Source of the DNA: Ignavibacteriota bacterium
GTDB lineage: Bacteria > Bacteroidota > Ignavibacteria > UBA10030 > UBA6906
DNA: 41,598 bases
Reading direction: 5' to 3'
Assembly (NCBI GenBank): GCA_003157485.1
Contig: PMJQ01000161.1
Coordinates: 191 to 41,788 of the forward strand
Of the stretch, positions 1 to 41,598 are shown piece after piece. Position 1 is the stretch's first letter. Each line of letters begins with the position of its first letter. The notes beneath the pieces are model-generated. The model had not been told where the DNA came from. It did not search any database and worked only from the letters and a program-made list of their open reading frames with translations. Position numbers and translations under genes: made by a program.

Positions 1-7
1 CTCCTTG
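1..7 (-). promoter_or_regulatory. Shine-Dalgarno site of a gene beyond the left edge
   Basis: Read on the minus strand, the last bases of the window are CAAGGAG, a near-perfect ribosome-binding site. It lies about 30 bases after the thpR stop codon. It implies that another minus-strand gene starts just outside the window and continues the thpR run. In many bacteria recA follows cinA or thpR, but nothing here shows what the gene is. Confidence 0.4.
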
Positions 8-36
8 TTGATGTATATACTCGGGAAGACGGCGTA

Positions 37-627
37 TTACGACGGGTCCGGCGTGTCCCCGCGTGTGCCCGAAAGGGGAATCGACCGCAGAACGGCGTAG
101 ACGGACCCGCGGGGTCCGGGGACGCTCTGCATGATCTCCACTGCGGGGACAATCACCGGCGGGTGGACAAATGTACGCGTTTTCACGATGTCAATCAACC
201 CGCGCACATCCGCCCCTTCACGCACGCGCCCCAGCGTCACATGGGGATGAAAGGGGCGTTCCTCCCTCGGGAATCCCAGCCGGGTGAGCCCCGCCGATAT
301 CCGCTCCTGAAGTCTTCGAAGATCTCCGTGCGTGTCGCTGATGCCGGCCCAGACCACGCGCGGCCGCGCCCCCGCGGGAAAGAACCCGATCCCTGAGTAT
401 GCGACCGAAAGGGGAGGGACCGCCGAAGCGGAACGCACCTCCTCTTCCAGTGAGACGAGCCGCGAGCGGTCGACGTCACCGAGGAATCTCAGCGTGCAGT
501 GGAATTTCACGGAGGGTTCCCATCGGACGCCCTTCGCTGCGCGGGACATGTCGTCTGCCAGGATGGCGAGACTCTGCTTCACCTCCCCGGGGGTATCGAC
601 GGCGATGAACAGCCTGAGGCGGTCCAC
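37..627 (-). CDS. thpR: RNA 2',3'-cyclic phosphodiesterase (2H family, ThpR/LigT)
   Basis: A 196-residue protein of the 2H phosphoesterase superfamily, which opens 2',3'-cyclic phosphates on RNA ends and can join 2'-5' linked tRNA halves in vitro. Both signature tetrads are visible: HCTL at residues 43-46 and HVTL at 129-132, each embedded in the family pattern (FHCTLRFLG and HPHVTLGRV). Length matches the family (about 175-200). The start is a GTG at 627, four bases after the cinA stop; there is no better ATG nearby, and the GGGG just upstream is only a weak ribosome-binding site. It is the last complete gene of the rpmB-pgsA-pgpA-cinA-thpR run, and its physiological substrate in bacteria is not settled. 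The family assignment is safe. Confidence 0.9.
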   Translation of the reverse strand: MDRLRLFIAVDTPGEVKQSLAILADDMSRAAKGVRWEPSVKFHCTLRFLGDVDRSRLVSLEEEVRSASAVPPLSVAYSGIGFFPAGARPRVVWAGISDTHGDLRRLQERISAGLTRLGFPREERPFHPHVTLGRVREGADVRGLIDIVKTRTFVHPPVIVPAVEIMQSVPGPRGSVYAVLRSIPLSGTRGDTPDPS

Positions 628-631
628 CCCG

Positions 632-1876
632 TTACTCGAGGTTCAGGAGGCGCCTGCGCACAAGCTCCATCGCGGCCTGCGAAGCGCGTTCCTTTACGCG
701 CGTGCGTCCCTCGCCGAAGTTGAATCTGAGCGCGAGCGTCCCCTCCCTGTCGGCGATGCCGATCCAGACGGTGCCGACGGGTTTGTCGGGCGTCCCTCCC
801 AAGGGACCGGCGATCCCCGTCGTCGAGAGCCCGATGTCGGTCCGGGCGGCGCGGCGGATCCCGTCTGCCATCGAACACGCCACCTCCCGGCTGACCGCGC
901 CGTGTGCCCGGATGAAATCCGCCGGAACCGAGAGGAGGTCCGATTTGGAAGCATCACTGTATGTGACGACCCCCCGTTCGACGTACATCGAGCTCCCGCT
1001 GACGTTCGTCAGCCTGTGGGCAATGAGCCCCCCCGTGCACGACTCTGCGACAGCGATCGTGAGATTCCTCTCTGCGAGCATCCGCCCGAGGACGGTCTCG
1101 AGATCCTCATCATCCGTTCCATAGATATACCGCGAGACCCGCGCGCGTATGCCCGACTCGATGCCGTGGACTATGCCGTCGGCTTCCTCCGCCGATCGCC
1201 CGTGCACGGTGATCCGGAGCCGGACCCCCGCGGGGGAAGGGAGGAACGCGAGCGTTGCCCCTCCACGGAGTATCTGGTCAAGATTGCCGATCTGCGCGGA
1301 GAGAAAGCTCTCGGCGATCCCCGTCGTCAGGAGCGTTCTGTGCCGTATCACGTTCGGCCCGGAACGGGGAGACAGGAAGGGGATGACCGAGCCGTCGATC
1401 ATCGCCTCCATTTCGTAGGGGACGCCGGGAAGAACGAACATGAATTTCCCCCCCTCTTCAAACCGGAGCCCCGGGGCGGTCCCCAGCGGGTTGGGGAAGA
1501 CGTGCGCGGAGCGGGGGACGAGCGACTGGTCTTCGGCGGCGGCGGTCCAGGGGAAATTCCGCTTCTTCATGATCGCGGCGATGTGACGCCGGACGTCGCC
1601 GTCGGGAACGAGATCGGTGTGGAAGAACGTGCAGAGTGCCGTCCGCGTAATGTCGTCGTGCGTCGGGCCGAGTCCTCCCGTCACGATCGTCACGTCCGCG
1701 GAGTCCCGTGCGGTGCGGAGGGCTCCGAGCACCGCACCTTGCGTGTCCCCCGCCGTCGACATTCCCGCGATGTCCACGCCGATCGCGTTCAACCTCCGCG
1801 CGATGAACGCCTGGTTCGTGTTGATGATCTGCCCGATAAGGAGTTCATCCCCGATCGTGAGTATCTGCGCGTTCAT
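632..1876 (-). CDS. cinA: CinA: MoCF-domain / nicotinamide mononucleotide deamidase protein
   Basis: A 414-residue two-domain CinA. Residues 1 to about 170 form the molybdopterin-binding-like (MoCF) domain, opening with the diagnostic ILTIGDELLIGQ, followed by NTN and the TGGLGPTHDDIT loop. Roughly residues 255-414 form the CinA C-terminal domain with AVAESCTGG and TGIAGPLGG, which in characterised members deamidates NMN in pyridine nucleotide recycling; the N-terminal domain of some members cleaves ADP-ribose. The ATG at 1876 gives the canonical N-terminus and overlaps the pgpA stop by 4 bp (ATGA), implying translational coupling. The open frame runs upstream to 2392, but that part is pgpA read in another frame. 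Competence induction should not be inferred from the name. Confidence 0.93.
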   Translation of the reverse strand: MNAQILTIGDELLIGQIINTNQAFIARRLNAIGVDIAGMSTAGDTQGAVLGALRTARDSADVTIVTGGLGPTHDDITRTALCTFFHTDLVPDGDVRRHIAAIMKKRNFPWTAAAEDQSLVPRSAHVFPNPLGTAPGLRFEEGGKFMFVLPGVPYEMEAMIDGSVIPFLSPRSGPNVIRHRTLLTTGIAESFLSAQIGNLDQILRGGATLAFLPSPAGVRLRITVHGRSAEEADGIVHGIESGIRARVSRYIYGTDDEDLETVLGRMLAERNLTIAVAESCTGGLIAHRLTNVSGSSMYVERGVVTYSDASKSDLLSVPADFIRAHGAVSREVACSMADGIRRAARTDIGLSTTGIAGPLGGTPDKPVGTVWIGIADREGTLALRFNFGEGRTRVKERASQAAMELVRRRLLNLE

Positions 1877-2454
1877 GTTATCCCATCCCCCCCCGCGACG
1901 AGCGCCCAGAGAAACAGGATTCCCCTGGTCCCGATGTTCGCGTATGCACCGGCGACGACGTCGTCGAGCATGATCCCCCACCCCCCGGGAAGCCGTTCGA
2001 GCGACCTGGCCGGCTCGGGCTTCAGGACGTCGAACAGCCGGAAGAGGATGAACGCCGTGATGCACCCGGAGGGTGCGATCGCGATGCCGGCGAGCGAGAT
2101 CCACATGCCGACGATCTCGTCGATGACGACGATAGACGGGTCGGCCTGCGCGTGATCGCCGGGCTGGAACATCGCCTTGGCCGCGGCGGCGGTGCGCGTC
2201 AGCGCGTTCCCCTCCGCCTCCGCGACGCGGGCGGACGTGTAGACGCCGATGCCGAATCCGCACACGATGAGAAGAGGAAGGACGGGGGGGGAGGCTGCCC
2301 CGGGAATCAGAAGCAGCAGGAGGCCGACGATCGATCCGAATGTGCCGGATGCCCACGGAATGTATCCAGAGAAGAATCCCGTGGCGATACACCGGACTGC
2401 AAACGGGACGCGCCCTCCGGCCGGGGACTCAGGTTGCCGGACGGATCCGTTCAT
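1873..2454 (-). CDS. pgpA: Phosphatidylglycerophosphatase A
   Basis: A 193-residue integral membrane phosphatase that removes phosphate from phosphatidylglycerophosphate to give phosphatidylglycerol. It has the family landmarks: SGTFGS near residue 36, DEIVGMW in the middle, and FRLFDVLKPEPAR followed by GIMLDDVVAG near the C-terminus, plus several hydrophobic segments. Its start at 2454 lies inside the end of pgsA (26-bp overlap), and its end overlaps cinA by 4 bp. The substrate is made by the upstream gene product PgsA, so two consecutive steps of the same pathway are encoded in overlapping genes. Length is normal for PgpA. No clear Shine-Dalgarno precedes the start, in keeping with coupling to pgsA translation. 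Confidence 0.93.
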   Translation of the reverse strand: MNGSVRQPESPAGGRVPFAVRCIATGFFSGYIPWASGTFGSIVGLLLLLIPGAASPPVLPLLIVCGFGIGVYTSARVAEAEGNALTRTAAAAKAMFQPGDHAQADPSIVVIDEIVGMWISLAGIAIAPSGCITAFILFRLFDVLKPEPARSLERLPGGWGIMLDDVVAGAYANIGTRGILFLWALVAGGDGIT

Positions 2455-3055
2455 AGAGCTCGCGCAGAACCTTTCTGTTGTCGAACACGTAGGCGATCCC
2501 CGTCCCCGCGGTAGAGAGCGTGACGAGGAGCATCATGCCGAAAAGGACCTTCGGATGCATGAGCGCGTCGATTGTGGGGCCGAACTCCTGGTACACGGGG
2601 GGGACGCTCCGCGCGACGTGGAGGATAAGGATATAATAGATGACCACGAACTGGCCGAACGTCTTCGCCTGGGCCCCCTTCGTCGTCACGATGGGCCTGT
2701 CGAGGTACTCGGCGTAGCTCCGGAGTCCGGTGATCAGAAAGTCACGCGCGATGACGATCCAGACCATCCATCCGTCGACGAGGTTCAGCCCGACGAACGT
2801 GAGAAGGGCGGCGGAGGAGAGTATCTTGTCGGCGAGCGGGTCGAGGAACTTTCCCCACCTCGAGCTGTGTCCCATTTTCCTGGCGATCCAGCCGTCGTAC
2901 CAGTCCGTCAGCGCCGCGATGACAAAGACGACGAGGGAGAGCTGCATGTACAGCGGGGAACCCGACATCAGGAGCAGGACGAACACCGGGGTGAGGATGA
3001 TCCGAAGAAGCGTAAGCTGGTTGGGGAGCGTGAGCTGTATTTCAAGCCTTGCCAT
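2429..3055 (-). CDS. pgsA: CDP-diacylglycerol--glycerol-3-phosphate 3-phosphatidyltransferase
   Basis: A 208-residue membrane enzyme of the CDP-alcohol phosphotransferase family. It condenses CDP-diacylglycerol with glycerol-3-phosphate to form phosphatidylglycerophosphate. The full catalytic signature D-x2-DG-x2-AR-x8-G-x3-D-x3-D is readable (DWYDGWIAR then GKFLDPLAD, around residues 51-76). The N-terminus, LPNQLTLLRI, is typical of PgsA. Hydrophobic segments alternate along the chain. The start at 3055 is preceded by AGGAAA at a workable distance. It is 104 bp downstream of rpmB on the same strand, with no convincing promoter of its own in that gap, so read-through from the rpmB promoter is likely. 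Phosphatidylserine synthase is the nearest alternative but fits less well. Confidence 0.93.
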   Translation of the reverse strand: MARLEIQLTLPNQLTLLRIILTPVFVLLLMSGSPLYMQLSLVVFVIAALTDWYDGWIARKMGHSSRWGKFLDPLADKILSSAALLTFVGLNLVDGWMVWIVIARDFLITGLRSYAEYLDRPIVTTKGAQAKTFGQFVVIYYILILHVARSVPPVYQEFGPTIDALMHPKVLFGMMLLVTLSTAGTGIAYVFDNRKVLRELYERIRPAT

Positions 3056-3159
3056 ACAGGGGTTTCCTGCGGTGGGTCAATGCGCAGCACCGGCACATCG
3101 GGCGGTTCCTGGGGGTCGATCCGGCGGGCATTGAGGGGATGGATTCCCCTTGCGGGGTG

Positions 3160-3351
3160 TTACGCGACCTTCAACACCCTGTTCGATTTGATGCACGTCG
3201 TGCACACCCGGAGGCGCTTCGTGCGGCCGTCGATCTTCGCGCGGACGTTCTGGAGGTTGGGCTCCCAGCGCCGCCGCGTGAGATTGTGGGCATGGCTTAT
3301 GTTATTGCCGGTGACCGGCTTCTTGCCGCAGATGTCACACACCTTTGCCAT
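3160..3351 (-). CDS. rpmB: 50S ribosomal protein L28 (zinc-ribbon form)
   Basis: A 63-residue L28 starting [12 protein letters not shown], with the family core NNISHAHN, then RRRWEPNLQ and the [12 protein letters not shown] end. It carries two Cys pairs (C5/C8 and C50/C53), the C-plus or zinc-binding form of L28; zinc-less paralogues lack them. The ATG at 3351 gives the canonical N-terminus; an in-frame TTG four codons upstream (3363) would add an unlikely extension. A sigma70-like promoter (3384-3412) places the transcription start about 25 bases upstream. It is the first gene of the minus-strand run into phospholipid synthesis genes. rpmG is not adjacent, unlike many genomes. Confidence 0.95.
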
Positions 3352-3383
3352 ACTGGCGTCCAATCATGAGAATTGAGGCCATC

Positions 3384-3412
3384 AAGATAGTGAAAAAAAC
3401 AGTCGTGCGCAA
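3384..3412 (-). promoter_or_regulatory. Predicted sigma70-type promoter of rpmB
   Basis: On the minus strand TTGCGC (3412-3407) and TATCTT (3389-3384) are separated by exactly 17 bp; the spacer contains a T7 run. The expected start near 3377 leaves a leader of about 26 bases before the rpmB ATG. It is back to back with the tsaD promoter, the two -35 elements being 7 bp apart. Confidence 0.5.
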
Positions 3413-3419
3413 CACCGTA

Positions 3420-3448
3420 TTGAAATTCAGGCCGCTCTTCCGTACAAT
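3420..3448 (+). promoter_or_regulatory. Predicted sigma70-type promoter of the tsaD operon
   Basis: TTGAAA (3420-3425) and TACAAT (3443-3448) are separated by 17 bp, each one mismatch from consensus. The expected transcription start falls at about 3455, which is the A of the annotated tsaD ATG. Either the message is leaderless or translation begins downstream (see tsaD). Confidence 0.6.
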
Positions 3449-3454
3449 GAGAAA

Positions 3455-4510
3455 ATGAGCGTCACGCGCGAAAACATAACCGTGCTCGGCATTGAGACCT
3501 CGTGCGATGAAACCTCGGCGGCCCTCCTCGTCCGCGGCAGTGTCGCCTCGAACGTGATCTCGTCGCAGCTCATCCACGCCAGGTACGGGGGGGTCGTGCC
3601 GGAGCTTGCCTCGCGCGCGCACCAGCGGCTGATCATACAGGTCGTGGAGGAAGCCCTCGCGGGCGCGGGAGTCCGGAAGGAGGATCTCGGAGGGATCGCC
3701 GCGACGCAGGGACCCGGACTGGTCGGCGCGCTCCTTGTCGGACTCAGTTTCGGCAAAGCGCTCGCATTCGGTCTCGGCATACCGTTCACCGCGGTCAACC
3801 ACATGGAGGGGCACCTCTATTCCGTGTTCCTGGAGGATCCTTCCCCCGCGTACCCGTTCGTCGCACTCATTGTTTCGGGCGGCCACACGCTTCTCGTTCA
3901 TGTGAAGGCTCCCTTCACGCACGTGCTCCTGGGAGAGACGCTCGACGACGCCGCGGGGGAAGCGTTCGACAAAGTGGCGAAGATGCTCGGACTCGGGTAC
4001 CCCGGAGGTGCGGTCATCGACAGGCTTGCCTCGCTGGGGGACCCTTCGGCGATCGCGTTTCCCCGGTCGTTCCCCGGCGAATCGACGCTCGACTTCAGCT
4101 TCAGCGGCATCAAAACTTCCGTTCTCTATTTCCTCCGCAGGGAAGGGCTCGGTGAACCGGGCGCCGCGAAAGCCCGCGCCGCCGGGCAGCGCCTTGCGGA
4201 CATATGCGCCAGTTTTCAGGCAGCAGTGGTGGACGTTCTCGTCGCCAGGGCGCTGGAGGCCGCACGGCGGACCGGCGTCCGGGATATTGCCCTTGCCGGC
4301 GGCGTATCGGCGAACTCTCTGCTCAGACGGACGCTGAGAGAGGAGGCCGGGAAACGGGGGCTGAACGTGTATACGCCCCGGCTGGAGTACTGCATGGACA
4401 ACGGCGCGATGATCGCGTACGTCGGCTCGATGCGCATCGCCCGCGGGATGACCTCCCCGTTTGACGTCCCCCCGCTTGCACGGCTCCGGATCGCGGAGAC
4501 TGTTTCATGA
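3455..4510 (+). CDS. tsaD: tRNA N6-threonylcarbamoyladenosine (t6A) transferase subunit TsaD
   Basis: A Kae1/TsaD ASKHA-fold protein that transfers the threonylcarbamoyl group from threonylcarbamoyl-AMP to A37 of ANN-decoding tRNAs, working with TsaB and TsaE. Visible landmarks are LGIETSCDET at residues 11-20, ELASRAH near 50, the metal ligands H116 and H120 in HMEGH, VSGGHT, FSGIKT and the late metal-binding Asp in CMDNGAMIA. The length of 351 is slightly long because of nine residues before the canonical VLGIETS start. A GTG at 3482 would begin exactly at VLGIETS and would leave a 27-base leader from the predicted promoter; ATG 3455 would be leaderless. Its stop overlaps the next start (ATGA, 4507-4510). 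The function is certain, the start is not. Confidence 0.96.
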   Translation: MSVTRENITVLGIETSCDETSAALLVRGSVASNVISSQLIHARYGGVVPELASRAHQRLIIQVVEEALAGAGVRKEDLGGIAATQGPGLVGALLVGLSFGKALAFGLGIPFTAVNHMEGHLYSVFLEDPSPAYPFVALIVSGGHTLLVHVKAPFTHVLLGETLDDAAGEAFDKVAKMLGLGYPGGAVIDRLASLGDPSAIAFPRSFPGESTLDFSFSGIKTSVLYFLRREGLGEPGAAKARAAGQRLADICASFQAAVVDVLVARALEAARRTGVRDIALAGGVSANSLLRRTLREEAGKRGLNVYTPRLEYCMDNGAMIAYVGSMRIARGMTSPFDVPPLARLRIAETVS

Positions 4511-6756
4511 AGAGAGCCTCCCGGGCGCCCCGCGAAACAATCGTCGCGATTGCGCTCATCGCCCTCGTCATTGCAGGCTCATACTGGAAACTCTCGACGA
4601 TGCGGGGGGTCCTCATCACTGACGACGTCTTCACCAGTGACATCATGAACGACGGGTTCCCGTACAGGTTCTCCATGGGTCAGGCCCTCAAAGCCGGGGA
4701 ACTTCCACTCTGGTATCCGAACGTGTACGGAGGATTTCCGCTTCTCGCGCGCGCCGAATCGGGAATCTGCTATCCTCCCAACCTGATTCTCTTCTGGCTC
4801 TTCGATCCGTACGTCGCGCTCAACGCCGTCGTACTCCTGACCGTGTTTACCGCCGGCCTCGGCATGTACCTGTATGCGAAAGAAATCGGCGCCGGGCTTC
4901 ACGGCGCGCTTCTCGCGGGGTTCGCGTTCGCCTACAGCGGGTTCATGGTCTCGCACTTCAAGCACCTGAGCATGGTGAACAGTGCGTGCTGGTTCCCCCT
5001 TGGGCTCCTCGCCATCGAACGGGCGTTCCGCGACTCCTCCGTCGGAGGACGGCGCGGGAGGGTTCGGGCTCTCCTCCTGCTCGGCGTTGTGTTCGCGCTC
5101 CAGGTCCTTTCGGGTCATATACAGATCGCCTACTATTCTGCGCTGGCATACGCCGCGTACTATGCCGCCAGGCTCTCTCGCCTGTGGCGTGCCGGCAGGA
5201 ATGAACGCCGTTCGGTGCGCGTGCTGATCCGCGACGGGCTCCCCCTCTGGTTCCTCGCCGCAATGGCGGGAGGAGTTCTGATAAGCGCGGTGCAGATCGT
5301 CCCGACATATGAGCTCGTTCAGCACTCGCAGAGGGAGGGGGGTGTGACGTTCTCGTTTGCCTCAGAATTCCCGTACGATACCCGGCTCGTCTGGAGCTTC
5401 CTTTATCCGCCCGTTCTGGGGGAGCCCGGCCGCGCAACGTACGGTGGGAACGGGATATTCTGGGAAGACTACGGATACGTGGGGTTCATCACGATCCTGC
5501 TGTGCGGGATAGCGCTTTTCCGGGAGCGCACCTCGTGGCATGTCCGGTTCTTCGCGCTGGCGGGCCTGGCTGCGTTTCTTCTGGTGCTCGGAGCCAACAC
5601 GCCGGTCTTCGCTGTTGCGTTCCGGGTTGTGCCGTATATGAAATACTTCCGCTTTCCCAGCCGCATGCTCTTCATCGTGGATGCCGCGCTCGCGGTGATG
5701 GGAGGGATCGGCCTGAACAGCATCCTCTCCGGCGTCACCTCCGGCAAAGGAGGACGGGCGGTATACATGCTGACTTCCGCCGTCGGATGGGGTGTGTTGT
5801 GCATCGCCGTTGCGGACCTGCTCTTCTTCCAGCTCAGGCAGAACGCCATTGTCTCTCTCGAGAAGTGGAGATCGCCGCCGCGCACGGCCGTCATGCTTCG
5901 GGCGGATTCCGCGTCCTTCAGGGTGTTCACGCTCGGCGCCGAGCAGGCGCATATGGACGCGTATCAGCGGGCCGGGGGCTGGGAAGGAAGCCTGACGCCG
6001 TTCATTGATCAGCGGGAATATCTCCAGCCGAACCTCAACGTGCTGTACGGCTATTCAACGCCGAACGGCTACGCCCAGCTCACACCCGCACCGGACGTCG
6101 AAATGTGGGGCGATCAAAACAGCCCCGGGCTCTTCACCCCACTTTCCCGTCCTGCCGGGGGGTACTTCCACGTTATACCGCCGTTCAAGAAACTTCTCAG
6201 TCTCCATAATGTGAAAACAATATTGAGCCCTCTCCCGATACTGGGTGAGGGGTTCAGCCCGCGAGGCATCGTCGGGCAGGTGAGGATCTATGATAACCCG
6301 GACGTCCTCCCCAGGGCTTTCGTCGTGGGCTCGTATCGGATTGCAGGGAACGACGCGGAGTCCCTCTCCCTCCTGGCGGGGGCGGGTTTTCAGCCGGCGC
6401 GCGAAGCAATACTATTCGAGGATCCGGGGATCGTCCCGCACGATTCAATTCAGGGTTCGGCGGATATCACTTCGTACAGGAGAAACGAAGTGATTCTCCG
6501 GGTGCGCGCGTCGGCGCCGGCATTGCTTCTGCTGTCTGACACCTATTACCCCGGATGGGAAGCGGAGGTAGACGGGGCTCCTGCTCCGCTCCTCAGGGCC
6601 GATCATACGCTCCGCGCCGTCCCCGTACCGGCCGGGTCTCACGCGGTCAGGTTCCGTTTCCGCCCGGGGAGCATGATGATCGGATTCTTGCTTACGCTCA
6701 TGGGACTAACGACGATGACCTTCATGATGGCGCATCCCGGCAAAGATGCCCGATGA
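4507..6756 (+). CDS. YfhO-family polytopic membrane protein
   Basis: A 749-residue membrane protein resembling the YfhO family, GT-C-like proteins linked to sugar decoration of envelope polymers in Firmicutes. An N-terminal segment (residues 11-28) is followed by a luminal loop with DDVFTSDI and the family-like pattern LPLWYPNVYGGFPLLA, then about ten hydrophobic segments to about residue 435. A large soluble domain ends with LSDTYYPGWEAEVDG, the hallmark end of YfhO proteins, and a last hydrophobic segment at about 724-742. Its ATG overlaps tsaD by 4 bp, and its stop overlaps the next glycosyltransferase by 4 bp. No substrate can be named from sequence. The acidic pairs in the first loop fit a GT-C catalytic site, but this is inference. 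Confidence 0.75.
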   Translation: MKRASRAPRETIVAIALIALVIAGSYWKLSTMRGVLITDDVFTSDIMNDGFPYRFSMGQALKAGELPLWYPNVYGGFPLLARAESGICYPPNLILFWLFDPYVALNAVVLLTVFTAGLGMYLYAKEIGAGLHGALLAGFAFAYSGFMVSHFKHLSMVNSACWFPLGLLAIERAFRDSSVGGRRGRVRALLLLGVVFALQVLSGHIQIAYYSALAYAAYYAARLSRLWRAGRNERRSVRVLIRDGLPLWFLAAMAGGVLISAVQIVPTYELVQHSQREGGVTFSFASEFPYDTRLVWSFLYPPVLGEPGRATYGGNGIFWEDYGYVGFITILLCGIALFRERTSWHVRFFALAGLAAFLLVLGANTPVFAVAFRVVPYMKYFRFPSRMLFIVDAALAVMGGIGLNSILSGVTSGKGGRAVYMLTSAVGWGVLCIAVADLLFFQLRQNAIVSLEKWRSPPRTAVMLRADSASFRVFTLGAEQAHMDAYQRAGGWEGSLTPFIDQREYLQPNLNVLYGYSTPNGYAQLTPAPDVEMWGDQNSPGLFTPLSRPAGGYFHVIPPFKKLLSLHNVKTILSPLPILGEGFSPRGIVGQVRIYDNPDVLPRAFVVGSYRIAGNDAESLSLLAGAGFQPAREAILFEDPGIVPHDSIQGSADITSYRRNEVILRVRASAPALLLLSDTYYPGWEAEVDGAPAPLLRADHTLRAVPVPAGSHAVRFRFRPGSMMIGFLLTLMGLTTMTFMMAHPGKDAR

Positions 6757-8624
6757 AACGCCGTATGCGACTGACGCCGCAGTATGAGCTCGCCCTCGCG
6801 ATTCTCGCCATCGCGCTCGGAACCGCAAGAGTCTGTTATGTTCTCTGGTCTGCAATCAAGACAAACGGGGGACCCGGCTTCCCCCTTGATGACCCGTGGA
6901 TCCACCTTCAGTTCGCCCGCAACCTCCGCGAGTTCGGTTCGTTCTCCTATTTCCGGAGTGAGATGGTGACTGCAGGGTCCACCTCTCCCCTGTACACGCT
7001 CATACTCGGAGCCGGGTTTTTTGTAACGTCCAACGAAATGTTCCTGAGTTATGCATTGGGCATAGCGTTTTTCGCCGCCTCTTCGGCGTTCTTCCTGCTT
7101 CTCCTCAGGCGTTTCCTTCCCCGTCGCCCCCTGCTCTCACTTTCGGGGCTTCTCCTCTTTCTCCTGGAGCCCCGGATGGCGTGGGCGGCCCTTTCGGGGA
7201 TGGAGACGACGCTCTTCATCGCGGGGATCCTTGCCTCGCTCTATTTTTTTGCCCTGCGTTCGTGGCGGTGGCTGGCCGTCAGCCTGGGCGCGCTTCTCTG
7301 GATCCGGCCTGAAGGGGTGCTCCTCGCCGGAATCCTCGGCGCGGGCGGGGTGTATCTGGCTTACCTCGACCGGCCGGAGCACGAAGAATCACCTCAACGG
7401 GGGGAAATCCGGAGGCTCTGGCTCGCCTTCCGTGTGCCGGCCGGCATATTCCTCCTTTTCGCCGGGGCCTACCTCGGCTTTAATTATTCGCTTTCCGGCG
7501 CCCCATTTCCCAACACATTCGCGGCGAAGACCGCGTATTACGGCGGCGGCAACACCGGATTCCCTGCAGAGGTCTTTGCCTTCCTGAGCGGTGGTCACAT
7601 GACTGTCATCGCCTCTCTGGCACTCATTGGGGCCGCGGCGTCTGTCCGGGGCCTATTCAAAGGTGAACGCCTGGAGGGGTTTCTGATTCTGTGCTGGATC
7701 ATCGCGATGTTTCTGGCTTACTGGAAAGAGCTTCCGTACCTCTATCAGGAGGGGCGCTACATGATGCCGGTGATCCCCCCGCTCCTGATGCTGGGGGTGC
7801 TGGGCGCTTCCGTCACCGTTGAGTTCCTCCGGCGGAAGCGTGGCGCCGGTAACCGCCTCCGGTGGTGGACGGGTCTTGCAGCCCTGTTGACGCTGATCCC
7901 GGCTGTCCAGTTCGCCGTAGCCGGGGGGGAAATCGGCAGGAGGTATGCCGGGCAGTGCAGGTACATCAGCGATCGCCAGGTAAAAGCGGCTCACTGGATG
8001 CATGGCAACCTCCCCGTCGGGGCCGTCGTCGCCACACACGACATTGGCGCAATCGGTTTCTATTCCGGACGCAGGGTTGTCGACATGGTGGGACTCGTTT
8101 CCCCGCAGATGATCCCGAACCTGCACAGCCTGGATTCACTCGTGGCGTTTCTCGTGCGGGAGAGGGTGACGCATATTGCGGTCCTCCGCAACTGGTTCGA
8201 AATCGTGAATGTCAATCCGGTGTTCCAGACAGACGAATCGCATCCGGAGATCATGGAAGTTTTCGCGTTCGATCCCTCCCGTGTGCACGTCGTCCCCGGT
8301 GACGTTTCCAGGATCGAACAGATCGGGCTCTCGTATCTTGCGAGCAGGAATCCGGGTCCCGCTGTTTCCCTCTTCACGTCTGCGCTCCGGATGGATCCCT
8401 TTTCCTCGCGGCTCCATTTATACCTCGGGCTGGCTCTCCTCGCATCGGGGAGGAAGACGGAGGCGGAGGCGTCTCTCACCAGGGCCCTGTCGATCCAGCC
8501 CACCCTTTCCCTCGCCCGCCTCGAGCTCGAAACTCTCCATGCAAATGCGAAGCCTGACACAGCCTCCACCGGGGCCTCACGTGCGGGTGGGCGGAGCCGC
8601 GCACCGGAGGGCGTTGTTCGATGA
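6753..8624 (+). CDS. GT-C type membrane glycosyltransferase with C-terminal TPR repeats
   Basis: A 623-residue protein with about ten membrane segments. The first extracytoplasmic loop holds LDDPW (D46, D47), followed by AGSTSPLY, SGMETTLF and IRPEG. This arrangement is seen in lipid-linked-sugar-using GT-C enzymes of the ArnT/AftB/PMT kind. After the membrane part comes a soluble region with an HDIGAIGFYSGR pattern, then two TPR-like helical pairs (roughly residues 530-600: LASRNPGPAVSLFTSAL and LASGRKTEAEASLTRAL). The start at 6753 overlaps the previous stop by 4 bp; the frame is open further upstream, but that part lies over yfhO. A related protein is encoded at 30905-32530. The acceptor and donor are unknown; the TPRs suggest docking to a partner protein. 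Confidence 0.72.
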   Translation: MKRRMRLTPQYELALAILAIALGTARVCYVLWSAIKTNGGPGFPLDDPWIHLQFARNLREFGSFSYFRSEMVTAGSTSPLYTLILGAGFFVTSNEMFLSYALGIAFFAASSAFFLLLLRRFLPRRPLLSLSGLLLFLLEPRMAWAALSGMETTLFIAGILASLYFFALRSWRWLAVSLGALLWIRPEGVLLAGILGAGGVYLAYLDRPEHEESPQRGEIRRLWLAFRVPAGIFLLFAGAYLGFNYSLSGAPFPNTFAAKTAYYGGGNTGFPAEVFAFLSGGHMTVIASLALIGAAASVRGLFKGERLEGFLILCWIIAMFLAYWKELPYLYQEGRYMMPVIPPLLMLGVLGASVTVEFLRRKRGAGNRLRWWTGLAALLTLIPAVQFAVAGGEIGRRYAGQCRYISDRQVKAAHWMHGNLPVGAVVATHDIGAIGFYSGRRVVDMVGLVSPQMIPNLHSLDSLVAFLVRERVTHIAVLRNWFEIVNVNPVFQTDESHPEIMEVFAFDPSRVHVVPGDVSRIEQIGLSYLASRNPGPAVSLFTSALRMDPFSSRLHLYLGLALLASGRKTEAEASLTRALSIQPTLSLARLELETLHANAKPDTASTGASRAGGRSRAPEGVVR

Positions 8625-9673
8625 TGGAGCGCATGGGGAAATCGGTCCGTTGGATTCTTGCTTCCCTCGTTCTCGTGTTGCTCTTTTCCGGGGGAGGACT
8701 TCTCTGGATATTTTTCGGGGCGAATGTGTTCCCCGGAGGGGGAGAAAGGGTCGTGTTCGTATCCAGGGGGGAGACGTTCGGCGCCGTTGCAGACTCGCTT
8801 GAATTGAAGGGGATCATCCGGAACCGGTCACTCTTCATTGTCGTCGCGCGGATGCTGGGTGGGTCCGAGAAGGTGAAGGTTGGGAAATACGCGTTCAGGA
8901 GCGGCATCTCAAACGCGGAGCTCTTCGTCATTCTTCGCTCCGGGAAGGGGAATCAGCTCATACAGGTCACCGTCCCCGAGGGGCTCCGGGTACGCGCGCA
9001 GGCGAGGATATTTGCCAGGGCGCTCGGCATCGATTCGTCACGCTACGCCCGCCTGGCATTCGACCCGGCGCATGCCCGCTCGCTGGGAGTCGACGAACCT
9101 TCCCTCGAGGGGTATCTGCTTCCTGACACGTACGATTTCTTCTGGGAACAGGACGAGCGCGATATCGTACGGCGGCAGGTGGAGGCGTTTCAGCGGTTCT
9201 TCACGGACTCGCTCAGAGCCAGGTGCAGTGATTTCGGATGGAACGTTCATCAGGCGGTGACGTTCGCTTCCATCGTCGAGGGGGAGGCGGTGCTCGATGA
9301 GGAACGTGCGATAATCTCGGGGGTGTATCATAACCGGATCAGGAAGGGGATGAGGCTTGAAGCGGACCCGACGATCCAGTATGTGCTGGAGGACGGACCC
9401 CGGAGGCTCACATACGCGGACCTGAAGTCCGATACGCCGTACAACACCTACCTTCATGCCGGTCTTCCCCCCGGCCCTGTCGACAACCCGGGGAGGGCGT
9501 CACTGATTGCGGCGCTCTATCCCCAGGGGAATGGATACCTGTTCTTCGTCGCGAACGGCAGGGGGGGACACTGGTTCTCCCGGACGTACGGGGAACATCT
9601 TCACTACGTGGGGATATACAAACGGGGGAGAAGGGCGCGCGCCGCCCACAGAGGGGAGCAGCGGTCGTTCTAG
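8621..9673 (+). CDS. mltG: Endolytic transglycosylase MltG
   Basis: A 350-residue YceG/MltG protein, an inner-membrane lytic transglycosylase that cuts nascent glycan strands and sets their length. It has one N-terminal membrane anchor (about residues 11-32), a LysM-like region (VVFVSRGETFGAVADSL), and the catalytic YceG domain with ASIVEGEA holding the catalytic Glu. Then come VYHNRIRKGMRLEADPTIQY, a TPYNTY motif and GLPPGPVDNPG, all diagnostic. The ATG at 8621 overlaps the previous gene by 4 bp. In many bacteria mltG sits with ruvX or tmk; here it ends a tsaD-membrane glycosyltransferase operon, linking glycan strand processing with envelope glycosylation. Confidence 0.94.
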   Translation: MMERMGKSVRWILASLVLVLLFSGGGLLWIFFGANVFPGGGERVVFVSRGETFGAVADSLELKGIIRNRSLFIVVARMLGGSEKVKVGKYAFRSGISNAELFVILRSGKGNQLIQVTVPEGLRVRAQARIFARALGIDSSRYARLAFDPAHARSLGVDEPSLEGYLLPDTYDFFWEQDERDIVRRQVEAFQRFFTDSLRARCSDFGWNVHQAVTFASIVEGEAVLDEERAIISGVYHNRIRKGMRLEADPTIQYVLEDGPRRLTYADLKSDTPYNTYLHAGLPPGPVDNPGRASLIAALYPQGNGYLFFVANGRGGHWFSRTYGEHLHYVGIYKRGRRARAAHRGEQRSF

Positions 9674-9682
9674 CGGATTCAT

Positions 9683-9765
9683 AAAAAAAGGGGTAGCCCG
9701 GGTTTGCCATCAACGTCACCACCCACCAGCGACGCGTCACAGCCAACCACACACCCGGGTACCCC
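9683..9765 (-). terminator. Large GC-rich inverted repeat followed by a T7 run (minus strand)
   Basis: The arms at 9690-9703 and 9753-9765 are complementary over 13 bp with one bulged base, enclosing a 49-base loop. Each arm contains CCCGGG. On the minus strand the structure is followed directly by seven T residues (9689-9683), the layout of an intrinsic terminator with an unusually large apical part. Both flanking genes are on the plus strand, where the stem is preceded by A7 and has no T run after it. It could end an unrecognised antisense RNA, be a structured RNA itself, or fold in the mltG 3' end. Confidence 0.4.
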
Positions 9766-9832
9766 GTTCCATCAGGCAGATTCCGAACAGCCCTGAGCGG
9801 CATTCACAGAGTAGAACGAAACCGGACCGACA

Positions 9833-11542
9833 ATGGTTCCAGATCTGAACATGATTTTCCGTGTCCCTGCCGCCGCGGCGCTCGCCGCCCTCTTCGCCGC
9901 GTGCGCGGGACAGGTCCCTCCCGAGGGGGGACCGAGGGACGTCGTCCCTCCGGCCATCGTCCGGACGAGCCCCGACAGCGGCGCAACGCACGTGAGCCCC
10001 TCCGTGATCACGCTCGAATTCAGCAAATACGTCGACCACCGGAGCGCGGAGGAATCGATATTCATCTCCCCCCCCCTGGGGGAGCTTGCGTACGACTGGA
10101 GCGGGAAAAAGGTGAGTTTCACATTCAAAGGGAAATTAAGGGAAAACACGACGTATGTCGTCAATGTAGGGACTGATGTCGCGGACCTGCGTGAACGGAA
10201 CCGGATGGCTTCCTCGTTCGCACTCGCATTTTCCACCGGGGATTCCATCGACAGGGGGTATATCAACGGGAGGGTGTTTGATGATAAGCCTGAAGGGGTT
10301 CTGATATTTGCGTACCGGCTCGCGGGGCTTCTTCCCGATACGCTCGACCCCTCCCGGATGAAGCCCGACTACATCACGCAGACAGGGAAGGACGGCATGT
10401 TCTCGCTGGCGCACCTCGCATTCGGTCCCTACAGGGTGTTTGCGGTCAGGGATGAGTATCACAACCTTCTCTATGACAGGGAGATCGACGAGTACGGCGT
10501 GGCACAGGGAGATCTCACGCTCACCCGGGGGGAGCCCGTCGTGAACGATCTCTGGTACAGGCTTTCGAAAGAGGATACAACGCGCCCGTTCATTGCGGGT
10601 GTGAAGGTCTCGGACCGGCGCAGGATCGCGGTGCGGTTCAGCGAGCCGCTGGATTCCGCGTCGTTCACACGAGGCACGTTCACGGTGGTGGACACGTTAA
10701 CGGCCCGGGCGGTGCCGCTCCGTCTTGTCGAGCGCGACAGGTTCCAGCCTTCGATTGTGAAAGTGTTCACGGATGCGCCTCTCGACAGTCCGGCGGTGTA
10801 CCGCATCACGGTACGGGGGGTGGCGGACATTGCGGGAAACCTGATCGACAGCAGCGCGCGCGGTGAGACGTTCGAGGGGACGCTTGCGCCGGATACGCTC
10901 AGGCCATCCATCAGCGTCTGGAACATGAAAGACAGCGTTCGCGCCGTTCCCCTCGACTCGGCAATCGAAGTACGGTTCAACGATCCTGTGATCCCGTTCG
11001 CACTCAGGGGAACGGCAGCCGGACTTACCGACAGCGCCGGGCGGCCGGTCCCCGCCGGGCTCGCATGGACCGGACCTGCGTCGTTCGCGCTCATCCCGCG
11101 CGGGCCGCTCCGTTCGAATGCATGGTACACGCTCCGCGTCGCGATGGACTCCGTCAGGAGCCTCACGGGAAGGACATACAGGGACTCGACGTTCAGGTTT
11201 CGTTTCCAGACCGTCGATCTGCGGGGGACGGGGAGCATCGCCGGCGTCGTGCGTGACCCAAAGAACGGGAAAGGGGAGATCGTGCTGACGGCATCGAGCA
11301 TCAACCTCGTTCCCCCACGCTCCTCCACTGTCCGGCTCGGGTCTCCCGGACCGTTCGCGCTCGAGGAACTCCCGGAGGGGAAGTATACGATAAGCGCGTT
11401 CAGGGATTCGGCGGGGAAGGGGGTCTATGCGTTCGGGCGACCCGCGCCGTTTCATCCCTCGGACAGGTTCACGGTCTATCCCGACACGATCCGGGTGAGG
11501 GCGCGCTGGGGGGTCGAAGGAGTGCTCGTGAAATTCAGGTGA
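9833..11542 (+). CDS. Big_5-type Ig-like domain lipoprotein
   Basis: A 569-residue predicted lipoprotein. A signal peptide ends in the lipobox FAAC (Cys 24), directly followed by AGQVPPEGGPRD, a pattern I know from Bacteroidota and relatives. The next ~100 residues (PPAIVRTSPDSGATHV, then ITLEFSKYVD) match the SbsA-type bacterial Ig-like (Big_5) fold. Two further Big_5-like stretches follow, near residues 250-350 (VRFSEPLD) and 360-465 (VRFNDPVIP), and the C-terminal part looks like a carboxypeptidase regulatory-type beta domain (ALEELPEGKYTISAFRD). It has no catalytic motif and is probably a periplasmic or outer-membrane protein of unknown role. The start could be ATG 9833 or 9851; neither has a strong ribosome-binding site. 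It converges on the SPOR genes with a 15-bp gap. Confidence 0.8.
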   Translation: MVPDLNMIFRVPAAAALAALFAACAGQVPPEGGPRDVVPPAIVRTSPDSGATHVSPSVITLEFSKYVDHRSAEESIFISPPLGELAYDWSGKKVSFTFKGKLRENTTYVVNVGTDVADLRERNRMASSFALAFSTGDSIDRGYINGRVFDDKPEGVLIFAYRLAGLLPDTLDPSRMKPDYITQTGKDGMFSLAHLAFGPYRVFAVRDEYHNLLYDREIDEYGVAQGDLTLTRGEPVVNDLWYRLSKEDTTRPFIAGVKVSDRRRIAVRFSEPLDSASFTRGTFTVVDTLTARAVPLRLVERDRFQPSIVKVFTDAPLDSPAVYRITVRGVADIAGNLIDSSARGETFEGTLAPDTLRPSISVWNMKDSVRAVPLDSAIEVRFNDPVIPFALRGTAAGLTDSAGRPVPAGLAWTGPASFALIPRGPLRSNAWYTLRVAMDSVRSLTGRTYRDSTFRFRFQTVDLRGTGSIAGVVRDPKNGKGEIVLTASSINLVPPRSSTVRLGSPGPFALEELPEGKYTISAFRDSAGKGVYAFGRPAPFHPSDRFTVYPDTIRVRARWGVEGVLVKFR

Positions 11543-11557
11543 GGCTCTGCGGTCCGG

Positions 11558-12070
11558 TCACTGCGGCGCAGCGGTGCGCCCGGGCGGCGGCGGCTGCCTG
11601 TAGACCTTTTCAGGAACTGCCCAGGAGTCCGTAAATCCCTTCTCAACGGCGAGCCTGATAAACCTCTCCGCTTCATACCGCTGTATGAAATTCCCCCCGC
11701 GGATCTTGTACGTCGGAGGATCGTACTGGAGGTAAAACCACTCCGTCGGAAAATCCGATTCGGCCTCCTCCTTTTTTGCCTTCGCCGCGTCGATGTCGGT
11801 TGTGGAAAAAATCTGGACGCGGAATCCGGGGACGAGATCTCCCTCTCCCCCCGCAGGAGGCGGCCCCCCTCCGTTGTCACTCCCCGGGCTTGTCTGCGAT
11901 CTCCCCGCGGGCGCGGGTACGGCCGGAAGCGTATCGTGATCCGACGGGCGGAAATCCGACTCATAGCGCGCCAGGGGATCCTGCCCTGTCGACTCGCGCG
12001 TGGGCTCTCTCCCGGTGCCGCAGGAGCAGAGGAGAGCCGCAGGGAGGATCAGTATCGCTGCTTTTGTCAT
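11558..12070 (-). CDS. SPOR-domain lipoprotein (second of a pair)
   Basis: A 170-residue predicted lipoprotein: hydrophobic signal MTKAAILILPAALLCSC (lipid-modified Cys probably 17), a Pro/Gly-rich linker, then a C-terminal SPOR-like fold (about residues 85-160). That region begins FRVQIFSTTDIDAAKAKKEEAE and ends with FIRLAVEKGFTDSWAV. SPOR domains bind peptidoglycan lacking stem peptides, enriched at division sites. The start is taken at 12070 so that the signal peptide begins the protein; a longer frame to 12100 would lie inside the previous gene. It is 2 bp after the upstream SPOR gene, so the pair is surely co-transcribed. No enzymatic domain is visible. Confidence 0.78.
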   Translation of the reverse strand: MTKAAILILPAALLCSCGTGREPTRESTGQDPLARYESDFRPSDHDTLPAVPAPAGRSQTSPGSDNGGGPPPAGGEGDLVPGFRVQIFSTTDIDAAKAKKEEAESDFPTEWFYLQYDPPTYKIRGGNFIQRYEAERFIRLAVEKGFTDSWAVPEKVYRQPPPPGRTAAPQ

Positions 12071-12072
12071 GT

Positions 12073-12537
12073 TCACTGGCGTTTGAGCTGGACGATCCAT
12101 GAATCTCCGTATTCGGACGGGTACTCGCGCTTCATCTGTTGCTGGAAGGTGCGGGCGTTCTCGCGCGATTCGAAGAATCCGATGCGTATCTGGTAGAGCC
12201 CGGCTCCCGCGAGGTAATCATTCAGCACGGGCATCCTGTACCGCTTGCGGGCGGCGGCCTGAACTCCGCTGGCGTGCTTCGGATCCTTAAACGCGCCGAT
12301 CTGAACCATGAACCTGACCTGCGCGGTTTTCCCCGGCGCGCCGACAGTCCCTGTTTCCGCAGGGTGCAGCGCCGTCACGGTATCCGCCTGGGTCCGGAAT
12401 TGCATCCCCTCCGGCCGCTCGGTATGCGGCGCCGGGCTCGCGGGCGTGCGCGGCACGGCCTGTTCTTCGGTCGACCCGCAGCCCGGAAGGATCACTGTGA
12501 GCGCCGATGCAACCATGACAAGGGGGGAGACCCTCAC
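12073..12537 (-). CDS. SPOR-domain lipoprotein (first of a pair)
   Basis: A 154-residue predicted lipoprotein with the lipobox LPGC (Cys 20), a low-complexity Pro/Thr-rich linker and a C-terminal SPOR domain (about 74-150). The SPOR domain contains [36 protein letters not shown] and a final WIVQLKRQ. The fold binds denuded glycan strands at the septum. The start is a GTG at 12537, which overlaps the deoC stop (GTGA). It resembles the following gene in layout but not closely in sequence, so the two are probably an old duplication or two recruited SPOR proteins. Location in the envelope is inferred from the lipobox. Confidence 0.82.
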
Positions 12538-13424
12538 CGTGAGCCTTTCGGAGGCGATGCGGCGTCGCCGCTGACGATTTTTACGCTCGCGCTTGCGCCG
12601 ATCCGGTCCGCTCCGGAGGCGACCATCGCGAGGGCGTCTTCGCGGCTTCTCACGCCTCCCGACGCCTTGACCCCCATCGCGCTCCCGACCACCCGCCTCA
12701 TGAGAGCAACGTCGCCCGCAGTCGCTCCGCCTTTTGCAAAACCGGTCGAGGTCTTGACGAAATCGGCCCCCGCGCGTTTGGCGAGGACGCAGGCCTTGAT
12801 TTTTTCTTCGTCGCTGAGCAGTCCCGTTTCGATAATCACCTTGCTGAGGACGTGCGCGCGCCGCGCAACGACGGTCACGGCCGCTATGTCCGATTCGACG
12901 TAGGCGTGATCACCCGACTTGAGCATTCCGACGTTGATTACCATGTCGACCTCCCGCGCGCCGTCCCTGATGGCCTGCTCAGTTTCAAACGCTTTGGATG
13001 ATGTGGACGTGGCTCCGAGCGGAAACCCGATCACGGTGCAGACTTTCACGCCGCTCCCCCTGCAGAGCCGGGCGCAGAGGGGGACGTACCCGGGATTGAT
13101 GCAGACGCTCGCGAATGAAAATTTCAGCGCTTCCGCGCAGAGCGTTTCGATTTCGCGGACGGTAGCATCAGGCCTGAGAAGCGTGTGGTCGATCAGTGCC
13201 GCAAGATCGGGCTCGACTCCCCCTGCGGCGTCGACCCCCACGCCGGCGGAAACACGCGAGGCGCCGTACGCGACGATGGCACGGACCCCTGCCTTGTTGT
13301 GGACGACGCACAGGTTGTCCGCGCAGATTCCGTCCCTGCAGCATTCATGGTGCGGGCGGACCCTTCCCTTCAGCTTCTCCGCCAGTATCTCGTCAATCAT
13401 CCGGTCGATCGTTGCCCGGTCCAT
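12534..13424 (-). CDS. deoC: Deoxyribose-phosphate aldolase with Cys/His-rich N-terminal extension
   Basis: A 296-residue class I aldolase that splits 2-deoxyribose-5-phosphate into acetaldehyde and glyceraldehyde-3-phosphate in deoxynucleoside salvage. The TIM-barrel core starts about residue 74 ([15 protein letters not shown]). It keeps the expected catalytic residues: D160 in DMVINVG, K195 in KVIIETGLL and the Schiff-base K224 in FVKTSTGF. The first ~70 residues are extra relative to the common 220-residue enzyme and carry H25, H26, C28, C29, C34, C39 and H42, a possible metal site. A -35/-10 pair lies in the 66-bp gap after glcD. The stop overlaps the first SPOR gene. The core assignment is firm; the role of the extension is unknown. 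Confidence 0.93.
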
Positions 13425-13461
13425 GGTGTCATCGAGTGTGACGGTTTCCGTGCCCTCTGGG

Positions 13462-13489
13462 AATATAGCGACAACCGGGGAAAATACAA
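13462..13489 (-). promoter_or_regulatory. Predicted promoter of deoC and the SPOR genes
   Basis: On the minus strand TTGTAT (13489-13484) and TATATT (13467-13462) are separated by 16 bp. The expected start near 13455 leaves about 30 bases before the deoC ATG. It lies just after the glcD stop codon in the only sizeable gap of this minus-strand run. Confidence 0.45.
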
Positions 13490-13490
13490 A

Positions 13491-14894
13491 TCAGAGGAAA
13501 ACCTTCCCCGGGTTGAGTATCCCGGTGGGATCAAATGCCTGCTTGACGGCTTTCATGAGCCCGATTTCCGTTTCAGAGAGCGCAATCGGGAGATACCCGC
13601 GCTGCGTATAGCCGATCCCGTGCTCACCGGAGATCGTTCCCTCCAGCGAGACCGTCAGGCGGAATATCTCCTCCACCGCCGGCTCGATCCCGGCGTCCCA
13701 CTTTGCGTCGGCGAGTTTGCCTTTGAGGAGGTTCACGTGAACATTGCCGTCCCCCGCGTGCCCGTAGCAGATCGACAGTATCCCGTACCGTGAACAGATC
13801 TCTTTCACCCCCTTCACGAGGAGGGGAAGACGGGAGCGGGGAACGACCGTGTCTTCCTCCCGGTACGCCGAGATCGACTTCACCGCTTCCCCGATCCCAC
13901 GTCGGAGCGCCCAGACGTCCGCGACCTTCTGACTGTCATCGGCAAGAAGCGCGTCTCCCGCGCCGTGCTTCGCGACAACGCCGGCGATGGCTTCTATATC
14001 GGCGTCCAGTGCGTCTTCGCTGTTCCCGTCCACCTCGACGAGAAGCTGTGCCTCTGCCTCTCCGCCGGGAAACTTCTTCCCCTGCCTCTCCTCCGCCGCC
14101 CGGACTGCCGCCCGCTCCATGAATTCGAGCGCGGACGGGGTGATCCCTGCCTGGAATATCCCCGACACGGATTCTGCCGCGGCTTCGAGTGAGGAAAAGG
14201 GGACAAGTATGACCCTGCGGTGTGAGGGGAGGGGGATGAGACGGAATATGATCTTCGTGATCACCGCGAGCGTTCCTTCGCTCCCGATGATGAGCTGAGT
14301 CAGGTTGTAGCCCGAGACGTTCTTGAGCACGCGGCCGCCCGTGTTGATGATCGCCCCCGTGGGGAGGACGGCTTCGATACCCAGAACGTAGTCCTTTGTC
14401 ACGCCGTATTTCACCGCGCGGGGGCCTCCGGCGCACTCCGCCAAATTCCCTCCCAGCGTGCAGCTTCCGCGGGACGCCGGATCCGGCGGATAGTAAAGGC
14501 CCTTCTCCTCCACTGCCTCCTGAAACACCTGGGTGATGACGCCGGCCTCGGCGACCGCCTGGAGGTCCGCCGTATCGATCTCGAGTATCCGGTTGAGTCT
14601 CTCCAGAGAGAGGACGATCCCCCCGAACACCGGAAGGGCGCCGCCCGAAAGCCCCGTCCCTCCCGCGCGCGGCGTCACCGCCACGGCCCGGGCCGAGGCA
14701 AGCCGGAGCACTTCCGCGATCTCCCGGGAGTCCGCCGGGCGAACCACGACGTCGGGGAGGAAGACAAGGTCTTCGGTCTCGTCGTGTCCGTATGCCTCGA
14801 GCGTTTCCCTCCCGGCGAGAACGTGCGCCGCGCCGCATATGCGGGAGAGTGTCTCCGCGATCTCGGGCGTCACGCGGTTCATCACGGTGCTCAT
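13491..14894 (-). CDS. FAD-linked oxidase, GlcD / D-lactate dehydrogenase type
   Basis: A 467-residue flavoprotein with an N-terminal PCMH-type FAD-binding domain (PRAGGTGLSGGALP near residue 75-88, CTLGGNLAE, VLKNVSGYNLTQLIIGSEG) and a C-terminal FAD-oxidase domain (YGHAGDGNVHVN and ISGEHGIGYTQRGYL). The final segment ends FDPTGILNPGKVF. These are the marks of glycolate oxidase subunit D and D-lactate dehydrogenases, which oxidise 2-hydroxy acids to 2-keto acids. No GlcE or GlcF partner or iron-sulphur domain is adjacent, so a single-subunit D-2-hydroxyacid dehydrogenase is more likely; the substrate is not determined. The ATG at 14894 abuts the valS stop with no gap; a second ATG at 14882 is possible. 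Confidence 0.85.
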   Translation of the reverse strand: MSTVMNRVTPEIAETLSRICGAAHVLAGRETLEAYGHDETEDLVFLPDVVVRPADSREIAEVLRLASARAVAVTPRAGGTGLSGGALPVFGGIVLSLERLNRILEIDTADLQAVAEAGVITQVFQEAVEEKGLYYPPDPASRGSCTLGGNLAECAGGPRAVKYGVTKDYVLGIEAVLPTGAIINTGGRVLKNVSGYNLTQLIIGSEGTLAVITKIIFRLIPLPSHRRVILVPFSSLEAAAESVSGIFQAGITPSALEFMERAAVRAAEERQGKKFPGGEAEAQLLVEVDGNSEDALDADIEAIAGVVAKHGAGDALLADDSQKVADVWALRRGIGEAVKSISAYREEDTVVPRSRLPLLVKGVKEICSRYGILSICYGHAGDGNVHVNLLKGKLADAKWDAGIEPAVEEIFRLTVSLEGTISGEHGIGYTQRGYLPIALSETEIGLMKAVKQAFDPTGILNPGKVFL

Positions 14895-17684
14895 TCAGGT
14901 CTCCCGCGCGGAGGAGAGCCCGGCGAGGTTCCGCTGGAGCTTTGCCAGGTTCAACTCGAATGCGGCCAGTTTCTCCTTCTCTCTCGCGACGACCTCCGGA
15001 GGGGCGTTTGCCGTAAATGCCTGGTTCCCGAGTTTCGCCCCGATCCCCTTCAGCATTCCCGTCACCCTGTCCACTTCACGCTGGAGGCGCGCGCGCTCCC
15101 TGTCGAGATCGATGACTCCCTCGAGCGGAACAAAGATCTCCTCTCCCTCGACAACAGCGGTTGCCGAGAAGGGGTGCCGGAGCCCCGGCTCGACAATGGA
15201 GAGGGAGGTGACCCTCGCCAGGCGGGACAAGTACCCTTCGTACCTGCGGACCTCTTCCGCCGGATGCGCGCGGCCCGCCGTCATAAGAAGAGTGATCTCC
15301 CGGGAAGGAGGGATCGACATTTCCCCCCGTATCGTGCGGACCGCCTCGATCACCCCCTGAACGTATGTCATCTGCCGCTCCACAGCCGTGTCGATGAACG
15401 CGGCATCCGGTTCGGGGATCGTTGCACGCATGATCGTCGAGCCCGCGTCCCGCGCCCGTATCGTCTGCCACAGCTCCTCGGTCACAAACGGCATGATGGG
15501 GTGGAGGAGGCGGAGCGCGGCATCATACACGTCGAGCGCGCGCGTCACGACGGATTGCTTTACCGGAAGCGGCTCCCCGCCGTACAGCCGGGACTTGATC
15601 ATCTCGACGTACCAGTCGCAGTAGTCGTGCCAGAAGAAATCGTACAGCTGCCGCGTGACGCGGTTGAATTCGAAGAGGGAGATCGATTCCTTCACATCCC
15701 TGAGCGTCGAATGAAGGCGCGAGAGTATCCACCGGTCGGCGAGATCGGAGTGCGCGGTCGTGAACTGCCCGCTCCGCGGCGCTTCGCCGGTCTGATCGCG
15801 GTTCATGAGAAGAAACCGGCCGGCATTCCAGATCTTGTTCGCCAGGTTCCGCCCGAGCTCGTTCTTTTCTTTCGCATAGATGATATCCTGCCCGACGGGA
15901 GCGAGCGCGAGGATCGTGAAGCGGACGGCATCGGCGCCGTACTCGGCGATAAGATCGAGGGGCTCGGGGGAGTTCCCGAGCGACTTGGACATCTTCCTCC
16001 CGCGCGTGTCCCTCACGATGCTCGTAAAATAGACGTCGCGGAACGGGACGTTCTTCGTCTGGTCGGTGCTTCCCGTGAACGACGGCCCGAATTTCAGTCC
16101 CGCCATGATCATCCGCGCCACCCAGAAGAATATGATCTCGGGGGCGGTGACGAGCGTGTCGGTCGGGTAGAAATACCGGAGGTCTTCCGCCTTCCCGGTG
16201 GAATCCTGCGCCGGCCAGTCGTGGACGGAAAACGGCCAGAGCCATGAGGAGAACCACGTATCAAGAACGTCCTCGTCCTGCCTGAGGTCCGTCCCGCCGC
16301 ACCCCGGGCACGACGCGGGGGTGATTCTGCTGACGATCGGCCTGTCGCAGCGTTCCGTTCTGTTCTCCGCCGCGGTGCAGTACCAGACAGGGATCCGGTG
16401 GCCCCACCAGAGCTGGCGTGAGATGCACCAGTCCCTGATGTTCGTCATCCAGTTTTCGTATACTTTTGTCCACCGGTCGGGGTGGAAGCGGATCGTGCCG
16501 TTCCTGACGGCCTCCAGCGCGGGGGAGGCCAGCGGCTTCATCCGGACGAACCACTGGTCGGAGAGGTACGGTTCGATCACCGTGTCGCAGCGGTAGCAGC
16601 GGCCCACCCTGTTGGCGTGGTCCTCCGTCCGTTCAATGAGACCCAGGGCGGTAAGGTCATCGATGACCTGCTCGCGCGCGTCGTACCTGTCCATCCCCCG
16701 GTACGCGGGGGGGACCTCGTCGTTCAGCCTGGCGGAGATATCGAAGATGGTGATCTGCCCGAGCGCGTGCCGCTGGCCGATGAGAAAGTCGTTCGGGTCG
16801 TGCGCGGGGGTGACCTTTACCGCCCCGGTCCCGAATGCAGGATCCACTCCCTCATCGGCGATGACCGGGATTTCCCTCGCTGTGAGAGGAATGACAGCCG
16901 TCCGGCCGATGAGATGCGCATAACGTTCATCGTCCGGGTGGACCGCGACGGCGGTGTCACCGAACATCGTCTCCGGCCTCGTCGTCGCGACTGTCAGGAA
17001 CCCCGCCTCCTCCCCGGGGAGCGGGTAGCGGATGTACCAGAGTTTGCCCTGCTGCTCGGTGTAGGTGACCTCATCGTCGCTGATCGCCGTGTGATCGTGA
17101 GGACACCAGTTGACGATGTACTTCCCGCGGTAGATGAGCCCGTCCTCGTACAGCCTCACGAACACCTCGCGCACGGCGGCGGAGAGTGTTTCGTCCATCG
17201 TAAACTTCTCACGATCCCAGTCACAGGAAGCACCCAGCGTCCTGAGCTGCCTGACGATGACGCCGCCGTACTGCTCTTTCCACTCCCACACGCGCCGGAC
17301 GAATTCCCCGCGGCCGAGGTCGTGGCGCGTTTTCCCCTCCTTCCGGAGGGACCGCTCGACGACGTGCTGCGTCGCGATGCCGGCGTGGTCCATCCCGGGA
17401 ATCCAGCAGGCTTCGGATCCGGTCATGCGTTTGTAACGGATGAGGACGTCCTGGATCGTGTTGTTGAGTATGTGTCCCATATGGAGGACCCCCGTCACGT
17501 TCGGCGGGGGGATGACGATTGTGTACGGCGGGCGGGTCGCGTTCACCCGGGCGTGAAAAAATCCCGACCGTTCCCAGAGGGCGTACCATTTTGATTCGAC
17601 ATCCCGCGGGGAATAGGCCCTGGAAGGTGCGGGGGGGGTCTGTTCTGTATCGGGCAGAATCGGGGGCTCCGGGAGATGTGACAA
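14895..17684 (-). CDS. valS: Valyl-tRNA synthetase
   Basis: A 929-residue class Ia synthetase charging tRNA-Val. The HIGH-type motif is HMGH in PNVTGVLHMGH (about residue 69) and the KMSKS motif is intact (GRKMSKSLGNS). The editing domain has VATTRPETMFGDTAVAV, and a C-terminal coiled-coil arm (ERARLQREVDRV onward) is typical of ValS. A CPGCGG motif and the nearby CYRC suggest zinc-binding knuckles. The start is uncommon: the only candidate is TTG at 17684, preceded by a pyrimidine-rich tract and no Shine-Dalgarno, 17 bp after the M23 peptidase stop. It ends abutting the glcD-like gene. IleS is excluded by the overall pattern. Confidence 0.96.
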   Translation of the reverse strand: MSHLPEPPILPDTEQTPPAPSRAYSPRDVESKWYALWERSGFFHARVNATRPPYTIVIPPPNVTGVLHMGHILNNTIQDVLIRYKRMTGSEACWIPGMDHAGIATQHVVERSLRKEGKTRHDLGRGEFVRRVWEWKEQYGGVIVRQLRTLGASCDWDREKFTMDETLSAAVREVFVRLYEDGLIYRGKYIVNWCPHDHTAISDDEVTYTEQQGKLWYIRYPLPGEEAGFLTVATTRPETMFGDTAVAVHPDDERYAHLIGRTAVIPLTAREIPVIADEGVDPAFGTGAVKVTPAHDPNDFLIGQRHALGQITIFDISARLNDEVPPAYRGMDRYDAREQVIDDLTALGLIERTEDHANRVGRCYRCDTVIEPYLSDQWFVRMKPLASPALEAVRNGTIRFHPDRWTKVYENWMTNIRDWCISRQLWWGHRIPVWYCTAAENRTERCDRPIVSRITPASCPGCGGTDLRQDEDVLDTWFSSWLWPFSVHDWPAQDSTGKAEDLRYFYPTDTLVTAPEIIFFWVARMIMAGLKFGPSFTGSTDQTKNVPFRDVYFTSIVRDTRGRKMSKSLGNSPEPLDLIAEYGADAVRFTILALAPVGQDIIYAKEKNELGRNLANKIWNAGRFLLMNRDQTGEAPRSGQFTTAHSDLADRWILSRLHSTLRDVKESISLFEFNRVTRQLYDFFWHDYCDWYVEMIKSRLYGGEPLPVKQSVVTRALDVYDAALRLLHPIMPFVTEELWQTIRARDAGSTIMRATIPEPDAAFIDTAVERQMTYVQGVIEAVRTIRGEMSIPPSREITLLMTAGRAHPAEEVRRYEGYLSRLARVTSLSIVEPGLRHPFSATAVVEGEEIFVPLEGVIDLDRERARLQREVDRVTGMLKGIGAKLGNQAFTANAPPEVVAREKEKLAAFELNLAKLQRNLAGLSSARET

Positions 17685-17701
17685 AAAAGGGGGAGAGGAT
17701 G

Positions 17702-19933
17702 CTACGGAAGGACGAACTGCCGCTCGGTCGTTTCCGAATTACCCATCCTGTCCGCGAGATGCACCGCCAGCCGGTGCCGGCCGCGGCCGAGGACTTCATG
17801 CGCCTGGTAGACCGCCCTGCGGCGTCTGCCGTCGATTTCCGGTATCACCAGGTTTCCGTCAATGTACATTTTTAGGTCGTCATATTCAACGCCTGAGAGA
17901 TCGTCGCGGAACCTTGCCGCGATCTCCGTCCCGGTCCCTGCGCGGCGCTCCACCGAGATGCGCACGAGCGCCGGGGGCGTGCTGTCGGCAATGAGCGTCA
18001 CCTCTCCGAGCCTCCCGGTCACGCGCCCGGTGCACGCGCTGTCGTTCACGCCCTCGCGGCCGCCGACGAACTGCCAGCTTCCCCCGGTGCGCTCGAACAA
18101 TCCCCTGTGCGCGTTCCCCGGTCCCGGTCTGATTGTGACAAGCAGCCCGCTTCCGAGCACGGTCCCTGAAGGCCCGAGGGAGTAGACCGGGGCGTCCGGC
18201 CCGGCGGTCTTTTCGGCGTGCAGGAAGAGCGTCCTGAGAACGGAAAGAGAGTCGTAGCGTATGAAGAGGTTTCCGCCGTCGAATGTCACGGCCCCCGATG
18301 TTCCGGGGAGCACCGGCTCGAGATCGACCGCGGATGAGTCGGCGGAGCGCCCCCCGCCGTATGAGCATGAAGCCAGTATGTGGCGGGCGCCCCTGTATTC
18401 TTCGCGCGGCGTAAACCATCCCGCATATTCCACCGGGCCGGCGGCCGTCATGACGACAGTGCTCTGGCTCGCACCTTCCCGGACGGTCACGGCGGGCGGG
18501 GAAGGGAGGATGCCGTCCGCGGTGACCCGTACGCGGACGAATTCCTCCCCCACCTCGTACGACAGGTGAATCGCCGGGGGTGTCCCCTCCGGCCGGCGTG
18601 GGGGGATGATGATCGGATGCGAACGTGTTCCCCACCGGTTTTCCAGCGTCACAGACACGGCGTCGATCTCGCCGGCGCTCCAGGGAAGGATGAAGGTCCC
18701 CGGGAACCCGCCGGGAGGAGCTCCCAGAGAGCGTACCGTCCAGGCGCCCCGGAAGGCCTGCACGGCGACCTCAATGCGGCCGACGTCCGCGGGGGTGAAC
18801 AGCCGTACGGAGAGCGTGTCACCGGAGCGCTCGACGCTCCCCGCGGGGACCCGGCTTGCCACAAACGTGCCGCTCACCTCCGCGCTGTTCCCCTGAAAAT
18901 CGGCGCTCACGATCCGGAACGTGTGAGGACCGGGGAGCAGCGCCGCGCAGTCGATCGTGCCCGCGCGGGGCGAGCGGGGGATGAAAAACGGGAGATGGTT
19001 CGGTGAGTCCTTGTAGAGCCGCGCAAACCGGCCCGCTCCGGAGAACCCGCGTTCATAGCAGAGTTCTATCTCATGCGCCTCATTCCACGGGGTTTTATCG
19101 AGCCGCTCGGCGTACGCCTCCTTCCCGTCGATCTCGAGCGTTCGCGCGTACACGCCGTTCCTGAACCTGCTGCCCGGCATTCTATCCTTCGATTCCAGAG
19201 CAAAACCCGCTTCACCCGTGATCACGATCGGCTGCACTATGCGCGCGAGCGTGGTGCCGCGCGATGTCCGCGCCCGGTAGATCCGCGCCGCCTGTGCTCC
19301 GTCGACGGTCCCGTCCGGGCTCAGGGGGGAAACGGCGATCCGCGTGATCGTTGGGGGGATATCATCGTTTACGCGGAGCTGGGGGGCGAGAAACGGATTG
19401 ACGGGATCCCCCGCCGGATCCCGTATTTCGAAGTGAAGGTGGGGCGATGCCGCGCCGGTTTCTCCTGTGCGGGCAACGAGGTCCCCTTTGCGCACCGGGA
19501 ATTCCCCGGGGGCGCAGGCGATGTCCACCGGGTACCTGCCAAGCTTCTGCTGCTCGGCCGCGGCGCGTGCGTCGAGTGTGGGGGAGAACCTCTCGAGATG
19601 GGCGTATGTCGTTGTGAATCCGTCCGGGTGGCGGATATAGAGAATTTTTCCGTACCCGGTCGGGCTTATCCGTATTCTGGAGACGTACCCGGATCGCGAT
19701 GCGAAGACGCCGTATCCCTGCATGTCGCCGCTGGAGATGTCGATGCCGGCATGAAAGTGAGAGCTCCTGTATTCGCCGAACGTGGACGTGACGATCTTCC
19801 CCGCCTCCGTCGGCCACGCGTAGTCATTCCATGCGATGTGCGCCTGCTCAGGAGGGGGGACAGCAGGCGCGTCCGTTGTCCGTCCGGGCGCTGACTGGAG
19901 GAAGAGAATGAGAAGGGCAGTCCATGGACCCAT
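17702..19933 (-). CDS. Secreted M23 (LytM-type) peptidase with long beta-rich C-terminus
   Basis: A 743-residue predicted envelope metallopeptidase. The M23 domain lies at about residues 45-185, with zinc-ligand pattern HFHAGID (H61, D65), YAHL (H112) and SPHLHFEI (H165, H167). All expected LytM residues are present, so it is probably an active peptidoglycan endopeptidase rather than an EnvC/NlpD-type activator. The following ~550 residues look like repeated beta-sandwich modules (for example GPHTFRIVSADFQGNSAEVSG and the final HRLAVHLADRMGN), probably Ig-like. The signal region MGPWTALLILFLQSAPG is short and lacks a positive N-region, but no earlier start fits: parA ends 4 bp upstream. It is followed 17 bp later by valS. 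Confidence 0.85.
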   Translation of the reverse strand: MGPWTALLILFLQSAPGRTTDAPAVPPPEQAHIAWNDYAWPTEAGKIVTSTFGEYRSSHFHAGIDISSGDMQGYGVFASRSGYVSRIRISPTGYGKILYIRHPDGFTTTYAHLERFSPTLDARAAAEQQKLGRYPVDIACAPGEFPVRKGDLVARTGETGAASPHLHFEIRDPAGDPVNPFLAPQLRVNDDIPPTITRIAVSPLSPDGTVDGAQAARIYRARTSRGTTLARIVQPIVITGEAGFALESKDRMPGSRFRNGVYARTLEIDGKEAYAERLDKTPWNEAHEIELCYERGFSGAGRFARLYKDSPNHLPFFIPRSPRAGTIDCAALLPGPHTFRIVSADFQGNSAEVSGTFVASRVPAGSVERSGDTLSVRLFTPADVGRIEVAVQAFRGAWTVRSLGAPPGGFPGTFILPWSAGEIDAVSVTLENRWGTRSHPIIIPPRRPEGTPPAIHLSYEVGEEFVRVRVTADGILPSPPAVTVREGASQSTVVMTAAGPVEYAGWFTPREEYRGARHILASCSYGGGRSADSSAVDLEPVLPGTSGAVTFDGGNLFIRYDSLSVLRTLFLHAEKTAGPDAPVYSLGPSGTVLGSGLLVTIRPGPGNAHRGLFERTGGSWQFVGGREGVNDSACTGRVTGRLGEVTLIADSTPPALVRISVERRAGTGTEIAARFRDDLSGVEYDDLKMYIDGNLVIPEIDGRRRRAVYQAHEVLGRGRHRLAVHLADRMGNSETTERQFVLP

Positions 19934-19937
19934 TCCT

Positions 19938-20753
19938 CTACGCCTGACGGCTGAGCTGGATCACGGTCGGCTGAAGCGCAGGGGGGTGGCCGGCGTTCCG
20001 CGCGAGTATCTCCCGGGCGAGCTTGAGGTACGCGGCGGCGCCGCGGCAGTTGACGTCGTACAGAATGGCGGGTTTTCCGTAGAAGCTCGCTTCGCAGAGC
20101 GCGGTGTTCCGCGGAATGGATGTGGCGAGCATGTGCTTTCCGTATTTCGCTTTCAACTCGCGGACGGTGATATCCGTGACGCGCGTGTTGGGTTCGTGCA
20201 TCGTGATGAGTATTCCTTCGACGTCGATGGCCTTATGAGACACCTCCCTGACCCATTCCAGGTACTTGAACATCCTGTCGACGGCGTCAAGAGCGAAATG
20301 CCCCGACTTGATCGGGATGAGGACGGAATCCGAAGCGGTGAGCGCGTTGGCGGAGAGACCGCGCAGAAACGGCGGGCAATCGAGTATCACGTAGTCGTAT
20401 TGCTGTGCAACGCTCCGGAGAGCGTTCCGGAGTATCCCCCGGTTGTCGGCCACGCGGATGATCCGTTCCTCCATCTGCATCGACCGCACGTTGGCCGGTA
20501 TGAAATCGAGAAACTTGAGCTCGGTTCTGTGGATGGCGTTCTGTATCCCGGTGATGAAGTTGAAGACCTCGTACAGTCCGGCGCGGATGGACCCCTCGGT
20601 GAATCCGAGCGAGAGTGCTGATGCACCGAACGTGTCCATGTCGATGAGGAGCGTCCGCTGTTCCGCCACCGCAAGGCTCGCGGCGAGATTGACCGCCGTT
20701 GTCGTCTTGCCGACTCCACCCTTCGGGAGCGCGACCGAAATGATTCGGGCCAT
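19938..20753 (-). CDS. Orphan ParA/Soj-family ATPase
   Basis: A 271-residue deviant-Walker ATPase. The N-terminus MARIISVALPKGGVGKTT has the KGGVGKT motif at 11-17, with signature Lys 11 and Lys 16. Also present are LLIDMD (residues 35-40) and VILDCPPFL (Walker B). Such proteins form ATP-dependent dimers on DNA or membranes and position chromosomes, plasmids or protein complexes. No parB or parS lies nearby, so it is an orphan. The start at 20753 directly follows the TAA of the FAH-family gene, and an M23 peptidase gene follows by 4 bp. This may point to a role in placing envelope machinery, but that is inference. A second, ParB-linked ParA probably exists elsewhere. Confidence 0.85.
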   Translation of the reverse strand: MARIISVALPKGGVGKTTTAVNLAASLAVAEQRTLLIDMDTFGASALSLGFTEGSIRAGLYEVFNFITGIQNAIHRTELKFLDFIPANVRSMQMEERIIRVADNRGILRNALRSVAQQYDYVILDCPPFLRGLSANALTASDSVLIPIKSGHFALDAVDRMFKYLEWVREVSHKAIDVEGILITMHEPNTRVTDITVRELKAKYGKHMLATSIPRNTALCEASFYGKPAILYDVNCRGAAAYLKLAREILARNAGHPPALQPTVIQLSRQA

Positions 20754-21407
20754 TTACGTGACTCCGACGGTGAGCGAACCGACCCCGGCGATCGATGCGT
20801 CGAGTCTGTCCCCGTGGACGACTCGTCCCACGCCTTCGGGCGTACCCGTAAAGATCAGATCTCCCGGCTCGAGCGTAAAAACCGTCGAACAGTACGCGAT
20901 GATCTCCGGGATGCGGTGGATCATGTGCGCCGTGTTCGAGGACTGACGGACGGTGCCGTTGACTCGCAGCTCGATCGGAAGTGCGTGCGGGTCGTTCACC
21001 AGGGCCCGCCGCACCGGCGCGGAGAGCGGCGCCGATGAATCGAACCCCTTCGCCACGCTCCACGGGAGCCCGCGTTTCTTTGCGTCGGCCTGCACGTCGC
21101 GGAGCGTCATGTCGAGCCCGACTGCGTATCCGGCGACATGCTCCATGGCGTCGTCGGACGCAACTTGCCGGCAATCCCGGCCGATCACAACGACGAGTTC
21201 CACTTCGTGATGCACATCGCCTGAATTCGGCGGTATAACGATATTTTCCCCCGGCCCGATGATCGCCGTCGACGGTTTTAAGAACACAACGGGAATGGCC
21301 GAAGATTCCGCTTTCATTTCCTTTACATGTTCAGGGTAATTCCTTCCAAGACAGAGGATTTTTCCCACCTGGAAGGACTCGCCGTCGCCAAAGCGAACAG
21401 ATTTCAT
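20754..21407 (-). CDS. Fumarylacetoacetate hydrolase family protein (acylpyruvase-like)
   Basis: A 217-residue FAH-fold protein. The core shows CLGRNYPEHVKEM, VVFLKPSTAI, the metal-binding HHEVELVVVIG, GLDMTLRDVQ, the KGFDSSAP segment and a final TGTPEGVG. The short single-domain length matches FAHD1/YcgM-type acylpyruvate hydrolases and oxaloacetate decarboxylases rather than true tyrosine-pathway fumarylacetoacetase (about 420 residues). No aromatic catabolic genes lie near, so housekeeping clean-up of keto acids is the more likely role. A promoter is predicted at 21440-21468; AGGAG at 21430-21426 is 18 bases from the ATG, an unusually long spacing. It leads the long minus-strand run to the SPOR genes. 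Confidence 0.87.
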   Translation of the reverse strand: MKSVRFGDGESFQVGKILCLGRNYPEHVKEMKAESSAIPVVFLKPSTAIIGPGENIVIPPNSGDVHHEVELVVVIGRDCRQVASDDAMEHVAGYAVGLDMTLRDVQADAKKRGLPWSVAKGFDSSAPLSAPVRRALVNDPHALPIELRVNGTVRQSSNTAHMIHRIPEIIAYCSTVFTLEPGDLIFTGTPEGVGRVVHGDRLDASIAGVGSLTVGVT

Positions 21408-21439
21408 ACGTGGTGGCCGGGTGATCTCCTAACGTATGA

Positions 21440-21468
21440 AATGTACTCCCGCTGATCATGATTATCAA
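21440..21468 (-). promoter_or_regulatory. Predicted sigma70-type promoter of the FAH-parA-M23-valS run
   Basis: On the minus strand TTGATA (21468-21463) and TACATT (21445-21440) are 17 bp apart. The expected start at about 21433 gives a leader near 26 bases. It is divergent from the purM promoter in an AT-rich 167-bp gap that holds no gene. Confidence 0.5.
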
Positions 21469-21515
21469 GCTCTATCTGAATAATCTGAAAAAAAATGCGA
21501 ACGACCATACATATG

Positions 21516-21544
21516 TTGCAATTCGTTAAAATCCTCAATATTAT
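21516..21544 (+). promoter_or_regulatory. Predicted sigma70-type promoter of purM
   Basis: TTGCAA (21516-21521) and TATTAT (21539-21544) are 17 bp apart, with an expected start near 21551 and a leader of about 24 bases. No purine-riboswitch-like structure is apparent in so short a leader. Confidence 0.55.
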
Positions 21545-21574
21545 GTTTACGCTTCAGACGAAAGGGGCTTTTCC

Positions 21575-22570
21575 GTGACACTGACATATGCCGGTTCAGG
21601 GGTTAATATACCGGAGGGGGAGAGGTTCGTCAGGCAGATTAAAAAATCTGTCCGTTCGACGTTCCGGAAAGGGGTTCTGGGGGATATAGGCCATTTCGGC
21701 GCGTTCTTCGACGCACGGTTCCGGGGGATGAAATCACCTGTCCTTGTCTCGAGCGTCGACGGTGTCGGAACGAAGCTTCTCGTCGCCGGGATGATGAAGA
21801 AATACGACACCGTGGGGGAAGACCTTGTCAACCACTGCGTCAACGACATACTCGTCTGCGGCGCGCGTCCGCTTTTCTTTCTTGATTATTACGCCACGGG
21901 ATCTCTGAACGTCGCCAGCGCGGCGCAGGTGATCGGGGGTTTCGCGAAAGCATGCCGGGAGAACGGGTGTTCACTCATCGGGGGGGAGACCGCGGAGATG
22001 CCCGGCCTCTATGAACCTGCCGAGTTTGATCTTGCAGGAATGATTGTCGGGGTCGCCGAGAAACACCGGATCATCGACGGCCGGCGCATTGTGAAGGGGG
22101 ACGTGCTCCTGGGACTCTTATCGACAGGCCTCCACACAAACGGATACTCGCTCGCCCGGGCAGCGCTCCTCGGGAAGTACTCTCCGGACGACCATGTCGA
22201 CGAGCTCGGGACGACGCTCGGTAAAGCGCTTCTCGCCGTGCACAGATCGTATCTCGGCGTGGTGCGGCCTCTCCTGACGAGGTTTGACATCCGCGGCCTC
22301 GCGCACATCACAGGGGGCGGGATCATCGGCAACACGGCGCGGATACTCCCGCGCGGGCGCTCGCTTGCGCTCCGGTGGGACGCATGGGAAAGGCCGCCCC
22401 TCTTCACGCTCATTCAGCGTGAGGGAGACGTTCCTGAAGAAGACATGCGCCGCACATTCAACCTCGGCATTGGTCTCGTCATCATCGTTCCCGAACGGCA
22501 GGCCGGGGGAGTCCTTGCGTACCTGAAGCGAAGGAAGGAGACGGCCGTCCTCCTGGGAGAGGTCCGCTAG
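21575..22570 (+). CDS. purM: Phosphoribosylformylglycinamidine cyclo-ligase (AIR synthase)
   Basis: A 331-residue PurM that closes the imidazole ring of FGAM with ATP to give aminoimidazole ribonucleotide, the fifth step of purine synthesis. Diagnostic stretches are SSVDGVGTKLLVA near residue 50, GGETAEMPGLY, LLSTGLHTNGYSLAR and HITGGGIIGNTAR. The start is GTG at 21575, preceded by AAAGGGG about eight bases upstream, and gives the standard short N-terminus (YAGSGVNI). Length is slightly under the usual 345. No other pur gene is adjacent; guaA lies 14 kb away. A histidine kinase gene follows 31 bp downstream on the same strand. Confidence 0.95.
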   Translation: MTLTYAGSGVNIPEGERFVRQIKKSVRSTFRKGVLGDIGHFGAFFDARFRGMKSPVLVSSVDGVGTKLLVAGMMKKYDTVGEDLVNHCVNDILVCGARPLFFLDYYATGSLNVASAAQVIGGFAKACRENGCSLIGGETAEMPGLYEPAEFDLAGMIVGVAEKHRIIDGRRIVKGDVLLGLLSTGLHTNGYSLARAALLGKYSPDDHVDELGTTLGKALLAVHRSYLGVVRPLLTRFDIRGLAHITGGGIIGNTARILPRGRSLALRWDAWERPPLFTLIQREGDVPEEDMRRTFNLGIGLVIIVPERQAGGVLAYLKRRKETAVLLGEVR

Positions 22571-22601
22571 ACTGTCGTGAATTTCCACCTCATGCCCGAC
22601 C

Positions 22602-24473
22602 ATGACAGATCAGAATAAGCCCGGTTCCGATGACCCTCCCGTCGCGGAGGACGCGGCGGCAAGAGAGCTCGCCCCCGGTGACAAGGGCCCGTCGATCGTT
22701 CCTCCCGACAGCTTCACGGGGAGGGTCAGCACGCTCCATGAGATCGCGCTCCAGATCGACGCCGCGCGGAGCAACGACGAGATCCTGCGCGTGCTCAGGA
22801 ACGAAATCAGGTGGATCCTCCAGCACCGGGTCTGCTTCGCTTGCCTGCTGAACACATTCCACTCCGAATACACGGTTATCGCCCTTTCGCCTCAGGGGGA
22901 ATCCGGCCTGAAAGACGGCACGCGCCACCCGGCGGGCGCCGGCGTGTCCGGGACCGTGATCATGAACCAGTCTCCCCTGTGCCTCGACCCTGCGGAATTT
23001 GCGGGCGAGCCCGCCGGAGCGCAGGAAGGCGCCGCGGAGCAGCTCCCGGAGGAGTTCCTGAAATCCGCCGGGATGCGCTCGCTTCTCGTTGTCCCCCTGC
23101 GCACCGGGGACGAGACGATCGGGACGCTCGGGTTCGCATCGGAGGCGGAGGGGGCGTTCGGGGAGCATGAGATCGTGCTCGCCCAGCTTCTGGCCACGCA
23201 GGTCGCCATCGCCCTGCTGCACAACGCCGTGTTCGAGGACGCGCAGAGGCGCATCGCGCAGATCGAACTTGTGAACGAGCTTGCCGAGGACCTCACCTCC
23301 ACGCTGGAGCTGGACCAGCTCCTTTCCGCGGCCGCCGAGACGATCCGCAAAACGTGCAGTTTCTTCGACGTGTCGATATTCCTCGTCGACCGCCCGCGGC
23401 AGGAGGCCTATCTCGTCGCCCATTCCGGGACGCATGCGGACTTCCTGCCGGCGGGGTACAGGCAGAAATTCAGCGAGGGGATCGTCGGATGGTCGATCAC
23501 CCACGACGAGCGCGTGATGTCGGGGGATGTGAAGGAGGATTCCCGGTACAGCGCAAACTTCTACACGGAGACCCGGTCCGAGATGTCGATTCCGATCCGC
23601 GTGGAGCACGAGATCGTCGGGGTGCTGAACGTCGAGGATGAACGCCGGCACGCGTTTGACGAAACAGACGCCATCGTCCTGGAGACGCTCTGCGATCAGC
23701 TCGGAAGCGCCATCAAGAACGCGCAGCTCTACGACAGGCTCAAGCGGACGAACGCCAAACTGACCGAATTCGACAGGATGAAGTCGGATTTTCTCGGGAT
23801 TGTCTCGCACGATTTCCGCTCGCCGCTGGCGAGCATCGTGCTCGCCGCAAGCGCGCTCCTGAAGAGGCCGGATGCGGTCGACGGGCGGCGGCTGCGCGAA
23901 TACCTGACGGTGATCGTGGATCAGGCCAACAGGCTCATCCGGCTTGCAGAAGACACGCTCTCGATGACGAAAATGGAGGCGGGGCAGCTCAACTACTTTT
24001 TCAACATGGTGAATATCGAGCGCCTCATCAAGGATACGATCTCCATGGTGACGGTCTCCGGCAGACACACCGTAACGTATGAACTTGATCCGAGGGTGGG
24101 GTTCGTGCGCGGGGACCCGACGAAGCTCCGGCAGGTCCTTCAGAACCTTCTGTCGAACGCGGTGAAGTATTCCCCCGCCGGGGGAAAGGTGACGATCCGT
24201 GCGGCGCACCATTCCTCCGAACAGCTTGTCGTGGCGGTGACCGATGAGGGGATCGGGATCCCGGCGGATCAGATCGGGAAGCTCTTCCAGAAATTCTCTC
24301 GCGTCGACACGCCGCAGTCGAAGGAAATCAAGGGATCGGGACTCGGACTATGGATCTGCAGGGAGATCGTGAAGGCTCACGGCGGGCAGATATGGGTCGA
24401 AAGCCAGGTGGGAAAGGGGAGCACGTTCGCCTTCACGGTCAAAAAAGCGCATCCGGACACGACGCTCGAGTGA
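22602..24473 (+). CDS. GAF-GAF sensor histidine kinase (orphan)
   Basis: A 623-residue soluble-looking histidine kinase with no membrane segment. After about 40 polar residues there are two GAF-like sensor domains (about 45-205 and 220-375, the second with VGWSITHDERVMSGDV and IPIRVEHEIVGVLNVE). A short linker leads to HisKA with the phospho-acceptor in GIVSHDFRSPL (near residue 400). The HATPase domain has QNLLSNAVKYSP (N box), DEGIGIP (G1), FQKFSRV and GSGLGLWI (G2). All catalytic boxes are intact, so it should be active. No response regulator is encoded nearby. GAF pockets suggest a small ligand or redox signal in the cytoplasm. The start at 22602 has only weak ribosome-binding support; it follows purM by 31 bp and may depend on it. 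Confidence 0.88.
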   Translation: MTDQNKPGSDDPPVAEDAAARELAPGDKGPSIVPPDSFTGRVSTLHEIALQIDAARSNDEILRVLRNEIRWILQHRVCFACLLNTFHSEYTVIALSPQGESGLKDGTRHPAGAGVSGTVIMNQSPLCLDPAEFAGEPAGAQEGAAEQLPEEFLKSAGMRSLLVVPLRTGDETIGTLGFASEAEGAFGEHEIVLAQLLATQVAIALLHNAVFEDAQRRIAQIELVNELAEDLTSTLELDQLLSAAAETIRKTCSFFDVSIFLVDRPRQEAYLVAHSGTHADFLPAGYRQKFSEGIVGWSITHDERVMSGDVKEDSRYSANFYTETRSEMSIPIRVEHEIVGVLNVEDERRHAFDETDAIVLETLCDQLGSAIKNAQLYDRLKRTNAKLTEFDRMKSDFLGIVSHDFRSPLASIVLAASALLKRPDAVDGRRLREYLTVIVDQANRLIRLAEDTLSMTKMEAGQLNYFFNMVNIERLIKDTISMVTVSGRHTVTYELDPRVGFVRGDPTKLRQVLQNLLSNAVKYSPAGGKVTIRAAHHSSEQLVVAVTDEGIGIPADQIGKLFQKFSRVDTPQSKEIKGSGLGLWICREIVKAHGGQIWVESQVGKGSTFAFTVKKAHPDTTLE

Positions 24474-24476
24474 GCG

Positions 24477-24824
24477 TCAGCGCGTCCCGTCCCGCGCGGC
24501 CAGCCTCCCTTCAAGCACGCGCGACGCCTCTTCACTCACCGGCCGCCACCGTGACACATCCCGGTTGAGCGCGCGCACCGCCGCACGGAATTCCTCGCGG
24601 GTCATGGACTCGCTTTTCAGCACGGAATCCGCCGCCGCCGCGGCGGCCCGGGGATCGCGCCCCGCCTCCCTGTTTCTTGCCGCCGTTTCGATCAGTTCGG
24701 CAAGAACGCGCGCGGTCTTCCCACCCGGCGGCACGGCGTGATCACCGCCGGACCGGACGCAGCCCGGAAGCGGAAGGAGGAGAATGAGGAGCACGGGCGC
24801 TGCGGTCAAGAAGGCCCCCCGCAT
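24477..24824 (-). CDS. Small predicted lipoprotein, DUF4296-like
   Basis: A protein of 115 residues from ATG 24824 (120 from the alternative ATG at 24839). A signal sequence ends in the lipobox LPGC, followed by a short linker and an all-helical, Ala/Arg/Glu-rich domain (VLAELIETAARNREAG, then TREEFRAAVRALNRD). The helical pattern resembles the small DUF4296 lipoproteins of Bacteroidota, but I cannot confirm this without a profile search. No function is known. A -35/-10 pair at 24866-24894 would start transcription near 24859. The gene converges on the histidine kinase with 3 bp between stop codons. Confidence 0.6.
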   Translation of the reverse strand: MRGAFLTAAPVLLILLLPLPGCVRSGGDHAVPPGGKTARVLAELIETAARNREAGRDPRAAAAAADSVLKSESMTREEFRAAVRALNRDVSRWRPVSEEASRVLEGRLAARDGTR

Positions 24825-24865
24825 TGAAGCTTCTCGCATGAATAGGGTCCCGTTGTGTACCACGG

Positions 24866-24894
24866 AATATCGTCACTCCGCACTCAATACTCAA
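24866..24894 (-). promoter_or_regulatory. Possible promoter of the small lipoprotein gene
   Basis: On the minus strand TTGAGT (24894-24889) and GATATT (24871-24866) are 17 bp apart, each matching consensus at four of six positions. The predicted start near 24859 rules out the longest possible start codon (24863) for the gene. Confidence 0.3.
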
Positions 24895-24952
24895 TGCCTC
24901 GCACTCCCGCCCGGGGAGACTCCGGGGGCCGCGTCACTCCGGCGTCTTCGGG

Positions 24953-24981
24953 TTGACATTCAGGCCCCGGATCAGTATATT
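24953..24981 (+). promoter_or_regulatory. Predicted strong sigma70 promoter of efp-accB-accC-gcvH
   Basis: A perfect -35 TTGACA (24953-24958), a 17-bp spacer and the -10 TATATT (24976-24981). This is the best consensus match in the window. The start near 24988 gives a leader of about 35 bases to the efp ATG at 25023 and excludes the TTG at 24984 as start codon. Confidence 0.7.
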
Positions 24982-25022
24982 TCTTGTCATTTCGCTATTT
25001 TCCCATCATCGTCCAAGGGTGT

Positions 25023-25586
25023 ATGCCTTCAACGTCAGATTTCCGCCCCGGTCTTGTCATCAAGTACAACAACGAACTCTGGACCATCATCGAATTTCAG
25101 CATGTGAACCCGGGCAACTGGCGGGCATTCGTGCGTACGAAGCTCAAGAACATCAAGAGCGGAAAAGTCATTGAGAACAGGTTCAGGGCCGGCGAATCGA
25201 TCGACACGATCCGCATCGAGAGGAAGGAATTCCAGTTCCTCTACAGGGACGGGACGGGGTACGTGTTCATGGACAAGACGGATTACGAGCAGATGTCGGT
25301 GCAGGGGGGACAGGTCGGCGAAGGTGCGAAGTTCCTGAAGGACGGGGAGTCGGTGGACATCCTGTTCAACGGGAATGACATCACCGGGATCGAACTCCCG
25401 ATCACCGTCGAGCTGAAGGTGACGGAGACCGTCCCCGGCGTCCGCGGGGACAGCGCCAACTCTGGGACGAAGCCCGCCACCGTGGAGACGGGGGCGACGG
25501 TCAACGTTCCCCTGTTCATCAACGAGGGGGATGTCGTCAAGATCGACACGAGGACGGGTGACTACATCGAACGCGTCAAGGCTTGA
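25023..25586 (+). CDS. efp: Translation elongation factor P
   Basis: A 187-residue EF-P with the usual three beta-barrel domains (KOW-like, then OB-type domains ending with the signature VNVPLFINEGDVVKIDTRTG). It relieves ribosome stalling at polyproline stretches. The start at 25023 gives the family N-terminus (TSDFRPGLVI). The domain I loop that contacts the peptidyl-transferase centre reads PGNWRAF instead of PGKGQAF. The residue equal to the lysylated Lys 34 of E. coli is therefore Asn 32, so the standard lysylation target is absent; Arg 34 is two residues further on. It leads an efp-accB-accC-gcvH run, a common arrangement. The neighbouring accB has a Pro-rich hinge, the kind of sequence EF-P helps translate. 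Confidence 0.95.
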   Translation: MPSTSDFRPGLVIKYNNELWTIIEFQHVNPGNWRAFVRTKLKNIKSGKVIENRFRAGESIDTIRIERKEFQFLYRDGTGYVFMDKTDYEQMSVQGGQVGEGAKFLKDGESVDILFNGNDITGIELPITVELKVTETVPGVRGDSANSGTKPATVETGATVNVPLFINEGDVVKIDTRTGDYIERVKA

Positions 25587-25654
25587 AGACGGTGCCTGAA
25601 GCGCGCGTGCGCTCATCGGTGTACAAGTGATCATCTGACATTAACGGAGACCGC

Positions 25655-26137
25655 ATGGATTTAAACTACGTCAGGAAGCTCGTGAAGCTTCTCTCCGAGA
25701 GCGCGGTGGATGAAATTGAGATCGAAGAGGAAGGGAAGAAGATCCGCGTCGCCAAGAATCCCCATCCCGCGCCCGTCTACCAGGGGCAGTTCGCCTCACC
25801 GTCAGCGCTTTCACCCCCCGCCGGAGTTCCCGCCCCGCAGGCATCCCTCCCGGACTCCGCCCCGCCCCCCGTCCCGGCGGCAAAGCTGCACGAGATCAGG
25901 TCACCCATCGTCGGCACGTTTTACCGCTCGCCCGCGCCCGACGCGGCTCCCTTTGTCCAGGTGGGAAGCGTGATCCGCCCGGGGGCCGTTCTGTGCATCG
26001 TCGAAGCGATGAAGCTCATGAACGAAATCGAAGCGGACGTCGACGGAAAGATCGTGAAGGTCATGGTCGAGAACGGCCAGCCGGTCGAATATGACCAGAC
26101 CCTGTTCCTCATCGAAAAATCTCAGCACCAGGTCTGA
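25655..26137 (+). CDS. accB: Biotin carboxyl carrier protein of acetyl-CoA carboxylase
   Basis: A 160-residue BCCP. The N-terminal helix ([13 protein letters not shown], then [15 protein letters not shown]) is followed by a Pro/Ala-rich hinge (about residues 36-77). The C-terminal biotinyl domain has the biotin-accepting Lys 120 in EAMKLMNEI and the BCCP thumb region ([12 protein letters not shown]). It carries the carboxyl group between biotin carboxylase and the AccAD transferase in fatty-acid synthesis. GGAG seven bases before the ATG is a good ribosome-binding site. It lies 68 bp after efp and 16 bp before accC. The paired order and the thumb mark it as acetyl-CoA, not propionyl-CoA, carboxylase. 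Confidence 0.95.
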
Positions 26138-26153
26138 AATCCAGGAGACAGGG

Positions 26154-27503
26154 GTGTTCAAGAAGGTCCTCATCGCGAACCGGGGGGAAATCGCCCTCCG
26201 CATCATCCGGGTCTGCAAACAGCTCGGGATCAAGACCGTCGCGGTCTATTCCCAGGCGGACCGGGATTCGCTTCATGTCCGGTTCGCGGACGAGGCGGTC
26301 TGTATCGGGCCTCCGCCCGGGCGCGAAAGCTATCTGAAGATCCCCCGGATCATCGCGGCTGCCGAGATCACGGGCGCCGACGCAATCCATCCCGGCTACG
26401 GCTTCCTGGCGGAGAACGCCGGGTTCGCCGAAATCTGCACCACGTCGGGGATCAAATTCATCGGGCCCACCCCGGCGATGATCAGCGCGATGGGGGATAA
26501 GTCCGTGGCGAAGGACACGATGCGGAAAGCCGGCGTTCCTGTCATCCCCGGAAGCGAGAGCGTCGTCGCAAGCGCAGACGAAGCGCGGGAGATCGCCCGG
26601 TCGATTGCATACCCCGTCATCATCAAGGCCTCGGCCGGCGGGGGAGGGCGGGGGATGCGGATCGTGCGGGAAGAGTCCGAGATGGACAACGCCTTCGGGA
26701 CCGCGCGTCACGAGGCGGAGCAGGCGTTCAGCAACCCCGACGTGTACCTTGAGAAATACATCGAGCAGCCACGGCACGTCGAGGTGCAGGTGTTCGGCGA
26801 CGAGCACGGGAACGTGATGCATTTCGGGGAGCGCGACTGCTCCGTCCAGCGCCGGCATCAGAAGCTCATCGAGGAATCGCCTTCGCCCGTCGTCGACGAC
26901 GCTCTCCGCGCGAAGATGGGGGATGCCGCGATCAAGGGGTGCAAGGCGGTCAACTATGTCAACGCGGGGACAGTCGAATTTCTGGTGGACCGGGACCAGA
27001 ATTTCTATTTCATGGAGATGAACACCCGCATTCAGGTCGAACATCCCGTCACCGAGCAGGTGACCGGGCACGACCTTATCAAGCTCCAGCTCCGGATTGC
27101 GGGGGGGGAGCGTCTCCCCAGGAAGAAGATCGTCCAACGCGGGCATGCGATCGAGTGCCGCATCAACGCGGAGGATCCGGCCCACGATTTCCGCCCCTCG
27201 CCGGGAAAGATCACCGATTTCCACATGCCGGGGGGGTTCGGGGTCAGGGTCGATACGCACGCGTATGCGGGGTACACGGTCCCCCCGTACTACGATTCCC
27301 TCACCGCGAAGCTCATCGTGTACGCGCAGACGCGCGAAGGAGCGATCAACAAGATGGCGGGGGCCCTTGAAGAGTTCGTCATCGAAGGGATAAAGACGAC
27401 GATCCCGTTTCACCGGCAGGTGATGCAGAACGAAAAATTCCGCAGCGGCCGGTTCGACACGAGCTTTCTTGACACGTTTGTGTTTGAATCACCGGGTGCG
27501 TAA
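26154..27503 (+). CDS. accC: Biotin carboxylase subunit of acetyl-CoA carboxylase
   Basis: A 449-residue ATP-grasp enzyme that carboxylates the biotin on AccB using bicarbonate and ATP. Visible landmarks are [13 protein letters not shown] at the start, [11 protein letters not shown], the glycine-rich ATP lid [12 protein letters not shown], the [13 protein letters not shown] stretch, [15 protein letters not shown] with catalytic Arg, and the C-terminal ECRINAEDP. The start is taken as GTG at 26154, preceded by AGGAG, which gives the canonical N-terminus and 449 residues as in other AccC. An in-frame ATG at 26091 lies inside accB and is rejected. The accD/accA genes are not in the window. Confidence 0.96.
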
Positions 27504-27549
27504 GGCCGCAAGAATTCTCCAACCGCGTTCGAAGAAAGGATTCTCCATC

Positions 27550-27930
27550 ATGAATATCCCTGATAATCTGAAATACACGAAAGACCACGAATGGATCCGC
27601 ATCGAGGGAGAGACGGGGACGATCGGGATTACAGACTATGCGCAGGGTGAGCTGGGGGACGTCGTGTTCGTGGAGCTCCCGCCGGTGGGCAAAGCGGTGA
27701 AACAGCACGAGGTGTTCGGGACGATAGAGGCGGTCAAAGCGGTTTCGGATCTCTATGCGCCCATGTCGGGTTCTGTGACCGATGTGAACGCCGCCGTAGC
27801 GGCGTCCCCCGAAGCGGTGAACAAGGACCCGTACGGGAAGGGGTGGATGGTCAAAGTGAAGCTCTCCAGCGCGGGCGAGGCGGGCGGACTTCTCGATGCC
27901 GCCGCCTACCGGTCGCTCATAGGGAAATAG
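27550..27930 (+). CDS. gcvH: Glycine cleavage system H protein
   Basis: A 126-residue lipoyl carrier that shuttles the aminomethyl group from GcvP to GcvT and electrons to dihydrolipoyl dehydrogenase. The fold signature is YTKDHEWIR, then GITDYAQGELGDVVFVELP, and the lipoyl Lys 63 in TIEAVKAVSDLYAP; the end has NKDPYGKGWMVKV. AAGGA lies nine bases before the ATG. It is 46 bp after accC on the same strand and converges on gcvP, so the two partners are encoded tail to tail rather than in one operon. gcvT is not in the window. Because lipoyl H-protein is also the relay for lipoate assembly in many bacteria, linkage to fatty-acid genes is sensible. Confidence 0.96.
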   Translation: MNIPDNLKYTKDHEWIRIEGETGTIGITDYAQGELGDVVFVELPPVGKAVKQHEVFGTIEAVKAVSDLYAPMSGSVTDVNAAVAASPEAVNKDPYGKGWMVKVKLSSAGEAGGLLDAAAYRSLIGK

Positions 27931-27956
27931 GGGGCGTCCTCGTGAGGGCCGCCCCC
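27930..27956. terminator. Hairpin between convergent gcvH and gcvP
   Basis: The arms GGGGGCG (27930-27936) and CGCCCCC (27950-27956) form a 7-bp GC stem whose loop can add a CCTC/GAGG stem. It starts at the last base of the gcvH stop codon and sits between two converging genes. No T run follows on either strand, so it would be a weak or factor-aided bidirectional terminator. Confidence 0.45.
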
Positions 27957-27970
27957 CTCCGGACGGCCGT

Positions 27971-30832
27971 TCAGACCTCTGCGTATTCCTCGGGACCGGG
28001 GCAGGTGCAGACGAGGTTCCTGTCCCCGTAGGCGTTGTTGACGCGGCCGACGGATGGCCAGAATTTGTGCGCCCTTACGTACGGCGTGGGAAACGCCCCC
28101 TTCTCCCTCGGATATGGCATCGCCCATGCGTCGCTTGCGACGACGGAGGCGGTGTGAGGCGCGTTTTTCAGGACGTTCAGCGTCCTGTCCGCGGTCCCTT
28201 CTTCGATTTCACGGATCTCCCCCCGTATCGCGACAAGCGCGTCGCAGAACCTGTCAAGCTCCTCTTTCGACTCGCTCTCGGTCGGCTCGATCATGAGCGT
28301 CCCGGCGACAGGAAATGAAACAGTCGGGGCATGGAAACCGTAGTCGATCAGGCGCTTTGCGACGTCTTCGGCCTCGATCCCCGCGCTCTCCTTGAAATGA
28401 CGGAGGTCGACGATAAACTCGTGCGCGACGCGTCCGCCGGCTCCCCTGTAGAGTATCGGATAATGTCCTTCGAGCCTCTTTGCCATGTAGTTCGCGTTGA
28501 GTATGGCGATCTCCGTTGCTTCCTTCAGCCCGCGTCCCCCCATCAACGCAATGTAAGCCCAGGAGATCGCGAGTATCCCCGCGCTCCCCCATGGCGCGGC
28601 GGACACCGGCCCGATGGCACGGGGTCCTCCGACGCCGGGGATGATATGGCCCGGGAGAAAGGGAGCGATATGTTCGGCGACGCATATCGGTCCCATTCCC
28701 GGCCCCCCGCCTCCGTGCGGGATGCAGAATGTTTTATGAAGGTTCAGATGGCAGACGTCTGCGCCGAGTTCCGCGGGGCGGCAGAGCCCGACCTGCGCGT
28801 TCATGTTCGCGCCGTCCATGTACACCTGCCCGCCGGAGGCATGGACGATCGCGCAGATTTCCTTTATCGATTCCTCGAACACTCCGTGCGTGGAAGGATA
28901 GGTGACCATGAGGGCGGCCAGGCCGGCGGCATTCTCCCGCGCCTTGGCCTTCAGGTCTTCCAGATCGATATTCCCCGCGTCGTCGCACCGGACGACGACG
29001 ACCCGCATCCCGGCCATCACGGCGCTCGCGGGGTTTGTTCCGTGCGCCGACGAGGGGATCAGGCAGACCGTCCGCGCGCCTTCGCCCCGCGACCGGTGCC
29101 AGGCCCGGATGACGAGAAGCCCGGTGTATTCCCCCTGCGCGCCGGCATTCGGCTGGAGGGAGACGGCGGGAAGACCTGTGATCTCCGCGAGCCACGACCG
29201 GAGCTCGGAAAACATCGCATGGTAGCCCGCGGCCTGTTCCTGCGGTGCGAACGGATGAAGTTTGCCGAACTCCGGCCATGTCACCGGGATCATCTCGGTT
29301 GTCGCGTTCAGCTTCATCGTGCAGGATCCGAGCGGGATCATGCTGACGTTGAGCGCAAGGTCCTTCGACTCCAGGCTGTGGAGATACCGGAGCATCGCTG
29401 TCTCGCTGTGGTACCTGTTGAACACCGGTTGCGCGAGGTACGCCGACGTCCTGCGGAGCGTCCCCGCATACTCCTCCCCCTCTGGCTGAAGGGGGCCCGC
29501 CCCTCCGGAGCGCCCCAGGACCCCGAGGATCCGGACGACCTCGTTCCGGTCCGTCAGCTCGTCGAGCGCGATCCCCAGCGTCCCGTCCCCGAAATCCCGG
29601 AAGTTCATCGAGGCCCCGGAAGCGGCCTGGAGGATGGCACGGAGCGATCCGTCCTTCGGACGGAGACGCACGGTGTCGAAGAATTCTCTGTGGACCACGC
29701 CGTGGCCGAGGGCGAGTGCTCCCTCTGCAAGCATGCGCGCCATTCCGTGTATCCGCCGGGCAATTGACCGGAGCCCTTCAGGGCCGTGATAGACCGCGTA
29801 CATCCCCGCCATGACGGCAAGGAGCACCTGCGCGGTACAGATATTGGAGGTCGCTTTTTCCCTCCTGATGTGCTGCTCCCTCGTCTGGAGCGCCATGCGG
29901 AGCGCGCGGTTTCCCTGCGCGTCGATGGACACCCCGATGATGCGGCCGGGCATGTGCCGCCTGTGTGCGTCCTTCGTCGCAAAATAGGCGGCGTGCGGTC
30001 CGCCGTAGCCCTGGGGGACGCCGAATCTCTGTGTGGACCCGACGGCGGCGTCCGCGCCGAATTCCCCCGGGGGAGTGAGAAGGAGGAGGCTCATCAGGTC
30101 GGCGGCGCAGACGACGAGTGCGCCGACGGCGTGTGCCCTGTCGCAAAACGGCCTGTAGTCTTCAACGGCGCCGTCGGTCGCCGGGTACTGCACGAGCGCG
30201 CCGAAGACGTCCTCGGAGAACTCGAACCGGGCGCAGGACCCGACAACAACGCGTATGCCGAGTGCCGCGGCCCTCGTGCGGACGACCTCGATGTTCTGCG
30301 GATGGCACGCGTCGGAGACAAAAAACACCCCCCCGGTGCTCTGCCCGCGTATCGCGTGGAACATCATCATCGCTTCCGCGGCCGCCGTCGATTCGTCGAG
30401 GAGCGAAGCATTGGCGATGTCCATCCCCGTGAGGTCGGTGACGACGGTCTGGTAATTCAGAAGGGCTTCCAGACGCCCCTGGGCGATCTCCGCCTGGTAC
30501 GGCGTGTACGCGGTATACCACCCCGGATTTTCCAGGACGTTCCGGAGTATGACGGCGGGGGTGATTGTATCGTGATACCCCATGCCGATGAATGAGCGGT
30601 ACATCAGGTTCTTCGAGGCCATGCTGCCGAGCGCGGCGAGGACATCTTCCTCCGTCCGCCCCTCCCCGATGGCAAGCTCGCGCGTGCTGCGGATCGCCGC
30701 GGGGACGACAGTTGCAATAAACTCCCCGAGCGATGTGCACCCGAGTTCCCCGAGCATCGCCTTCTGGTCGGCGGCCCCGGGGCCGATATGGCGCCGTGAA
30801 AATGGTATGGTATCAGTGTGTGCGTTGCTCAT
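27971..30832 (-). CDS. gcvP: Glycine dehydrogenase (decarboxylating), P protein, single-chain form
   Basis: A 953-residue PLP enzyme that decarboxylates glycine and loads the aminomethyl group on the lipoyl arm of GcvH. It is the fused form, not split GcvPA/GcvPB. The N-half opens FSRRHIGPG and has [33 protein letters not shown] and [12 protein letters not shown]. The C-half has [20 protein letters not shown] and the PLP-Lys segment [19 protein letters not shown]. The start at 30832 gives the family N-terminus; 18 further in-frame codons upstream overlap the predicted promoter and are rejected. GGGAGA lies upstream of the ATG. It has its own promoter just after the stop of a glycosyltransferase gene. 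Confidence 0.96.
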
Positions 30833-30861
30833 GAACCGGGTCTCCCGTGAGAAAGAAACAT

Positions 30862-30890
30862 AAAATACGGAGAACGGGCGTGACATTCAA
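30862..30890 (-). promoter_or_regulatory. Predicted sigma70-type promoter of gcvP
   Basis: On the minus strand TTGAAT (30890-30885) and TATTTT (30867-30862) are separated by 17 bp; the start near 30855 leaves a 23-base leader. The leader is too short to hold a glycine riboswitch, and none is seen. Confidence 0.5.
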
Positions 30891-30904
30891 TAATCGCGGG
30901 GCCT

Positions 30905-32530
30905 TCAGCGGCGGCGGGACTGCGGCATCGCTTCAGGGTGAAAGCCGTACAGGACCAAGCGTCCGTACCGGGAGGTGCCGAACGCTTTCAGCGGAACGAG
31001 ACTCGCGATAAATTCCTTATCGTCGTACCCGCCCCTCGATCGCAGTCCCTCATCCTGAAGCATATTCTCAAAATCAATGACGTACCTGACGTTTTTTTGC
31101 CGGAGGTACGAGGGGAGGCTGTTTGTCCGGGCATACTCGTAAATGTCATCGTTCACGAGACCGTCGATGTTGATCACGGTACCCCCCTCATAGTACCCGA
31201 TGATCCCGGCGTTCCACGACGCGATGCTGCCTGCGACGCCGTGCCTGCCGAGGTACGCGCCGGCGTCAAACATGATCTTCTGGTGGGGCCACGGGGATTG
31301 AGAGAAGTCCTCCTGGACCGTTGCGACGTTTCGGGCGGCGATGCACAGAACGACGACCGACACACCGATCTCCATCAGCGTGCGATCATGGCCTCGCAGC
31401 GCCCGTTCACCCAGGCCCGCGCCAACGGCGAGCAGGACGACGACGGGAACGACAAGATTTCCCGAATACCAGGGCTGCAACGCCGCGCCGGCGATCGCAT
31501 AGAAGGAGATATACCCCGCGATGCACAGGGCCGCCGACGCGGCGAGGGTCAGTTCGTGAAACGGCGCCTCTGCCGCCCGGTCCGGCCGGAACAACGATGC
31601 CACACGGGGGCCCTTCCTTGTCACGAAAAAGAGGAGATATGCCGCGACGGCGGAGAGAACCGCGATAAGCGGCACCACGCCTCCGGAATGGAATCCCCCG
31701 CCGACGACCAGGTTGCTGAGGAGCGTCATCGGACCACGGAACGAGATCCCGGACACCTGGGCCCAGTACGCCTTCATTCGCGCGCTTGACTGGATAAGCC
31801 TCCCCGAGATGACGTAATCGTGAGCAATGACGAGGAGAGCGCCGAGCGCCGCGCCGGCCGCGCCGAGGAGGGGCGCCCGGGACCATTCCCTGGTTCGCGT
31901 GAAATGGCGCACCACCAGACCGACCGCGAAGAGAGAGAAGGGGAGAAGGCCGAAATCCGATCTCGCAAGGCTGCCGAGCACCCCTGTGCCGAACAACATG
32001 AGCGCTCTGTTCCGGGAGGACAGGCCCCGCCCGTGCGAGAAGACTATAACGTAGAAGGATGCGCAGAGAACAACAAGGGGCCACTCCGTCACGGAGACGG
32101 TATTCCAGACGAAGTTCCCGGACGTCACAACCAGGGTCAGGAAAATCAGGACATAGGGCGTGCCGCGGCGCAGACCCAGGGTCCAGGCGATAAGCGACGC
32201 CGTGAGCGCGGCGATCGAGCTGAGCGCGAGGCCGCAGTGGACGAAGCCTGCGGGCGTGGGTCGTGCGAGTCCGTAGAGCAGCGAGAGAGCATACGCGAAA
32301 AGAGGATGAAAACCCGTGGCCGTGCTCACGCCGGAATCGAATGTCCACGCGCCCCTGACGGCGAAGTTTCTGGCGAGCGTCAGATAGTAGTAGGCGTCGT
32401 CCGGAATATACTGGACCTGGAGGCCCTCCGGGGCGGTGAAGATTCTCATATCAAAGAGCGCAACGTGCGCAACGGCTGCCAGGCCGGCCGCGGCCCAGAA
32501 ACGATGCAACGTCAAACCCGCAAACTTCAT
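30905..32530 (-). CDS. GT-C type membrane glycosyltransferase-like protein
   Basis: A 541-residue polytopic membrane protein. The first loop carries YIPDDAYYYLTLARN (D44, D45), the acidic pair typical of GT-C enzymes using lipid-linked sugars. STATGFHPLFAY, VSVTEWPL and SLARSDFG follow in the positions where the plus-strand relative at 6753 has STSPLY, SGMETTLF and IRPEG. The soluble C-terminal part has SWNAGIIGYYEGG and a VINIDGLVND segment, also matching that relative, but there are no TPR repeats. Length and layout suggest an AftB/ArnT-like family with unknown sugar and acceptor. The start at 32530 is chosen because the frame further upstream lies over pheA; GGGG precedes the ATG. It follows pheA by 40 bp, probably in one transcript. 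Confidence 0.7.
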   Translation of the reverse strand: MKFAGLTLHRFWAAAGLAAVAHVALFDMRIFTAPEGLQVQYIPDDAYYYLTLARNFAVRGAWTFDSGVSTATGFHPLFAYALSLLYGLARPTPAGFVHCGLALSSIAALTASLIAWTLGLRRGTPYVLIFLTLVVTSGNFVWNTVSVTEWPLVVLCASFYVIVFSHGRGLSSRNRALMLFGTGVLGSLARSDFGLLPFSLFAVGLVVRHFTRTREWSRAPLLGAAGAALGALLVIAHDYVISGRLIQSSARMKAYWAQVSGISFRGPMTLLSNLVVGGGFHSGGVVPLIAVLSAVAAYLLFFVTRKGPRVASLFRPDRAAEAPFHELTLAASAALCIAGYISFYAIAGAALQPWYSGNLVVPVVVLLAVGAGLGERALRGHDRTLMEIGVSVVVLCIAARNVATVQEDFSQSPWPHQKIMFDAGAYLGRHGVAGSIASWNAGIIGYYEGGTVINIDGLVNDDIYEYARTNSLPSYLRQKNVRYVIDFENMLQDEGLRSRGGYDDKEFIASLVPLKAFGTSRYGRLVLYGFHPEAMPQSRRR

Positions 32531-32570
32531 CGCCGTACCCCGCCTGAGGCAGTAGTGTCCACGGAGCGTT

Positions 32571-33425
32571 TCATCCTCCGGCGCGGGTCCGCCGCGCCGG
32601 CCCTGCGGCGGCGGGGTACGTGCCGAGGAGACGGAAATGGGAAACGATCTCGCGGAGATGATCGAACGCGCGGGAGACCCGCTCTTCGTCCGGCCCCCCC
32701 GCGATGTCCGCGTAAAACCGGTAGTCGAACGGCGACCGGGGATCGGGGCGGGATTCAATTTTGAGGAGATCAATGTCGCGGAGTGCGAACACGCCGAGTA
32801 TGTGAAAGAGCATCCCCGGCCGGTTCGCCGCCGGCGTGAAGACGATGCTTGACCTGGTTTTTGTGCCGTGCGTGAATTTCCACGGGGCGCGCGAGAGGAC
32901 GAGAAACCTCGTGAAATTGTTCGGGCTGTTCTCGATGTTCCTCTTCAGTATTCTGAGTCCGTAGAGGCGCGCCGCATAGGCTCCCGCGATCGCGCCGGTG
33001 TCCGTACGCCCGTCCCGGGCGACCGCATGGGCGGCCCCCGCGGTGTCGAAAAACGGGACGGGTTTAATCGCCGGGTGGGCGAGAAGGAACCTGCTGCACT
33101 GGGCAAGGGCCTGGGGGTGGGAGCGGACGGACGTCAGGCGCCCCAGTGTGCTCCCCGGAGGGGCGAGGAGGGCGTGTTCGATACGCTGGTGGATCTCCCC
33201 CACGATATGCAGTCCGTGCGTCAGGAGAAGGTCGTAGTTTTCATGGATGCTCCCGGCGAGCGAGTTCTCGATCGGGATGACGCCCCTGTCCGACTGCCGG
33301 CGTTCCACCCTGTCGAACACCTCTGCGAACGTCTCACAGGGGGATGTCGCAATTTCTTTCCCGAGCGCCGCGCGGGCTGCGGCCTCGCTGTATGCTCCGT
33401 GGACCCCCTGGAATGCGGCGTTCAT
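32571..33425 (-). CDS. pheA: Prephenate dehydratase (monofunctional)
   Basis: A 284-residue protein converting prephenate to phenylpyruvate in phenylalanine synthesis. The catalytic PDT domain (about 1-182) has AFQGVHGAYSE, VIPIENSLAGSIHENYDLL, SHPQALAQC, the IAGAYAARLYGL region and NNFTRFLVL, with the essential Thr-Arg-Phe. The ACT domain (about 195-275) has the Phe-binding GMLFHILGVFA and KIESRP motifs, so feedback inhibition by phenylalanine is expected. No chorismate mutase is fused. The ATG at 33425 is preceded by AGAGGAA. The frame is open to 33560, but the extra 45 residues are Pro/Arg-rich and not family-like. A -10-like TATATT (33524-33519) without a good -35 is the only promoter hint. 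Confidence 0.94.
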   Translation of the reverse strand: MNAAFQGVHGAYSEAAARAALGKEIATSPCETFAEVFDRVERRQSDRGVIPIENSLAGSIHENYDLLLTHGLHIVGEIHQRIEHALLAPPGSTLGRLTSVRSHPQALAQCSRFLLAHPAIKPVPFFDTAGAAHAVARDGRTDTGAIAGAYAARLYGLRILKRNIENSPNNFTRFLVLSRAPWKFTHGTKTRSSIVFTPAANRPGMLFHILGVFALRDIDLLKIESRPDPRSPFDYRFYADIAGGPDEERVSRAFDHLREIVSHFRLLGTYPAAAGPARRTRAGG

Positions 33426-33486
33426 CGGTTCCTCTCTGGGTGCGCCTGCGCCTGCGGTCTTCTTCCGCGGGGCGCCGGCGGGTTCA

Positions 33487-33515
33487 TTGAAACGGAGGTG
33501 AAATCTCCGTACATT
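33487..33515 (+). promoter_or_regulatory. Predicted argF promoter with palindrome in the spacer
   Basis: TTGAAA (33487-33492) and TACATT (33510-33515) are 17 bp apart. The spacer itself is an inverted repeat: CGGAG (33493-33497), seven bases, CTCCG (33505-33509). A repressor bound there would block RNA polymerase directly, so it is a candidate operator for the argF-arcC-COG2403 genes. The start near 33522 gives a leader of about 40 bases. Confidence 0.5.
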
Positions 33516-33562
33516 CATAATATACAACGAACATCCGGACAGAATCCACAGGGAGTTCACTC

Positions 33563-34522
33563 GTGAAAAAGAAAACCGCCCCGCCTCCGGCGGGGAAGGG
33601 GCTGAGGGGGAGAGATTTCATATCCATTGATGATTGCTCCACAAAAGAGATTACGGCTCTGCTCAGGCTCGGGGCCGCGATGAAGGCAAATCCGAAGAAA
33701 TACCGCCGTGCACTGGACGGGAAGATGATGGCGCTGATATTTGAAAAGCCCTCTCTACGCACGCGGACCACGTTCACCGTTGGGATGAGCCAGCTCGGCG
33801 GAGACTCCATACTCCTCACGCCGGCCGATATAAGCCTCGGGAAACGGGAGTCCGTGTACGACGTGGCGAAGAACCTCGAGCGGATGGTGGACGGGATCAT
33901 GATCAGGACGTTCGCTCATGCGATTTGTACGTCGATGGCCCTGAACGCGCGGATCCCGGTAATCAACGGTCTGACGGACCATGAACACCCGTGCCAGGCG
34001 ATGGCCGATTTCCTGACGATACGTGAATGCAGGAAAAACCTCCGGGCGCTCAAGCTCGCATACGTCGGGGACGGCAACAACGTCGCCCATTCGCTCATGC
34101 TGATTGCCGCCAAGCTCGGGGCGACGCTTTTCCTCGGCACACCCGCCGCCCACAAACCGGACCCGGCCGTGATGGAGCGCGCCGGGGCGCTTGCGCGGGA
34201 TGAGGGGGGCGCGATTCACTGGAGCGAAGATCCCGCTGCGGCAGTGAGGGGGGCGGACGTCGTCTATACCGACACGTGGGCGAGCATGGGGCAGGAAGAC
34301 GAAGCGGAAGCACGGCGGGCCGTGTTCACCCCCTACAGAGTGAACCGTGCGCTCTTCGGGCTCGCGAAGAAGGACGCGCTCTTTATGCACTGCCTCCCGG
34401 CGCACCGCGGAGAGGAAGTCACGGACGAGGTCATTGATTCTCCGAATTCGGTCGTCTTCGTGCAGGCGGAGAACCGGCTTCACGTGCAGAAGGCGATCAT
34501 GTTCGAGCTTTTGCGTGACTGA
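33563..34522 (+). CDS. argF: Ornithine carbamoyltransferase
   Basis: A 319-residue carbamoyltransferase interconverting carbamoyl phosphate plus ornithine and citrulline plus phosphate. Carbamoyl-phosphate site: EKPSLRTRTTF (the SxRTRT motif, near residue 62-67). Then VDGIMIRTFAH, NGLTDHEHPCQ (HPCQ motif), the ornithine loop YTDTWASMGQ and the FMHCLPAHRGEEV motif with catalytic Cys. These fit ornithine rather than acetyl- or succinyl-ornithine, putrescine or aspartate as acceptor. The start is GTG at 33563 with GGGAG seven bases upstream. It lies 4 bp before the carbamate kinase gene. Whether it runs in the anabolic or catabolic direction cannot be read from sequence; the arcC neighbour suggests the catabolic or carbamoyl-phosphate-supplying direction. 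Confidence 0.93.
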   Translation: MKKKTAPPPAGKGLRGRDFISIDDCSTKEITALLRLGAAMKANPKKYRRALDGKMMALIFEKPSLRTRTTFTVGMSQLGGDSILLTPADISLGKRESVYDVAKNLERMVDGIMIRTFAHAICTSMALNARIPVINGLTDHEHPCQAMADFLTIRECRKNLRALKLAYVGDGNNVAHSLMLIAAKLGATLFLGTPAAHKPDPAVMERAGALARDEGGAIHWSEDPAAAVRGADVVYTDTWASMGQEDEAEARRAVFTPYRVNRALFGLAKKDALFMHCLPAHRGEEVTDEVIDSPNSVVFVQAENRLHVQKAIMFELLRD

Positions 34523-34526
34523 ACGC

Positions 34527-35465
34527 ATGGGCGGGCTCGTCCTCATAGCGGTGGGAGGGAATGCCCTCATCCGGGCAGGTCAGAAAGGGACCGCGCAGGA
34601 ACAGTTCCAGAACGCCGTCGACACGGCCGGAGTAGTCGTCAGGCTCATCGACGCCGGGTACCGGGTCGTTCTCACGCACGGCAACGGCCCGCAGGTCGGC
34701 GCCGCGCTCGTCCGTTCCGAACTCGCGGCCGCTCACGCATACAGAATGCCCCTGGATTGCTGCGTCGCATCCACACAGGGAGAGATCGGGTACGTCCTCC
34801 AGTATGCGCTCTGGCAGGCGCTCCAGGCGGAGGGCTTGAGGACGCCGGTCGTCTCACTTGTCACGCAGGTTCTTGTTGACAAGAACGATCCCGCGTTTGC
34901 GCGCCCCACCAAGCCGATCGGCCCGTTTTACACGAAGGACGAGGCGAACCGCTACCGCGATCTGTTCAACTGGGACATCGTGGAAGACTCCTCCCGGGGT
35001 TTCCGGCGGGTCGTCGCCTCCCCCGAGCCGCGCGGGATCGTGGAGCTTGAAGCGATCCGTGCGTGCGTCGACAGGGGACTCGTCGTGATCGCCGGCGGGG
35101 GCGGGGGCGTGCCGGTCTTCAACGATCACGACATCACGAAGGGGGTGGAAGCGGTCATCGACAAGGATCACACCTCCGCGATACTCGCGTCGCAGCTGGG
35201 GGCCGATTTCTTCGCCATCGACACGGACGAAGAGATGGTCTGCCTCGACTACCGGAGGCCGTCGCAGAGAAAACTCCCCCTCCTGACGGTGGAGGAGTGC
35301 CGCCGGTACATTGCGGAAGGGCAGTTCCCTGAGGGGAGCATGGGGCCAAAGATCAGGGCAGCGATGGTCTTCCTGGGCAGGGGGGGCGGGGAAGCCGTCA
35401 TCACAGATTCGGAGCACCTGATGGACGCCGTCGCGGGACGCGGCGGAACGCATATCATCCGTTAA
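34527..35465 (+). CDS. arcC: Carbamate kinase
   Basis: A 312-residue amino-acid-kinase-fold enzyme: carbamoyl phosphate plus ADP gives ATP plus carbamate. The N-terminus has VLIAVGGNALI, then VLTHGNGPQVG and TQGEIGYVLQ; late motifs include KDHTSAILASQLGADFF and the PEGSMGPKIRAAM end, all typical of ArcC. The ATG at 34527 lies 4 bp after the argF stop; the frame extends further upstream, but that part overlaps argF. No clear Shine-Dalgarno precedes it, so coupling to argF is likely. No arginine deiminase gene (arcA) or transporter is in the cluster, so citrulline or carbamoyl phosphate must come from elsewhere. The next gene follows after 28 bp. Confidence 0.94.
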   Translation: MGGLVLIAVGGNALIRAGQKGTAQEQFQNAVDTAGVVVRLIDAGYRVVLTHGNGPQVGAALVRSELAAAHAYRMPLDCCVASTQGEIGYVLQYALWQALQAEGLRTPVVSLVTQVLVDKNDPAFARPTKPIGPFYTKDEANRYRDLFNWDIVEDSSRGFRRVVASPEPRGIVELEAIRACVDRGLVVIAGGGGGVPVFNDHDITKGVEAVIDKDHTSAILASQLGADFFAIDTDEEMVCLDYRRPSQRKLPLLTVEECRRYIAEGQFPEGSMGPKIRAAMVFLGRGGGEAVITDSEHLMDAVAGRGGTHIIR

Positions 35466-35493
35466 AGGATAATCGCCGAGACAAGGAGAACGA

Positions 35494-36846
35494 ATGCCGA
35501 AAACGCGTGTACTGATTATGGGAGCGGCGGGGAGAGACTTTCACAATTTCAACACCGTCTACCGTGGAAACCGCGCCGTCGAAGTCGTCGCGTTCACCGC
35601 GACGCAGATTCCGAACATCGCCGGGAGGAAGTACCCTGCGAAGCTTGCCGGTCCCGGGTACCCCCGGGGAATCCGCATCTATCCCGAATCCGAACTCCCC
35701 GGGCTCATCCGGAAGCTCCGCGTGGATCAGGTCGTCTTCTCGTATTCCGACGTGTCAAACAACTACGTGATGGACAGGGCGTCGATGGTGATGGCCCTGG
35801 GTGCGGATTTCACCGTCCTCGGCGGGGAGCATACGATGATTCCCTCGAAAGTGCCCGTAATCTCGGTCGTCGCCGTCCGCACGGGATCGGGGAAGAGCCA
35901 GACCTCGCGCAGGGTGTGCGCCTACCTGCGGAGCCGCGGGAAGCGCGTCGTTGCGGTGCGGCACCCCATGCCGTACGGCGATCTCGTGAAGCAGCGGGTC
36001 CAGCGCTACGGGACGCTCGCCGATCTTGTGAAGTACAAATGCACTGTCGAGGAGATGGAGGAATACGAGCCCCACATCGTGGAGGGGACGATCATCTATG
36101 CGGGGGTGGACTACGAGGCGATACTGCGCGAGGCGGAGAAAGAAGCCGACGTGATCGTGTGGGACGGCGGAAACAACGACATGTCGTTTTACAAATCGGA
36201 CCTCACGATCACCGTCGTGGACCCACACCGGCCGGGACACGAATTGACGTACTATCCGGGACAGACGAACGTCCGGCTTGCCGACGTCATCGTCGTGAAC
36301 AAGGTGGATTCCGCCGCGCCGGAGAACGTCGCCGCGGTCATTGCGAACTCGCTTGCGATAAACCCGGGAGCGACGATCATCGAAGCGAATTCGAAGATCA
36401 CCGTCGAAGACGAATCGCTCCTGAGGGGGAAAGACGTCCTCGTCGTCGAGGACGGCCCGACGCTGACACACGGCGAAATGCAGTTCGGCGCGGGGACGAT
36501 CGCCGCAAAAATGTTCGGCGCGCGCTCGATCATCGATCCCCGTCCGTATGCAACCGGTTCGATCGCCGGGACATACGCAAAATACCCCCGGACCGGCAGG
36601 GTCCTCCCCGCGATGGGATACGGGGAGGAACAGATCGCCGACCTGGAGGAGACGATAAACAAGGTCCCCTGCGACACGGTGGTGATCGGCACGCCGATAG
36701 ACCTGAGGCGCGTCCTGAAGATCAACAAACCGTCCGTACGCGTCAGTTACACGCTTCAGGAGAGGACGATGCCCGACATCCCGGCCGTCCTCGACGATTT
36801 CCTCAAAGCGCCCCGCCGGCGGACGGGGAAAGGCGGGGGACGGTAA
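35494..36846 (+). CDS. COG2403 P-loop protein (cyclic 2,3-diphosphoglycerate synthetase-like)
   Basis: A 450-residue protein of the family usually annotated as cyclic 2,3-diphosphoglycerate synthetase or simply GTPase. Residues 1-120 form a Rossmann-like domain (RVLIMGAAGRDFHNFN). A P-loop follows at 127-135 (VRTGSGKS), then HPMPYGDL, a Walker-B-like VIVWDGGNND and VVNKVD, which resembles the NKxD base-recognition motif of GTPases. The end has IGTPIDLRRVLKINKP. In hyperthermophilic archaea the enzyme makes an osmolyte, but a bacterial role is not established as far as I know. It is placed directly after argF and arcC, which handle carbamoyl phosphate. A link to that metabolite is inference. 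AAGGAG lies upstream of the ATG. Confidence 0.8.
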   Translation: MPKTRVLIMGAAGRDFHNFNTVYRGNRAVEVVAFTATQIPNIAGRKYPAKLAGPGYPRGIRIYPESELPGLIRKLRVDQVVFSYSDVSNNYVMDRASMVMALGADFTVLGGEHTMIPSKVPVISVVAVRTGSGKSQTSRRVCAYLRSRGKRVVAVRHPMPYGDLVKQRVQRYGTLADLVKYKCTVEEMEEYEPHIVEGTIIYAGVDYEAILREAEKEADVIVWDGGNNDMSFYKSDLTITVVDPHRPGHELTYYPGQTNVRLADVIVVNKVDSAAPENVAAVIANSLAINPGATIIEANSKITVEDESLLRGKDVLVVEDGPTLTHGEMQFGAGTIAAKMFGARSIIDPRPYATGSIAGTYAKYPRTGRVLPAMGYGEEQIADLEETINKVPCDTVVIGTPIDLRRVLKINKPSVRVSYTLQERTMPDIPAVLDDFLKAPRRRTGKGGGR

Positions 36847-36852
36847 GGGGCG

Positions 36853-36881
36853 TTGGAGAAGCAGATGAAAATTCTTATATT
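36853..36881 (+). promoter_or_regulatory. Predicted sigma70-type promoter of guaA
   Basis: TTGGAG (36853-36858) and TATATT (36876-36881) are 17 bp apart, directly after the COG2403 stop codon. The start near 36888 leaves a 24-base leader. The -35 matches only three of six positions. Confidence 0.4.
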
Positions 36882-36911
36882 AGGTGAATCCGGAATCCGA
36901 ATCCCCTCCCG

Positions 36912-38465
36912 ATGATCCACAACGAGCTCGTTCTTGTCCTCGATTACGGTGCGCAGTACTCCCAGCTCATCGCCCGCCGCGTCCGGGAAGCGGGAGTCTA
37001 CTCGGAACTTCATCCCTGCACGATCCCCGTCGATCGCATCCGCGCGCTCAATCCCAGGGGGATAATACTCTCGGGAAGCCCCCACAGCGCCTACGAAGAG
37101 GGGGCGCCGCTCTCGTCCCCCGAAGTGTTTTCGCTCGGCATCCCCGTTCTCGGCATCTGCTACGGACTGCAGCTTATCGCCTATCAGCTCGGCGGAGAGG
37201 TCGACAAGGCTGCCCGGCGGGAGTACGGCCAGGCGCTTCTCACCATCGATGATGCGGGGGATCTCTTCGCCGGCATCGAGCCGGACGTGCCGGGGGGGCT
37301 CAACGTCTGGATGAGTCACGGGGACCACATCACCCGCATGCCCCCCGGATTCGAATCGATCGCGCACAGCGCAAACGCTCCCGTGTGCGCGATCCGCCAC
37401 CCCGGGAAGAAAATCTACGGCGTTCAGTTCCATCCGGAGGTCGTGCACACGCCGAAGGGGCGCGCAATACTCAGGAATTTCCTCTACAAGATCTGCGGAT
37501 GTGAGGGAACGTGGAGCCCGTCGGCATTCATCGGCGAGGCGCTGGAAAACGTCCGGCGGACGGTCGGGGAGGGGAAGGTGCTCTGCGCGCTCAGCGGAGG
37601 GGTGGACTCGTCGGTTGCCGCACTCCTCCTCCACCGGGCCATCGGGGACCGGCTCACCTGCATACACATCAACAACGGGTTGATGCGGAAGAACGAATCG
37701 GAATCGGTCGTGAAGACGTTCCGGGACATGTACGCGATCCGCCTGGAGTACGTCGACGCCTCCGCGCTTTTCCTCGACGGGCTTCGCGGTGTGACCGATC
37801 CCGAATCCAAGAGAAAAATCATCGGGAAGCTGTTCATCGACGTCTTCGAGAAGGAGGCGGCGAAGATCGGGAAGGTCGATTTCCTCGCCCAGGGGACGCT
37901 GTACCCGGACGTGATCGAGTCGACCTCGTTCAAGGGCCCGTCCGTGACGATTAAGTCCCATCATAACGTCGGCGGACTCCCCGAGAAAATGAACCTCCGG
38001 CTCATTGAGCCGTTCCGGGAGCTCTTCAAAGACGAGGTGCGTGCCGTCGGTGCCGACCTGGGGCTTCCCGACGATCTCCTCTGGCGGCACCCGTTCCCCG
38101 GTCCCGGGCTTGCCGTCCGCATACTGGGAGAGGTCACCCCCGCACGGCTCGCGCTCCTCCGGGAGGCCGACGAGATATTCGTGGAGGAAGTTCGCCGGGG
38201 GGGACTCTACCGCGACATCTGGCAGGGGTTCGCCGTGCTCCTCCCCGTCCGATCGGTGGGGGTGATGGGCGACGGCAGGACGTACGGTGAAAGCGTCGCG
38301 ATCCGCGCGGTCGCCAGCGTGGACGGGATGACGGCCGACTGGTTCCGCATGCCGCACGAGGTGCTCGCGAGGATTTCGAGCCGGATCACCAACGAGATCC
38401 CCGGGATCAACCGGGTGGTGTACGACATCAGCTCGAAACCGCCGGCGACGATCGAATGGGAATGA
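36912..38465 (+). CDS. guaA: GMP synthase (glutamine-hydrolysing)
   Basis: A 517-residue two-domain enzyme converting XMP to GMP with ATP and glutamine. The class I glutaminase domain (about 1-195) has the nucleophile Cys 83 in GICYGLQ and the His-Glu pair in GVQFHPEV. The ATP-pyrophosphatase domain has the PP-loop LSGGVDSSV, and the dimerisation domain has [15 protein letters not shown] and the closing PPATIEWE. All key residues are present and the length is typical (about 510-525). The ATG at 36912 has little Shine-Dalgarno support. It is followed after 16 bp by ubiA, so the quinone genes may be transcribed with it. Confidence 0.97.
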
Positions 38466-38481
38466 GAGACGGGGTGGACGA

Positions 38482-39315
38482 TTGAAAAGGTATTTCTCGT
38501 TCGTCAAGATCGAGCACACGCTCTTCTCGCTCCCGCTGATTTACAGCGGCGTGATGCTCGCCTCCAGGGACGGCGCGCCTCCGCTCCGCATACTCATCCT
38601 CGTCCTGACCGCGGCCACGGGGGCGCGGACGGTGGCGTTCGCCCTCAACAGGATCATCGACAGGCAGATCGACGCCCGCAACCCGCGGACGGCCTCGCGC
38701 GACCTCCCCACCGGACGGATGACGCTCTGGGACGCCGCCTGGGTGACGATCGCCGGGGGGGCGCTCTATTGCGGATCCGCGCTCCTGATCTCTCCATTCT
38801 GTCTGTACATGGCGCCCATCCCCCTTGCGGTTTTCATCATCTACCCGACGATGAAGCGGTACACGCCGCTCGCCCACTTCGGCGTCGGCCTCGGGCTCGC
38901 CATGGGTCCGCTGGGCGGATGGTTCGCGATTTCTCCCTCCTTCCACGATCTCTCCGCCCCCGCGCTTCTTGCGCTCTTCACGCTGTTCTGGGTGGCCGGT
39001 TTCGACATCATCTACGCCACGCTCGACGAGGAGTTCGACAGGAGGGAGTCGCTCTACTCGTTCCCCGCCCGATTCGGCAAACGGACGGCGCTCCGGATCT
39101 CCGCGGTCTTTCACGGCATCGCGTTCCTCCTCCTTGTCGCGCTCTTCCTGTATTCATACATGTCCCTCCTTGCGCTGCCGCTGCTTCTCCTGACCGGCGG
39201 CCTGCTGTACCTGGAACAGAGGAAAGCGGAAGACGTGCCGCTCGCCTTTTTCAGGATCAACGCCGTCGCGGGGTTCGCCGTGTTCTGCATGGTCCTCATC
39301 GGAGTCTACGCATGA
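38482..39315 (+). CDS. UbiA-family polyprenyltransferase (menaquinone type likely)
   Basis: A 277-residue membrane prenyltransferase with eight or nine hydrophobic segments. The two Asp-rich prenyl-diphosphate/Mg sites are NRIIDRQID (N56, D60, D64) and DIIYATLDEEFD (about 174-186). The first site is followed by ARNPRTASRDLPTG, typical of 4-hydroxybenzoate-type and MqnP enzymes. Start is TTG at 38482 behind GGGGTGG. Its stop overlaps ubiX by 4 bp, and ubiD follows. This trio matches the ubiA/ubiX/ubiD-like set (MqnP, MqnM, MqnL) of futalosine-route menaquinone synthesis, and I favour that over ubiquinone given the inferred lineage. Which pathway runs here cannot be settled inside the window. 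Confidence 0.86.
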   Translation: MKRYFSFVKIEHTLFSLPLIYSGVMLASRDGAPPLRILILVLTAATGARTVAFALNRIIDRQIDARNPRTASRDLPTGRMTLWDAAWVTIAGGALYCGSALLISPFCLYMAPIPLAVFIIYPTMKRYTPLAHFGVGLGLAMGPLGGWFAISPSFHDLSAPALLALFTLFWVAGFDIIYATLDEEFDRRESLYSFPARFGKRTALRISAVFHGIAFLLLVALFLYSYMSLLALPLLLLTGGLLYLEQRKAEDVPLAFFRINAVAGFAVFCMVLIGVYA

Positions 39316-39863
39316 ACGTTGTTGTCGCCGTCACGGGATCGTCGGGCGCCGTCTACGCGATGGATTTCCTGAAGAAATGCCCGGGGAAGAAATTTCTCAT
39401 CGTCAGCCGGTGGGGGAAGGTGCTCCTCAGGGACGAGCTCGCGCTGGGGGAGAAGGATCTCTCGCCGTTCGTCACGCGGACGTTTTCCGACGACGATCTC
39501 GCCGCGCCGGTCGCCTCCGGGTCCAACCTCATCGATGCGATGGTCGTCATCCCCGCGTCGACGTCCACGGTCGGGAAAATCGCTTCCGGCATCGGGGACA
39601 CGCTCATCACCCGCGCTGCGCAGGTCTGTCTGAAGGAGCGCACGCGGCTCATCCTGTGCATCAGGGAAACCCCCCTTTCCACGCTCACGCTCGAGCAGTG
39701 TACCCGCCTTTCCTCGTACGGAGCGGTGATCATGCCCGTCTCCCCTCCGCTCTATTTTGGTCCGCAGACGATCGCCGAGGAGGTGGGGACGTTCACCGAC
39801 AGGGTCCTCGCACAGATCGGCGTGAGAACCGGCCGGGGGTGGCGGGCGGAGGAGCTGGAGTGA
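39312..39863 (+). CDS. ubiX: UbiX-family flavin prenyltransferase
   Basis: A 183-residue flavoprotein that joins dimethylallyl phosphate to FMN to make prenylated FMN, the cofactor of UbiD decarboxylases. The N-terminal VAVTGSSGAVYAMDFL binds FMN; the VVIPASTSTVGKIASGIGDTLITRA region, the LILCIRETPLS motif and the closing MPVSPPLYFGP are family hallmarks. The ATG at 39312 overlaps the ubiA stop (ATGA), and its stop overlaps the GTG of ubiD. Product and user of the cofactor are thus encoded side by side. Length is normal for UbiX. Confidence 0.94.
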   Translation: MNVVVAVTGSSGAVYAMDFLKKCPGKKFLIVSRWGKVLLRDELALGEKDLSPFVTRTFSDDDLAAPVASGSNLIDAMVVIPASTSTVGKIASGIGDTLITRAAQVCLKERTRLILCIRETPLSTLTLEQCTRLSSYGAVIMPVSPPLYFGPQTIAEEVGTFTDRVLAQIGVRTGRGWRAEELE

Positions 39864-41598
39864 CGTTCACGTCGTTCGGCGATTTTTCCCGTTATCTGGA
39901 GTCCGTGGGGGAGCTTCACAGGGTGAGTGTCGAGGTGGACCCGTATCTCGAGATCACGGAGATCGCCTCCCGCGCGCTGCGCGAGGGGAAGCCCGCGCTG
40001 CTGTTCGAGAACGTGAAGGGATCGGCCTATCCGGTCGTCGTCAACGCCATGGCAAGCGACAGGCGGTGCGAGCTTGCGCTCCAGAAACACCCGGAGGAGA
40101 TAGGGCGCGACCTGATCGGGTTCTTCGAGGACGCGTTTCCCCCTCATCCCGCCGCGCTTTTTGCGCGCAGGAAGACCGCCGCGAGGTTCCTCCACGCGCC
40201 GGTGCGCGTGGTGCGGATTGCGCCCTCTCAGGAACTCATGCTCGGGCCCGATCTGGATTCGCTCCCCGTCCTGACCTGCTGGCCGGGTGACGGGGGGCGG
40301 TTCATCACGCTCCCGCAGGTCGTCACGTACGACCCGGTCCGCCTGACGAGGAACATGGGGATGTACCGGATGCAGGTGTTCGACCGCCGGACCACGGGGA
40401 TGCACTGGCAGATTCAGAAGGGGGGAGGGTTCCATTACGCAAAGGCCGAAAAACTCGGTCGTCCGCTGGAGCTCGCCGTTGCGATAGGGACGGACCCCGC
40501 GCTTCTTCTAGCGACGGTCGCCCCCCTCCCCGAGAATATCGACGAGGCGATGTTCGCGGGATTCCTCAGGGGAAAGAGAACGGAGTTTGTGAAGGGGAAA
40601 TCGGTGTCCATCGCGGTTCCCGCATCCGCGGAGTTCATTCTCGAAGGGATCGTGGAGCCCGGCGAGCGGAGGATGGAAGGGCCGTTCGGGGATCACTTCG
40701 GCCATTATTCACCGGCCGCCCCGTTTCCCGTCTTTCACCTGAGCGCGCTCACAAGCCGCCGCAATCCCGTGTATCCCGCCACCGTCGTGGGGATCCCGCC
40801 GATGGAGGACAAGTTCCTCGGGGACGCAACGCAGATGATTCTCTCCCCGATGGTCAGGCTCCTCCATGCAGAGGTCACCGCCATGTGGGCGTACTACGAG
40901 GCGGGATTCCACAATCTCCTCGTCGTCGCCGTGGACCAGCGCTACGGGAAGGAAGCGATGAAGACCGCGCTCGGACTGATGGGGATGTCGCAGCTTGCCC
41001 TGACGAAATGCATCATACTCGTCAGCGAAGGGGTCAACGTCCGGAATTTTTCCGACGTGCTTCAGGAGGTGCGCGCGCACTACGACCCGCACTTCGATTT
41101 CGTCATGATCCCCCGCGTCCCGCTTGACACGCTCGATTTCACGAGTGCGGCAATGAACCTGGGAAGCAAGATGATTCTTGACGCCACACGGAAGGAACGC
41201 CCGCGGACCCCGGTGCCCGGCAGGAATCCGGGGCGCCGTGCGCTTCCGCCGCTCAGGCCGCTCGACCGGAGGATCCTGGGCGGCACGGTCCTCGATGAGA
41301 CGTTTCTCGTCGTGAGCGTCCGCCGGGACGGGAGGCAGGTCCTTGCAAAACTTCTCCGCCATCCGGCGCTGGGGAAATACCCGCTCATCGCGACGGTGAG
41401 CGATGACGTGGATCTCCGCGACAGGGAGAATACGCTCTGGGGGATATTCACCCGGTTCGACTGCGAGAGGGACGTCCTCTTCGCCGCCCAGAAGCTCGTC
41501 GGCATCAGCCCGGTGTACGGGGGGGCGATGGGGATCGACGCGACGTGGAAGGAGGGCTATCCCGCGCCGCTGGCGATGACGGAGGAGATACGGCGCAG
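39860..41598 (+). CDS. UbiD-family decarboxylase (3' end beyond the window)
   Basis: An open frame of 579 complete codons from GTG 39860 (overlapping the ubiX stop) to the right edge with no stop. It encodes a prenyl-FMN-dependent (de)carboxylase. Typical features are ALLFENVKG, DLDSLPVLTCWPGDGG, the RNMGMYRMQ segment with cofactor-contacting Arg, and EPGERRMEGPFGDHFGHYS containing the conserved acidic residues. PATVVGIPPMEDKFLGD, a long C-terminal domain and GIDATWKEGY follow. The family's usual length is about 490-600, so little is missing. With the preceding ubiA and ubiX it likely decarboxylates a prenylated aromatic acid in menaquinone (MqnL-like) or ubiquinone-type synthesis; substrate specificity is not readable. 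Confidence 0.9.
   Translation, partial: MTFTSFGDFSRYLESVGELHRVSVEVDPYLEITEIASRALREGKPALLFENVKGSAYPVVVNAMASDRRCELALQKHPEEIGRDLIGFFEDAFPPHPAALFARRKTAARFLHAPVRVVRIAPSQELMLGPDLDSLPVLTCWPGDGGRFITLPQVVTYDPVRLTRNMGMYRMQVFDRRTTGMHWQIQKGGGFHYAKAEKLGRPLELAVAIGTDPALLLATVAPLPENIDEAMFAGFLRGKRTEFVKGKSVSIAVPASAEFILEGIVEPGERRMEGPFGDHFGHYSPAAPFPVFHLSALTSRRNPVYPATVVGIPPMEDKFLGDATQMILSPMVRLLHAEVTAMWAYYEAGFHNLLVVAVDQRYGKEAMKTALGLMGMSQLALTKCIILVSEGVNVRNFSDVLQEVRAHYDPHFDFVMIPRVPLDTLDFTSAAMNLGSKMILDATRKERPRTPVPGRNPGRRALPPLRPLDRRILGGTVLDETFLVVSVRRDGRQVLAKLLRHPALGKYPLIATVSDDVDLRDRENTLWGIFTRFDCERDVLFAAQKLVGISPVYGGAMGIDATWKEGYPAPLAMTEEIRR

Follow-up and report, generated by a model that had tools for sequence, protein, structure and literature searches.

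An asparagine-tipped elongation factor P from the Ignavibacteria that may work without post-translational modification

The elongation factor P (EF-P) encoded in the 41,598-nucleotide stretch of DNA from an Ignavibacteriota bacterium analyzed here (the window) has an Asn at the tip of its loop, and its sequence suggests that it is probably an ordinary working factor that does without post-translational modification. EF-P is widespread in bacteria and most of the studied cases need an unusual modification; most bacterial EF-Ps have a Lys or an Arg at the tip, which is often chemically modified. The window EF-P belongs to an Asn class that has been in print since 2010 and accounts for about 2% of EF-Ps. 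The Asn tip itself was therefore known already, and what our survey adds is its linkage to the residues at +1 and +2 and a proposed mechanism.

The efp gene extends over positions 25023-25586 of the forward strand, from the ATG at 25023 to the TGA at 25584-25586, and encodes a protein of 187 aa. Its product scored 250.6 bits against the NCBIfam EF-P model TIGR00038 (cut-off 185.8), which places it within EF-P, and its EFP_N domain (PF08207) scored 91.7 bits (cut-off 23); no other EFP_N match occurs in the genome, an assembly of 4.1 Mb in 239 contigs that is 91% complete and whose contig C99 contains the window. Bases 25110-25130, CCGGGCAACTGGCGGGCATTC, are read in the EF-P frame as P30 G31 N32 W33 R34 A35 F36. 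In an AlphaFold2 model of the protein (mean pLDDT 86.3), strands 18-28 and 36-43 enclose a seven-residue beta3-beta4 loop, N29-P30-G31-N32-W33-R34-A35 (25107-25127, forward strand), with N32 at its center. The model has the three-domain EF-P fold, as judged by comparison with the EF-P of C. glutamicum (Z 21.1, rmsd 3.6, 185 residues), and it also matched the ribosome-bound EF-P 6enj (Z 16.5, rmsd 3.6, 184 residues). In the ungapped alignments listed (5 of 12), N32 lies opposite the Lys or Arg tip of solved EF-Ps. The original prediction, according to which the residue at the tip is Asn32 (codon AAC, 25116-25118, forward strand) in a PGNWRAF loop of the same length as that of other EF-Ps, is thus borne out by the reading frame, by the alignments to solved EF-Ps and by the modelled loop, which contains no Lys.

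The Asn loop is not the quirk of a single genome. Aligning the EF-Ps of relatives had been proposed as a check on the prediction, and it returned the same PGNWRAF in all 17 of the closest named relatives (L002-L018, 65-93% identical), the nearest of which are metagenome bins labelled mostly as Ignavibacteriae or Bacteroidetes. Among 81 loci, comprising that of the window and its best 80 named relatives, 22 had an Asn tip, in PGNWRAF (19) or PGNLRAF (3). Of 395 genomes sampled across the phylum, 164, the genome of the window among them, contain DNA matching the pattern HxxPGNxRAF, a count that may include a few chance matches (the reversed pattern matched 3 rows) and that misses the forms PGNLRAM, PGNKRGF and PGNLHAF; the match in genome G194 was taken as chance, as no EF-P match was present there. 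Among the 164 are the other 3 genomes of its family and all 13 of its order. Within a 148-genome sample, 106 genomes yielded the 110 EF-P genes that were read; the tip was Lys in 71, Asn in 35 and Arg in 4 (Asn in 36 of 111 with the window gene added), and 28 of the 110, all with a Lys tip, had PGKGP. The true Asn share of this sample is probably higher than the one read, because 26 of the 41 genomes that were omitted by hand belong to family f26, in which all four genes read have an Asn tip. The dominant loop contexts were HVNPGNWRAFVR and HRTPGNLRAFYQ; HVTPGNLRAFYR and HRNPGNWRAFVV are among the intermediate ones.

The tip, +1 and +2 positions vary together. We compared them in a non-redundant set of 134 EF-Ps (<93% identity), in which the tip is Asn in 67 rows, Lys in 62 and Arg in 5. 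Without exception, the 67 Asn-tip rows carry Pro at -2 and Gly at -1; at +1 they have Leu (44), Trp (21) or Lys (2) and never Gly, and at +2 they have Arg in 66 cases and His in one. Lys-tip rows have Gly at +1 in 62 of 62 cases and a varied +2 residue (Gly 35, Ala 14, Pro 8, Asn 2, Ser 2, Arg 1). Trp is the rarer of the two bulky choices at +1 and, judging from these sequences, Trp33 appears to be optional in Asn-type loops and Arg34 (codon 25122-25124, forward strand) nearly obligatory. Conservation in the Asn-tip rows reaches 97-100% at columns 30-32 and 34-36, against a mean of 64% over all columns, and positions 27-38 are free of Lys in 65 of the 67. As for the suggestion in the original prediction that Trp and Arg side chains fill the role of the modified residue, its Arg half agrees with the conservation at +2, while its Trp half does not hold, given Leu in 44 and Lys in 2 of the 67 rows. 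The co-change of tip and +2 was not statistically significant, as only 4 independent pairs were available on well-supported branches (median sign test p 0.125); in these pairs +2 differed in the same direction in 3.6 cases on average, with no difference in 0.4. Since independent switches of tip and +2 are few, their association may largely reflect shared ancestry.

On an EF-P tree built without the loop columns, a single clade of all Asn tips was rejected (67 Asn rows held together, p-AU 1.5e-5, quick tree), although this test is limited by many weak inner branches, some long-branched rows and trait-defined groups that were chosen after the first tree, against which the test itself cautions. 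Located within an Asn group were L024 (PGKGRAS), L234 (PGKGGAF) and Kapaibacterium (MGRGSGF). The Arg-tip loop MGRGSGF is found in three Kapaibacterium genomes (L053, L054 and L056); the tree, which includes only L053 of these, places it amid Asn-type EF-Ps. No EarP match was obtained in the three, with a model that matched none of the control genomes either, and their Arg tip is possibly of an unmodified type or served by another modifier. Two sequences of family f21 (L239 and L240), with HHTPGNLRAM, lie at the end of a very long branch, with 2.1 changes per column, and represent a fast-evolving Asn type.

Four of the five sampled genomes of family f22 (G080, G099, G122 and G138, but not G002) encode two EF-Ps, one with PGNLRAF and one with PGKGGAF, and in G080 and G138 the match starts of the two are about 0.7 kb apart (L244, G080:C2:159000-161600; L245, G138:C1:239700-242300). 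The f22 Lys copies join the f22 Asn copies with support of 100/99, with further Asn types adjoining at 100/99, while branching inside f22 is weak (82/66). Placing the f22 Lys copies with other Lys-tip EF-Ps was rejected (p-AU 3.1e-5, for 42 hand-picked rows and a group named after the first tree). Because the Lys copies nest among Asn types, the direction of change would be from Asn-Leu-Arg to Lys-Gly-Gly, and these sequences imply that an Asn-type gene was duplicated in f22 and that one copy became PGKGGAF, the three positions changing together. Coupling of the loop with differences at residues 51 and 53 between the Asn and Lys sets was rejected; those differences look like history, because the derived f22 Lys copies keep Glu51 and Arg53. 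Genomes with both an Asn-type and a Lys-type copy offer a natural side-by-side comparison of the two loop chemistries.

The distribution of modification enzymes speaks against the known lysine pathways as an explanation of the Asn-type loop. None of 80 genomes (36 with an Asn tip, 40 with Lys tips only and 4 with an Arg tip) passed the EpmA cut-off, which was passed by 2 of 14 controls. All 80 contain matches to the EpmA model below the cut-off, and the candidate in the genome of the window was rejected as a full 507-aa lysyl-tRNA synthetase. The finding named beforehand as one that would overturn the prediction, epmA in relatives with the Asn loop, did not materialize over the cut-off in any of the 36 Asn-tip genomes. 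In one genome, a 799-aa open frame (L282, G013:C34:2500-5200) has two stretches that match the EpmA model with 112 and 109 bits, under the cut-off. The EpmB cut-off was passed by none of 34 genomes (23 with an Asn tip) and by 1 of 14 controls. The EpmB candidate of the window's genome was rejected as a 378-aa KamA-family radical SAM protein (L280, 340-1476, G000:C222), which matches lysine 2,3-aminomutase best (469.5 bits), falls below every equivalog cut-off listed and passes only the KamA-family subfamily model. EarP was matched in 0 of 80 and 0 of 6 genomes, with a model that also matched no control genome and so had no positive control. The sampled phylum seems to be without beta-lysylation altogether. 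EpmA is equally missing from the 40 genomes that have Lys tips but no Asn copy, and its absence is therefore no marker of the Asn type. The original prediction had left a choice between an unmodified EF-P and one modified in a new way; these counts and the Lys-free loops speak against the known lysine pathways, while a new modification of Arg34 or Asn32 is compatible with the sequence.

A dedicated modification gene beside efp was rejected as well, as no Asn-specific neighbor crosses lineages among 50 Asn-type loci, each taken with roughly 1-2 kb of flanking sequence and analyzed as crude single-linkage clusters that mix overlapping frames and with identities assigned by eye. The neighbors that are absent from all Lys-type loci belong to one lineage each (L096-L111; L002-L014 with L135; L086-L095), and the neighbor clusters that do cross lineages also contain 47-82 of the 82 Lys-type loci. 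Upstream of efp in the window lies a putative small lipoprotein gene (24477-24863, reverse strand) without NCBIfam matches, and BLAST placed related ORFs next to efp in 9 of 132 loci, every one of the Asn type and from the lineage of the window. Elsewhere in the window, a 450-aa ORF (35494-36843, forward strand), whose only NCBIfam match is a weak one to MobA/MobB (20.9 bits), lies beside two genes, one OTC-like by eye (33563-34522) and one for carbamate kinase (34530-35462); by eye we take it to resemble a cyclic 2,3-diphosphoglycerate synthetase-like GTPase.

Several features of the window and its genome bear on the demand for EF-P. Runs of PPP occur in ValS, AccB and AccC, and five more lie in genes that are less certain or close to starts that are uncertain. 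The valyl-tRNA synthetase gene valS (14895-17684, reverse strand; NF004349, 1200.7 bits, cut-off 704) encodes PPP at residue 59, within IPPPNVT, which is likely to be an EF-P client motif. Downstream of efp are accB, for the biotin carboxyl carrier protein (25655-26137, forward strand; TIGR00531, 167.9 bits, cut-off 115.2), and accC, for biotin carboxylase (26154-27503, forward strand, start codon uncertain; TIGR00514, 735.8 bits, cut-off 626.5, scanned from 26163). For tRNA-Pro, the element that EF-P recognizes was described as the size of the D-loop together with a stable stem (PMC4890201, available in part). The tRNA-Pro(TGG) has a 9-nt D-loop and a 4-bp GCTC/GAGC stem in which the 12/23 pair is U-A. 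In E. coli this pair is G-C, and weakened D-stem pairs gave weaker enhancement, although U12/A23, which is present in several species, was expected to be tolerable (PMC4890201). Tyr181 and Arg184 of the window EF-P are invariant and would correspond to Tyr183 and Arg186 of the E. coli protein, which contact tRNA and 16S rRNA (PMC11611912).

How might such a loop work? Within the KOW domain, Pro-Gly-Asn-(Leu/Trp)-Arg-Ala-Phe would stand in for Pro-Gly-Lys-Gly-X-Ala-Phe, and the Asn-(Leu/Trp)-Arg loop would do the work of the modified Lys. Arg34 would replace the long modified side chain and is the likely contact residue, assisted by residue 33, which is bulky where Lys-type loops have Gly. This account of Arg34 draws on the precedent of EfpL, which acts with an unmodified Arg at its tip; a docked model led to the proposal that this Arg contacts the CCA end (PMC11611912, available in part). 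We infer the unmodified state of Asn-type EF-Ps, their relief of proline stalls, the contact through Arg34 and the parts assigned to residues 32 and 33. It is a more tentative proposal, on balance somewhat doubtful, that Asn-(Leu/Trp)-Arg constitutes a separate, self-sufficient loop chemistry in which the encoded +2 Arg reaches the peptidyl-tRNA and the three positions form a module swapped as a unit with Lys-Gly-X. In the E. coli loop, which we take to be PGKGQAF, a K34N mutant would presumably have kept Gly35 and Gln36. That K34N alone left E. coli EF-P inactive (PMC6544042, available in part) indicates that Asn is insufficient in a Lys-type loop, and it is the strongest fact against our reading; since the mutant lacked the matching +1 and +2 residues, a swap of the loop is predicted to work.

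The same mutant fits a reading that we consider unlikely, namely that Asn-type EF-Ps have lost most of their polyproline rescue and serve another or weaker role, with ABC-F ATPases or YebC-type factors taking the load. The K32A EF-P of B. subtilis points the same way, as it supports growth without yfmR yet fails on polyproline (PMC11381351, available in part). However, the loop is conserved above the level of the whole protein, the tRNA-Pro keeps its 9-nt D-loop, valS and other genes contain PPP runs, and the genome, at 91% completeness, has no further EFP_N match. It is also fairly unlikely that Arg34 or Asn32 carries a novel modification, introduced by an enzyme that is encoded elsewhere in the genome and has no relation to EpmA, to EarP or to the Bacillus pathway. 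The near-invariant Arg at +2 would fit an acceptor as much as a contact residue. The Asn-only neighbors of efp are lineage-bound in the flanks surveyed, which argues against this, although an enzyme could lie elsewhere; we know of no precedent for modification at +2 of the EF-P loop. A misreading, whether through sequencing error or through a shifted alignment with the true tip elsewhere, is extremely improbable given the 17 relatives with the same loop, the alignments to the listed solved EF-Ps without gaps around it and its seven-residue length in the model.

If the Asn-(Leu/Trp)-Arg loop is self-sufficient as proposed, it would be a further way of working beside modified Lys or Arg, PGKGP loops and the long EfpL loop, and f22 cells would hold both chemistries. 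As a further escape from modification, the Asn type would show what a modified side chain must supply, and hosts that lack modification enzymes might translate proline-rich proteins better with the aid of so compact a loop.

An Asn tip was reported in 2010 in 2.2% of the EF-Ps of organisms without YjeA/YjeK (PMC2821294) and in 2019 in 2.23% of 1166 EF-Ps, with Pro at -2 in all of these Asn-tip cases (PMC6544042), and is also mentioned in PMC11611912. The window EF-P matches this class in its Asn, which aligns with Lys34 of E. coli, and in its Pro at -2, and does not differ from it as described in the available parts of the first two articles, whose main text there contains no taxonomy of the class, no linkage to +1 or +2 and no function beyond the inactive K34N. 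In the literature searched, which included few subscription papers, no article was found that studies the function of an Asn-type EF-P or gives activity or mass data for one, and the strings PGNLRAF and PGNWRAF were absent from the main texts.

Compared with the Lys-type EF-P of E. coli, which works with EpmA and EpmB, the window protein shares the fold, the seven-residue loop, PG before the tip and AF after it, but it has Asn rather than Lys at the tip, a residue 33 that is not Gly and a genome without EpmA or EpmB over the cut-off. It differs from the 5-aminopentanolylated EF-P of the Bacillus type (GsaB, YnbB, YmfI) in lacking the acceptor Lys, having Asn32 in a Lys-free loop. Pinheiro in 2020 and Tomasiunaite in 2024 reportedly described a PGKGP-type EF-P that works unmodified, with a Lys tip and Pro at +2; PG before the tip is shared, but with its Asn tip and Arg at +2 the window EF-P falls outside that type. 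With the Arg-type EF-P of Pseudomonas and Neisseria, which works with EarP, it shares the fold and an Arg within the loop, although this Arg is at +2 rather than at the tip and Pro30 occupies the -2 position, where Pro is nearly always missing in the Arg type (PMC6544042). A loop that resembles that of EfpL, KTARAAAK, occurs in family f25 (G007, G017, G091, G115; L214-L217, L258, L261), whose genomes have it in their single EFP_N match and not in an EfpL next to an EF-P. EfpL/YeiP itself, as described in the available part of PMC11611912, has an Arg at the tip of a loop that is longer by two residues, whereas the loop of the window EF-P has seven residues and an Asn tip, and with 126.3 bits against the EfpL model TIGR02178 (cut-off 264.05) it lies outside that family.
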